Source: Mugil cephalus (taxonomy: Eukaryota > Chordata > Actinopteri > Mugiliformes > Mugilidae). From it: a stretch of DNA of 64,000 nt. The stretch spans positions 37,305,599-37,369,598 of the forward strand of contig NC_061770.1 of NCBI RefSeq assembly GCF_022458985.1. The letters are read 5' to 3'. The notes under the pieces are model-generated. The model did not search any database. It worked only from the letters and a program-made list of their open reading frames with translations, and was not told where the DNA came from. Position 1 is the first letter of the stretch, and every line of letters starts with the position of its first letter. The position numbers and the translations under genes were made by a program. Shown here piece after piece: positions 1 to 64,000 of the stretch.

Positions 1-702
1 CACACACCTGTGTCTACAAGTTATCGATGAAGAGTCTGAATCAATCTCATGCTGGGACCTACTACTGCGCTGTTGCTGCATGTGGAGGCATTGTGTTTGG
101 AGAGGGAACCAAGCTGGATTTTTCTCGTGAGTGATCAATATGATTTAAGTTAATTATTAATCAAAAAATGCAGTAAGAGAAATATGAGTTGTGTGTCTGG
201 TACCTGGTTCTCAGGAGATGAAGTGGAGTCTCTTGCCTTGGTGTATTACTTAAGTGGAGCATTGACATTCAGCACCATCTTAGTTGTTGTACTGGCCTTC
301 ATAGTATACAAGATGTTCAACAGAAACAACAGTCAGCCTGAAGGTAAGTGATGCTCTTTGTACTGGGTTATATTTGCTATTCATAACTTCTGAACAAGAG
401 CTTATTCTGTGTTTCATCACCAGAGCCTCAAACAACATCATCAATCCCCTCCACATCAAATCAGGTGAAAAATAGCTTCACTACTTGCAATACATGACAT
501 TTAATCATGCATCTGTAATTAAAGCTTAATGTTCTCTTGTCAGTACTGGCAAACTAATCCTCCATCTTTTACCTTCTAGCAGGGTTTTCGAGATGCGGAC
601 AGCCTGCATTATGCTGCTATAAATGTTAAGCAGCCCTACAGACCAAGAAGACAGAAGGACGTTGGCATGGGTGAATGTGTGTACTCCAGCATAAAAAAGT
701 AA
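1..702 (+). CDS. nitr: NITR-1, 3' part of a novel immune-type receptor gene
   Basis: The gene is cut by the window edge. Exons seen: 1-126 (end of the I domain, with YYCAVAACG and the J-like FGEGTKLDF), 215-343 (transmembrane), 424-464 and 580-702, stop TAA at 700. Each junction has GT/AG, and the phases (1, 1, 0) match the other loci. The transmembrane segment has no charged core residue. The tail carries an ITIM (LHYAAI) and a C-terminal ITIM-like CVYSSI, so an inhibitory cell-surface receptor of the NK type is expected. The I-domain end is close to that of NITR-6, which may have drawn its 3' half from a relative of this gene. The last exon can start at 580 or 583 (NAGNAG acceptor). An AATAAA lies at 723-728. 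Confidence 0.9.
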
Positions 703-1042
703 AAACTAGCATGTGGTTTAGGAATAAAATGCAATTTTGTTGTATTTTAAGTGTAATTTAACGTAATTTAGATGGAAATTTCGAAATGTACTTGTGCGTC
801 TTCCTCGTGCAGTGTGGTTCCTACAGAAGGAATCTGCATCCCAGGTTCATCCAGAACTGTATGTGGCAACTAGAAAGGTAGTTTAAGGGTGTGTTATTGG
901 TTTATGGCTTCATGTACTGTCACTGGACTGTAGATGACTTCACTGTACCTTGAGTGGGGCTTTCTTCTGTTGTTGAAGATCAAGACATCATAGAGAGGAG
1001 GTCTTGGTAATCCCTCAGTGGGATGACTATTTCAAATGATGG

Positions 1043-1043
<1 letters not shown>

Positions 1044-1076
<33 letters not shown>
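1044..1076. repeat. poly-T tract
   Basis: Uninterrupted run of 33 T. It could be the A-tail of a retroposed repeat on the minus strand, but I see no recognisable body next to it. Confidence 0.9.
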
Positions 1077-1079
<3 letters not shown>

Positions 1080-1230
1080 AAAGCTATATTATATGTGTAA
1101 TCATTTCTGGGAACGAGACATACACAAATAAAGCTATTCTGCATGAATGAAACGCTATTTTCTTAATTTCTTATTATTCTCTCTGGAACACTCTTATCTA
1201 AACTTTCCTGCTAAATATGTCTGTGAAGGT

Positions 1231-1640
1231 TCTAAGTCATCCAGGTCATGGTAATCCAAAAGGTGTTGAATAAGGGCAACTGGACTTGTAATCTGCCATG
1301 TATTTACAATTCAGTCTTGACTTCTATCCCCAAGAAGTTTCAACACCATTCACACCTTCAAACGGGAGGCTCCCACTGACAATAGCATTTTTAGAGCACC
1401 ATTCGTAGGACAATTAGCCTAGGCCTAGGAACACAGTCCCCCCTCATAACGACGGGTAAATACCCAGCCATTATAAAATAGTGCCTCCAATTTCTCGTCA
1501 AGCAAGTTTCCTATTTAAACCTCAACTTCCCACTAGTCCCCCAGAACTGAAGAAGCTACTCGAATGAGTGGCAAAACGTCTTCAAGAAATTCTACAAGTC
1601 CATTCTACAAGGCCTTTATTCAACGCCTTTTGGATTCCAG
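1231..1640. repeat. Inverted-repeat element of unknown family
   Basis: The left arm (about 1240-1285, containing AATCCAAAAGGTGTTGAATA) is matched in inverted orientation by the right arm (about 1590-1636, containing TATTCAACGCCTTTTGGATT). The arms are about 45 bases with small mismatches. A hairpin-forming stretch (TGAAGA ... TCTTCA) lies just inside the right arm at about 1551-1586. The arrangement resembles a common dispersed teleost repeat, but I cannot name its family. Confidence 0.5.
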
Positions 1641-4030
1641 CTGAATATCTGCATGCTGGTGTAACACGGTAAACGTGTATCGGTATTATTGTTGATTGGG
1701 TTGATTAGGTGCAAGTGTAATTGTGTGTAGACTCCTGCCTTCCAGCTGTACTTACCTAGCCAAGTACAAACTGGTGAATCAGTCTGTGATTATCTTCTGT
1801 GCAGGTATGACTGTTGACTGCTACCTTCATGCAAAAAGCCTTTGTGTTTTGTATTGTGCCACTATTTTTGTGTTGATCAGTCAGCCTGTGATTATCCTCT
1901 GTACAGTGCGTGTGTTGTGGCTGCTGTTGGTTTCCTGATGACTTCGCCTATTGAGCTTGCTTGGTTCTTGGAGAGCTGTATGGTTCAGAGTGGTGGCTGT
2001 TTTGTAGAGCCCCATAAACCACAGTCTGAGGCTGTCACTGAACACTGGCCGACCCCCAACAGCTTTTGGGAGTGCAAATTTTGACTTCGCCCCTGTCCCA
2101 GAGGAAAAGTCAAACACCCAGCCATACAATCTACCCCCCTCATTGAACTGGCTTTTAGCTTCCTCATCGGGACTCTCCTAAGTTCCTAACCCTAGCCCAT
2201 TTTTGTTTAATTTTAAGAGGTCATTTAACACTAAAATAAATAAATAAATATATATATTTCAAATCCTTCATCTGCCCCATTTCCCATTAGTTGATCAATC
2301 TCAATCTGAGGATGGGGTACACTAGTCATTGTGAGCATGTTAGCATGAATCTTTAATATTAAGCACAAGGAACCATTGTGGGTACTAACATGGTAGAAGT
2401 GTCTGTATTTTGTCTGTCGGTGTGGTGACCTTGTGTTTCCAGTTGGGTTGGGAAGGCGCTAGCAGATTCACACTAATCCATTTAAACGTACCATATTTGT
2501 GAAGGTTTTGTACTGAAGTCGAACAGCAACATGGGAGTATTTTTATATAACAAGTTTGTCGATGTTTTCAGACCCAGAGGGGGGAGGGGAATTACGGGAC
2601 TCCTCCAAACAAAGTTTTTCCTTGCATGGCGTAGCCAGAGTTAATTATTTGGGTCCACATTTGAGTGTGGCATTGGGATTTAATTACATTGACATATTCT
2701 GCTCTGTTTTTTTTTTTTTTCAATATCTTTTACAAGAAATGTGGTGGAATCTAAGCATTATGCTTCCCTGACAGCAGGTGTTTTATTGAAAACATAATCA
2801 GCTCCACACATGACGTGAATGACTGTGTGGCTGTTCACCTTTTGACCCCTGCTGCAGGAAGCCCATCCAATTTGATTGCCTTGTACAGGTAAAATGAATC
2901 CTGATCAGAGTGACTCTAGACCAGAAAGGGAGGGGACACTTGCCTTTGTTGCTTGTTCATGGCAACAAACGTTGCTTAGGGTTTATTAGAGTTACTGTAG
3001 AAAACGATGACTCATACTGGCATTTCATTCTTAAAGAGGAGCAAACCTTTCGTAGCTTTAGAAATGAGTTCCTGTTAAAGGGTCCTTGTCAATTGGGGGG
3101 GGATCATACAGTACATAAGCCCTACTTTCTCATAGTGGCAAAAACAGGATGTAACACTTGGATTAAGTGGGTAACGTGTCTGAGTAAAAATGTACAAAAT
3201 GCTAAGCAGGAACAAGAGCAGGTTGAAAGGAAGTTGTTTTTCTTTTTAGGGGAAAGTGAGTTCCCTTAATTCGGTTACTATAGACAGTCATTGCAGGGTA
3301 TTTAGTTGAGGGAGTCATGTCGCTGGATTTGATTGTACAAATGGTCACAGAATGTTTGGTTATGTTTCCAGGTCAGAGATTGGTATCACGATGCTCTCTG
3401 GGTCAAACTATGAACACACAAAGATGATTGTGTAAGATTCCTTTCACATATGAGGCCTAGATGAGCAAGATGAACAAGATAGCAGCCATTGTGGTTTTCA
3501 GCAGGATGTGTACTTAAACCCCCACGGAGGTAGGAGTGTAAGTACACATCCTGGATCTGATTATCCAAAGACCATTACTACAGTGACCACTCACAGTAAA
3601 TGGACAAAGACAGTTTCATCATTAATTTTTGATACAAGAAGATACTAATGCTATTACTAGTTAACCACCAATAAAAGGTCTGTTTTTATTTGACTCTGAA
3701 TGTTGTTATGACAAATTATATTATTTATAAAAAAAGAAATTTTGGTTCACAGTGTCATGCTTATTGACTGGATGATAGCTAATATATAAGTATGAACAAA
3801 TTTCTCTTTTCAATATCTCATACAACCCAGAAAACATCTTGAAATGAAGGTTGGAGAATGCAGAGATTGAAGATTAGAATTAAGCACTGCTGCATTTGTT
3901 TTAAGTCTCATGTCAAGATGAGGACTTATTCTGAGAACTTCTTTTCATTTACAACATGATGTGATCATGTTCTACACGACATAGAGTGTCAGAACACTCA
4001 GTGTCAGGACACAGTGTCATCTCTGTGTAG
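1641..4030. other. Intergenic stretch, nothing recognised
   Basis: AT-rich spacer between NITR-1 and the promoter of NITR-2. It has a short (TAAA)n/(TA)n tract near 2233-2259 and a T-run near 2707-2720. The open frames here are short and have no recognisable domain. I see no RNA gene. Confidence 0.5.
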
Positions 4031-4052
4031 CCAATCAGATGCATTCTTGTCT
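4031..4052 (+). promoter_or_regulatory. Promoter module of NITR-2
   Basis: CCAAT at 4031-4035, nine bases, then TCTTGTCT at 4045-4052, ending 57 bases before the ATG. The same two motifs at the same spacing precede NITR-4 and NITR-7 to -15, whose other upstream sequence differs. CCAAT boxes normally bind NF-Y. The role of TCTTGTCT is not known to me. Confidence 0.55.
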
Positions 4053-4108
4053 GTTAAGAGCGGAGAAACTGTCCATCTTCTTTCACTCAGTGCAGATATT
4101 TGAACACA

Positions 4109-5552
4109 ATGGCACCTCTAGTGTTTGCATCATTTCTTTCATGTCTAATTTTGGGGACAATGGGTAAGTTATATATTTCTTCTGTCTTTTAGAAACACCA
4201 CTCACAGTTCATTACATTAACTATGGAATTGCTTTGTCTTTCATTCCACTTTAATTCAAACAGCTGATCCGATGTTGTCCTCATCTGTTCACCAAGAGAT
4301 GCGTTTGGTGGCAGCTCACGTTGGCGACAGAGTGACATTAAAATGTTTCTTTAAGAGTAATGTTGTCCCATATCTTTACTGGTTTAAGCAAACTGTGGGA
4401 CAGAAGCCAAGACTCATCTCGGCTTTCTACAAATACAAAAACACCACCTTCTATGATGAGTTCAAGGACAATACACGGTTCAGTCTAGAAACGGGAAATG
4501 GCAAAAACCACTTGACGATCACAGATTTGCGTATTTCAGATTCAGCTATTTACTATTGTGTTTATAATTTACACATATTAGAATTTCTAGACGGCTGTAT
4601 TGTCATTGTAGAGGGCTCAGGTTCGAACATCCAAGCATCGGTCCAACAATCAACCTCCGTCACCGTCCAGCCAGGAGACTCTGTGACTCTGAACTGTACA
4701 GTACACACTGGGACCTGTGATGAAGAACACAGTGTTTACTGGTTCAAAAACAAAGAGGAATCTCATCCAGGGGTCATTTACGCCCACGGAGTCAGGAATG
4801 ATCAGTGTGAGAAGAAAAACAACACACGAACAAACAACTGTGTCTACAACCTGCCGATGAAGAGCCTGAATGAATCTCATGCTGGGACCTACTACTGTGC
4901 TGTTGCCTCATGTGGACAGATACTGTTTGGAAATGGGACCACGCTGGACTTTGAAGGTGAGTGACCTTTCTAGCAGGAATAATTGAACACATTTTAAATT
5001 GATTTTCAAAACGATCTCTGCTTTTAAAACCAAGATCCATCAGGATTTGCAAGTGAGGCGAACAGGCTGGTGTTGGTGTATGTCTTGAGTGGAGCTTTGA
5101 CATTTGCCACCATGCTGAGTGTTTCTCTGGCTTTCATACTGTACCAGAGGAACAAATCCACAGGTAACTGCTTTTTAAAAGAGCTACAAGAAGCTTAAGA
5201 ATGTTTTTCACCTCATTTGACTTTTCGATAAAACCATTTTACTTTATCAGTTTCACAAACAGACTCTCAGACGAGGTTCTCCCCTCCTCCCACAACACAT
5301 GCAGAGGTAAATTCAGTTTTTTATTTTGGTATTTTCGAACATTTTGCCTCACAATTATCTGTTGTGGACATTGTTTTTATGCATGTCTGGTAGAATATTA
5401 CTGATCTACTATTTTTTTGCATGTTTTACCAGAGTAACCAAGATGCCGAAAGTCTCCACTACGCTGCTTTAAATGTTAACCTGCACCTCACATCGAGAAG
5501 ACAGAGAAACAACACCAACAGTGAATGTGTTTACTCTAGTATTAGAGCGTAA
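4109..5552 (+). CDS. nitr: NITR-2, novel immune-type receptor
   Basis: Complete gene of five exons: 4109-4163, 4264-4956, 5035-5163, 5263-5306 and 5433-5552. They total 1041 bases, or 346 residues in frame. Residues 1-18 are a hydrophobic leader. The V domain runs to about 135 (Cys in TLKCF, YWFKQTVGQKP, DSAIYYC). It ends in FLDGCIVIV, an unusual J-like segment where Cys replaces the expected Thr. The I domain follows, with the extra cysteines TGTCDEE and NDQC, then YYCAVASCG and FGNGTTLDF. A transmembrane segment without charge leads to a tail with LHYAAL (ITIM) and CVYSSI. The transmembrane exon could also start at 5044, in frame. The gene is expected to be an inhibitory receptor on cytotoxic cells. 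Its stretch 4133-4711 is nearly identical to 17010-17588 in NITR-6. Confidence 0.92.
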
Positions 5553-5566
5553 AGAGGGACACTGAG

Positions 5567-6063
5567 GGCCAGATCTACTCAAGGTTTGTGTGTATAAAAA
5601 CGCGTGCAAACTCACTGCACGCGCATAAAAACGTACAAACTGATTTACTAACTAGAGTTGCATCTTTCAAAAATAGTGCAAAATAGCATCCAGTTAGCAC
5701 GTTTACCTCAATGGATATGCAATATGGGGCGTTTACATGCAATGCCGGGAGGAAAAAATGCAAATATAGTAATTTAGCACACGCAAAGCGATTTATCAAA
5801 CCTGAAAGTAATTTTCCTAATAGAAATTGCGTCTATACCGTAACCATCTGCGCTGTCTACACCGTACAGCAGACAACTTTGGTGTTAACAGCACATGTCA
5901 TTTTGAGCTTGCGGTCTCAACGGTAAACACCAATAGCAGACGCAAAACCGTCATTTACATACGGCCGTTTGCACCCGTTGCCATTTATGCAATCAGTCTT
6001 AGCAAATCAGCTGCAGTTCCAGCCCACACGCAAAATTCTTTGGCATTTTAGTAGATCTGGAGC
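5567..6063. mobile_element. MITE-like non-autonomous DNA transposon
   Basis: The ends are inverted: CCAGATCTACT near 5570 is matched by AGTAGATCTGG at 6050-6060. The inside is non-coding, about 0.5 kb, and has several GC-rich inverted words such as CGCGTGC and GCACGCGC. No clear target-site duplication is visible, so the superfamily (hAT or Harbinger type) is open. It inserted just 3' of NITR-2. Confidence 0.6.
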
Positions 6064-7479
6064 TATGCGTACTGACTGAGTGAGAAAGCAATTTCTAAGG
6101 AGCTCTTTGGAGATGTGATGCATCTGATCTGGAGATTACCACCTGTTTGTGCTTCCAGTGTGGCAAGATATAGAGATAAACACATAAGAACGTTTTTTCT
6201 CTTGCTGATTTTGTCGGTGTGGTCTAAACCATGTCGTCAGTGTCACCTTTGAAGTCAGTGCCATCAAGTGGGCGGAAAAACAAGAAACAGTTGAGAAAGT
6301 GTAATTATAGGCATATCCACGCCCATTTTGCATTACTGGGCCTTTACTGATCAAATAACCCTATGTATTCAACACATTTAGACATTATTTTGATCTTACG
6401 TCCAATCTATGGAAGTGGCTTGACTAGCTTTGTTACACATGCCACTGTGTGTGCTGGGGAACAAATGTGAATGATCTTATCCACCCTCAGTAATATATGT
6501 AGTCAGTGTGGACTGACTATTGGTGTAATGGTACTTTAAAAGTTAAAAAATACATGTCAGAAAGCTGACCAGCCTGACTAGTGTGACATAATACCCCATC
6601 AACTGGTACAACTTGGTATTACAAGACAGGAGCTAGCTGTTAGCATGCCAAACTTAAGTAGATATTTCTACAATACAGTAATGTAGACATCCTTGACATA
6701 GTATCATAGCTTTTAATTGTTCTATACTGTGCTCATTTTTATTTGAGGGAATTTAGATTTCTTCTTTAAAGCTACAATGTGCAATATTTACGTATAAATG
6801 AACCTGACGTTGAATTCACACAAAGATGACTGAGATAATCGATGCCAAGTAGATCACTTTGCATTTCACAGTATTCCCTGTGCACTGCTGCGGCAGTAGA
6901 AATGTGTTTTACATCAACCTGTGTCTGTGGCAGCATGTGGACATGTGAAGCAGCCTATTTCTGAGAAACTAAGGCTACAGATTCCATGGATTCACTGTCA
7001 TCACTTAGCTAACAATGAGATTTCCAATGAATAAGATGAAAAAGATACCCATCATTCAAAAATTAGTCCATCTTCACTTTACTTTGTATTGTTTTCACCT
7101 TACTTCAACAACAACTGTTCGTTACTTTATGTGCCTGTGGTTCCCAAAAAAGAAATTGTATGCTCGACTTTTCTGTGTTAAAATAAAAAAGTGTTCACTC
7201 TATCATAGTCTCACTCAGGGATCAAATCCTGCGCGTTGATGTCTCTAGTGCATTTAACAGGTACTGAGCCTGGCAATGCTCCACTTTGCTCTAGTGTTTA
7301 CACATTATTGTTCTTTTTTTATCTTATGATTGAAAGGGTGATGCTAACAACAGCAGTATCATGTTCTAAATACGGTCAGTATGTGATTCTGTTTAGGGAA
7401 CCACATCTCAGGGTAGGTAGTGTGAAATTTAGACCATATTTCCTATATGGTGTATAGAGCATGCTGTGACTACAGATAG
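6064..7479. other. Intergenic stretch, nothing recognised
   Basis: AT-rich spacer between the MITE and the NITR-3 promoter. I find no domain-bearing frame, RNA gene or clear repeat. Confidence 0.45.
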
Positions 7480-7501
7480 CCAATCAAAATCAGTCTGGTG
7501 T
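7480..7501 (+). promoter_or_regulatory. Promoter module of NITR-3, weaker match
   Basis: CCAAT at 7480-7484, nine bases, then TCTGGTGT at 7494-7501 in place of TCTTGTCT. CCAAT lies 78 bases before the ATG, the same distance as in NITR-2. Confidence 0.4.
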
Positions 7502-7557
7502 GTGAAGTGAGGAGTAAAGTCAAAGTTCTCTTCATTCGACACTGCACCTCGATCACT

Positions 7558-9009
7558 ATGACACCTCCCAGGTTTGTTTTGTATCTGACATGGCTGTTCT
7601 TGAAGAAAATTGGTGAGTTACATTTCTTCTGTCTCTAACATGCGTCCTTTATGATCTCAATGTTTAAGGTGAATTTACTTTCTGTGAATGTAACGCCGCA
7701 CTTGCTTTGTCTCATTTCTTATCAGCTCAGGCAACTAATGAGAATTTCTCCTCGTCTCCTCGTCAAGAGAAGCGCTTTGTGTCTGCTAATGTTGGCGACA
7801 GTTTGACTTTAAAATGTTTCTATGAGCACAAGGATGCTACGAGGTTTTACTGGTACAAGCAAAGTCTGGGACAGAAACCAAGGCTCGTCTCTACTGTCTA
7901 TATGTTTAATAAAAATGGAACTTTAGATAATGAGTTCAAGGACAATCCACGCTTCCGAGTGGATTCTTCGATGGGTAACAATCACCTGCATATAACAAAT
8001 TTGCAAATTTCCGACTCCGGTACTTACTTCTGTGCAAGAAAGGTTTCATTAAGTATTACATTCGAAGAGGGCACTTTAGTAATTGTAAAAGGTTCAGGTT
8101 TAAGCATTAAAGCATTAGTCCATCAATCAGATTCTGAGACCGTCCAGCAGGGAGACTCTGTGACTCTGAACTGTACCATACACACTGGGACCTGGGATGG
8201 AGAACACCGTGTATACTGGTTCAAAGACGCTGAAGAACCTCAACCAGGACTCATTTACACCAATAGAGACAAGACTGATCAGTGTATGAGGGAAAACAAC
8301 AAAACACACACCTGTGTCTACAACCTGCCGATAAGGAGCGTCAATCGGTCTCATGCTGGAATCTACTACTGTGCCGTTGCCTCATGTGGACACATACAAT
8401 TTGGAAATGGGACGAAGCTGGAATTCGAGGGTATGAAACACTCCAGCAGAAGACCTCTTATTTAATAGTCCTCATTCGTCGAACCTCTGAAACTTCTGCT
8501 CCTCATGTCTTACTCCCTACAGATGAGGTGAAATCTCTTGTCATGGTGTACGTCTTGAGCGGAGCCTTGGTATTCACCACCACCCTGGTTGTTGTGCTGA
8601 TGCTCTTGCTGTGCAAGGTTAGGAAGAAGAACAGCTCCCATTCAGGTACAGGCAACAGGTGCAACATAAATCCAACAACTCGTATTCACTGATTTTTTTT
8701 AAACAAAAAATATTAAAATTGATCTTTCTGTGTTTCACAAGCAGATTTTCAAGCGAGGTTTTCAGCTCCCTGTGCAGAGGTAAATTTGATATAATTGCTC
8801 TGAATTTACATCCAAACTTATTTTTATTGGATAGCTATTCTTTAAAATTCCAACCAGAACCATATTCTAATCTATATTTTGCAATTTGCCATTACCAGGT
8901 TAACCAAGACACTCTCCACTATGCTGCTTTAAGTGTAAACCAGTCCCGCAAATCAAGAAGACAGAAGAGCATCGATACCGAATGTGTTTACTCCAGGGTG
9001 GCACAGTAG
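7558..9009 (+). CDS. nitr: NITR-3, novel immune-type receptor
   Basis: Complete five-exon gene: 7558-7612, 7726-8430, 8523-8645, 8745-8779 and 8899-9009. The total of 1029 bases gives 342 residues in frame. It has a leader, a V domain (LKCFYEHKD, YWYKQSLGQKP, SGTYFCARK, J-like FEEGTLVIV), an I domain (YYCAVASCG, FGNGTKLEF), an uncharged transmembrane segment with several Leu and a Cys-Lys-Val boundary, and a tail with LHYAAL and CVYSRV. In the I domain the usual TGTC is TGTW, so the second extra cysteine (DQC) has lost its likely partner. The fourth exon is nine bases shorter than in other members. The donor after the second exon is GTATGA, weaker than the usual GTGAGT. An inhibitory receptor is expected. 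Confidence 0.92.
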
Positions 9010-9599
9010 AAATTGCACGTATTTCTAATGTCAGCAAAATGCCCAAATGAACATGACTTTTTGTTTCTGGACTTTAAAGAGATCTGACGATCACCACATT
9101 TTCTGTGAAAAGCAGATCTTAAAGAGGAAGATTCTTAAAGTTTTCAAGGAGTTTCAGATTATGGTGTTCTGCTAGCAGCTTCCAGTCTGGAAGATGTTGC
9201 CTGGCGCCATTTCCCACCATTAAAATTCAGGTTATGGAGCAGAATTCTATGCCACAAGTCAACACCAGGAAACCAAAGAACAGTCTATTTTGCCCTTTGT
9301 TTTTGTGACTTAAAGGATGTCTAAAACTCGTTTTTTTTTCTTTTTCCCTTAAATGTAATATTATGTTGTTTTTGATACTACTTGATGCTGTACAACAAGC
9401 CTGCTTTGTGCTTTGAGGACCACGGCAGAAATAAGCAGCATAATTTGACGATCAAATGTTGTGCATTTCACACCTAATAATAAAAAAAACTGATCTATTT
9501 ATGGAAACTGAACTACTATGTGTGTGTCCCTCTTTTTTCAAAGCGTCTTTATTGTTTTGCATTTGAATGAATATTTTACAGATAGTTAGATTCTGTCCA

Positions 9600-9850
9600 G
9601 GAAACCCTTGGGGCAGGTTACTACTATATATGTTCAAATCCAGCTGGTACTCCGGCCTCCTTCCACCTTCCAAAGCTCTTCATTGGTTCATTGGTGATTC
9701 TAAATTGGCTGCAGCTGTGAGTGTGAATGGTTGTCTGCCTCTCTCTGTGTTAGCCCTGCGATAGACCTGTCCAGGGTGTACCCCGCGTCTTGACCAATGA
9801 CAACTGGGACAATCTCCAGTCCCTTGGCGACCCTTGTTGAGTTCTTGATA
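9600..9850. repeat. Fragment of a common teleost dispersed repeat
   Basis: The stretch includes TTGGTGATTCTAAATTGGC, GTGTTAGCCCTGCGATAGAC and CTGTCCAGGGTGTACCCCG. I recognise these words from a retroposon tail that is very common in teleost genomes. The copy is partial and diverged. I am not certain which LINE/SINE family it belongs to. Confidence 0.55.
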
Positions 9851-11175
9851 ACAGATAATAATGCAATAATGAAACTTACAAAGCACTGACCAAATACCAA
9901 GAATGAGAACTACCTGTAACAGTCCAAAAACGTAGGTCTCTATTTAAACAATTCCTTTAGAGCTGTTGCCCCATTGCCTATATTTATAAGACAAGCAGGA
10001 GAGCGTTGGATGTTTATTGAGTCTAAAGACGTCATGGGTGAACACAAATAGGTCTTTCATAGAAAACTATGGGTTCATAGTGAAAACACGCCAGTTTGGA
10101 AGGATTTGTCCTGCGTATGGGTTGAGCTAATAAGCAGTGCTTTCCCCTCAACGTCCACGACCTACGAGCGAAGAACCTTGTCTGACAAAGTGAATGCTCT
10201 GAATGCTTTGAACGCAGAGTGAAGCTAGTAGGAGTGCACAGACGACAAAGATCCCTCTTCAAAACCAAAAGATAAAAGGTGACATGTAAAGCAGCCGTGC
10301 TTCTGTTTCCTGAGGAAGTGAAACTGGCCTTTTCCAGGTTGTCGCCACCAGACGTCAGATGCCATTTGCATGAAGAAGTTGAGCTTTGCTCAACTCAACG
10401 ATTTGTGTCAACTTGCTTCAGCGTCGCTCGCTCGCTCGGTTTTTAGGTCTCTGTGGTTCTTGGCAGGATGTTCGGGTGTGTGCGTGCGTTCACATGATGT
10501 CAATAAACCTTAACGTGAAGACCACATAAACACTCGAAAACATGGCAGTCACTTTTCTAGTAAAAAGCAGTAAAACAAGCACCGCTGCATACAAAATTAA
10601 AAGTACTACTAACTATGGAAGAGACAGCCTATTGCAACAAGAAACATTTATCTCCTGATACCATTCCTGTCCAACTTTATCCCGATGAAAACAGTCTTGG
10701 TTTCTCTTTACTATTGCCAACACCCAAAAGACAGTTTTGGTGAATGTAGTTTTGCTGCAGCATTGGATACAGAAAAGGGTGACGTGAGTTCATAGAGCCT
10801 AAAATACCACCTGCTAGCCAAACACACAGCTAATACCAAGTCCTCCCCCTCGCCAAAGGCAGACCACAGCAGATAGTTTGAAATATAGGCACAATATAGA
10901 GTGTAAGCATGCTGTACCTTAGTGGTTATTCTTTTTTTTCTTCTTCTTTTTGTTTAGCAAATTTGTCCATTCCAATGTTGATAAGATGAAAGTGTTCATT
11001 TAAGGTACAATCGGAACAGATTTGAAAAATAATTAATTGCAACTATGGATAATCATTTTCATTATGTCTTTAATGTTTAAGTAGTTACATTCTCCATCTG
11101 TCTACAACTGATTTTTTTTTTTTTAAGAAACAAATTGACACTGTAGGTGGCAGTGTACATGTGCGTCCTCTTTGG
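9851..11175. other. Intergenic stretch, nothing recognised
   Basis: Spacer upstream of NITR-4 with no recognisable gene. T-rich runs occur near 10930-10950 and 11112-11123. Confidence 0.45.
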
Positions 11176-11197
11176 CCAATGGAAAATGGTCTTGTCT
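11176..11197 (+). promoter_or_regulatory. Promoter module of NITR-4
   Basis: CCAAT at 11176-11180, nine bases, TCTTGTCT at 11190-11197. It lies 81 bases (CCAAT) before the ATG. It is conserved although the gene is broken. Confidence 0.5.
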
Positions 11198-11256
11198 CTT
11201 TAGAGTGGAGAGAGTATTGAGATGTTTTTTCATTCAACACAACAGTCTGAACAACA

Positions 11257-12684
11257 ATGACGTCTCCAAAGATTGTATTCAGCCTGACATGTCTGCTCTT
11301 GGGTGTAATAGGTGAGTTTTTGTGGCTCATATTCATATTGTGGTTTTAGAGTTTATCGTAACTTCTTATGACGTAGTTTAATATCCGTTCATTTTGATTA
11401 CAATGTCTTTCTATACTATGAAAATATTGTAATTTGTAAACTACAGGGCAGATGACCGGACCAAAACCATCCTCGCCGTTACATCAGGAGAGAATGTTTC
11501 GGCTAATGTCGGTGACATGATAACTTTGCAGTGTTTTCATGAAGGCGACACCGCAGGGCTTTACTGGTATAAACAGAGTCTGGGGCAGAAACCAGTTCTC
11601 ATCTCTACCTTCTACAGATTTGAAAGAAATGCCGCCTTTTATAATGAATTCAAAAATGATCCCCGCTTCACACTGGACATCGAAAATAGCAAACACCACC
11701 TGAAGATATCAAATGTGCGTACTTCAGACTCAGCCACATATTACTGCGCGAGTAGCCACGTTTTTATTTTGGAATTTGCTCAGGGCACCACTCTCAGTGT
11801 GATGGGTTCAGCTTTAAATGTTAATGCTTCGGTTCATCAGTCGGCTTCTGAGACCGTCCAGCCTGGAGGCTCTGTGACTCTGAACTGTACAGTACACACT
11901 GAGTCTGTGCAGAACACAGAGTTTACTGGTTCAAAGACTCTGAAGAATCTCATCCTGGGATCATTTACACCGATGGAGGCAGGAATAATCAGTGTAAGAG
12001 GACTCCCTATAAAATAACACACACCTGTGTCTACAACCTGCCAATGGAGAACGTCAGTCTTTCTCAGTCCGGGATCTACTACTGCGCTGTTGCCTCATGT
12101 GGACACATAGTGTTTGGAAATGGGACCAAACTGAACTTCGAGGGTAAGTCTTTTAGCTTTTTCATAATATGGTTTGGTCTCATTTGATGAACTGCGATTG
12201 CACTTCGTGTTACACAAACCAAGTGTCTCCATCTCTGGTTTTGAAGTTGAGCAGGGTCATCCTGTCTTGGTGTATTTCTTGAGCGGAGCTTTGATGTTCA
12301 CCACCGCGTTCAGTGTCATATCAACTTATTTAATGTGTAGGATGAACAAGAGAAACAGCTCCATGGGTAAGTGGTGCCATTCACATCCTACAGTTCTCTT
12401 GTAGAAAAGCATTCAGGATGGATTTTATTCTTGGATTTTTTCTCCCTAGAGCCTGAAGCAGGATTCCCTTTAAGCTCACAGATGAGTTACAAATTATACA
12501 GAAAGAATGTCTGTAGGACAGTAAATTTCTACCGGGCCACTATTTCAATCTATTTTGTTATCAGGGCGGCCAGGAGGAGGGCGACATCCATTATGCTGCT
12601 CTAAGGGTAAACAAATCTAACAGATCAAGGAGACAGACGAGCAGCATAAGGAATGAATGCGTGTACTCCAGCGTAAAACATTAG
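11257..12684 (+). pseudogene. NITR-4, broken novel immune-type receptor gene
   Basis: The exons are recognisable: leader 11257-11311, V/I exon 11447-12143, transmembrane 12247-12366, tail 12450-12481 and 12565-12684 (IHYAAL ITIM, CVYSSV). The V/I exon has two frameshifts. One is in the first V strand near 11497, where the frame of PLHQERMF changes to VSANVGD and about four bases seem missing. The second is in the I domain near 11905-11920, again with about four bases missing. The exon is 697 bases against 705 in NITR-3, which fits two 4-base losses. The donor after the fourth exon also reads AT instead of GT at 12482. Sequence between the breaks still encodes good Ig strands (YWYKQSLGQKP, DSATYYCAS), so inactivation looks recent. 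Confidence 0.85.
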
Positions 12685-13700
12685 AACTGGATTTGTCATT
12701 CATTCTACGTAAGTTTGATTGATATCTCAACATCATTCATACCATAACATCTGCTTTCAGGCTGAGATTTATTACAAGTTGCTTGTATTCCTGAGGCCTC
12801 CTCTCTATCCTTCTCTTGTAGATGATCCAGGCATTTGATTTGGTTCCTTCTTCTTCTCGATGGTTTCATTCAGTTTTCGGTTTCACCACGATGGTGAAAT
12901 TTGGTGAAGAGCACCTGACTTGTATTTTTCTGCTTTTGCTTTGCAACAGTTTACAAGTTTGCCTCCGACTAGCTCAACAGTTATATGAATACATGGCTTT
13001 AAATGGTTTTATGTGTTATGCCACCAATGCTGCTCCAATAAAGGAACTGCAGTTCTTAAATATTTCATATGATGCTTAATTTAACCTCTTTATCAGAGCT
13101 GAAAGTATGTGCCCTTTAATCCTGTATAAATTAGACAACTATTATGTTTCTGTAAACAGCTAAAAATAGCATGCGAACAAATAAGAGGCTAAACACAGTT
13201 AGCAAATAAGTGCTAACTAACACTTTTAATAATTTAACAAGGATATTTTTATAGATATTATACATATGATCAGAATCTTACCCAAAGCACATAAAGGCAT
13301 ACAATGGTTATTGTTAACTATTGTTATTGTAGATTATTACTGTTTAATACTAACTGGAAAAACGCCTTAATATACATTTTAGACTAAACACACCACGCAT
13401 GGTGAACCAAATTTACGTCATAAATAAGAAATCGGTTCTTATTGTTTAGATTAGTATGTAAGAATGGTTCTATATTTTTGTTTATAAGTGAATAAACATA
13501 ATAAAAGAAATGAAAAATTTCCGTCCTTCATTACCTCCACATCATTTTTTCTTGCGCTTCACTCGTTCGCTGGAAGTGAGCACGTGATTTAAACAGGACA
13601 CGCTGTGTCACGCCTGGTTGACCAACCAAGGACGGCGCCGACGACGAATAGGGAACTCAGAATCGAGACTCTCTTCATTCAGCACACCGCTGCAGAAACA
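12685..13700. other. Intergenic stretch, nothing recognised
   Basis: 3' flank of NITR-4 and upstream region of NITR-5. An AATAAA occurs near 13037. The NITR-5 upstream region has CACGTG near 13580 and GACCAACC near 13619 but no clear CCAAT-TCTTGTCT module. Confidence 0.4.
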
Positions 13701-15129
13701 ATGACATCTGCAAAGCTCGTCCTCTGTCTGACCTGGTTGCTCTTTGGGCAAATGGGTGAGCATGTGAATGCTTCTTTGTATCTTTTGGAGTGCATTACCA
13801 TGTTTGCATGTGTGATTAACAGGCATTTGCTTTGTCTCTCATTTCACTTCAGCTAAAATCGTCTCACCTGTTTGCCAAGAGAACACATTTAAGTCCATTA
13901 AGAGTGGAGAAAACTTGACCTTGCCATGTCCATATGAAAGCCGTGCTGCTGCAAGGATTCACTGGTATAAGCAAACTTTGGGACAGAAACCAAGGCTCAT
14001 CTCAACCATCGACGTGAATGGCACAAATCCTGTGAACTACAATGAGTTCGAAAAGGATCCACGCTTTACAGTGGATACGCGAAATGACACATATCCCTTG
14101 ATTGTCACAAATGTGACAATTTCAGACTCTGCTACTTACTACTGTGCAACCAGCGCAACTAGAGACGCTTTAGTCCTGACTTTTGAAAAAGGGACCGTCG
14201 TCGCGGTATGGCAGGGAGGTTTGAACTCTTCAGTCCAGCCAACACCTGACACCACCCAACTGAAATGTTCTGTGACCGTGAGCTGTGGAGGAAACGCCGG
14301 GCTCTGTGATGGAGAACACAGTGTTTACTGGTTTGAAGTCTCTGGAGGATACCATCCAAGAGTCATTTACTCTCACACAGGCAGGAATGATCAGTGTGAG
14401 AGGAAAAACAGCACGAAAGCATACACCTGCGTCTACACTTTGCCAATGAAGAGCCTCAATCTGCCTCATAATGGGACCTACTACTGCGCTGTGGCTTCGT
14501 ATGGATGCATGGTGTTTGGAGACAGGATTGAGCTGGACATAGAGGGTAAGTGAGCTTTTCTGGAGGACCAGTCTCATTTTTTAAGTGTAATGTTCTGTAT
14601 AAGGCAGAAGCTCCGTAATGTCTCCTGGTGTCTGCAGAAGAGGTGAACTTTCTTGTCTTGGTGCACGTCCTGAGCGGAGCCCTGGCATTCGCCACATTTC
14701 TGGTTCTTCTACTGGCGTTCTTAATGTGCCTGATCGCCAAGAGAACCTGCTGCGCATGCGCAGGTACCGCATCTGCTTTTTGTTCGTAGCTGACGAAGAA
14801 TCACACACAGAGCATTTTTCATTTTTTTTTTCTTTTCAGATTCAGATTCAAGAATTTCACCCCCTTCCACAACAAATGCAGAGGTATGTGATTTTGTTGT
14901 GATTAGATATTGTGTTAGCATTCAGTTGTTTTTATCGTGCAGCATTTCCCACAATTTTTACTCCCTCGAGTTCTATATTGTGATTCTCTGGTTCCTGTTT
15001 GATCGCTAGGGCGAGCAAAATGAAGAAGACGTCCATTACGCAGCTTTGAGGCACCACAACATTAAAAGATCGAGAAGACAGAGAAACGATGTAGAGACTG
15101 AATGTGTGTATTCCAGTATAAAGCAGTAG
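13701..15129 (+). CDS. nitr: NITR-5, novel immune-type receptor
   Basis: Complete five-exon gene: 13701-13755, 13853-14545, 14638-14763, 14840-14883 and 15010-15129. The total of 1038 bases gives 345 residues in frame. The V domain has LPCPYES, IHWYKQTLGQKP, DSATYYCAT and a J-like FEKGTVVAV. The I domain is the most divergent here. It has an added VSCGG, keeps LCDGE and NDQC, and its end reads SYGCMVFGDRIELD, so the usual Cys after YYC is moved by two positions and the FGxGT motif is lost. The transmembrane segment is uncharged and followed by a cysteine-rich juxtamembrane stretch (CCACAG region). The tail has VHYAAL (ITIM) and CVYSSI. It is expected to be an inhibitory receptor. Confidence 0.92.
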
Positions 15130-15944
15130 AACAGAGGTGTCTTTATTTTTCAATGGAGAGCTGTGGAGACCTATGCAGAGCTGTTTCAGGCCAATAACTA
15201 TGGGTAAAATATGCTTGACACACGGTTGTTCTTTAAGAGACAGATAGCCCGTATAACAGCTTTCTATTTAAGAGCTAGCATTGATTTTCTTATAAAAAGA
15301 GTTGGCAGTAGTTTTGGATTGCTTCATAGTGAGGGCGATGGGTGGGGTTTATATTTTGAGGTTGTCATATAAGTAATTTTACAAATCACATATGTGTATA
15401 CAAACTTGTGCCCGCTGTGTTGTATAAAATATATATTTTTTTGCAGTTAGGCTAAAATGCTTACCAATTTTGGCGTATTTTAACAGAATTTTGTGTCAGT
15501 TGTTGCTTTACTTTGCCTATTGGTTTGATAAAGGAATGCTTACAGTTTCAAGTGTGTAGTTTCTTTGTTTCTTTGATTTGTCAGCACCTACTGCAACTAG
15601 GGGTCATTCTCTGATCACTGGAGTCGGTCGCAACTTTGTGTAGTTACCTGACCACACGAATCAGCTGTAGGATACACAATGAGGCTGTCACCTTGAGCAC
15701 TGATGGTAGAAATTGGAGACGTTTAACATCTCATAAATTCACAACCATGTGTATCTGCACATTCAAAGAAGTCGACTACTTCAGTGCTACAGGATGCGGT
15801 GAGCATGTGATCATGCTTCCTTATTAATAAGACATAGGCTACCGCATCACGTCTCCTTAACATATCAAACACAGGCTCCTCTGTGAAGAAAGGAGTGAAG
15901 AGAAGAGCAAAGCTCTTTTCATTCACCTCAACAATTAGAACACG
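15130..15944. other. Intergenic stretch, nothing recognised
   Basis: Short spacer between NITR-5 and NITR-6. There is no CCAAT-TCTTGTCT module upstream of NITR-6. The bases before its ATG (CTCTTTTCATTCACCTCAAC) resemble the start-site region of other members. Confidence 0.4.
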
Positions 15945-18346
15945 ATGGCATCTGCACAGGTTTTGATCTGTCTGGCGTGTTTGTTCATGGGGAAAATGGG
16001 TGAGTTTTGTTTGTGTGACTGTTTATTTCTGATTTTTTTGGTGGTAAAAGCAGAAGAAAAAGAAAAAAAAAGAAGAAAAACTTAAGGTAATGGCTGTCGT
16101 CTATGAAAAATGTGCCACTTTTGAAAACCAGAACTTGAAAACAACCCCATTTTTCATATATTTTAGACTAAGCTTTGTCTTAGTTTTGAAAGTTCGGTTT
16201 TAGTTTAAATATGGCAAAATAAATCTGTTGTTCATGCAGCATATACAGTGTTTGCCACCATGCTAATCTTAAAACCAGAAGTTGCAGATAACTTCTGAAA
16301 AGTTGCAGAGAACTTCTGGTGCTTATGTTTCACTGTTTTACTTCACACAACAAATCAAGCTCAGTCTCTTGAGTAAGGATCAAGATACATAAACACTGCA
16401 ACGTTTGTTTTTTTTTTATCTCAAATTTGTTGTGTTCCTGTGCCTGCCATTTGTGTCTTTTAGTTTTCAGTAACTCGTGATATGAATTTAGCAAAAATTA
16501 TATTACGTGATGGTTAATGTGGATTCTGACAGACTTAATTAATTATGAATTTGCTTTTACCCTTTGATTTGATTTCAGCCCAAAGGACTGATTTGAAATC
16601 TTCCTCATTCGTTCATCAAGAGAGTCGTTTCATTTCAGCTAATGTTGGTGAGAAAGTGACTTTGCAATGTTTCCATGAAGGTGATGATTCTGCATGGCTC
16701 TACTGGTACAAACAAACCATCGGACAGAAACCAAGGCTCATATGCACCTTCTATGTGTTTGATACAAGAATCAGTTTTCATAATGAATTCCAGAACAACC
16801 AATGCTTCACAGTGGATACAAGAAAAAGTGTATATCACTTAATGATCACAAACTTGGAAATTTCAGATTCAGCTACCTACTTCTGTGCAACTAGCAATAA
16901 TTTTGTCTTGGATTTCGCAGAAGGGACTATTGTCAGTGTAAGAAGTTTGGGTGTGAATACTAAAGCTTTAATACATCAGTCGGCATCTGAGACTATGCAG
17001 CTCGGAGACTTTCTTTCATGTCTAATTTTGGGGACAATGGGTAAGTTATATATTTCTTCTGTCTTTTAGAAACACCACTCACAGTTCATTACATTAACTA
17101 TGGAATTGCTTTGTCTTTCATTCCACTTTAATTCAAACAGCTGATCCGATGTTGTCCTCATCTGTTCACCAAGAGATGCGTTTGGTGGCAGCTCACGTTG
17201 GCGACAGAGTGACATTAAAATGTTTCTTTAAGAGTAATGTTGTCCCATATCTTTACTGGTTTAAGCAAACTGTGGGACAGAAGCCAAGACTCATCTCGGC
17301 TTTCTACAAATACAAAAACACCACCTTCTATGATGACTTCAAGGACAATACACGGTTCAGTCTGGAAACGGGAAATGGCAAAAACCACTTGATGATCACA
17401 GATTTGCGTATTTCAGATTCAGCTATTTACTATTGTGTTTATAATTTACACATATTAGAATTTCTAGACGGCTGTATTGTCATTGTAGAGGGCTCAGGTT
17501 CGAACATCCAAGCATTGGTCCAACAATCAACCTCCGTCACCGTCCAGCCAGGAGACTCTGTGACTCTGAACTGTACAGTACACACTGGAAGCTGTGGCAC
17601 AGAACACAGTGTTTACTGGTACAAAAAGGAAGAAGAATCTCATCCAGAAATTATTTATACACAAGGAGTCAGGAATGATCAGTGTGAGAGGAAAGACAAC
17701 ACACAAACACACACCTGCATCTTCAACCTGCCGATGAAGAGTCTGAATCAATCTCATGCTGGGACCTACTACTGCGCTGTTGCTGCATGTGGAATCATTG
17801 TGTTTGGTGAGGGAACCAAGCTGGAGTTGGTGGGTGAGTAACTTTATATGAAAGGTTGTTTTATTTTTAGAAATATTTCCTCCCACTGTAACATAGTTAA
17901 AAGCTTTATAATGTCTCCTGCTTTCAGAAAACTCAGAGAAACTGGACTTGGTGTCAGTGTTGAGTGTGGCCGTCACATTCACCACAATCTTAGTGTTTTT
18001 TTTAGTGTGTGAAATCACCAACATCAACAGCTGCTTCTGTACAGGTAATTGCTCTACTTTGTATATAGCGTATATGAATTGAATGTCATTTGTTAAGTTT
18101 TACTCCTGTTTTTCAGACACCCGAGAAAGATTTTCAGATCCATCCACAAAACTTGCAGAGGTAATTTATGCTTCAATAAAAATATTTTTGTTTCTTATTT
18201 CTGACAACGAGTAAATAGTTTACTATTTCCATCACCAGGGTTACCAAAATAAAGATAGCCCCTGTAACAACGAGTCAGGAGAGGCCAACAGGAGAGTGGA
18301 GGACAACACCCGGAGTGAATGTGTGTACTTCAATGTAAAGCAGTAG
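15945..18346 (+). CDS. nitr: NITR-6, chimeric V-V-I immune-type receptor
   Basis: Exons: 15945-15999, 16579-17040, 17141-17833, 17928-18044, 18117-18160 and 18239-18346. They total 1479 bases, or 492 residues, in frame at every junction. The first V domain (residues about 19-140; YWYKQTIGQKP, DSATYFCAT, FAEGTIVSV) runs into the first 20 or so residues of an I domain. At 17009/17010 it switches to the leader exon of a NITR-2-like gene (FLSCLILGTM, residues 163-172) with its donor at 17041. Splicing to 17141 joins a second complete V domain (about 174-290) and I domain (to 403). Transmembrane and tail exons follow. The usual ITIM is gone (SPCNNE where LHYAAL should be). Only CVYFNV remains, which contains a YxN motif. 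Alternatively the locus is two dead or independent halves, with the second half lacking its own start. Confidence 0.75.
17010..17588 (+). repeat. Tract nearly identical to 4133-4711 of NITR-2
   Basis: About 579 bases covering half of the leader exon, intron 1, the V domain and the start of the I domain. I count four substitutions and no indels against NITR-2 at a constant offset of 12877. Beyond 17588 the sequence instead resembles NITR-1. This marks a recent duplication or gene-conversion tract. Confidence 0.85.
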
Positions 18347-18566
18347 AGTTGGACGTTTCTGTCTCAGACTTCATCATTTCTCTTTTAATGTACAATATGA
18401 TGTGTAAATTCGTGCCTCGTTGTCATGTGTGACAACTGCATGACCTTGATTTCCAATAAACTTGTTGAACATGATTCAAACGTATAAAAGACCATTTCCA
18501 CCACTCAGCCCTCATGTGTCGATTATTTGACAGGGAAGAAGTCTTCAAGGCTCAAGAACAAGACAT

Positions 18567-18584
18567 GCACACACACACACACAC
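18567..18584. repeat. (CA)n microsatellite
   Basis: Run of about nine CA repeats in the 3' flank of NITR-6. Confidence 0.85.
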
Positions 18585-19409
18585 TCAGTGACACACCCAG
18601 AGCCATTTCCTTTTATTGTCTCCATGCGGTTGAAGTCGAAAAGGCGACAACCTGTGGGTGTCTGGTACTTTGCATCATAATCACTATCCACTGTGTCTAC
18701 AAGTATACAGACAAACAACATATTATTATTTTTGCTAATGTGGTGAAGGTGGACTTGTATGAATATTCTGGTTAAAACACTTAATTCTTAGAAACCACCA
18801 GAACAACATTCAGCCACAAAGATTTTGAGGAAGGGTAAAGTCCCTTTGGCCTCTGTGCTACTTCTACACTACCACAGCTCAAATGCATGATGATCTTACA
18901 GCAGACGTTGCATTGCTGCAGATTAATCTACCAAACAACACAGAAAGCAGTTAACATTAGCCTCAGTAGCGACGTATTTTCATAGTGTGGTATCAGGACT
19001 TTGGGTTAGGGTTAAGGTTATATATATGATTTCATACACCACCTTAAGTTTGCTAAGTAAAAGCGATATTTCTGAAATTTCGATAAAGTTGTACATGTTC
19101 CCATTGAAAGGTGTTTTGCGAATGAGCTGTAACTCTTGTAAGGTCTTGTCTCGCGATATCACATTATTCTCTTAAATTCTCATCAAGTGAGACTCCACCT
19201 TGAGGAAAATGGACTTCAAATGAAGTGGTCGAATGACCCCCTGTGTCATCTTCACTGATTCCAGTGATGGAGAAATGTAAAAAAAAAAAAGTGTTTCTAT
19301 TGCACTTTTGTAAAACCCTTTTATATCGATGGGTGTGAAAACCATCTCATGAGAGCGCAAAAGTGTTTTGCGCATTACTGTACAGTCCGAAAAACCTCTC
19401 AAATATCAA

Positions 19410-21230
19410 CAAAGGTTTTAGGCAGATGTGTAAAAATTATGCTGTAAACAAAAAATTCCTAAATGGAAGTGTTGATGGTTTATTTTCATCATGAATGAAC
19501 AGGAGAGAAATCTAAATCTAATCTGTATTTGGCGTGACCACCCTTTGCCTTCAAGACAGCATCAGTTCCTCGAGGTCCACTTGCACACTGTTTTTGAAGG
19601 ACCTCAGTTGGCAGGTTGTTCCGGACATCTTGGAGAACTTACCACAGATCTTCTGTGGATGTAGGCTTCCTCAAATACTTCTCATTCTTCATGTTATCTC
19701 AGACATACTCCATGATGTTGAGATAAGGGCTCTGTGGAAGCCATGCCGTTACTTCCAGGGCTACTTCTTTAGACTGAAGATAGTTCTTAATGACCTTGGC
19801 TGTATGTTTGGGGTCTTTGTCCTGCTGCAGAATAAATTTGGAGCCAATCATACACCTCGCTGGTAGTATTGCATGATGGATATGCAGCTGCCTGTATTTC
19901 TCAGCCTTGACAACACCATTAATTGTGACCAAATCCCCAACTCCAATTGCAGAAATGCAACCCCAAACCTCCACCATGCTTCACTGTTGTCTGCAGACAC
20001 TCATTATTGTACAGCTATTCCAGCCTTTTGACAAACAAACTACCTTCTGCTACAGCCAAATATACCATATTTTGACTCATCAGTCCAGAGCACAAGTAGC
20101 CGTTTTTCTTCACACCAGTTACTATGTTTTTATTAGGGGTGTAATGATTCGTTTTAAGAACGATTCGATTCGATTCACAATTCCTGGTTCCGATACTATT
20201 CAAGGACGATTTTAGGTAATTTAGAAATATATGATCCGAAACGATTCAGTGGCTTGAAATCGATTCAGTAACTTTTTAGCCAAAAATTAAACCAGTGTGA
20301 CTGAAATAAACACCTACTCAGTGTTTCCTCTACATTCACTTAGGAGTAGCTGGCCACCAGCAGATAACTATCTTGTTCAATATCTACTCTTTCGGGGTTC
20401 TTAATCTACCGGTTACTTTTTATCCGCTGGACGGTGCTCGGTTTATCAATAAAGAACAAGGTTATTATGGCCCAGAAGTTTAACACCACATGTCCGTTTC
20501 TGTTTATTAGCTCCTCTTTTGAGCGCTGACTTTCTCATTACACGCTGGTCTGTTGACAATACCACATGATGGTGGTGACTGACGTTACACGTTAAATTAT
20601 CCGACGTTTCATCGAGTTGTTTTCCTTTGCTCAGGTCACTGTGTGTCACTGGTGGGATGAGATGGAGAGGCAAGGAGATGTGAAAGCGAATGTTAGCATA
20701 GACATTAATTTTGCCATTGATGTTAGCCGGAAGCTAACGCATATTTGTATAACGGTGTTTTCGGTATATAAAACTAATTTGTAAATTTTGTTTGTCCACT
20801 TTTACAGTGTTTCTCAAATAAATACTCTAAGAGGATCCTCTGACGTCCTTAATCCAATGCGTTATTTCCTAGTATCGATACAATTGATTGATTACCTTTT
20901 AAATCGATATTAGATCGATGTATGTCGTCTGGACAGCCAACTTGCCAAGTACAGATCGATGTAGTTGAATCGTAGCAAAATAAACCGATTCATCGATGTG
21001 GTGGATGAATCATTATACCCCTAGTTTTTATCCATAGTTGAGTCACATCTCTGGACAGTAGATGGTTGTACCTGGGTCCCACTGCTTTCTGCAACTCTGG
21101 AAATAAGCTTGATGTGTTTTTTACAGTCCTTTTACCTATGAGGACTGATGCTGGTTTGAAGACAAGGGGTAGTAACACCAAATATTGATGTGACTTAGAT
21201 TTTTCTTTGTTCATTCACTTGGCAGAAAAA
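19410..21230 (-). mobile_element. Degenerate Tc1-like transposon, copy a, split by a hAT-like insert
   Basis: The minus strand encodes a fragment of Tc1 transposase with KFILQQDKDPKHTAK, the DDE-domain motif around the second Asp, followed by WLPQSPYLNIMEY, which corresponds to WPxQSPDLNPIE of active elements. The expected catalytic region is altered. The plus-strand left end carries words from the family's terminal repeat (AGGCAGATGTG near 19421). A hAT-like element occupies 20134-21023. Equivalent copies lie at about 25577, 30850, 35930 and 40755. Confidence 0.75.
20134..21023. mobile_element. Non-autonomous hAT-like element with 8-base target duplication
   Basis: The left end TAGGGGTGTAATGATTCG is matched by the inverted right end (TAGGGGTATAATGATTCA on the minus strand), 16 of 18 bases. 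The flanks are direct repeats of GTTTTTAT (20126-20133 and 21024-21031), and an 8-base duplication is typical of hAT transposition. The other Tc1 copies in the window carry a single GTTTTTAT at the same place (for example 26298-26305), so they preserve the empty site. The 890-base body has no transposase frame. Confidence 0.88.
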
Positions 21231-21518
21231 ATAATAATTCAATTTTAAAGTACATTGTTGTTCTCTTGGAGGCACTGTCTGTGCTTTAACAAAACCAAAT
21301 TCTGAACAAACACATCGACTGTGTCACACTATAAGACTAATCAGGGAAATCCGTAAAGAGTTACATGTTTTACGACAGATTTTGTAGTAATGTATATTTC
21401 GGTGACTTGAAGAACCATTATGTTCGTCAAATATCTCTCAACATGTCTTAAGTCCTGCCCCTTAGCCAAATACCAAATGTGTCACTGTGGCTGTGAACAT
21501 GTTACTTAATGGGACGTA

Positions 21519-21559
21519 CAGTTTCACTTCAGATTGGCCAATCAAACAAAGTCTTGTCT
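21519..21559 (+). promoter_or_regulatory. Promoter module of NITR-7
   Basis: CAGTTTCACTTCA (21519-21531) reads TGAAGTGAAACTG on the other strand, close to an IRF or PU.1/IRF composite site. The palindrome ATTGGCCAAT (21533-21542) holds CCAAT on both strands. Then nine bases and TCTTGTCT (21552-21559). The ATG is at 21624. Confidence 0.55.
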
Positions 21560-21623
21560 TTGAAGAGTTGGTGAAGCTCAAGAGCGAGATTCATTTCACT
21601 CAGAAGTCACATATTTGAACACG

Positions 21624-23053
21624 ATGACATCTGTAACATTTCTTTTGTACCTCACATGTTTGTTCTTGAAGGGTGAGTTGTGTTTTTGTGATGGTAGTTT
21701 ATATCTTAGTGACACCGAATTGTTTCTCATTTCTATACTATAATTTATCTTGTAATAATATGAAATCAACTATGTCTTTGCTTTTTCAGCTCAGGAGACA
21801 CATCAGTCCTCATCTTTTCATCAAGAGAGTGGCTTCAGATCAGTAAATGTTGGTGAAAGTGTAATTTTGCGATGTTTCTATGAAAATGATGTGTCAGCAA
21901 GGTTTTATTGGTACAAGCAAACATTGGGACAGAAACCAAAGCTCATTTCTACTTTCTACATCTATGATGACACTGAAGTTTTTTATGATGAATTTGTGAA
22001 CAATTCACGCTTCACACTGGAAATTAAAAATGGTAAAAACCACTTAAGTATTTCAGATTTACGTATTTCAGACTCAGCTACTTATTACTGTGCATGTAGA
22101 CTTTCAGTAACTTTTGAATTTGCAGAAGGCGTTACAGTCAGTGTAAAAGGTTCAGGTTTGAATATTAACACTTCAGTTCATCAGTCTTCATCTGAGACCG
22201 TCCAGCTAGGAGACTCTGTGACTCTGAACTGTACAGTACACACTGGGACCTATGATGGAGAACACAGCGTTTACTGGTTCAAAGACTCTGAAGAATCTCA
22301 TCCAGGACTCATTTACACTCAAGGAGGCAGAAATGATCAGTGTGGAAGAAAAAAAAACAACACAAAAACACGCACCTGTGTCTACAACCTGCCAATGGAG
22401 AACCTGAATCTGTCTCATAATGGGATCTACTACTGTGCTGTTGCCTCATGTGGACACATACTGTTTGGAAATGGGACCAAGCTGGAGTTGAAGAGTGAGT
22501 AGAACTGTAACCGATGTTTTCTGATCTGATTAACAGTTCTGAGTATTACATGAAGATGATGTTGTTAATGTCATTCCATGTCTGCCTCATGCTGCAGATG
22601 AGGAGGTTTCTCTTGTCTTGGTTTATTTCTTGAGTGGTGCTTTGGCATTCACCACTATCCTGACACTTTCACTGGCTGCCTTACTGTACACACAGAAGAG
22701 AAAAGGCCAGCAAGTTACAGGTAAATTGTACTGTTTATTGTGTGATTAGTGAATTTTAACATCATAGAAACACTATTTTTTTGTGTGTTTCAGAGTCTGA
22801 TGCAAGATTTTCGGCTTCATACCCAATGAACTCAGAGGTATCCAGATAACTTTCAAAATTATCTCTTTACTTAAATGTTTTCTTCTTAAGTATGTGACAC
22901 ATTATAAGTTGTTGTTTTCTATTTTATTAGCACAGTTTCCAGGCTGAAGAAAACCTCCATTACGCTGCTTTAAGTGTAAAGAAGGCCAATCGATCCAGAA
23001 GTCAAAGAGATGATACAGAGGATAAATGTATTTACTCTGGTGTTAGGAAATAA
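21624..23053 (+). CDS. nitr: NITR-7, novel immune-type receptor
   Basis: Complete: 21624-21672, 21790-22494, 22598-22720, 22794-22837 and 22931-23053. The total of 1044 bases gives 347 residues in frame. The leader is 16 residues. The V domain has LRCFYEND, YWYKQTLGQKP, DSATYYCACR and the J-like FAEGVTVSV. The I domain has TGTYDGE where others have TGTCDGE, leaving NDQC without its likely partner, then YYCAVASCG and FGNGTKLEL. The transmembrane segment FLSGALAFTTILTLSLAALL is uncharged and followed by QKRKG. The tail has LHYAAL (ITIM) and CIYSGV. First gene of the 5.3-kb tandem array. Its last exon starts CACAGT where relatives have CAGAGT. The stop lies inside AAATAAAA, so it overlaps a potential AATAAA. 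Confidence 0.93.
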
Positions 23054-24350
23054 AACCAATCATGTTTTAGTTTTGTCTTTGTATAGCAGGATATGAGTTG
23101 TTCTGTAAATAATTACTATAAACTTAACAATTATAAAAATCTCTCTCTGGCTGTTTTCGATAACAAGCGGAAGTGTATCATGACTTTTATGTTACTGGCA
23201 ATTAAACTGAAATGAATTGTGCAAATTCTATGTCAGAAGTCCACCATTGCCAGATAGTCAGTATACTAGAATTATCCTTTGTTTTTTAAATTTGACCATG
23301 GGAAAATAAAATTTAATGATGTCCCGTCAGTATTTTCTCTTCACACTCTAGCAGGTCCTGATTCGTACCACAGCAAAAAAACAAACAAACAAACAAACAA
23401 AAAAAACCTTCAGAGAAGCCACGGCAATGACTTCTATTTTATTCTATTCTGATCTGATATGAAATGAGAGACTATTTGCTGCTTGGTCCACCTACCAGTA
23501 TTTCAACTATTAACTGTGTTTTTAAATGCCTCTTTTATCAACAGTTCCATGTGATTCATGGTTTTATAATTGTGATATAAAAAATTTCTAAAGTTTAGTC
23601 CGTGTGTATTCATTAACCAACTTTTATCACTTTTTCTCTTTGTGCTTAACTGTTCCCTGGGTAACACTCATGTTATGGGGACCACATTACACTATGGCTG
23701 CAATATATATATATAATATATAATTTAAGACAAAATGAGTCAAGTAGTCATGGCCAAGCACAACAAGAACAAGTAATAGTTTTCCAGATTTATATTGAAC
23801 TTTATTTAAAAGATCCAACACTGTTTCATAAAATCCTGCATCCACTCTTTGGAAATGTTGCTGCATTCTGGAGGCAGTTTAGTTTTTAGTAAAATTATTC
23901 CAAACTGAAGCATCTCTAAATTGACTGACTAACCCAAACTAATGGAGTGAGTATAGGCTGTCACGGAGATCAGCATCAAGGTATGTTCTTTCATCAGTGG
24001 TTTTACTTGTGCTTTCTATAAACTGGTGAAATTAAAGGAACAGCAATTCACAGTGAACGACCTACAACCTACCCAAGTACAAAATCATTGTAGTCGCCAA
24101 GCACAGCAACAGACCCATGTCTGTTTCCTTTTATCATCTCCATGTGGGTGTAGTTAAAACCTGTGGTTTAGTGAGGCTGGAACTCTGCTTCAGAACATCT
24201 GCTAACTCTGTCTACGAGTGTACAGACAAATGACATGTGATTGACGCCTGTGTGGTGAAGGTGGCCTTACATGAATGAGTGGGTTAAAAAATGTAACTCT
24301 AAGAAAGTGGTGTTTTAAACTAGTACAATATCAAAGAGAAGTGTACATGT
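23054..24350. repeat. Shared 3' flank of the younger NITR genes, copy 1
   Basis: Non-coding block repeated 3' of every gene from NITR-7 to NITR-14 (about 28353, 33645, 38466, 43391, 48148, 54130 and 60070). It includes an (AAAC)n run at 23375-23406 and the conserved line ACTAATGGAGTGAGTATAGG near 23938. No gene is seen. It moves with the NITR gene as one duplication unit. Confidence 0.75.
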
Positions 24351-25576
24351 TGTTCCCAAGACCCATTTCAGAGAGTTTCAGGAGGAAGACTTCACATATG
24401 GTTTAGATGAGAAGAAATATATAAAGATATATTGGTGCTAACATGTGGCTGAGATTTGGAATTTGACTTGATCAAATAGGTTTCCAGTACATTCTCTTCA
24501 ACACAGTGTTTTTAATGTAGGCGTGCACCAACTTAAGTGAACATTATTTCATTATCTACTATATCTATTAACGTACTCCTCATTAAACCACATCCACTTC
24601 ATTTATTCTGTTTGATAACCATATTTATTGTTTTAAAACTATATTTACCTAAATCAGTGTTTCCCAACCTTTTGTTGTCTTCATGCGATTGAAGTCAAAA
24701 GGGGACAACCTGTGGGTTTCTGGTATTTTGCATCATAACCGCAATGACCTTATATGAATATTCTGGTTAAAACACATAATTGTTAGAAACCCCCAGAACA
24801 ACATCCAGCCACAAAGATTTTGAGAAAGGGTGAAGTCTGGCTGGCCTCTGTGCTACTTCTACCCTACTACAGCTCAAATGCATGATGATCTTACAGCATA
24901 CGTTGCATTGCTGCAGATTAATCTATCAAACAACACAGAAAGCAGTTAGCATTAGCCTCAGTAGCAACGTATTTTCATAGTGTGGTATTAGGACTTAGGG
25001 TTAGGGTTAGGGTTGCATACTTCTTCCACCACTTCTTGATTAGCTATGTAGCGAGTGGCCCAGCTGGCCGTTACATTGGTTTAATTGTGCTGCTAATTGT
25101 CTTGATCAGTTAATCCATGAGGGTAATGTTAGATAGTGGAATTCTGCTATGGAGCAGAGGATCGTTTGGATTTGCAGCCATGCGATTAAGCATTCTAGTG
25201 TGCTCACTTTCAGCAGAATATAATTTCATACACCCGATATAAATGACCAACCTTCTATAATAAAGCAAAGCTGCTGAGCTAAGTAGAATTGCTCTTTGTA
25301 CTTGTTTCCATTGAAAGGTGTTTTGCGAATGAGCTGTAACTCTTGTAAGGTCTAGTCTCGCGATACCCCATTATTCTCTTAAATTCTCGTCAATCGAGGC
25401 TCCACTTTGAGGAAGATTGACTCCAAATGAACTGGTCACATGACCGTCTGTGTCATCTTCACTGATGTCAGTGAAGGAGAAACTTAAGCAAAACACTTTT
25501 ACATCGATGGGTTTGAAAAAATACCTCATGAGAGCGTAAAAGTGTTTTAGCGATATTTGAGAGTTTTTTTGTAATG
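24351..25576. repeat. Shared spacer block between flank and Tc1 remnant
   Basis: The block is found again at 18610-19410 (part), 29650-30850, 34800-35930 and 39660-40755. It contains CAGTGTTTCCCAACCTTTT near 24656, which looks like a hAT terminal word, and a short TTAGGG run near 25000-25014. No gene is seen. Confidence 0.6.
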
Positions 25577-26545
25577 TACAGTGATGTACAAAAGTCTTAC
25601 GCAGATGCGAGAAAAAATGCTGTAAACAAAGAATGCTTTAATTGTTGATGGTTTATTTTCATCATGAATGAACAGGAGAGAAATCTAAATCTAATCAGTA
25701 TTTGGCATGACCACACTTTGCCTTCAAGACAGCATCAGTTCCTCGAGGTTCACTTGCACACAGTTTTTGAAGGACCTCAGTTGGCAGGTTGTTCCAGACA
25801 TCTTGGAGAACTTAACACAGATCTTCTGTGGATGTAGGCTTCCTCACATCCTTCTGTCCCTTCATGTAATCACAGACACACTCCATGATGTTGAAATAGG
25901 GGCTCTGTGGAAGCCATGCCATTACTTCCAGGGCTACTTCTTTAGACTGAAGATAGTTCTTAATGACCTTGGCTGTATGTTTGGGGTCTTTGTCCTGCTG
26001 CAGAATAAATTTGGAACCAATCATACACCTCCCTGGTAGTATTGCATGATGGATATGCAGCTGCCTGTATTTCTCAGCATTGACGACACCATTAATTGTG
26101 ACCAAATCCCCAACTCCATTTGCAGAAATGCAACACCAAACCTCCGCCATGCTACACTGTTGCCTGCAGACACTCATTATTGTACAGCTCTCCAGCCCTT
26201 TGGCACACAAACTCCCTTTTGTTACAGCTGAATATATCATATTTTGACTCATCAGTTCAGGGCACAAGCAGCAATTTTTCTGCACACCAGTCCCTATGTT
26301 TTTATCCATAGTGGAGTCACTTCTCTGGACAGTAGATGGGTGTACCCGGGTCACACTGGTTTCTGCAACTTCCGAGCTGATGACACTGTTGGACATCTGG
26401 AAATAAGTTTGATGAGTTTTTTATTTGCTGCACTAAATTTCCTTGGTCAACATTTGATCCTAAAACATCCCTGATTTTGTGCAAGTGTACCTATAAGAAC
26501 TGATGCTGATTTAAATGAAAGGGGCAGTAACACCAAATATTAAGA
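25577..26545 (-). mobile_element. Degenerate Tc1-like transposon, copy b
   Basis: The longest transposase remnant of this family lies on the minus strand at 25812-26396. It includes FILQQDKDPKHTAKV and WLPQSPYFNIMECV. The N-terminal DNA-binding region is absent or unreadable and the acidic DDE residues are partly replaced. The left end TACAGTGATGTACAAAAG near 25577 fits a Tc1 terminal repeat. The single GTTTTTAT at 26298 is the empty site of the hAT insert seen in copy a. Confidence 0.78.
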
Positions 26546-26821
26546 TTTTAAAGTCAATTGTTCTTCTCTTGGAGGAACTTTATGTGCTTTAACAAAACCA
26601 AATGCTGAAAGAACACATAGGCTGTGTCATACTATATGACTCATCAGTGAAATCCGTAAAGAGTTACATGTTTTACGACAGATTTTGTAGTAATGTATAT
26701 TTTGGTGACTTGAAGAGCCATTATGTTCTTCAAATACCTCTCAACATGTCATAAGTCCCGCCCCTTGGCCAAATACCAAGCTTGTCACTGTGGCTGTGAA
26801 CATGTTACCTAATGGGACGTA

Positions 26822-26862
26822 CAGTTTCACTTCAGATTGGCCAATCAAACAAAGTCTTGTCT
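26822..26862 (+). promoter_or_regulatory. Promoter module of NITR-8
   Basis: Same order and spacing as in NITR-7: IRF-like CAGTTTCACTTCA, ATTGGCCAAT, nine bases, TCTTGTCT. It ends about 60 bases before the ATG. Confidence 0.55.
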
Positions 26863-26923
26863 TTGAAGAGTCGGTGAAGCTCAAGAGCGAGATTCATTTC
26901 ACTCTGAAGTCACATATTTGAAC

Positions 26924-28352
26924 ATGATGACGTCTGTAACGTTTGTTTTGTACTTCACATGTTTGTTCTTGAAGGGTGAGTTGTGTTTTTGTGATGGTAG
27001 TTTATATTTTAGTGACACCAAATTGTGTCTCATTTCTATACTGTAATTTAACTTGTAAAATATGAAATCAACTATGTCTTTGCTTTTTCAGCTCAGGAGA
27101 CACATCAGTCCTCATCTTTTCATCAAGAGAGTGGCTTCAAATCAGTAAATGTTGGTGAAAGTGTAATCTTGCGTTGTTTCTATGAAAATTATGTGTCAGC
27201 AAGGTTTTATTGGTACAAGCAAACATTGGGACAGAAACCAAAGCTCATTTCTACCTTCTATGTCTATGATGATTCTGAAGTATTTTATAATGAATTTGTG
27301 AACAATTCACGCTTCACACTAGACATTAAAAATGGTAAAAACCACTTAAGTATTTCACATTTACATATTTCAGACTCAGCTACTTATTACTGTGCATGTA
27401 GAGTTTCAGTAATTTTTGAATTTGCAGAAGGTGTTACAGTCAGTGTAAAAGGTTCAGGTTTGAATGTTAACACTTCAGTTCATCAGTCTTCATCTGAGAC
27501 CGTCCAGCTAGGAGACTCTGTGACTCTGAACTGTACAGTACACACTGGGACCTGTGATGGAGAACACAGAGTTTACTGGTTCAAAGTATCTGAAGAATCT
27601 CATCCAGGACTCATTTACACTCATGGAGGCAGGAATGATCAGTGTGAGAGGAAAAGTAAGACAAAAACACGCACCTGTGTCTACAACCTGCCAATGGAGA
27701 ACCTGACTCTGTCTCATAATGGGATCTACTACTGTGCTGTTGCCTCATGTGGACACATACTATTTGGAAATGGGACCAAGTTGGAGTTGAAGAGTGAGTA
27801 GAACTGTAACAGATGTTTTCTGATCTGATTAACAGTTATGATTATTCCTTAAAGATGATGTTGTTAATGTCATTCCATGTCTGCCTCACGCTGCAGATGA
27901 GGAGGTTTCTCTTGTACTGGTGTATTTCTTGAGTGGTGCTTTGGCGTTCACCACTATCCTGACACTTTCACTGGCTGCCTTACTGTACACACAGAAGAGA
28001 AAAGGCCAGCAAGCTACAGGTAAATTGTACTGTTTATCACGTGATTAGTGAATTTTAACATCATAGAAACACTATTTTTTTGTGTGTTTCAGAGTCTCAT
28101 GAAACATTTTCGGCTTCATACCCAATGAACTCAGAGGTATCCAGATAACTTTCAAAATAATCTTATTGTTGAAATGTTTTCTTCTTAGGCATGTGACACA
28201 TTATGAGTTGTTGTTTTCTATTCTATTAGCAGAGTTTCCAGGCTGAAGAAAACCTCCATTACGCTGCTTTAAGTGTAAAGAAGGCCAATCGATCCAGAAG
28301 TCAAAGAGATGATACAGAGGATAAATGTATTTACTCCGGTGTTAGAAAATAA
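26924..28352 (+). CDS. nitr: NITR-8, novel immune-type receptor
   Basis: Complete: 26924-26975, 27092-27793, 27897-28019, 28093-28136 and 28230-28352. The total of 1044 bases gives 347 residues in frame. Two ATGs in tandem (26924, 26927) make the start ambiguous by one residue. The second aligns with the start of the other genes. The V domain has LRCFYENY, YWYKQTLGQKP, DSATYYCACR and FAEGVTVSV. The I domain keeps both extra cysteines (TGTCDGE, NDQC), then YYCAVASCG and FGNGTKLEL. The transmembrane exon and tail are almost the same as in NITR-7, with LHYAAL and CIYSGV. It differs from NITR-7 mainly in a few V-domain positions and in the I-domain strand around HRVYWFKVS. Confidence 0.93.
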
Positions 28353-30849
28353 AACCAATCATGTTCTTGCTTTGTCTCTCAATAGCAGGATATGAGTTGT
28401 TCTGTGAATCATTTCTATAAATGTAACAAAAATAAAAATCTCTCTCTGACTGGTTTTGATAACAAGCGGAAGTGTATCATGACTTTTATGTTTCTGGCAA
28501 TTTAACTGAGATGAATTGTGCAAATTCTATGTCAGAAGTCCACCATTGCCAGAAAAAATCGGTATACTAGAATTATCCTTTGTACTTTAAATTTGACCAT
28601 GGGAAAATAAAATTTAATGATGTCCCGTCAGTATTTTCTCTTCACACTCTAGCAGGTCCTGATTCGTACCACAGCAAAAAAACAAACAAACAAACAAAAA
28701 AAAAACCTTCAGAGAAGCCACGGCAATGACTTCTATTTTATTCTATTCTGATCTGATATGAAATGAGAGACTATTTGCTGCTTGGTCCGCTTACCAGTAT
28801 TTCAACTATTAACTGTGTTTTTAAATGCCTCTTTTTTCATCAGTTCCATGTGATTCATGGTTTTATAATTGTGATATAAAAATTTAATCTTGATTTCTAA
28901 AGTTTAGTCCGTGTGTATTCATTAACCAACTTTTATCACTTTTTCTCTTTGTGCTTAACTGTTCCCTGGGTAACACTCATGTTATGGGGACCACATTACA
29001 CTATGGCTGCAATATAATTTAAGACAAAAGGAGTCAAGTAGTCATGGCTAAGGACAACAAGAACAAGTAATAGTTTTCCAGATTTATATTGATCTTTATT
29101 TAAAAGATCCAACACTGTTTCATAAAATCCTGCATCCACTCATTGGAAATGTTGCTGCGTTCTGGAGGCAGTTTAGTTTTTAGTAAAATTATTCCAAACT
29201 GAGGCATCTCTAAATTGACTGACTAACCCAAACTAATGGAGTGAGTATAGGCTGTCACGGAGCTCAGCATCAAGGTATGTTCTTTCATCAGTGGTTTTAC
29301 TTGTGCTTTCTTTAAACTGGTGAAATTAAAGGAACAGCAATTCACAGTGAATGACCTACAACCTACCTAAGTACAAAATGTGGATTACAGTCCATGGCGA
29401 TACACCCACATATGTTTCCTTTTATTGTCTCCATGTGGGTGTAGTTAAAATGTGATGATCTGTTGTTTTGTGAGGCTTGTATTTTGCTTCAGAATATCTG
29501 CTAACTGTGTCTACGAGTGTACAGACAAATGACATGTGATTTATGCCTGTGTGGTGAAGGTGACCTTGCATGAATGGGAGGTTAAAAAATGTAACTCTAA
29601 GAAAGTGGTGTTTTAAACTAGTACAATATCAAAGAGAAGTGTACATTGTTCTTGCCAAGATCCATTTTAAAGAGGTTCAGGAGGAATATGTCACATATGG
29701 TTTAGATGAGAACAAATATATAAAGATATAATGGAGCTAACATGTGGCTGAGATTTGGAATTTGACTTGATCAAATAAGTTTCCAGTACATTCTCTTAAA
29801 CACAGCGTTTTTAATGTAGGCGTGCACCAACTTAAGTGAACATTATTTAATTATCTACTATATCTATTAACGTACTCCTCATTAAACCACATCCACTTCA
29901 TTTATTCAGTTTGATAACCATATTTATTGTTTTAAAACTATATTTACCTAAATCAGTGTTCCCAACCTTTTGTTTTCTCCATGCGACTGAAGTCAAAAGG
30001 TGACAACCTGTGGGTTTCTGGTATTTTGCATCATAACCACTATGGCCTTATATGAATATTCTGGTTGAAACACATTATTCTTAGAAACCACCAGAAAAAT
30101 ATTCATCCAAAAAGATTTTGAGAAAGGGTGAAGTCCGGCTGGCCTCTGTGCTACTTCTACACTACTACAGCTCAAATGCATGATGATCTTATAGCATACG
30201 TTGCATTGCTACAAATTAATCTACCAAACAACATAGAAAGCAGTTAACATTAGCCTCGGTACCGATGTATTTTCATCGTGTGGTATTAGGACTTTGGGTT
30301 AGGGTTAGGGTTGGATACTTCTTCCACCATTTCTTGATTAGCTATGTAGAGAGTGGCCCAACTGGCCATTGCATTGGTATAATTGTGCTGCTAATTGTCT
30401 TGATCAGTTAATGCATGAGCTTAATGTTAGATAGTGGAATTCTACTGTGGAGCAGAGAATCATCTGGACTTGCAGCAATGCAATGAAAGTTTCTAGTGTG
30501 GTTACTTTCAACAGGATATAATTTCATACTCCACCTTAAGTGACCAATCTTCTATAATAAAGTGAAGCTGCTGAGCTACTTGTTTCCATTGAAAGGTGTT
30601 TTGTGAATGAGCTTTAACTCTTGTAAGGTCTTGTCTCGCGATACCCCATTATTCTCTTAAATTCTCGTCAACCGAGACTCCACTTTGAGGAAGACTGACT
30701 TCACATGAACTGGTCACATGACCCTCTGCGTCATCTTCACTGATGCCGGTGACGGAGAAACTTAAGCAAAACACTTTTATATCGATGGGTTTGAAAAAAA
30801 AAACACCTCATGAGAGCGTAAAAGTGTTTTAGCGATATTTGAGTTTTTC
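28353..30849. repeat. Shared 3' flank and spacer, copy 2
   Basis: Repeat of the blocks at 23054-25576, including the (AAAC)n run near 28676-28700 and the TTAGGG run near 30295-30312. No gene is seen. Confidence 0.7.
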
Positions 30850-31815
30850 GTAATGTGCAAAAGCTTTAGGCAGATGTGGGAAAAAAATGCTGTAAACAAA
30901 GAATGCTTTAAGTGTTGATGGTTTATTTTCATCATGAATGAACAGAAGACAATCTAAATCTAATCAGTATTTGGCGTGACCACCCTTTGCCTTTAAGACA
31001 GCATGAGTTCCTCGAGGTCCACTTGCACACAGTTTTTGAAGGACCTCAGTTGGCAGGTTGTTCCGGACATCTTGGAGAACTTACAACAGATCTTCTGAGG
31101 ATGTAGGCTTCCTCACATCCTTCTGTCCCTTCATGTAATCTCAGACAAACTCTGTGGGGGGGGCATGCCATCACTTCCAGGACTTTTTCTTTAGACTGAA
31201 GATAGTTCTTAATGACCTTGGCTGCATGTTTGGGGTCTTTATTCTATGCAGAATTCTATGCTGCAGAATAAATTTGGAGCCAATCATACACCTCCCTGGT
31301 AGTATTGCATGATGGATAAGTAGCTGCCTGTATTTCTCAGCATTGAGGACACCATTAATCCTGACCACATCCCCAACTCCATTTGCAGAAATGCAGCCTC
31401 AAACTTTCAAGGAACCTCCAACATGCTTCACTGTTGCCTGCAGACACTCATTATTGTACAGCAAATAAATACACCAAATTTTGAGTCATCAGTCCAGAGC
31501 ACAAGCAGCATTTTTTCTGCACACCAGTTCCGATGTTTTTGTTCATAGTGGAGTCACTTCTCTGGTCAGTAGATGGGTGTACCCGGGTCCTACTGGTTTC
31601 TGCAATTTCTGAGCTGATGACACTGCTGGACATCTGGAAATAAACTTGATGTGTTTTTCATCTGCTACACTAAATTACCTTGGTCAACCTATGATCCTAC
31701 AAAATCCGTGATTTTGTGCAAGTGTACCTATAAGAACTGATGCTGGTTTGAAGGAAAGGGGTAGTAATACCAAATATTAATGTAATTTTTCTTTTGTTCA
31801 CTCACTTGGCAGAAG
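30850..31815 (-). mobile_element. Degenerate Tc1-like transposon, copy c
   Basis: Same element at the same place in the tandem unit. Minus-strand fragments include NAEKYRQLLIHHAILPGRC and the MSSSVISSEIAETSRTRVH stretch. There is a G-run at 31154-31161 and more damage than in copy b. It lacks the hAT insert. Confidence 0.72.
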
Positions 31816-32118
31816 AGAAAAAATCTATTTTCCCTTCAAAAATTTTAAAGTCAACTGTTGTTGTCTTGGAGGCACTGTCTGTGCTTTAACAAAACCAAAT
31901 GCTGAACAAACACATAGACTACTCATACTGTATGACTCATCAGTGACATCTGTATAGTGTTACATTTTTTTACTTCAGATTTCGTAGTGATTTATGTTTT
32001 GGTGACTTGAAGAGCCATTATGTTCTTCAAATACTTCTCAATATGTCTTAAGTCCTGCCCCTTGGCCAAATACCAAGCTTGTCACTGTGGCTGTGAACAT
32101 GTTACTTAATGGGACGTA

Positions 32119-32159
32119 CAGTTTCACTTCAGATTGGCCAATCAAACAAAGTCTTGTCT
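32119..32159 (+). promoter_or_regulatory. Promoter module of NITR-9
   Basis: IRF-like CAGTTTCACTTCA, ATTGGCCAAT, nine bases, TCTTGTCT. Identical in order and spacing to NITR-7. Confidence 0.55.
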
Positions 32160-32223
32160 TTGAAGAGTCGGTGAAGCTCAAGAGTGAGATTCTTTTCACT
32201 CAGAAGTCAGATATTTGAACACG

Positions 32224-33644
32224 ATGACATCTGTAATGTTTCTTTTCTTCCTGACATGTTTGTTCTTGAAGGGTGAGTTGTGTTTTTGTGATGGTAGTTT
32301 CTTATCTTTATGTGCAGAATTGTTTCTCATTTCTATACTATAATTCATCCGTAAAAATATGAAATCAACTGTGTCTTTGCTTTTTCAGCTCAGGAGACAC
32401 ATCAGTCATCATTTGTTCGTCAAGAGAGTGGCTTCAGATCAGTAAATGTTGGTGAAAGTGTAATTTTGCGATGTTTCTATGAAAATCATTTGTCAGCAAG
32501 GTTTTATTGGTATAAGCAAACATTGGGACAGAAACCAAAGCTCATTTCTACTTTCTACGTCTATGATAAAACTGAAGTATTTTATAATGAATTTGTGAAC
32601 AACTCACGCTTCACACTGGAAATTAAAAATGGTAAAAACCACTTAAGTATTTCAGATTTACATATTTCAGACTCAGCTACTTATTACTGTGCATGTAGAC
32701 TTTCAGTAATTTTTGAATTTGCAGAAGGTGTTACAGTCAGTGTAAAAGGTTCAGGTTTGAATATTAACACTTCAGTTCAGTCTTCATCTGAGATCATCCA
32801 GCTAGGAGACTCTGTGACTCTGAACTGTACAGTACACACTGGGACCTATGATGGAGAACACAGCGTTTACTGGTTCAAAGACTCTGAAGAATCTCATCCA
32901 GGACTCATTTACACTCATGGAGGCAGAAATGATGAGTGTGGGAGAAAAAAACAGACAAAAACACGCACTGTGTCTACAACCTGCCAATGGAGAACCTGAC
33001 TCTGTCTCATAATGGGATCTACTACTGTGCTGTTGCCTCATGTGGACACATACTGTTTGGAAATGGGACCAAGTTGGAGTTGAAGAGTGAGTAGAACTGT
33101 AACAGATGTTTCTGATCTGATTAACAGTTCAGATTATTCCTTAAAGATGATGTTGTTAATGTCATTCCATGTCTGCCTCATGCTGCAGATGAGGAGGTTT
33201 CTCTTGTCTTGGTGTATTTCTTGAGTGGTGCTTTGGCGTTCACCACTATCCTGACACTTTCACTGGCTGCCTTACTGTACACACAGAAGAGAAAAGGCCA
33301 GCAAGTTACAGGTAAATTGTACTGTTTATCACGTGATTAGTGAATTTTAACATCATAGAAACACAATTTTTTTGTGTGTTTCAGAGTCTGATGCAACATT
33401 TTCGGCTTCATACCCAATGAACTCAGAGGTATCCAGATAACTTTCAAAATTATCTCTTTACTTAAATGTTTTCTTCTTAGGTATGTGACACATTATAAGT
33501 TGTTGTTTTCTATTCTATTAGCAGAGTTTCCAGGCTGAAGAAAACCTCCATTACGCTGCTTTAAGAGTAAAGAAGGCCAATCGATCCAGAAGTCAAAGAG
33601 ATGACACAGAGGATAAATGTATCTACTCTGGTGTTAGAAAATAA
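32224..33644 (+). pseudogene. NITR-9, NITR gene with one frameshift in the I domain
   Basis: Exons 32224-32272, 32389-33086, 33189-33311, 33385-33428 and 33522-33644 are all present with good splice sites. The V domain is intact (LRCFYENH, YWYKQTLGQKP, DSATYYCACR, FAEGVTVSV). In the I domain one C is missing near 32968: relatives read CGCACCTGTG, this copy CGCACTGTG. The frame then ends shortly after. An earlier one-codon loss changes VHQSSS to VQSSS. TGTYDGE and NDEC show changed extra cysteines. Transmembrane and tail exons (LHYAAL, CIYSGV) are intact. Because poor-quality sequence starts only about 0.2 kb downstream, the missing base may be a sequencing error and the gene may be functional. 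Confidence 0.75.
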
Positions 33645-35929
33645 AACTGATCATGTTTTAGTTTTGTCTTTGTATAGCAGTATATGAGTAGTTCTGTAAA
33701 TAATTACTAGAAACTTAACAAAAACAAAAATCTCTCTCTGGCTGGTTTTGATAACAAGCGGAAGTGTATCATGATTTTTATGTTATGCATTATAATAATT
33801 TAATTTATTAAATATTAATAAATATAATTATTTTTTTAATTTGACCTATTAATTAGAGTCCTGATTCTTAATCGCAGGTCGATTGTACTACATGCAATAA
33901 AATAACAATTAACAACCTCGAAGCGGAATGATTTATTTATTCTATTGTTTGATATGAAATGAGAGACTATTGCTGCTTGGTCCACCTACCAGTATTCAAT
34001 ATTAACTGTGTTTTTAAATGCCTAACAGTTCCATGTGATTCATGGTTTTATAATTGTGAATAAAATTTAATCTTGGTTCTAAAGTTTGTCCGTGTGTATT
34101 ATTAGCCAACTTTTATCACTTTTTCTCTTTGTGCTTAAGTGTTCCCTGGGTAATACTCATGTTATGGGGACACTAATAAAGCTGCAATAAATTTAAGACA
34201 ATGAAGTAGTCATGGTCAAGACAACAAGAACAAGTAATAGTTTTCAGATTTATATGACCTTATTTAAAAGATCCAACACTGTTTCATAAAATCCTGCATC
34301 CACTCTTTGAAATGTTGCTCCATTCTGGAGGCAGTTTAGTTTTTATAAAATTATTCCAAACTGAAACATCTCTAAATTAAGTGACTAACCCAAACTAATG
34401 GAGTGAGTATAGGCTGTCACGGAGCTCAGCATCAAGGTATGTTCTTTCATCAGTGGTTTTTACTTGTGCTTTCTATAAACTGGTGAAATGAAAGGAACAA
34501 GACAATTCACAGTGAATGACCTACAACCTACCTAAGTACAAAATCCATTATAGTCGCAAGCACACCCATGTCTGTTTCCTTTATCATCTCCATGTGGGTG
34601 TAGTTAAAACCTGTGGTTTAGTGTAGGCTGGAACTCTGCTTCAGAACATCTGCTAACTCTGTCTACGGTGTACAGACAAATGACATGTGATTGATGCCTG
34701 TGTGGTGAAGGTGGCCTTGCATGAATGAGTGGGTTAAAAAATGTAACTCTAAGAAAGTGGTGTTTTAAACTAGTACAATATCAAAGAGAAGTTACATGTT
34801 GTTCCAAGACCCATTTCAAGAGGTTTCAGGAGGAAGACTTCACATATAGTTTAGATGAGAAGAAATATATAAAGATATATTGGTGCTAACATGTGGCTGA
34901 GATTTTGAATTTGACTTGATCAAATAGGTTTCCAGTACATTCTCTTCAACACAGTGTTTTTAACGTAGGCGTGCACCAACTTAGGTGAACATTATTTAAT
35001 TATCTACTATATCTATTAACGTACTCCTCATTAAACCACATCCACTTCATTTATTCTGTTTGATAACCATATTTATTGTTTTAAAACTATATTTACCTAA
35101 ATCAGTGTTCCCAACCTTTGTTGTTTCATGCGATTGAAGTCAAAAGGACAACTGTGGTTCTGTATTTTGCATCATAACAATGCCTTATTGATATTCTGTT
35201 AAACACATTTAGAAACCCCAGAAAAATCACCAAAGATTTGAGAAAGGGTGAGTCGGCTGGCCTCTGTGCTACTTCTACCTATAAGCTCAATGCTGATGAT
35301 CTTACAGCATACGTTGCATTGCTGCAGATTAATCTATCAACAACACAGAAGCAGTACATTAGCTCAGTAGCAAGTATTTTCATAGTGTGGTATTAGATTA
35401 GGGTTAGGGTTAGGGTTGCATACTTCTTCCACCACTTCTTGATTACTATGTAGCGAGTGGCCAGCTGGCCGTTCATTGGTTTATGTGCTGCTATTGTTTG
35501 ATCAGTTAATCCATGAGGGTAATGTTAGATAGTGGAATTGCTATGGAGCAGAGATCGTTTGATTGCAGCAGCGATTAAGTTCTAGTGTGCTCACTTTCAG
35601 CGATATAATTTCATACACCCTTAAATGACAACTTCTATAATAAAGCAAACTGCTGAGCAAGTAAATTGCTCTTGTACTTGTTTCCATTGAAGGTGTTTTG
35701 CGAATGAGCTGTACTCTTGTAAGTTAGTCTCGCGTACCATTCTCTTAAATTTCGTCAATCGAGGCTCCACTTTGAGGAAGATTGACTCAAATGAACTGGT
35801 CACATGACGTCTGTGTCATCTTCACTGATGTCGTGAGGAGAAACTTAAGCAAAACACTTTTACATCGTGGGTTTGAAAATACCTCATGAGACGTAAGTGT
35901 TTTCGATATTTGAGAGTTTTTGTAAGTAC

Positions 35930-36795
35930 AGTGATGTACAAAGTCTTAGCAGATGGAGAAAATGCTGTAACAAAGAATGCTTTAATGTTGTGGTTATTTT
36001 CATCATGAATGACAGGAGGAAATCTAAATCTAATCAGTATTTGGCTGACACTTGCTTAAGACACATCAGTTCCTCGAGGTTCACTTGCAACAGTTTTGAA
36101 GGACCTCAGTTGAGGTTGTTCCAGACATCTGGAAACTTACACAGATTTGTGGATTAGGCTTCCTCACATCCTCTGTCCTTCATGTAATCACAGACACACT
36201 CCATGATGTTGAAATAGGGCTCTGTGAAGCCATGCCATTACTTCCAGGGCTACTTCTTTAGACGAAGTAGTTCTAATGACCTTGGCTGATGTTGGTCTTT
36301 GTCCTGCTGCGAATAATTTGGACCAATATACACCTCCTGTAGTATTGCATGTGGATATGCAGCGCCTGTATTTCAGCATTGACGACACCATTAATTGTGA
36401 CAATCCCCAACTCCATTTGCAGAAATGCAACACCAAACTCGCCATGCCACTGTTGCTGCAGACATCATTATTGTACAGCTCTCCAGCCTTTGCAACAAAT
36501 CCTTGTTAAGCGAATATATCTATTTTGACTCATCAGTAGGGCACAAGCAGCATTTCTGCACACCAGTCCTATGTTTTTATCATAGTGGAGTCACTTCTCT
36601 GGAAGTAGATGGGTGTACCGGTCACACTGGTTCTGCAACTTCGAGCTGATGACAGTTGGACATCTGGAAATAAGTTGATGAGTTTTTATTGCTGCACTAA
36701 TTTCCTGGTCAAATTGATCCTAAACATCCCTGATTTTGTGCAAGTGTACTATAAGAATGATGCTGATTAATGAAAGGGCGTAACACAATATTAAG
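35930..36795 (-). mobile_element. Degenerate Tc1-like transposon, copy d, in low-quality sequence
   Basis: Matches copy b in order and position within the unit, with many single-base losses. It carries GTTTTTAT near 36573 without the hAT insert. Confidence 0.6.
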
Positions 36796-37145
36796 ATTTT
36801 AAAGTCAATTGTTCTTCTCTGGAGGACTTTATGTGCTTTAACAAACAAATGCTGAAGAACACATAGCTGTGTCATATATATGATCATCAGTGAAATCCGT
36901 AAAGAGTTACATGTTTTCGAAGATTTTTGTATGTATATTTGGTGACTTGAAGAGCCATTATGTTCTTCAAATACTCTCAAATGTCATAAGTCCGCCCCTG
37001 CAAATACAAGCTTGTCACTGTGGCTGTGAACATGTTACTAAGGGACGTACAGTTTCACTTCAGATTGGCCATCAAACAAATCTTGTCTTTGAGAGTCGGT
37101 GAAGTCAGAGCGAGATTCATTTCACTCTGAAGTCAATATTTGAAC

Positions 37146-38465
37146 ATGATGACGTCTGTAAGTTGTTGTACTTCCATGTTTGTTCTTGAAGGGTGAGTGT
37201 GTTTTGTGATGGTAGTTATATTTAGTGACACAAATTGTGTCTCATTTCTATATGTAATTTAACTTGTAAAATATGAATAACTATGTCTTTGCTTTTCAGT
37301 AGGAGACCATCAGTCCTATCTTTTCATCAAGAGAGTGCTTCAAATCAGTAAAGTTGGTGAAAGTGTAATCTTGCTTGTTCTATGAAAATTATGTGTCAGC
37401 AAGGTTTTATTGGTACAAGCAAAATTGGGACAGAAACCAAAGCTCATTTTACCTTCTATGTCTATGATGATTCTGAAGTATTTATAATGAATTTGTGAAC
37501 AATTCAGCTTCACACTAGACATTAAAATGGTAAAAACCACTTAAGTATTTCACATTTACATATTTCAGACTCAGCTACTTATTATGTGCATGTAGAGTTC
37601 AGTAATTTTTGAATTTGCAGAAGGTGTTACAGCAGTGTAAAAGGTTCAGGTTGAATGTTAACATTCAGTTCATCATCTTCATCTGAGACGTCCAGCTAGG
37701 AGACTCTGTGACTCTGACTGTACAGTAACACTGGGACCTGTGATGGAGAACACAGAGTTTACTGGTTCAAGTATCTGAAGAATCTCATCCAGGACTCATT
37801 TACATCATGAGGCAGAATGATAGTGTGAGGGAAAAGTAAGACAAAACAGCACTGGTCTACAACTGCCAATGAGAACCTGACTCTGTTCATAATGGATCTA
37901 TACTGTGCTGTTGCCTCATGTGGACAATATATTTGGAAATGGGACCAAGTTGGAGTTGAAGAGTGAGTAGAACTGTACAGATGTTTCTGATTGATTAACA
38001 GTTATGATATTCCTTAAGTGATGTTGTTATGTCATTCCATGTCTGCCTCACGTGCAGATGAGGAGGTTTTTTGTATGGTGTATTCTTGAGTGTGCTTGGC
38101 GTTCACCACTATCTGACACTTTCACTGGCTGCCTTACTGTACACAAAGAGAAAGGCCAGCAAGTACAGGTAAATTGTATGTTTATCAGTGATTAGTGAAT
38201 TTTAACTCATAGAAACACTATTTTTTGTGTGTTTCAGAGTCTAGAACATTTTCGGTTCATACCCAATGACTCGAGGTATCCAGATACTTCAAAATATCTT
38301 TTTAAATGTTTCTCTTAGGATGTGACACATTATAGTTGTTGTTTTTATTCTATTAGCAAGTTTCCAGGCTGAAGAAACTCCATACGCTGTTTAAGTGTAA
38401 GAAGGCAATCGATCCAGAAGTCAAAGAGATGATACAGAGATAATGTATTACTCGTGTTAGAATAA
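37146..38465 (+). pseudogene. NITR-10, apparent pseudogene, deletion-damaged copy of NITR-8
   Basis: All five exons can be traced: about 37146-37192, 37300-37962, 38058-38168, 38238-38275 and 38357-38465. Splice signals are mostly kept. Every exon contains single-base losses compared with NITR-8, so no long frame survives. The shared peculiarities of NITR-8 (ATGATG start, ACACAGAGTTTACTGG in the I domain, AGTAAG after GAAA) show which gene it copies. The same density of losses in introns and spacer argues for sequence error over real decay. The true gene may be intact. Confidence 0.7.
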
Positions 38466-40754
38466 AACCAATCATTTCTTTTGTCTCTCAATAGCAGGAT
38501 ATGAGTTGTTCTGTGAATCATTTCTATAATGTAACAAAAATAAAAATCTCTCTCTGACTGTTTGATAACAGGGAAGTGTTCATGACTTTTATTTTTCTGA
38601 ATTAACTGAGATGAATTGTGCAAATTCTATGTAGAGTCCCCATTGCCAGAAAAAATCGTATACAGAATTATCCTTTGTACTTTAAATTGACATGGGAAAT
38701 AAATTTATGATGTCCGTCAGTATTTTCTCTTCACACTCTAGCGTCTGATTCGTACCACAGCAAAAAAACAAACAAACAAACAAAAAAAACTTCAGAGAAG
38801 CCACGGCATGACTTCTATTTTATTCATTCTGATCTATATGAAATGAGAGACTATTGGCTTGGTCCCTTACCAGTATTTCAACTATTAACTGTGTTTTAAA
38901 TGCTCTTTTTCATCAGTTCTGTGATTCATGTTTTAATTGTGATATAAAATTAATCTTGATCTAAAGTTTAGTCCGTGTGTATTATTAACCAACTTTTATC
39001 ACTTTTTCTCTTGTGCTTACTGTTCCCTGGGTAACACTCATGTTATGGACCACATTACACTATGGCTGCAATATAATTTAAGACAAAGAGTCAAGTAGTC
39101 ATGGCTAAGGACAACAAGAAAAGTAATAGTTTTCAGATTATATTGATCTTTATTTAAAGATCCAACACTGTTTCATAAAATCCTGCATCCACTCTTGGAA
39201 ATGTTGCTGCGTTCTGAGGCAGTTGTTTTTAGTAAAATTATCCAAACTGAGGCATCTCTAAATGACTGACTAACCAAACTAATGGAGTGGTAAGGCTGTC
39301 ACGGGCTCAGCATAAGGTATGTCTTTATCAGTGGTTTTACTTGTGCTTTCTTTAACTGGTGAAATTAAAGAACAGCAATTCACAGTGAATGACTACAACC
39401 ACTAAGTACAAATGTGGATTACAGTCCATGCGACACCCACATATGTTCTTTATGTCTCCATGTGGGTGTAGTTAAAAGTGATGATCTGTTGTTTTGTGGG
39501 CTTGTATTTTGCTTCAGAATATTGCTACTGTGTCTACGAGTGTACAACAAATGAATGTGATTATGCTGTGTGGTGAAGTGACTTGCATGAATGGAGGTTA
39601 AAAATGTAACTCTAAGAAAGTGTGTTTTAAACTAGTACAATATCAAAGAGAGTGTACATTGTTCTTGCCAAGATCATTTAAAGGTCAGGAGAATATGTCA
39701 CATAGGTTTAGATGAGAAAAATATAAAGATATAATGGAGCTACATGGCTGGATTTGGAATTTGACTTGATCAAATAAGTTTCAGTACATTCTCTTAACAC
39801 AGGTTTTTAATGTAGCGTGCACAACTAAGTGACATTATTTAATTATTACTATATCTATTAACGTACTCTCATTAAACACTCACTTCATTTTTCGTTGATA
39901 ACATATTTTGTTAAACTATATTTACCTAATCAGTGTTCCCAACCTTTTTTTCTCCATCGACTGAGTCAAAAGGTGAAACTGTGGTTTCTGGTATTTGCAT
40001 CATAACCATATGGCCTTATATGAATATTCTGGTGAAACACATTATTCTTAGAAACCACCAGAAAATATTCACCAAAAAGATTTGAAAGGGTGAAGTCGCT
40101 GGCCTCTGTGCTACTTTAACTATACAGCTAATGCATGATGATCTTAAGCATACTTGCATTGTACAAATTATCTACCAAACACATAGAAGCAGTTAACATT
40201 AGCTCGGTCGATGTATTTCATCGTGTGGTATTAGGACTTTGGGTTAGGGTTAGGGTGGATACTTCTTCCACCATTTCTTGATTAGCTATGTAGAGAGTGG
40301 CCCAATGGCCATTGCATTGGTATAATTGTGCTGCTAATTGTCTTGATCGTTAATGCATGAGTTAATGTTAGATAGTGGAATCTCTGTGGAGCAGAGAATC
40401 ATCTGGATTGCAGCAATGCAATGAAGTTTTATGTGGTACTTTCAACAGATATAATTTCATACTCACCTTAAGGACAATCTTCTATATAAAGTGAAGCTGC
40501 TGAGCTACTTGTTCCATGAAAGGTGTTTTGTGAATGAGCTTAACTCTTGTAAGGTCTTGTCTCGCGATACCATATTCTCTTAAATTCTCGTCAACGAGAT
40601 CCACTTTGAGAAGATGATTCACATGAATGTCACATGACCCCTGCGTCATCTCACTGATGCGTGAGGAGAAACTTAAGCAAACACTTTATATCGATGGTTT
40701 GAAAAAAAAAACACCTCATGAGAGCGTAAAGTGTTTTAGCGATATTTGAGTTTT
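38466..40754. repeat. Shared 3' flank and spacer, copy 4, in low-quality sequence
   Basis: Follows 28353-30849 with many single-base losses. It includes the (AAAC)n run near 38762 and the TTAGGG words near 40240. No gene is seen. Confidence 0.6.
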
Positions 40755-41650
40755 CGAAGTGCAAAAGCTTTAGGCGATGTGGAAAATGCTGTAAACAAAG
40801 AATGCTTTAGTGTTGATGGTTTTTTTATCATGAATGAACAGAAGACAATCTAATCTAATCAGTATTTGGGTGACCACCCTTTGCCTTTAAGACAGCATAG
40901 TCCTCGAGTCACTTGCACACATTTTTGAAGGACTCATTGGCAGTTGTTCGGAATCTTGGAGAACTTACAACAGATTTTGAGGATGTAGGCTTCTAATCCT
41001 TCTGTCCCTTCAGTAATCTCAGACAAACTCTGTGGGGGGGGCATGCACACTTCCAGGACTTTTCTTAGACTGAGATAGTTCTTAATGACTTGGCTGCATT
41101 TTGGGTCTTTATTCTATGCAAATTTATGCTGCAGATAAATTGAGCCAATCATACACTCCTGGTAGTATTGCATGATGGATAGTAGCTGCTGTATTTCTCA
41201 GCATTGAGACACCATTAATCCTGACACATCCAACTCCATTTGCAGAAATGCAGCTCAAACTTTCAAGGAACCTCCAACATGCTTCACTGTTGCTGCAGAC
41301 ACTCATTATTGACAGCAAATAAATACACCAAATTTGAGTCATCAGTCCAGAGCACAAGCACATTTTCTGCACACAGTTCGATGTTTTTGTTCATAGTGGA
41401 GTCACTTCTCTGGTCAGTAGATGGTGTACCGGTCATGGTTTCTGCATTTCTGAGTGATGACACGTGGACATCTGAATAAACTTGATGTGTTTTTCATCTG
41501 CTACACTAAATTACCTTGGTCAACCTATGATCCTACAAAATCCGTGATTTTGTGCAAGTGTACCTATAAGAACTGATGCTGGTTTGAAGGAAAGAGGTAG
41601 TAATACCAAATATTAATGTAATTTTTCTTTTGTTCACTCACTTGGCAGAC
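40755..41650 (-). mobile_element. Degenerate Tc1-like transposon, copy e, in low-quality sequence
   Basis: Follows copy c, including its G-run (about 41034-41041). It becomes nearly clean after about 41480. Confidence 0.6.
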
Positions 41651-42062
41651 AGAGAAAAGGTCGCTGTGATTATGTCCTTGTCAAAGAAAATTTTAAAGTC
41701 AACTGTTGTTGTCTTGGAGGCACTGTCTGTGCTTTAACAAAACCAAATGCTGAACAAACACATAGACTATGAGTCATACTGTATGACTCATCAGTGACAT
41801 CTGTATAGTGTTACATTTTTTTACTTCAGATTTCGTAGTGATTTATGTTTTGGTGACTTGAAGAGCCATTATGTTCTTCAAATACTTCTCAATATGTCTT
41901 AAGTCCTGCCCCTGCCAAATACAGCTTGTCACTGTGGCTGTGAACATGTTACTAATGGACGTACAGTTTCATTCAGATGGCCATCAAACAAAGTCTTGTC
42001 TTTGAAGAGTCGGTGAGTCAGAGTGAGATTCTTTTCACTCAGAAGTCAGATATTTGAACACG

Positions 42063-43391
42063 ATGACATCTGTAATGTTTCTTTTCTTCCTGACATGTTT
42101 GTTCTTGAAGGGTGAGTTGTGTTTTTGTGATGGTAGTTTCTAAGTTAGTGACTCTGTTTCAAATAGTTTCTCATTTCTATACTATAATTCATCCGGAAAA
42201 ATATGAAATCAACTGTGTCTTTGCTTTTTCAGCTCAGGAGACACATCAGTCATCATTTGTTCGTCAAGAGAGTGGCTCAGATCAGTAAATGTTGGTGAAG
42301 TGTAATTTGCGATGTTTTATAAATCATTTGTCAGCAAGGTTTTATTGGTATAGCAAACATTGGGACAGAAACCAAAGCTCTTTACTTACGTCTATGAAAA
42401 ACTGAGTATTTTATAATGAATTTGTGAACACTCACGCTTCACATGGAAATTAAAAATGGTAAACCACTAAGTATTTCAGATTTACATATTTCAGACTCAG
42501 TATTATACTGTGCATGTAGACTTTCAGTAATTTGATTGCAGAAGTGTTACAGTCAGTGTAAAAGGTTCAGGTTTGAATATTAACATTCAGTAGTCTTATC
42601 TGAGATCATCCAGCTAGGGACTCTGTGACTCTGAACTGTACAGACACACTGACCTGTGATGGAGAACACAGAGTTTATGGTTCAAGTCTCTGAAGATCTC
42701 ACAGGACTCATTTCACTCATGAGGCAGGATGATAGTGTGAGAGGAAAAGTAACAAAACACGCAATGTGTCTACAACCTGCCAATGGAGAACTGACTCTGT
42801 CTCATAATGGATTACTACTGTGCTGTTGCTCATGTGGAACATACTTTTGAAATGGACAAGTTGGAGTTGAGAGTGAGTAGAACTGTAACAGATGTTTCTG
42901 ATTGATTAACAGTTCAGATTATTCCTTAAGATGAGTTGTTAATGTCATTCCAGTCTGCCTCATGCTGCGATGAGGGGTTCTCTTGTTGGTGTATTTCTTG
43001 AGTGGTGCTTTGGCGTTCACACTATCCTGACACTTTCACTGCTGCCTTACTGTACACACAGAAGAGAAAAGGCCAGCAAGTACAGGTAATTGTACTGTTT
43101 ATCACGTATTAGTGAATTTAAATCATAGAAACACTAATTTTTTGTGTGTTTCAGAGTTCATGAAAATTTTCGGCTTCATACCAATGAACTCAGAGGTTCC
43201 AGATAACTTTCAAATAATCTTTTGTTAAATGTTTCTCTAGGTATGTGACATTATGAGTTGTGTTTTCTATTCTTTAGCAGAGTTTCCAGGCTGAAGAAAA
43301 CCTCCATTACTGCTTAAGAGTAAAGAAGGCACGATCCAGAAGTCAAAGAGATGACACAGAGGATAATGTATCACTCTGGTGTTAGAAAAAT
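42063..43391 (+). pseudogene. NITR-11, apparent pseudogene, deletion-damaged mosaic copy
   Basis: The leader exon 42063-42111 is intact and equals that of NITR-9. The V/I exon (42233-42872), transmembrane exon (about 42970-43085), 43155-43195 and the last exon (43278 to about 43391) carry many single-base losses. The V half resembles NITR-9 (AAATCATTTGTCAGC). The I half resembles NITR-8 (CCTGTGATGGAGAACACAG, GAGAGGAAAAGTAA). The last exon and 3' flank again resemble NITR-9 (TTAAGAGTAAAG, GATGACACAGAG). It therefore seems to be a distinct mosaic locus, poorly sequenced, and not just a second read of NITR-9. Confidence 0.65.
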
Positions 43392-44815
43392 GATCATGTT
43401 TGTTTGTCTTTGTATAGCAGTATATGAGTAGTTCTGTAAATAATTACTAGAAACTTAACTAAAACAAAAATCTCTCTCTGGCTGGTTTTGATAACAAGCG
43501 GAAGTGTATCATGATTTTTATGTTTGTCTTATAATAATTAATTATAATTATAATTAATTAATTATACTATTTCGACCTTTGATAGAGCTGATCTATCGAT
43601 CGATTGATCTACTTTATATGTATTACTTTATTCATCCTCGAAGGGAAATTAGATATATGAAGATGAAATGAGAGACTACTTGCGCTGGTCACCTAATATT
43701 ATGATTAACTGTGTTTTTAAATGCCAACAGTTCCATGTGATTCATGGTTTTATAATTGTAATAAAAATTTTAATCTTGGTTCCTAAAGTTGTGTCCATGT
43801 GTGTATTTATTAGCCGACTTTTATCACTTTTCTCTTTGTGTTTAAGTGTTCCCTGGGTATTACTCATGTTATGGGGACACTAAAGCTGCAATACAATTTA
43901 AGACAATGAAGTAGTCATGGTCAAGTACAACAAGAACAAGTAATAGTTTTTCAGATTTATACTGACCTTACTTTAAAAGATCCAACACTGTTTCATAAAA
44001 TCCTGCATCCACTCATTTGAAATGTTGCTCCATTCTTGAGGCAGTTTAGTTTTTAATAAAATTATTCCAAACTGAAACATCTCTAAATTAAGTGACTAAC
44101 CCAAACTAATGGAGTGAGTATACGCTGTCACGGAGCTCAGCATGAAGGTATGTTCTTCCATCAGTGGTTTTTACTTGTGCTTTCTATAAACTGGTGAAAT
44201 GAAAGGAACAAGAACAATTCACAGTGAATGACCTACAACCTACCTAAGTACAAAATCTGCATTATAGTTGCAACACACCCATGTCTGTTTCCTTTTATCA
44301 TCTCCATGTGGGTGTAGTTAAAACCTGTGGTTTAGTTAGGCTGGTACTCTGCTTCAGAACATCTGCTAACTCTGTCTACGGGTGTACAGACAAACGAAAT
44401 GTGATTGATGCCTGTGTGGTGAAGGTGGCCTTGCATGAATGAGTGGGTTAAAAAATGTAACTCTAAGAAAGTGGTGTTTTAAACTAGTACAATATCAAAG
44501 AGAAGTTTACATGTTGTTTCCAAGACCCATTTCAGAGAGGTTCAGGAGGAAGACGTCACGTATGGTTTAGATGAGAAGAAATATATAAAGATATAATGGA
44601 GCTAACATGTGGCTGAGATTTTGAATTTGACTTGATCAAATAGGTTTCCAGTACATTCTCTTCAACACAGTGTTATTAATGTAGGCGTGCACCAACTTAA
44701 CGTTATTTTATTATCTATTATTATTATATATTAACGTACTCCTTATTAAACCACATCCACTTAATTTATTCTGCTTTATAATCATATTTATTGTTTTAAA
44801 TCTATATTTACCTAA
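43392..44815. repeat. Shared 3' flank, copy 5, with an AT palindrome and LINE-tail-like stretch
   Basis: Same flank as after NITR-7, with an added AT-rich stretch near 43533-43575 (TAATTAATTATAATTA words). It is followed by GATCGATTGATCTACTTTAT and ATTCATCCTCGAAGGGAAAT, which resemble the 3' tail of a common fish LINE. The same insert recurs near 60220-60370 and in damaged form near 33800-33930. No gene is seen. Confidence 0.6.
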
Positions 44816-45189
44816 ATCAGTGTTCTCCAGCCTATTGAGCCACGGCGCATATAAAATTTACTGGCTTTTTAAACCACATTTAAGTTCTGAAAATATTGTA
44901 CCCATGCTCATATCAAGCTAACATGAGGTTACTACATTTGCTACTATGTTAATCAACAGGCTAATATTTGCTAATTTACAAGCACTTACTCTGCAGAATG
45001 GCTCTTCAAATGGCTCCGTTTCCCTTCACATGTGTAGTTTATAGAGCGAAATGCAATAACATTTTGCAAATTTCCCACTCACGCTGACATGTACATGGCC
45101 ATCTTATATGAGAGGGGGGCATGTTTCTCCAAAACATAGGTAGGTAGGGTCTTAGAGTAGACATGACTGATTACCAGGCGTGTGCTCGC
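44816..45189. repeat. Dispersed repeat, hAT-like left end, family unsure
   Basis: Begins CAGTGTTCTCCAGCCTATTGAGCCACGG, which resembles the start of hAT elements. It continues as non-coding sequence to GGGGGGCATGTTTCTCC near 45114. A second copy is at 61570-61985 and contains about 60 additional bases near 61770-61830. No matching right end is visible. Confidence 0.45.
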
Positions 45190-46345
45190 ATACCGGGTAA
45201 TATTAACATTTATTAAAGATTTCAAATTCTAACTGAGGTAGCAGGTGGAACAGTCGATGTGCCGGGTGGTGTTGATCACGCATGATGTTGTGCACTTTCC
45301 TCAGACAGCGGGTGGTGTAGATGGGACTCATCTCTGGCAGAGAAGTCCCACTGATCTTCCTTGCTGTCTTTACCCAATGGAGTACCTGCCGATCAGCCTT
45401 AGTGCAGCTGGAAAACCGAATTGAAAATCCAGACATTAAAACACTGCCAGTGGTGCAGTTGTAAAAGTTCACCATCAGCTTCTTTGGGATTTGGGCACTC
45501 CTCAACTTTCTTAGATAATACAGGAGTTGCCGTGCTTTCCCCATGGTTGAGAAGATATTAGTGCTCCAGGACAAGTCCTCAGAAATGATTAGTCCCAGGT
45601 AATAAAATTTAGACACTCTCCACCACCTCACTGCCAATGGAGAGTGGAGGGTAGTGTTGTTGGCTCTTTCTACAGACAATACGATAATTACCTTGTTCTT
45701 CTTGATGTCGAGAATCAATTCAATGTTATTACACCATAATCTCAGATGTTGTACCTCCATCTTGTATGGTATTTCATTGTTGCTGTTGATGAGGCCAAGT
45801 ATTGTGTTGTGGTATTGTCAGCGAATTTGACTGAATGGAGAGCGGTGGGCTTAGCACACCATCTTGGGGGGCCCCGTGTTGGTGAGGAGTGAAGAAGAGG
45901 TGTGAGTGTCAAATCAGTGTAGTGTCTGCGTGTGTCTCCAGATGCACAGGGTGTTGTTAAATCCCAGGTTAAGGAGTTTGGATCAGAGTTTGTAGGGTCG
46001 GATTGTGTTGAAGGTGGAGGTGAAGTCAACAAAGAGAAGCCTCACATAGGTGTTGTAGCGCTCGAGATGTTCAAGCAGTGTATGGAGTGCAGTGGTGATG
46101 GCATCCTTGGTTGGCCTGTTCTCCTTGAATGCAAATTGGTGTGGGACCTTTGAGACCTGGTCAGTTTTAATGGCTTTTGGGAAGTGGCTGAACATTTGTA
46201 GCTTTGTGTCACCTTGGGGAGTGAATGTGGCTATTTTCAAGGTTTGATACCAGAGGGTAAGGTAGACCTAGTCAAAGCTTTCTATGAAGAAGAAGACGAC
46301 CAGATGTTTTGGTCAACATCTTTATTTGCCTTTACAGTTGTTCTG
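45190..46345 (-). mobile_element. 5'-truncated LINE with reverse-transcriptase remnants, copy 1
   Basis: Minus-strand reading gives, in order, [33 protein letters not shown] (catalytic motif A with its Asp), KFADNTTT (motif C, FADD altered), MEVQHLRLWCNNIELILDIK and the C-terminal RCLRKVHNIMRDQHHPAHRL. The order and words match non-LTR retrotransposons of the L2/Rex1 group of fish. The frame is broken in several places, and the endonuclease part is not present. Related pieces lie at 49800-50330 and 61990-63130. Confidence 0.78.
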
Positions 46346-46654
46346 TTCTGGGATCCTCTAAGCAAATTAGGTAAGGTGTCCTGAATGGGATTTTCCCCTA
46401 TTTGGGCTGGCACAAAGAGCAACTATCTGCTGAATGCACTCAAAATCCCACTGATTATAACTGTTAAGAAAAATAAAATAATTGTCCAACTCAATAACTC
46501 AGCCATGTATTGGATGTGACTGATGTCTGCAAACCTAAGAATAGGGCAGCTTCAATAGCAACTCAGATTTCAAATACCTCTCAACAAGTCTTTAGTCCTG
46601 CCCCTTACCAAGCGTGTCACTGTGGTTGTGAACATGTTACTTTAATGGGACGTA

Positions 46655-46695
46655 CAGTTTCACTTCAGATTGACCAATCAAACAAAGTCTTGTCT
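46655..46695 (+). promoter_or_regulatory. Promoter module of NITR-12
   Basis: IRF-like CAGTTTCACTTCA, then ATTGACCAAT (palindrome broken but CCAAT kept), nine bases, TCTTGTCT. Confidence 0.5.
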
Positions 46696-46754
46696 TTGAA
46701 GAGTTGGTGAAGCTCAAGAGCGAGATTCATTTCACTCGAGTCAACCATTTGAAC

Positions 46755-48147
46755 ATGATGGCATCTCTAACATTTGTTTTCTGCCCGACATGTTTGTTCT
46801 TGTGGGGAAAGGGTGAGTTGTGTTGTTGTATTTCTAACTTTTTCCCATTTCTATGGTATAATTAATTTCTAAAAGCTGAAATCAATTGTGTCTTTGCTTT
46901 TTCAGCTCAGGAGACACATCAGTCCTCATCTGTTCGTCAAGAGAGTGGCTTCAGATGAGTAAATGTGGGTGAAAACATAGTTTTGCGATGTTTCTATGGA
47001 AGAGTATCAGAATGGTTTTACTGGTATAAGCAGTCACTGGGACGTCACCCAAAGCTCATTTCTTCATTCTACATCTTTGATAGTGATGGGATATTTTATG
47101 ATGAATTTGTGAACAATACACGTTTCACATTGAAAACGGAAAATGGTAAAAACCACTTAAGTATTTCAGATTTGCATATTTCAGACTCAGCTACTTATTA
47201 CTGTGCAAGTAAAGCTTCCAACACCGTTGAATTTGTGGAAGGCCTTACAATCAGTGTAAAAGGTTCAGGTTTGAATATTAACACTTCAGTTCATCAGTCT
47301 TCATCTGAGACTGTCCAGCTAGGAGACTCTGTGACTCTGAACTGTACAGTACACACTGGGACCTGTGATGGAGAACACAGAGTTTACTGGTTGAAAGTCT
47401 CTGAAGAATCTCATCCAGGACATTTAGATGGGAATGATCAGTGTGAGAGGAAAAATAACACACAAACACAGACCTGTGTCTACAACCTGCCAATTGAGAA
47501 CCTGAATCTGTCTCATAATGGGATCTACTACTGTGCTGTTGCCTCATGTGGACATATACTGTTTGGAAATGGGACCAAGCTGGAGTTGAAGAGTGAGTAG
47601 AACTGTAACAGATGTTTTCTGATCTGATTAACAGTTCTGATTATTCCATAAAGATGATGTTGTTAATGTCATTCCATGTCTGCATCATGCTGCAGATGAG
47701 GAGGTTTCTCTTGTCTTGGTGTATTTCTTGAGTGGTGCTTTGGCGTTCACCACTATCCTGACACTTTCACTGGCTGCCTTACTGTACACACACAAGAGAA
47801 AAGGCCAGCAAGTTACAGGTAAATTGTACTGTTTATTGCATGATTAGTGAATTTTATATCATAGAAACAACTTTTCTTTGTGTTTCAGAATCTCATGCAA
47901 GATTTTCGGCTTCATTCCCAATGAACTCAGAGGTATCCAGATAACATTCAAATAATCTTATTGCTGAAATGTTTTCTTCTTAGGTATATGAGACATCATA
48001 AGTTGTTGTTTTCTATTTCATTAGCAGCGATTCCAGGCTGAAGAAAACCTCCATTATGCTGCTTTAAGAGTAAAGAAGGCCAATTGATCCAGAAGTCAAA
48101 GAGATGACACAGAGACAAAATGTATCTACTCTGGTGTTAGGAGATAA
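46755..48147 (+). pseudogene. NITR-12, NITR pseudogene with two nonsense codons
   Basis: Exons 46755-46812, 46906-47592, 47696-47818, 47889-47932 and 48025-48147 keep the frame (1035 bases). However, TGA at 46956-46958 replaces TCA in the first V strand (GFR then stop, then VNVG). A second TGA at 48085-48087 replaces CGA just after the ITIM (LHYAAL), a typical CpG-to-TpG change that removes the C-terminal CIYSGV. The I domain lacks four codons where relatives read LIYTHGG. The rest is good: YWYKQSLGRHP, DSATYYCAS, FVEGLTISV, YYCAVASCG and FGNGTKLEL. With few changes and an intact promoter module, inactivation looks recent. The first stop could also be polymorphic in the species. Confidence 0.87.
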
Positions 48148-49640
48148 AAGCAATCATTTTTTAGCTTTGTCTTAGTGTAAAATGACAGGAGTAGTTCTAC
48201 TTTGTAATTTCACTTAAAATGTAAATAATTACTATAAACTTAAGTGTGAACTTTAGAAGTGTGTCCAGTCTGCTTTTGTGTTTTTTGCAAATTAACCTAG
48301 ATGAAAAGTGCAAATTCTTACCATTTTTTTTATCAGAAATCTACCATTGCCAGTATAATAGAATTGTCCCTTCGAATTTGAAATTTAGTGTGGGAAAATA
48401 AAATTTAATGATGTTCTGTCAGTATTGTCTGTTCATTCTGATTGTTACCACAAAGGAAACCCTTTGTAGATTCCATGGATATAATTTCTATCATCATTTC
48501 GATTGTTATTTATACGAAAGGAGATAAACCATTGTCTCATGTAGAAGGGATGAAACTCTAAATCATCCAAAAATGAATAAAAGGAGCATTTATCACTTTA
48601 AACTGCAGATTTTCATGACTTTGTGACGCATTTTGTAAGGTTGATACAAAAAGTGCTAAACAAACCTTCCAGTATTTCTACTATTAATAGTGTTTTTCGT
48701 GTCACCCAACAGTTTCTTTTTCAACAGTTCTGAGTTATTCATTGTTTTGTTATTGTAGGAATAAATTGCATTTGGTTTCTAAAGTTAAGTCCTGTGTATA
48801 TTTATTAGCTGACTATTAACACTTCTTTGTCATTGTGCTTAAGTGTTCCCCAGGTTTTAGTCATGTTATGGGTCCACATTACGCTAACATTACATTCAAG
48901 GTGTTACTTAAGATCAGAGTTAAATATTTTTTCTTAAATTGCTGCAATACAAGCTAAGACAAATGGTGTTGTGAAGTTGTCATGAGCAAGTAAACATTAG
49001 GTCTCAGTTTAAAAATATTTTTTTTCAGATTTACATTACATTTACATACTTAATTTGAAAGATCCAATATAGTTTCATTAAATCCTCCTTTTAAAAGGAT
49101 GACATTTCCTGCATCCTCTCATTAGAAATCTTTCTGTGTTCTGGAAGCAGTTTAGATTTCAGTAAAATTGTTACAGACTGAAACAAAAATGAATTGACTG
49201 TGAACCAGAATCAAATTGATTCAGGAAATCTTTGATGATACCCAGCCATAGTGGAAAAAACTGACTATTTACACTATACAGATGAAGATTTTGGATATTT
49301 CCAAGAGCTGACATTACAACCACAGTCACTTACCAGCAACATATTTATAAATACAAAATGTCCAGTCCTTTCAAAAAGGCCAAACACTATCCTCAACTAA
49401 TGGAGTGAGTATAGGCTGTCACGGAGCTCAGCATTAAGGCATTTTGTTCCATCAGTGGTTTTACTTGTGCTTTTTATAAACTGCTGAAATTCAAGGAACA
49501 ACAACAATTCACAATGAAAGATCTACAACCTACAATCTACAACCCAATCACTACAACCTACCTAAGTACAAAATGTGTGTCACACAGCGTCACAACCAGA
49601 TCTGCTTCATTCTATAATCTCTTTGTGGTTGTAGTCAAAA
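48148..49640. repeat. Shared 3' flank, copy 6, more diverged
   Basis: Corresponds to 23054-24350 with added stretches. It retains TGGAGTGAGTATAGGCTGTC near 49400. No gene is seen. Confidence 0.55.
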
Positions 49641-49795
49641 GGTGATAATGGCTTCTGCTCAAGGTTTCTTCCTGTTAAAAGGGAGTTTTTCATTGCCACT
49701 GTCACCCGCGGGCTTGCTCTGGAAGTTGCAGGCCGTTTTTTGTAAAGTGTCTTGAGACCAACTATATGAATAAAACTGAATTGAATTGACAGAGT
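49640..49795. repeat. SINE-like fragment
   Basis: Contains CTCAAGGTTTCTTCCTGTTA, AAAAGGGAGTTTTTCATTGC and the end TGAATAAAACTGAATTGAAT. I recognise these words from a very common teleost SINE-like repeat. It sits directly against the LINE fragment that follows. Confidence 0.65.
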
Positions 49796-50330
49796 AGTCA
49801 TGTGTGAACGTAGTGTAGAGCAGTGGGCTTAGCACACAACCTTGGGGTGCCCCGGTGGTGGTGGGGAGTGAAGAGGAGGAGTGACCGTCAACTGTCTGTG
49901 TGCGATTTGTTAAAAAGTCCACAATCCAGTTGCACAGGGTGGTGTTTGATCCCATGTTGAAGAGTGTGGATCAGAGTTTGTAGGGCCAGATTGTGTTGAA
50001 AGTGGAGCTGAAGTCGACAAAGAGAAGCCTCACATAGGTGTTTTAGCACTCAAGATGTTCCAGCAGTGTAGGGAGTGCAGTGGTGATGGCGTCCTTGGTT
50101 GAGCTGTTCTCGTTGTATCCTTTGAGACACACAAATGGCCAGTTTGAATGGCTTTTGGGAACTGACTGAACATTTGTAGCACTGTGTGTCACCTTGGGGA
50201 GTCATTTTCATGTTTCCACAGCAGATGATAAAGAGGACCTTGTCAAACCTTTCCGTGAAGGATCTCTGGTTTTCAAGACCAGATGCTTTGGTCATCATCT
50301 TTATTTGCTTTTACAGTTGTTTTCTTGTAG
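49796..50330 (-). mobile_element. LINE fragment with reverse-transcriptase motif, copy 2
   Basis: Minus-strand reading gives [15 protein letters not shown] and [14 protein letters not shown], the reverse-transcriptase motif B of L2/Rex1-group LINEs, preceded by sequence matching the upstream part of copies 1 and 3. The 3' part of the element is missing here, replaced by the SINE-like fragment. Confidence 0.72.
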
Positions 50331-50934
50331 GATCATGTTGGCCACTTAGTTGATCTATGTGCCAGCCCAAACAGTTCAGCTGACAGCTTATTTGAGGCAT
50401 CTACTGGAAATTCCCATTCCTCACAGCTTACCCATCAGCTGAGTCCACTCGAAAGTGATTGCAACTGTTACTGTATCATACTGACAAAAACAAACTGAGC
50501 CATGTGTTGGATGTGATTGTAATCTCTTTTGGAACATTTCTACAATGAACGAGAGAGGGGATTCCACTATTGGCCCGAAGCTCTCTCAGATTCGGCAAAA
50601 CTTTTTGACCATGTTTTTTCTCATGATAAACCTTTTTAAAATATAACAGAAGACTTGTTAGCAGTGATCACTTCTTTATATCAACACATCAATATACAAC
50701 ACCATGTATTGAATGTGATTGTAATCTCTTTTGGAACATTTCTGCAAACTTAATCCTAAACAAATATGTGGAATATGACCAATCAGTGACATCTTTAAGG
50801 GGTTACATGAGTATAGGTGATAGGGCAGCTTGAAGAGCAGCTACACTTTTCACATACCTCTCAACAAGTTTTGAGCCCTGCCCCTTAACAAGATTGTCAC
50901 TGTGGTTGTGAACATGTTACTTTAATGGGACGTA
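50331..50934. repeat. Upstream spacer of NITR-13, shared with NITR-15
   Basis: Repeated at 63131-63536 (for example TGATCTATGTGCCAGCCCAA and CCCATCAGCTGAGTCCACTC). NITR-13 has about 200 additional bases near 50540-50720. No gene is seen. Confidence 0.6.
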
Positions 50935-50975
50935 CAGTTTCACTTCAGACTGGCCAATCAAACAAAGTCTTGTCT
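50935..50975 (+). promoter_or_regulatory. Promoter module of NITR-13
   Basis: IRF-like CAGTTTCACTTCA, ACTGGCCAAT (CCAAT kept), nine bases, TCTTGTCT. Confidence 0.52.
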
Positions 50976-51037
50976 TTGAAGAGTTGGTGAAGCTCAAGAG
51001 CGAGATTCTTTTCACTCGAGTCTCCGATTTGAACACG

Positions 51038-52447
51038 ATGGCTTCTCTAAAATTAGTTTTCTACCTGATATGTTTGTTCTTGTGGGACAAGGGTGAGTTG
51101 TGTTTTGACTGTGATTTGAATGTTTGTAGAGGCACCGTTTCTAATCTCACTGTCACTGTTTCTCATTTCTATCAATTGTGTCTTAGATTTTTCAGCTCAG
51201 GAGACACATCAGTCCTCATCTGTTCATCAAGAGAGTGGCTTCAGATTAGTAAATGTTGGTGAAAATATCACTTTGCAATGTTTAAATAGTGGACCACCAA
51301 CACGTTTATACTGGTATAAGCAAACTTTGGGGCATCACCCAAGGCTCATTTCTTCATCCTATGGTAGTCTTAAGACATTTTATGGTGAATTTGCAAACAA
51401 GCCACGCTTCACACTGAAATCTGGAAAAAGTAGAAACCTCTTAAGTATTTCAGATTTGCGCATTTCAGACTCAGCTACTTATTATTGTGCAAGTACAGCT
51501 TCCTCCATTGTTGAATTTGCAGAAGGTGTTACAGTCAGTGTAAAAGGTTCAGGTTTGAATGTTAACACTTCAGTTCATCAGTCTTCATCTGAGACCGTCC
51601 AGCTAGGAGACTCTGTGACTCTGAACTGTACAGTACACACTGGGACCTGTGATGGAGAACACAGAGTTTACTGGTTCAAAGTCTCTGAAGAATCTCATCC
51701 AGGACTCATTTACACTCACGGAGTCAGGAATGATAAGTGTGAGAGGAAAAATAACACAAAAACACGCAACTGTGTCTACAACCTGCCAATGGAGAACCTG
51801 AATCTGTCTCATAATGGGATCTACTACTGTGCTGTTGCCTCATGTGGACACATACTGTTTGGAAATGGAACCAAGCTGGAGTTGAAGAGTGAGTAGAACT
51901 GTAACAGATGTTTTCTGATCTGATTAACAGTTCAGATTATTCCATAAAGATGATGTTGTTAATGTCATTCCATGTCTGCCTCAAGCTGCAGATGAGGAGG
52001 TTTCTCTTGTCTTGGTGTATTTCTTGAGTGGTGCTTTGGCGTTCACCACTATCCTGACACTTTCACTGGCTGCCTTACTGTACACACAGAAGAGAAAAGG
52101 CCAGCAAGCTACAGGTAAATTGTACTGTTTATTAGGTGACTCGTGTATTGTAAAATTATAGGAACACAGCTTTTCTTTGTGTTTCAGAGTCTCATGAAAG
52201 ATTTTCGGCTTCATACCCAACGAACTCAGAGGTATCCAGATAACATTCAAAATAATCTTATTGCCGAAATGGTTTCTTCTTAGGTATGTGGCACATTGTA
52301 AGTTGTTGTTTTCTTTTTTATTAGCAGAGTTTCGAAGCTGAAGAAAACCTCCATTACGGTGCTTTAAGAGTAAAGAAGGCCAATCGATTAAGAAGTCAAA
52401 GAGATGACACAGAGGATAAATGTATCTACTCTGGTGTTAGGAAATAA
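51038..52447 (+). CDS. nitr: NITR-13, novel immune-type receptor
   Basis: Complete: 51038-51092, 51196-51888, 51992-52114, 52188-52231 and 52325-52447. The total of 1038 bases gives 345 residues in frame. A GTG-initiated extension upstream is open but unlikely. The ATG at 51038 is shared by the family and opens an 18-residue hydrophobic leader. The V domain is distinct from NITR-7 to -12: LQCLNSGPPTRLYWYKQTLGHHPRLISSSY, DSATYYCAST, FAEGVTVSV. The I domain is almost the family consensus (TGTCDGE, NDKC, YYCAVASCG, FGNGTKLEL). The ITIM reads LHYGAL instead of LHYAAL, which still fits the ITIM consensus. CIYSGV follows. It is expected to be an inhibitory receptor. NITR-15 shares its V type. Confidence 0.93.
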
Positions 52448-52539
52448 AACTGAACATGTTTTAGCTTTGTCTCTCTATAGCTGATGTGAGTAGTTTTGTA
52501 AACAATTACTATAAAAAAAATCAAAAATCCAAATCTCTC

Positions 52540-54125
52540 TGTAACCCCTACCTGCACCTGTCACTCTAAGACAGGGTTAATATCAAACAGGAAATGAGGA
52601 CAAACTCTAACTCTAGACTCGATGAGGAGACTACTGGTATCTACTCAACTAAATTTTGATTTAGATCTGTAATGTCTACCCCAAATAACACACAACAGAC
52701 TGAAAGTTTAAAGGAGGTATATTATACAAAGATCTTTCAACCACAATTGAACCCAAAATACAAAAAAAATATATAAAATACAAGTAACAAAAACCTCTGA
52801 GATCTCAGGTACTGAAAAGCAAACTGTCCCAAAAGTTCAAATGAATAAAAAACTAGGAAAAAAAATGGAAAAATGGGCCCAAATAAATAAAATAAAACGA
52901 GTGCACTCAAAGTCCTACCGCCCTCTTTAACAGCGAAGGTCCAATGGTAAGTATCACGGTGAAGATGAAGATGTGGATGGAGATATGGATGACCTCACGT
53001 CCAAGGGAAAGTAGCCACTGGGATGGAGATGGGGATGGATGACAGGGTAGGAACCAAGGACTGAGGACCCAGGCGAAGGACTCAAAAAAAACCAGCCTAC
53101 ACAACCATGCAGGAAAATTATCTCATTTAGCCCATAATAAAAAGGTCAACTCGAATGTAAATAAATAAATGTACTACTTCTCAGTGTAAATTTCACTTTT
53201 CTTCTACTACCATTTTCCATGAATTTTTAATATCTATCTTAACTCATAGTAACCAAAACATGAATTCACATAAACATTTCAAAATAACTGTTTCCCTCCC
53301 TCTCTTTTTTAACATAACTCATATTATTCACATGAATTACATTAACTTTACTATTCACAACAGTACAAAACACCATTTTAACTCAACACACTCACTAGCT
53401 TAGCTGCATGATTTTTTTTCTGCCGAGGCCTAACACTGATTCAGCATTACATTAGCCTGCACCAAGCCTACTATCAAGAGTTTCACTCACAGTAATAAAA
53501 ATAACAACACATGATTCATAAAGCACAAAACATAGTCTTCTGACACTAATACATTACTCCAACCTGTTTCGAGTTTATCTCGACTGGTTTTAGAGAGAGT
53601 TCAAGGCTAACTTAAGTTATTTTCAGTGTTTAGCACTCTGCTAGCAAATTAGCATGCTAATGTAAACATCGATCGTTACTCACCGGGAAATCAATTGTTT
53701 ACACAGTTTACGTCGTCCTACCCGAACTCGCAGCTCGCTGATAGTCTCTTCTCGTTTAGTTTCATGACTTCTGAGTTTTTTATCATTTCAATTCTAACTT
53801 TTCCTCTTTTTTCTCTTCTCACATCTACACACGCACCATGCATCGGTCAGTGGACTTGCAAAGATTTGCGCTAAAGTACGATGCACACACCTGTCAGCTT
53901 TTGTCTCACTGAAATCAGCGCTCAACAACTGCCACCTCTGTTAAAGGGGCAGTAACACATATACAGTTTTCTTTTTATAGGAGAAGATGTTTTTACTGCT
54001 CCACTCTTGTGAAAAATAGTCATGCATTTAATTTTGAGGGAAACATTTAGATCATAAATAGATCATATAAAAATACATTTCCAAAGTAACTACAATTAAC
54101 TGGGGTTTAACTAACCCTGGTTACA
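52540..54125. mobile_element. Possible solo LTR or LTR-like element
   Basis: About 1.6 kb interrupting the shared 3' flank of NITR-13. Its ends are TGTAACC and GGTTACA (TG...CA, inverted), flanked on both sides by TCTC, a possible 4-base target duplication. The other flanks lack it at this place. No internal coding part is visible, so it would be the remnant of a full element. The family cannot be named from sequence alone. It is younger than the duplication that created the flanks. Confidence 0.45.
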
Positions 54126-55261
54126 TCTCCCTGGCTGGGTTTGATAAAAAGCAGAAGTGTAGAGATGAAAAGTGCCAATTTCACAACGTCAGATGTCCTC
54201 CATCGTTATACCAAAATTGTCCCCTTTGTATTTCAAATTTGATCATGGGAAAGAAAAGAAAAGAAAAAAATTTTAAAGATGTCCCGTCAGTATTTTCTTT
54301 TTACACTGTAGTGGGTCCTGATTCGTACCACAGGGAAAACATTAGAAGCCACGGCTATAAGTTGTATCATTTCTATTTTTATTTGATATGAAATGAGTTA
54401 AACTAGTGATTTGAAAAGTGCTATACAAGTGGTGACTTCATATTGGTGGATGAAAGTGAGACTATTTGCTGCTTGCCTCAGCTACCAGTATTTATACTAT
54501 TAATCGTGTTTATATGCCACTAAGGATCTTTTTTTCAGCAGTTCCGAGTTATTCATTGTTTTGTAATTGTAATAATAAATTGCATCTTGGTTCCTAAAGC
54601 TTACTGCTGTGTATATTTGATAACCAACTTTTAAGACGTTTTCTCATCATGCTTCAGTGTTCCCTGGGTATTAGTCATGTTATAGAGGCCAAATAAATGT
54701 AAGGTGTTACTTAAGGTCGGGGTTTAAAGGTTCAAGGTTCTATTTGTTTCTTAAAATGCTGTAATACAAACAAAGACAAATGGAGTCGTCGAGTACACGT
54801 TAGGTCTGAGTTTAAAACATCGTTTTGCACATTTTTACTGATCCTAATTTGAAAGATCCAATATTGTTTCATTAAAATACCCATTTTAAATACTCTGTGT
54901 TCTGGAGGCAGTTAAGTTTTAAGTAAAACTGGTCTCTAAATTAATTGATTGTGAATTGGAATCAAATTGATTGAGGAAATCAGTGATGATACGAAGCCAT
55001 AGTGGAAAAACCAACTGTTTACAACTAACTATTTGTACCAGAAAATAGAAGAAAAAAAATTAATATGAAGCTTTATGATATTTCCAAGCACCGATATAAT
55101 ACCCACAGACATTTACCAGCAACATGTTTATAAATTCAAAATGTCCAATGCTTTTAAAGAGGCCAAATACTAACCCAAACTGATGAAGTGACTATGGGCT
55201 GTCATGCTGCTCAGCATTAAGGTATGTTGTTAAATCAGTGGTTTTTCTTGTGCTTTTTAAC

Positions 55262-56131
55262 TGGTGAAAGAGGAGAGTCAGAGGAGAATGGGCAGACGGG
55301 TTGGAGATGATAGAAAGGCAACAGTAACTCAAATAACCACTGGTTACAACCAAGGAATGCAGAATACCATCTCTGAACGCACAACACGTCCAACCTTGAA
55401 GAAGATGGGCTACAGCAGCAGAAGACCACACCGGGTGTCCACTCCTGTCAGCTAAAATCAGGAAACTGAGACTACAGTTCACACAGGCTCAACAACACTG
55501 GACAATAGAAGATTGGAAAAACGTTGCCTGGTCTGATGAGTTTTGATTTCAGCTGCGACATTCAGATATCAGGGTCAGAAGTTGGTGTAAACAACATGAA
55601 AGCATGGATCCATCCTGCCTTGTATTAACGGTTCAGGCTGGTGGTGGTGGTGTAATGGTGTGGGGGATATTTTCTTGGCACACTTTGGGCCCCATAGTAC
55701 AAATTGAGCATGGTTTAAATGCCACAGCCTACCTGAGTATTGTTGCTGACCATGTCCATCCCTTTATGACCACAGTGTACCCATCTTTTGACAGCTACTT
55801 CCAGCAGGATAATGCACCATGTCACAAAGCTCATATCATCTCAAACTGGTTTCTGGAAAATGACAATGAGTTCACTGTACTCCAATGGCCTCTACAGTCA
55901 CCACATCCAAGTCCAATGGAGCACCTTTGGATTTGCATCATAGATGTTCAGCTGACAAATCTGCAGCAACTGTGTGATGCTATCATGTTAATATGGACCA
56001 AAATCTCTGAAGAATGTTCCCAACACCTTGTTGAAAGTATGCCATGAAGAATTAAGGCAGTTCTGAAGGCAAAAATTGGGGTCCAACCTTTTACTAGCAA
56101 GGTGTGCCTAATAAATGGACTGGTGAGTGTA
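55262..56131 (+). mobile_element. 5'-truncated Tc1-like transposon with transposase remnant
   Basis: The plus strand encodes Tc1 transposase pieces: RMGRRVGDDRKATVTQITTG in the helix-turn-helix region, then from 55604 GGGGVMVWGIFSW, FQQDNAPCHKAH (second catalytic Asp) and WPLQSPHPSPMEHLW, where the family has QSPDLNPIEHLW. A stop lies between the two parts. The right end is GGTGTGCCTAATAAATGGAC and then TGGTGAGTGTA, matching the terminal repeat of a common fish Tc1 group. No left terminal repeat is seen. It interrupts the spacer between NITR-13 and NITR-14. Confidence 0.8.
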
Positions 56132-56399
56132 GCTCACCCATCAACTGAGTGCAATCAATCGTCTGACTGACTATAACTGTTAAGTATTATACTGAAAGCA
56201 ATTATTCATCTCAACAACTGAAACATGTATTAGATGTAACTTTAATCCCTTTTTCCTTTGAAATAAACTTAATGCTAAATTAACATGTTGAATATGACCC
56301 ATCAGTGACAACTGTAAGGGGTTACTGTTAAGGGGATTGTGAGGTGAGGACCCAAGTGCGGGACAATTGATGAGGCAGGGGGGGTTCTAAAAAGAGGTA

Positions 56400-58029
56400 C
56401 AGTCCCCTCCGAAAGTATTGGAAAAGCAAGGCAAATTCCCTTGTTTTTGTTGACAAGACATTTGGGTTCAAGATCAAACGATGAATGTGAGACAAGAGTT
56501 CAGAATATCAGATTTTATTTCCTGGTATTTACATCTAGATGTGTTAAACAACTTAGGATATATCACCGTTTGTGTTACACCACAGCATTTTTAGGTGAGC
56601 AAAACTAATGGAAGAAGTAATCTTAAAGTAAAAAACATTTAATATTTGGTGGCATAACCCTTGCTTGCAATGACTGCCTCAAGCCTGTGAACTATCGACA
56701 TCACCAAGCTGTTGCATTCTTTATTTGTGATACTATTCCTGGCTTGTAGTGCAGTTTTGCTTCGGTTTCCCTTCAGTCTCCCCTTCAGGAGGTGAAATGC
56801 ATGCTCAGTTGGGTTAAGGTCAGGTGATTGACTTGGCCAGTCTAAAACCTTCCACGTTTTTTTTGCTTTGGGTTCCAGAAGCCGCCATGCATGCACAAGC
56901 CATGGCATTACCGCCACCATGCTTCACAGATGAGCTTGTATGCTTCAGATCATAAGCAGTTCCTTTCTTTCTCCGCACTTTAGCCTTTCCATCACTTTGA
57001 TTAAGATTAATTTGGTCTCATCAGTCCATAAGATTGTGTTCTAGAACTTTTGTGGCTCATCTCTCTACTTCTTTGCAAATTTCAATCTGGCCTTCCGATT
57101 CTTACTACTGATGAGTGGTTTTCATCTCTTGGTTTGGCCTCTAGATTTCTGCTCTCAGAGTCTTCTTCCAACAGTGGATCGTGATACCTTCACCCCTGCA
57201 CTGTGGAGGTCATTTTTCCTTTACAGCTCTTGCAATATTTCTGTCCTTAGCCAACCTGTTCGACGTCTGTTGCTCAGTTCACCAGTAGTTTCTTTCTTAT
57301 TCAGGACATTCCAAATTGTTGTGCTTGCTATGCCCACCTACCCAGCAAAAAGTAGTTGAAAAGACATTGAAAAGACATCACTCATGTGCGTCTAAACAAC
57401 GTCTAAATTTGGTTGAAAAGTGAAAGGTGAAAAGCTGTTATTTTCATGTCGTTGAAAAGACGTCTTCAAAAAGATACAATCCAGTTTCCAACAACTATTT
57501 CTTGACTAAATCAAGAATGTGATAGACCAACCAGATTTAGCCCAAAAACCAACGTTGAAATGACGTGTTTGGTGGGCAATGTTTGTCCAACGGCTCTGAT
57601 TGGTTTCCTTCTTTTCTCAGCTTGAAAATGACTTGCTTTTCTCCAATAGATAGCTCTCTGGTTTTCATGTTGGTTTATCATGTTTAACAAGAAATGCATA
57701 CTTTATAGGTTTCAACCCAGGCCAAAAAGTAGACAAGTCATGCAGAGCTATTTAATGTTTGAACAATCAACCTGGTCAACAAGAAACAACTGTCAGTCAC
57801 ATTTTTCTCACCTAAAAATGCTGTGGTGTAATGAAAACGGTGATATATCCTAAGTTGTTTAACACATCTAGATGTAAATACCAGGAAATAAAAGCTGACA
57901 TTCGGAACTCTTGTCTCATACTCATCTGATGATCTTAAACCCAAATGTCTTCAGTGAACAAAACAAAAAAAAAAAAAAACTAAACCAAGAGAATTTGCCT
58001 TGCTGTTCCAATACTTTTAGAGGGGACTG
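56400..58029 (-). mobile_element. Tc1-like transposon with both ends, transposase broken
   Basis: The inverted ends CAGTCCCCTCCGAAAGTATT (56400) and AATACTTTTAGAGGGGACTG (ending 58029) are clear. A TA precedes the left end. On the minus strand 56639-56920 gives DWPSQSPDLNPTEHAFHLLK, the conserved C-terminal transposase block. The rest of the frame is decayed. A short insert with inverted ends sits at about 57331-57578. The element itself lies inside an LTR-like element. Confidence 0.85.
57331..57578. mobile_element. Small MITE-like insert inside the Tc1 element
   Basis: TGCCCACC at 57331-57338 and GGTGGGCA at 57571-57578 bound about 250 bases of non-coding sequence. The inside has repeated words (TTGAAAAGAC, GACGT, CAACGTTGAAATGACGTG) unlike the transposase gene around it. 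Sequence on both sides reads as continuous Tc1 sequence. The outermost bases may belong to the host, so the limits are good to about five bases. Confidence 0.55.
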
Positions 58030-58514
58030 ATTTTAATTAACAAAAAGCGCTCTTCATGGCAGGTAAATACAACATACATAAATCAAAAGAATTAAGGACA
58101 TGGCATGAAATCAAAGGATTGTGGGCATGGCATGGCAACGAGAAAACAAAACATTATGTAGATGACATCATGGAAAGAACATCAACGATGAGAAAAGGAA
58201 CAAAGGCAAAGCAGGGCTATAAATACACAAGAGGGCTCAGGGATGACAAGACACAGGTGAGACAGATCAGAGCAAGGACACCAGGAGAAACCAATTAACA
58301 ATCAAGGGACACACGAGGAAAAACAGACAGGAAATCCAAAACTTAACAAAATAAAACGGGACACAAGAACATGACAGTTACATGAGTGAGAATAGGACAG
58401 CTTGAAGAGCAGCTACACTTTTCAAATACCTCTCAATAAGACTTGAGTCCTGCCCCGTGGCCAAATATCAAGTGTGTCACTGTGGTTGTGATCATGTTAC
58501 TTAAATGGGACGTA

Positions 58515-58555
58515 CAGTTTCACTTCAGATTGGCCAATCAAACAAAGTCTTGTCT
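58515..58555 (+). promoter_or_regulatory. Promoter module of NITR-14
   Basis: IRF-like CAGTTTCACTTCA, ATTGGCCAAT, nine bases, TCTTGTCT, identical to the array genes. Confidence 0.55.
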
Positions 58556-58617
58556 TTGAAGAGTCAGTGAAGCTCAAGAGCAAGATTCTTTTCACTCAAG
58601 TCTCCGATTTGAACACG

Positions 58618-59854
58618 ATGACATCTCTAAAGTTTGTTTTGTACCTTACATGTCTGGTCTCGTGGGGAAAGGGTGAGTTGTGTTGTTTGAATTTTATTAG
58701 TGACACTTTTTCCAATCATTTCTCGTTTTTATGTTACAATTTATCTTCTAAAATATGTAACCTGTTGTGTCTTTGCTTTGTCTCTCCAGTCACTTTAGCT
58801 CAGAAGATACATCAGTCCTCGTCTGTTCATCAAGAGAGTGGCTTCAAGTCAGTAAATATTGGTGGAAGCGTAATTTTGCCATGTTCTCATGAAAAGGATG
58901 TGTCAGCAATATTTTACTGGTATAAGCAAACATTGGGACAGAAACTAAAGCTCATTTCTAATTTCTACATCTATGGTGACACTGAAGCATTTTATGATGA
59001 ATTTATGAACAATTCACTATTTAAAATAGAAATAAAAAATGGTAAAAAACACTTAAGTATTTCAGATTTGCGTATTTCAGACTCAGCTACTTATTACTGC
59101 GCACGTAGAGCTTCCAACACCATTGAATTTGCAGAAGGCATCACAGTCAGTGTAAAAGGTTCAGGTTTGAATATATACACTTCAGTTCATCAGTCTTCAT
59201 CTGAGACCGTCCAGCTAGGAGACTCTATGACTCTGACCTGTACAGTACACACTGGGACCTGTGATGGAGAACACAGAGTTTACTGGTTCAAAGTCTCTGA
59301 AGAATCTCAGCCAGGACTCATTTATACTCATGGAGGCAGGAATGATCAGTGTGAGAGGAAAAATAACACAAAAACACACACCTGTGTCTACAACCTGCCA
59401 ATGGAGAACCTGAATCTGTCTCATAATGGGATCTACGACTGTGCTGTTGCCTCATGTGGACACATACTGTTTGGAAATGGGACCAAGCTCAAGTTGAAGA
59501 GTGAGTAGAACTGTAACAGATGTTTTCTGATCTGATTAACAGTTATTCCATAAAGATGATGTTGTTAATGTCATTCCATGTCTGCATCATGCTGCAGATA
59601 AGGAGGTTTCTCTTGTCTTGGTGTATTTCTTGAGTGGTGCTTTGGCGTTCACCACTATCCTGACACTTTCACTGGCTGCCTTACTGTACACACAGAAGAG
59701 AAAAGGCCAGCAAGGTACAGGTAAATTGTACTGTTTATGATGTGACTCGTGAATTGTAACATTATAGAAACACAGCTTTTCTTTGTATTTCAGAGTCTGA
59801 TGCAAGATTTTCGGCTTCATACCCAATGAACTCAGAGGTATCCAGATAACTTTC

Positions 59855-59885
<31 letters not shown>

Positions 59886-60069
59886 CTGAAATGGTTTCTT
59901 CTTAGGTATGTGGCACATTGTAAGTTGTTGTTTTCTATTTTATTAGCAGAGTTTCCAGGCTGACGAAAACCTCCATTACGCTGCTTTAAGGGTAAAGAAG
60001 GCCAATCGATCAAGAAGTCAAAGAGATGATACAGAGACAAAATGTATCTACTCTGGCGTTAGGAAATAA
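58618..60069 (+). CDS. nitr: NITR-14, novel immune-type receptor
   Basis: Exons 58618-58672, 58799-59500, 59598-59720, 59794-59837 and 59947-60069 total 1047 bases, or 348 residues, in frame. A second acceptor at 58789 would add three residues (VTL) in frame. The V domain has LPCSHEKD, YWYKQTLGQKL, DSATYYCARR and FAEGITVSV. The I domain has TGTCDGE, NDQC and FGNGTKLKL, but the invariant YYC reads YDC (GIYDCAVASCG), an uncommon change beside a core cysteine. The tail has LHYAAL and CIYSGV. A 29-base A run (59855-59883) in the last intron replaces sequence present in relatives. It is expected to be an inhibitory receptor. Confidence 0.92.
59855..59883. repeat. poly-A tract in last intron of NITR-14
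   Basis: 29 A in a row where the other genes read a mixed AT sequence, so it is an expansion or a replaced stretch. No retroposon body is attached. Confidence 0.9.
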
Positions 60070-61569
60070 AACCTATCATGTTTTAGTTTTGTCTTCGTAG
60101 AGCAGAATATGGGTATTTCTGTAAATAATAAGTATAAACTTATCAAAAATAAAAAATCTCTCTCTGGCTGGTTTTGATAAGAAGCGGAATTGTTTAATGA
60201 TTTTTATGTTTGTGTTATCACACTTAATTATAATTAATAATAATTTCTGTTATTTCTTTTTTGATCTGAAATAGATTGATAAATCGATCGATAGATTGAT
60301 AGAGCTGATCTATCGATCGATCAATGTACTTTATATGTATTACTTTATTCATCCTCGAAGGGAAATTAGATATATGAAGATGAAATGAGAGACTACTTGC
60401 TGCTTGGTCCACCTATCAGTATCTCTATGATTAACTGTGTTTTTAAATGCCAACAGTTCCATGTGATTCATGGTTTTATAATTGTAATAAAAAAATTAAT
60501 CTTGTTTCCTAAAGTTTAGTCCATGTGTGTATTCATTAACCAACTTTCATCACTTTTCTCTTTGTGTCTAAGTGTTCCCTGGGTATTACTCATGTTATGG
60601 GGACCACATTACACTAAAGCTGCAATACAATTTAAGACAATGAAGTAGTCATGGTCAAGTACAACAAGAACAAATAATAGTTTTCCAGATTTATATTGAT
60701 CTTACTTTAAAAGATCCAACACTGTTTCATAAAATCCTGCATCCACTCTTTGGAAATGTTGCTCCCTTCTGGAGGCAGTTAAGTTTTTAGTAAAATTATT
60801 CCAAACTGAAACATCTCTAGATTAACTGACTAACCCAAACTAATGGAGTGAGTATAGGCTGTCACGGAGCTCAGCATGAAGGTATGTTCTTCCATCAGTT
60901 GTTTGACTTGTGCTTTCTATAAACTGGTGAAATTAAAGGAACAAGAACAATTCACAGTAAATGCCCTACAACCTACCTAAGTACAAAATCTGCATTATAG
61001 TTGCAACACACCCATGTCTGTTTCCTTTTATCATCCCCATGTGGGTGTAGTTAAAACCTGTGGTTTTGTGAGGCTGGTACTCTGCTTGAAAACATCTGCT
61101 AACTGTGTCTACAAGTGTAAAGACAAATGACATGTGATTGACGCCTGTGTGGTGAAGGTGGCCTTGCATGAATGAGTGGGTTAAAAAAATGTAACTCTAA
61201 GAAAGTGGTGTTTTAAACTAGTACAATATCAAAGAGAAGTGTACAAGTTGTTACCAAGACCCATTTCAGAGAGTTTCAGGAGGAAGACGTCACATATGGT
61301 TTAGATGAAAACAAATATATAAAGATATAATGAGGCTAACATGTGGCTGAGATTTTGAATTTGACTTGATCAAATAGGTTTCCAGTACATTCTCTTCAAC
61401 ACAGTGTTTTTAATGTAGGCGTGCACCAACTTAAGTGAACATTATTTTATTATCATTATTCTACTGTCTGTATATATTAACATATTCCTTATTAAACCAC
61501 ATCCACTTAATTTATTCTGCTTTATAATCATATTGTTGTCATTGCTTTAAATCTATATTTACCTAAATC
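60070..61569. repeat. Shared 3' flank, copy 8
   Basis: Corresponds most closely to 43392-44815, including the LINE-tail-like words near 60290-60365 (ATCGATCGATC, TTTATTCATCCTCGAAGGGA). No gene is seen. Confidence 0.65.
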
Positions 61570-61989
61570 AGTGTTCTCCAGCCTATTGAGCCACGGCGAA
61601 TATATAAAATTTACTGCCTTTTAAAACCACATTTAAGTTCTGAAAATGTTGTACCCATGCTCATATCAAGCTGACGTTAGCTAACTACATTAGCTACTAT
61701 GTTAACCAACAGGCTAATATTCGCTAATTTACAAGCACTTACTCTGCAGAATGGCTCTTCAAATGCACTTGATGTTGTAGACGGCCTGTCTGAAGTCGTT
61801 GTTTTGCTCATTTTGCATTCTGCAGCTCTCCGTTTCCCTTCAAATGTGTAGTTTATAAAGGCAAATGCAATAACATTTTGCAAATTTCCCGCTCAGGCTG
61901 ACATGTACATGGCTGTCTTATATGAGAGGGGGGCGTGTTTCTCCAAAACATAGGTAGGTAGGTAGAGTGGTAGAGAAGACATGACTCAT
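61570..61989. repeat. Dispersed repeat, second copy of 44816-45189
   Basis: Same non-coding repeat and same position next to a LINE as upstream of NITR-12, so the pair was duplicated together. It contains about 60 bases near 61770-61830 that the other copy lacks. Confidence 0.5.
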
Positions 61990-63130
61990 TACCAGGCATG
62001 TGCTCGCATACCGGGTAATATTAACATTTATTAAAGATTTCATATTCAAACTGAGGGCAGCAGGTGGAACAGTCGATGTGCCGGGTGGTGTTGATCACGC
62101 ATGACACTGTGCACTTTCCTCAGACAGTGGGTGGCGTCGATGGCACTGATCTCTGGTAGAGTAGTCTCAATGATCTTCCTTGCTGTCTTTACCCACTGGA
62201 GTGCCTGCTGAACAGCCTTAGTGCAGTTGGAAAACCGAATTGAAATTCCAGACGTTAAAACACTGCCAATGGTGCAGTTGTAAAAGTTCACCATCAACTG
62301 CATTTGGGACTTGGGCGCTCCTCAACTTTCTGAGATAATACAGGAGTTGCTGTGCTTTCCCAACAGTGGAGAAGATGTTAGTGCTCCAGTACAGGTCCTC
62401 TGATATGATTTGTCCCAGGTATTTAAAGTTAGACACTCTCCACCACCTCACTGCCAATGGAGAGTGGAGGGTAGTGCTGTTGGCTCTTTCTACAGACAAC
62501 ATGATAATCACCTTGTTGTTCTTGATGTCGAGAATCCATCCAATGTTATTACACCATGATGTCAGATGTTGTACCTCCATCTTGTATGGTATTTCATTGT
62601 TGTTGTTGATGAGGCCAAGTATTGGGTTGTGGTATCGTAAGTGAATTTGACTGGTGATGGAGAGCAGTGGGCTTAGCACACCATCTTGGGGGGCCCCGTG
62701 TTGGTGAGGAGTGAAGAAGAGGTATGAGCATCAAATCTGCGTGTGGTTTGCTAAAATGTCCACAATCCAGTTGCACAGGGTGCTGTTAAATCCCAGGTTA
62801 AGGAGTTTTGATCAGAGTTTGTAGGGCCAGATTGTGTTCAAAGTGGAGCTGAAGTCAACAAAGAGAAGCCTCACATAGGTGTTTTAGCGCTGGCGTCCTT
62901 GGTTGAGCTGTTCTCCTTGTATCCTTTGAGACACACAAATGGCAAGTTTGAATGGCTTTTGGGAACTGACTGAACATTTGTAGCACTCTGTGTCACCTTG
63001 GGGAGTCATTTTCATGTTTCCACAGCAGATGATAAGCAAGACCTTGTCAAACCTTTCCGTGAAGGATCTCTGGTTTTCAAGACCAGATGCTTTGGTCATC
63101 ATCTTTACTTGCTTTTACAGTTGTTCTCTT
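61990..63130 (-). mobile_element. 5'-truncated LINE with reverse-transcriptase remnants, copy 3
   Basis: Minus-strand words MEVQHLTSWCNNIGWILDIK, YLGQIISEDLYWSTNIFSTV and RCLRKVHSVMRDQHHPAHRL match copy 1 closely. The upstream part (63102 down to 62884) matches copy 2 (MMTKASGLENQRSFTERFDK). The frame is broken in several places. It is of the same L2/Rex1-like group. Confidence 0.78.
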
Positions 63131-63536
63131 GTAAGATCATATTGGCCACTTAGTTGATCTATGTGCCAGCCCAAACAGTTCAGCTGACAGCTAATTTGAG
63201 GCATCTACTGGAAATTCCCATTCCCTACAGCTTACCCATCAGCTGAGTCCACTCAAAAGTGATTGCAACTGTAACTGTATTATACTGACAAAATCAGACT
63301 GAGACATGTATTGGATGTGATTGTAATCTCTTTTGGAACATTTCTACAAACGCAATCCTGAACAAACATGTGGAATATGACCAATCAGTGACATCTTTAA
63401 GGGGTTACATGAGTATAGGGCATAGGGCAGCTTGAAGAGCAGCTACACTTTTCAAATACCTCTCAACAAGTCTTGAGCCCTGCCTCTTACCAAGCTTGTC
63501 ACTGTGGTTGTGAACATGTTACTTAAATGGGGCGTA

Positions 63537-63577
63537 CAGTTTCACTTCAGACTGGCCAATCAAACAAAGTCTTGTCT
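63537..63577 (+). promoter_or_regulatory. Promoter module of NITR-15
   Basis: IRF-like CAGTTTCACTTCA, ACTGGCCAAT, nine bases, TCTTGTCT. Confidence 0.52.
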
Positions 63578-63639
63578 TTGAAGAGTCGGTAAAGCTCAAG
63601 AGCGAGATTCTTTTCACTCGAGTCTTCGATTTGAACACA

Positions 63640-64000
63640 ATGGGATCTCTAACATTTGTTTTCTACCTGATATGTTTGTTCTTGTGGGACAAGGGTGAGT
63701 TGTGTTTTGACTGTGATTTTAATTTTTGTAGAGGCACTGTTTCTAAAATCACTGTCACCGTTTCTCATTTCTAACAATTGTGTCTTTGATTTTTTAGCTC
63801 AGGAGACACATCAGTCCTCATCTGTTCATCAAGAGAGTGGCTTAAGATCAGTAAATGTTGGTGAAAATATCACTTTGCGATGTTTAAATAGAGGACCACC
63901 AACATGGTTATACTGGTATAAGCAAACTGTGGGGCATCACCCAAGGCTCATTTCTTCATCCTATGGTAGTGTTAAGACATTTTATGGTGAATTTGAAAAC
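63640..64000 (+). CDS. nitr: NITR-15, 5' part of a novel immune-type receptor gene
   Basis: Leader exon 63640-63694 (18 hydrophobic residues, donor GTGAGT) and the start of the V/I exon from 63798, open to the window end. The V domain reads LRCLNRGPPTWLYWYKQTVG and then HHPRLISSSY, the same V type as NITR-13 with scattered substitutions around the CDR1-like loop. The shared spacer, LINE remnant and promoter show that NITR-13 and NITR-15 are sister duplicates. Function is inferred from the family only, as the I domain and tail lie outside the window. Confidence 0.88.

Follow-up and report, generated by a model that had tools for sequence, protein, structure and literature searches.

In the cited passages, NITRs are described with one or two Ig domains and with a J-like motif, FGXGTXLXV, and those of medaka (chromosomes 18 and 21) and pufferfish are of the type in which V and I share one exon (PMC2442602). 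V-exon skipping is on record in the family, since zebrafish Nitr9SS, one of the isoforms of nitr9 described in the cited section, is made without the V exon (PMC3463160). Two further systems show how immune receptor genes may acquire or exchange domains. In LAIR1- and LILRB1-insert antibodies an Ig-domain exon with its splice sites enters a break in an immune receptor gene and adds a domain, a somatic event in the switch regions of B cells according to the part of the report cited (PMC11200687). The KIR receptor cluster, as described in the cited part, also has its domains reshuffled in the germline, its fusion genes arising through chromosomal recombination that entails deletion (PMC7516082).

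Here we analyse a gene of the grey mullet Mugil cephalus located at positions 15945-18346 of a window of 64,000 nucleotides (C1:37305599-37369598) from a genome assembly of 634.8 Mb in 24 contigs. All coordinates below are window coordinates; the exons, the insert and the source gene are on the forward strand. Like the medaka and pufferfish NITRs of the cited passages, this gene has a leader, a single V-I exon, a transmembrane exon, two tail exons, an ITIM-like tail, a six-cysteine I domain and a place in a cluster; unlike them, it has two V domains, an intron between these and an internal leader remnant (PMC2442602). Isoforms with and without a V exon from one gene are predicted here as they are described for zebrafish nitr9, but where the zebrafish choice is between V and no V, skipping in the mullet is predicted to swap one V domain, V1, for the other, V2 (PMC3463160). 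As in the insert antibodies, an Ig-domain exon has been added together with its splice sites; the mullet insert is, however, germline rather than somatic, was copied between paralogs and has one homologous edge (PMC11200687). The cluster resembles that of the KIR genes in reshuffling domains in the germline, but by an insertion in which no sequence was lost (PMC7516082).

The original prediction had held that known NITRs have one or two Ig domains. This agrees with the cited part of the medaka paper (PMC2442602), but database models with more than two do exist. Channa striata Q5P01_002245 (V-I-I) and a gar protein of 589 aa (V-I-V-I) are NITR-like and, as the predicted mullet product, exceed two Ig domains; neither is V-V-I, and both are unreviewed predictions with the domain order read by eye. 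Several such models, among 13 inspected from the best 120 of 2392 matches, have the look of neighbouring genes run together. From the best 120 of another 389 matches eight were inspected; judged by eye, seven are V-I, and the eighth, P0146 (Siganus), is a model spanning several genes with V running into V. No clean V-V-I protein was thus found among the 21 inspected from these two sets of best 120 matches. Since V-I proteins align their I domain to V2, search coverage fails to separate V-V from V-I. A search of the open-access literature, judged by titles and the beginnings of abstracts, gave no paper that we recognised as describing a V-V-I NITR.

Exon structure and NITR identity

The gene consists of six exons (55+462+693+117+44+108 = 1479 bases) that form one frame of 492 aa plus stop, with GT-AG borders at all five introns. 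Its product has the order leader, V1, I stub, FLSCLILGTM, V2, I, transmembrane segment and tail. The leader exon (15945-15999) reads MASAQVLICLACLFMGKM and is that of the gene that we refer to as the recipient; the 5' region around it, within 15864-16018, is common to many paralogs at 67-74% identity. Exon 2 (16579-17040; 462 bp, starting and ending in phase 1) encodes V1 with J-like motif FAEGTIVSV, an I-domain stub that extends to 17009, and a leader remnant at 17010-17040. Intron 2 (17041-17140) is identical to intron 1 of what we call the source gene. Exon 3 (17141-17833) contains V2 and the start of an I domain, both copied, followed by the rest of the I domain, which is the recipient's own; the border lies within 17551-17588. 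It is followed by the transmembrane exon (17928-18044), a first cytoplasmic exon (18117-18160) that agrees with public model P0003, and a second (18239-18346) with ITIM-like ECVYFNV and the stop. A polyadenylation signal AATAAA is found past the stop at 18455.

Much of this had been anticipated. The original prediction proposed six exons of 1479 bases without phase conflict, and joining them indeed gives the open 492-aa frame. The in-frame switch after ETMQLGD at 17009/17010 to FLSCLILGTM proved exact, the latter is hydrophobic leader sequence as claimed (in the source gene the intact leader is MAPLVFASFLSCLILGTMA), and both the kept leader splice donor and the V-V-I reading frame were borne out. 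That the junction is unlike random debris accords with a BLAST E-value of 0.0 over 836 bp. The accompanying argument that a fusion would be in frame once in three is fair but weak; at the left joint the chance of keeping the frame was one in three. The short I stub is present, but the I domain has not been reduced to it, as the rest is found 547 bp on.

Both V domains are of V-type and carry a J-like motif, that of V2, FLDGCIVIV, being more deviant than that of V1. The tail motif ECVYFNV is an ITIM-like variant, as judged by eye against the ITIM consensus. This one ITIM-like motif is combined with an uncharged transmembrane window, VSVLSVAVTFTTILVFFLV, as in the inhibitory NITR type. By eye, the translated I domain has six cysteines between LNC and AAC inclusive, which is the number given for NITRs in the cited passage (PMC2442602). 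The predicted full product has three Ig domains and the product that skips exon 2 has two, against one or two in the NITR description. Sea bass 'Novel immune-type receptor 5' shows 59% identity over 60% of the query. The gene is part of a NITR cluster of 51 merged V, V-I or I matches, all on one strand in 253 kb. Just one pair of matches, 16581-17027 and 17134-17835, is less than 1 kb apart, and this is the only V-V-I case seen in the cluster.

Origin of the second V exon

The stretch 17010-17556 matches 4133-4679, 12.9 kb upstream, with 4 mismatches in 547 bp (99.3% identity; 98.5-100% for its individual segments), and comprises the end of a leader exon, a 100-bp intron, V2 and the first part of an I domain. 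Both edges are informative. On the left, similarity starts exactly at 17010, the sequences 5' of 17010 and 4133 being unrelated with at most 1 bp of microhomology. On the right, an ungapped comparison of 17010-17588 with 4133-4711 has the same 4 mismatches in 579 bp, after which identity drops to about 80%. Here the source and the recipient I domain are identical over a block of 38 bp (17551-17588), and the copy's right edge can be located only to within this block. The source gene (4109-5552; LOC125021504, P0004) is an intact V-I NITR with a leader exon from 4109 and the full leader MAPLVFASFLSCLILGTMA. As this leader contains FLSCLILGTM, the remnant corresponds to the second half of the source gene's leader, and as the source gene is intact with its full leader, copying went from 4133 to 17010.

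The recipient lost 0 bases. The net addition of 547 bases consists of 31 of leader, 100 of intron and 416 of V and I, and is predicted to add 447 bases to the mRNA, a multiple of three. When 17009 is joined to 17557 an unbroken V-I exon results, which aligns with all four upstream paralogs without a gap at the joint (89-95%). V1 plus stub shows 95.1, 91.1, 90.3 and 91.1% identity to these four, where the last three values exclude a deletion in the paralogs concerned, and 17589-17845 shows 91.4, 90.3, 89.5 and 89.9%. The second half of V1 plus stub is 96.9% identical to the paralog at about -18 kb, to which the two parts of the I domain show 96.5% (a value shared by one other paralog) and 94.5%. 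Similarity is lower, at 83-86%, for the first half of V1 and the end of its intron. Since the joined empty site matches the paralogs without a gap at the joint, the recipient was an ordinary V-I NITR before the insertion.

On this comparison, then, we read the V-V-I gene as a one-sided ectopic copy-and-paste into a V-I NITR and not as a fusion of two genes. The original prediction had the front of one NITR fused by recombination to a second NITR. What is seen instead is an insertion, with the source gene still in place at 4109-5552, and the sequence after 17557 turns out to be the rest of the first gene, by the 96.5 and 94.5% identities to V1's paralog. With the finding of the empty site, fusion of neighbouring genes by deletion ceased to be the simplest account. 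Three sources for the gene had also been considered, as a first BLAST gave the I domain 77-82% identity to the V1 paralogs; V2 dominated these alignments, and a comparison by segment corrected the values. Origin as an inserted copy, together with leader-V1-V2-I splicing in case of transcription and leaving expression itself aside, is in our judgement probable.

The insertion may have started with a double-strand break in the recipient I domain, between GGAGAC and TCTGTG. The right-hand end would have invaded the source gene by means of at most 38 bp of perfect I-domain homology and been extended leftward, through the source V domain and intron 1 into the leader exon. Once released, the extended end would have been ligated to the left-hand end over a microhomology of no more than 1 bp, and a two-V cassette gene would have been created in one step. 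Templated insertion by one-ended invasion leaves one homologous and one non-homologous edge, keeps the source and leaves the target intact, all of which is found for 17010-17556. A gene conversion tract replaces sequence at unchanged length, whereas here 547 bp were added net and nothing was replaced. A template switch during replication would give the same trace as the break-and-invade steps, from which it is not distinguishable.

The insert captures, nearly unaltered, one step of possible domain gain in a germline receptor cluster: a V exon copied into a neighbouring gene with its splice sites and with the frame kept. Survival of the source, the target and relatives with the empty site makes it possible to resolve the left edge to a single base and the right edge to within 38 bases.

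Predicted products, age and expression

All splice sites derive from genes that read intact, for which reason the default mRNA should be leader-V1-V2-I-TM-tail, encoding a V-V-I protein of 492 aa, provided that the gene is transcribed. As exon 2 is in phase 1 at both ends, a transcript that skips V1 would encode an ordinary receptor of 338 aa, leader-V2-I-TM-tail, in which V2 replaces V1. The original prediction got the three-domain frame right but missed this two-domain alternative offered by the symmetric V1 exon. Retention of the 100-base intron gives, by translation, a V1 protein of 181 residues that ends before the membrane exon.

Pfam V-set has three passing stretches in the spliced protein, with 58.5 bits for exon 2 alone (cut-off 26). 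An AlphaFold model of exon 2, built with 51 relatives, has a pLDDT of 80-96 per block of ten residues for residues 11-120 and a mean of 77.3 for the whole, and V1 is confidently predicted to fold. For residues 125-153 the pLDDT is below 50, suggesting a disordered tail from 125 that includes stub and remnant. PDB sequence and fold searches returned antibody-type V domains among the matches listed (60 and 50), with nothing beyond the V fold. The linker between V1 and V2 would comprise about 40 residues with an exposed hydrophobic FLSCLILGTM and a spare cysteine. Hydropathy over 19 residues is 1.34 for the remnant versus 1.69 for the leader and 2.51 for the membrane span; two other stretches of the protein, at 1.51 and 1.43, score as high as the remnant or higher. 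Since the remnant is less hydrophobic than both leader and membrane span, it is expected to act as a floppy, sticky linker and not as a second membrane span. It could cause misfolding of the V-V-I product.

Three of the 4 differences within the 547 bases change an amino acid and one is silent, with 0 differences in the 131 leader and intron bases. At 17337 the insert has a base that is absent from the other 47 aligned V-I exons (3 of the 47 are gapped there), and as it is unique the copy has begun to drift. An ungapped exact-seed scan of the 253 kb detected four tracts of at least 500 bases with less than 1% difference, the insert tract included, in a list of near-identical tracts that is complete down to about 264 bp. 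In a neutral simulation the probability that the whole frame and the splice sites are still intact at the copy's age was 0.15-0.77, a range set by the indel share and by the divergence assigned to its branch. Given a young insertion (4 mismatches in 547 bp) and likely intactness under neutrality, the fact that the frame is open says little about function.

Public model LOC125021652 (P0003, 317 aa) takes Met 17149, within exon 3, as its start and runs to the stop at 18346; it lacks both leader and V1. Met 17149 is preceded by an in-frame stop in the intron, so transcription beginning in this intron would yield the P0003 protein. A protein search with leader plus V1 gave 27 matches of 43 candidates (proteins of about 95-302 residues) with 63-64% identity at best, and this V1 was not found among them. 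A full V-V-I model would top the whole-protein search; none did. The public model and these searches speak against a leader-V1-V2 mRNA, or at least lend it no support. The insertion may therefore be real and the locus silent, or a pseudogene in the making, with no V-V-I protein formed, an account that shares the origin proposed above and differs in the product. The omission of leader and V1 from the public model, the amino-acid changes at three of the copy's four differences, and the neutral intactness that is quite likely at its age all point this way, but the frame, the five GT-AG introns, the paralog-like 5' region, the stop and AATAAA are all intact. We give it a little less than an even chance.

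At the other extreme, a V-V-I NITR would be made and would work, with a single germline copying event having produced a cassette for either tandem V domains or, by skipping of V1, a swapped V. The remnant, which holds a spare cysteine and a portion of a signal peptide together with its cleavage region, might then serve as a linker for dimer formation or as an internal site at which signal peptidase releases V1, and NITR clusters may often diversify by one-sided pasting of exons. We regard this combination as rather unlikely. If transcribed, the gene would put two things to a natural test: the tolerance of NITRs for an additional V domain plus an internal leader remnant, and the exchange of V exons by splicing.

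Alternative histories, recipient ancestry and other cluster members

A history in two steps would also lead to the present arrangement: the I domain of one NITR would first have been joined, by deletion, to the leader of a second NITR, whose V would afterwards have been replaced through conversion from 4133. Near-identical tracts between paralogs are common in the cluster, and a later gene conversion would likewise end at the homology edge 17010. Such a history nevertheless requires two events and has the I domain resume within 32 bp of the point of interruption, a coincidence of roughly 5% (32/693), while the flanks on both sides best match the same paralog (with one tie). We consider it very improbable. 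Misassembly at 17010 is unlikely, and that the assembler pasted source-gene sequence into the recipient is the least credible account of all: the close paralogs are only 12.9 kb apart and the procedure of PacBio subreads, WTDBG2 and short-read polishing given in the cited section (PMC9247318) can blur paralogs, but the subreads, at over 30 kb, are far longer than the 547-bp insert, the 253 kb analysed contain no N, the insert departs from the source at 4 positions, at one of which its base is unique among the 48 aligned exons, and its left edge is without homology that could mislead an assembler. The same section describes 24 pseudo-chromosomes of 634.85 Mb, assembled by WTDBG2 from PacBio subreads of over 30 kb with Illumina polishing (PMC9247318).

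Single insertion of a copy into a V-I NITR remains our preferred reading, and the recipient may have had a composite past of its own. Headless NITR pieces, consisting of the end of I, TM and tail, are found downstream at window coordinates 96093-96227 and 107698-107874 with no V match just upstream, and are the best match (82-94%) to intron 3, the TM exon and the tail of the recipient. By these matches to its 3' part the recipient looks mosaic even before the insertion. At the other end, 16019-16449 in intron 1 (431 bp, most of that intron) has cluster matches of only 33-35 bp, and over 45-84 bp the leader is no more than 77-87% identical to the V1 paralogs. The weak matches suggest another, older join or insertion in this 5' part.

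Upstream V1-type paralogs at window positions -12922, -5570 and -522 (C1:37292676, 37300028 and 37305076) have a common deletion inside the V domain, with V-I matches of 645 bp versus 702 bp, and one of these is apparently annotated as an ordinary protein (P0116, LOC125021616). NITR V-I stretches at 37329-37936 and 42249-42844, with longest open stretches of 45 and 65 aa, are apparent pseudogenes. What we take, by eye, to be the remnant of a Tc1-type transposon is located at about 19500-20100. Further downstream, window coordinates 182316-196050 harbour five tandem V-I matches (753-762 bp) that lack a single long frame (122-153 aa), in which V and I are perhaps encoded by separate exons; parts of the first three differ from one another by 0 to 0.3%.
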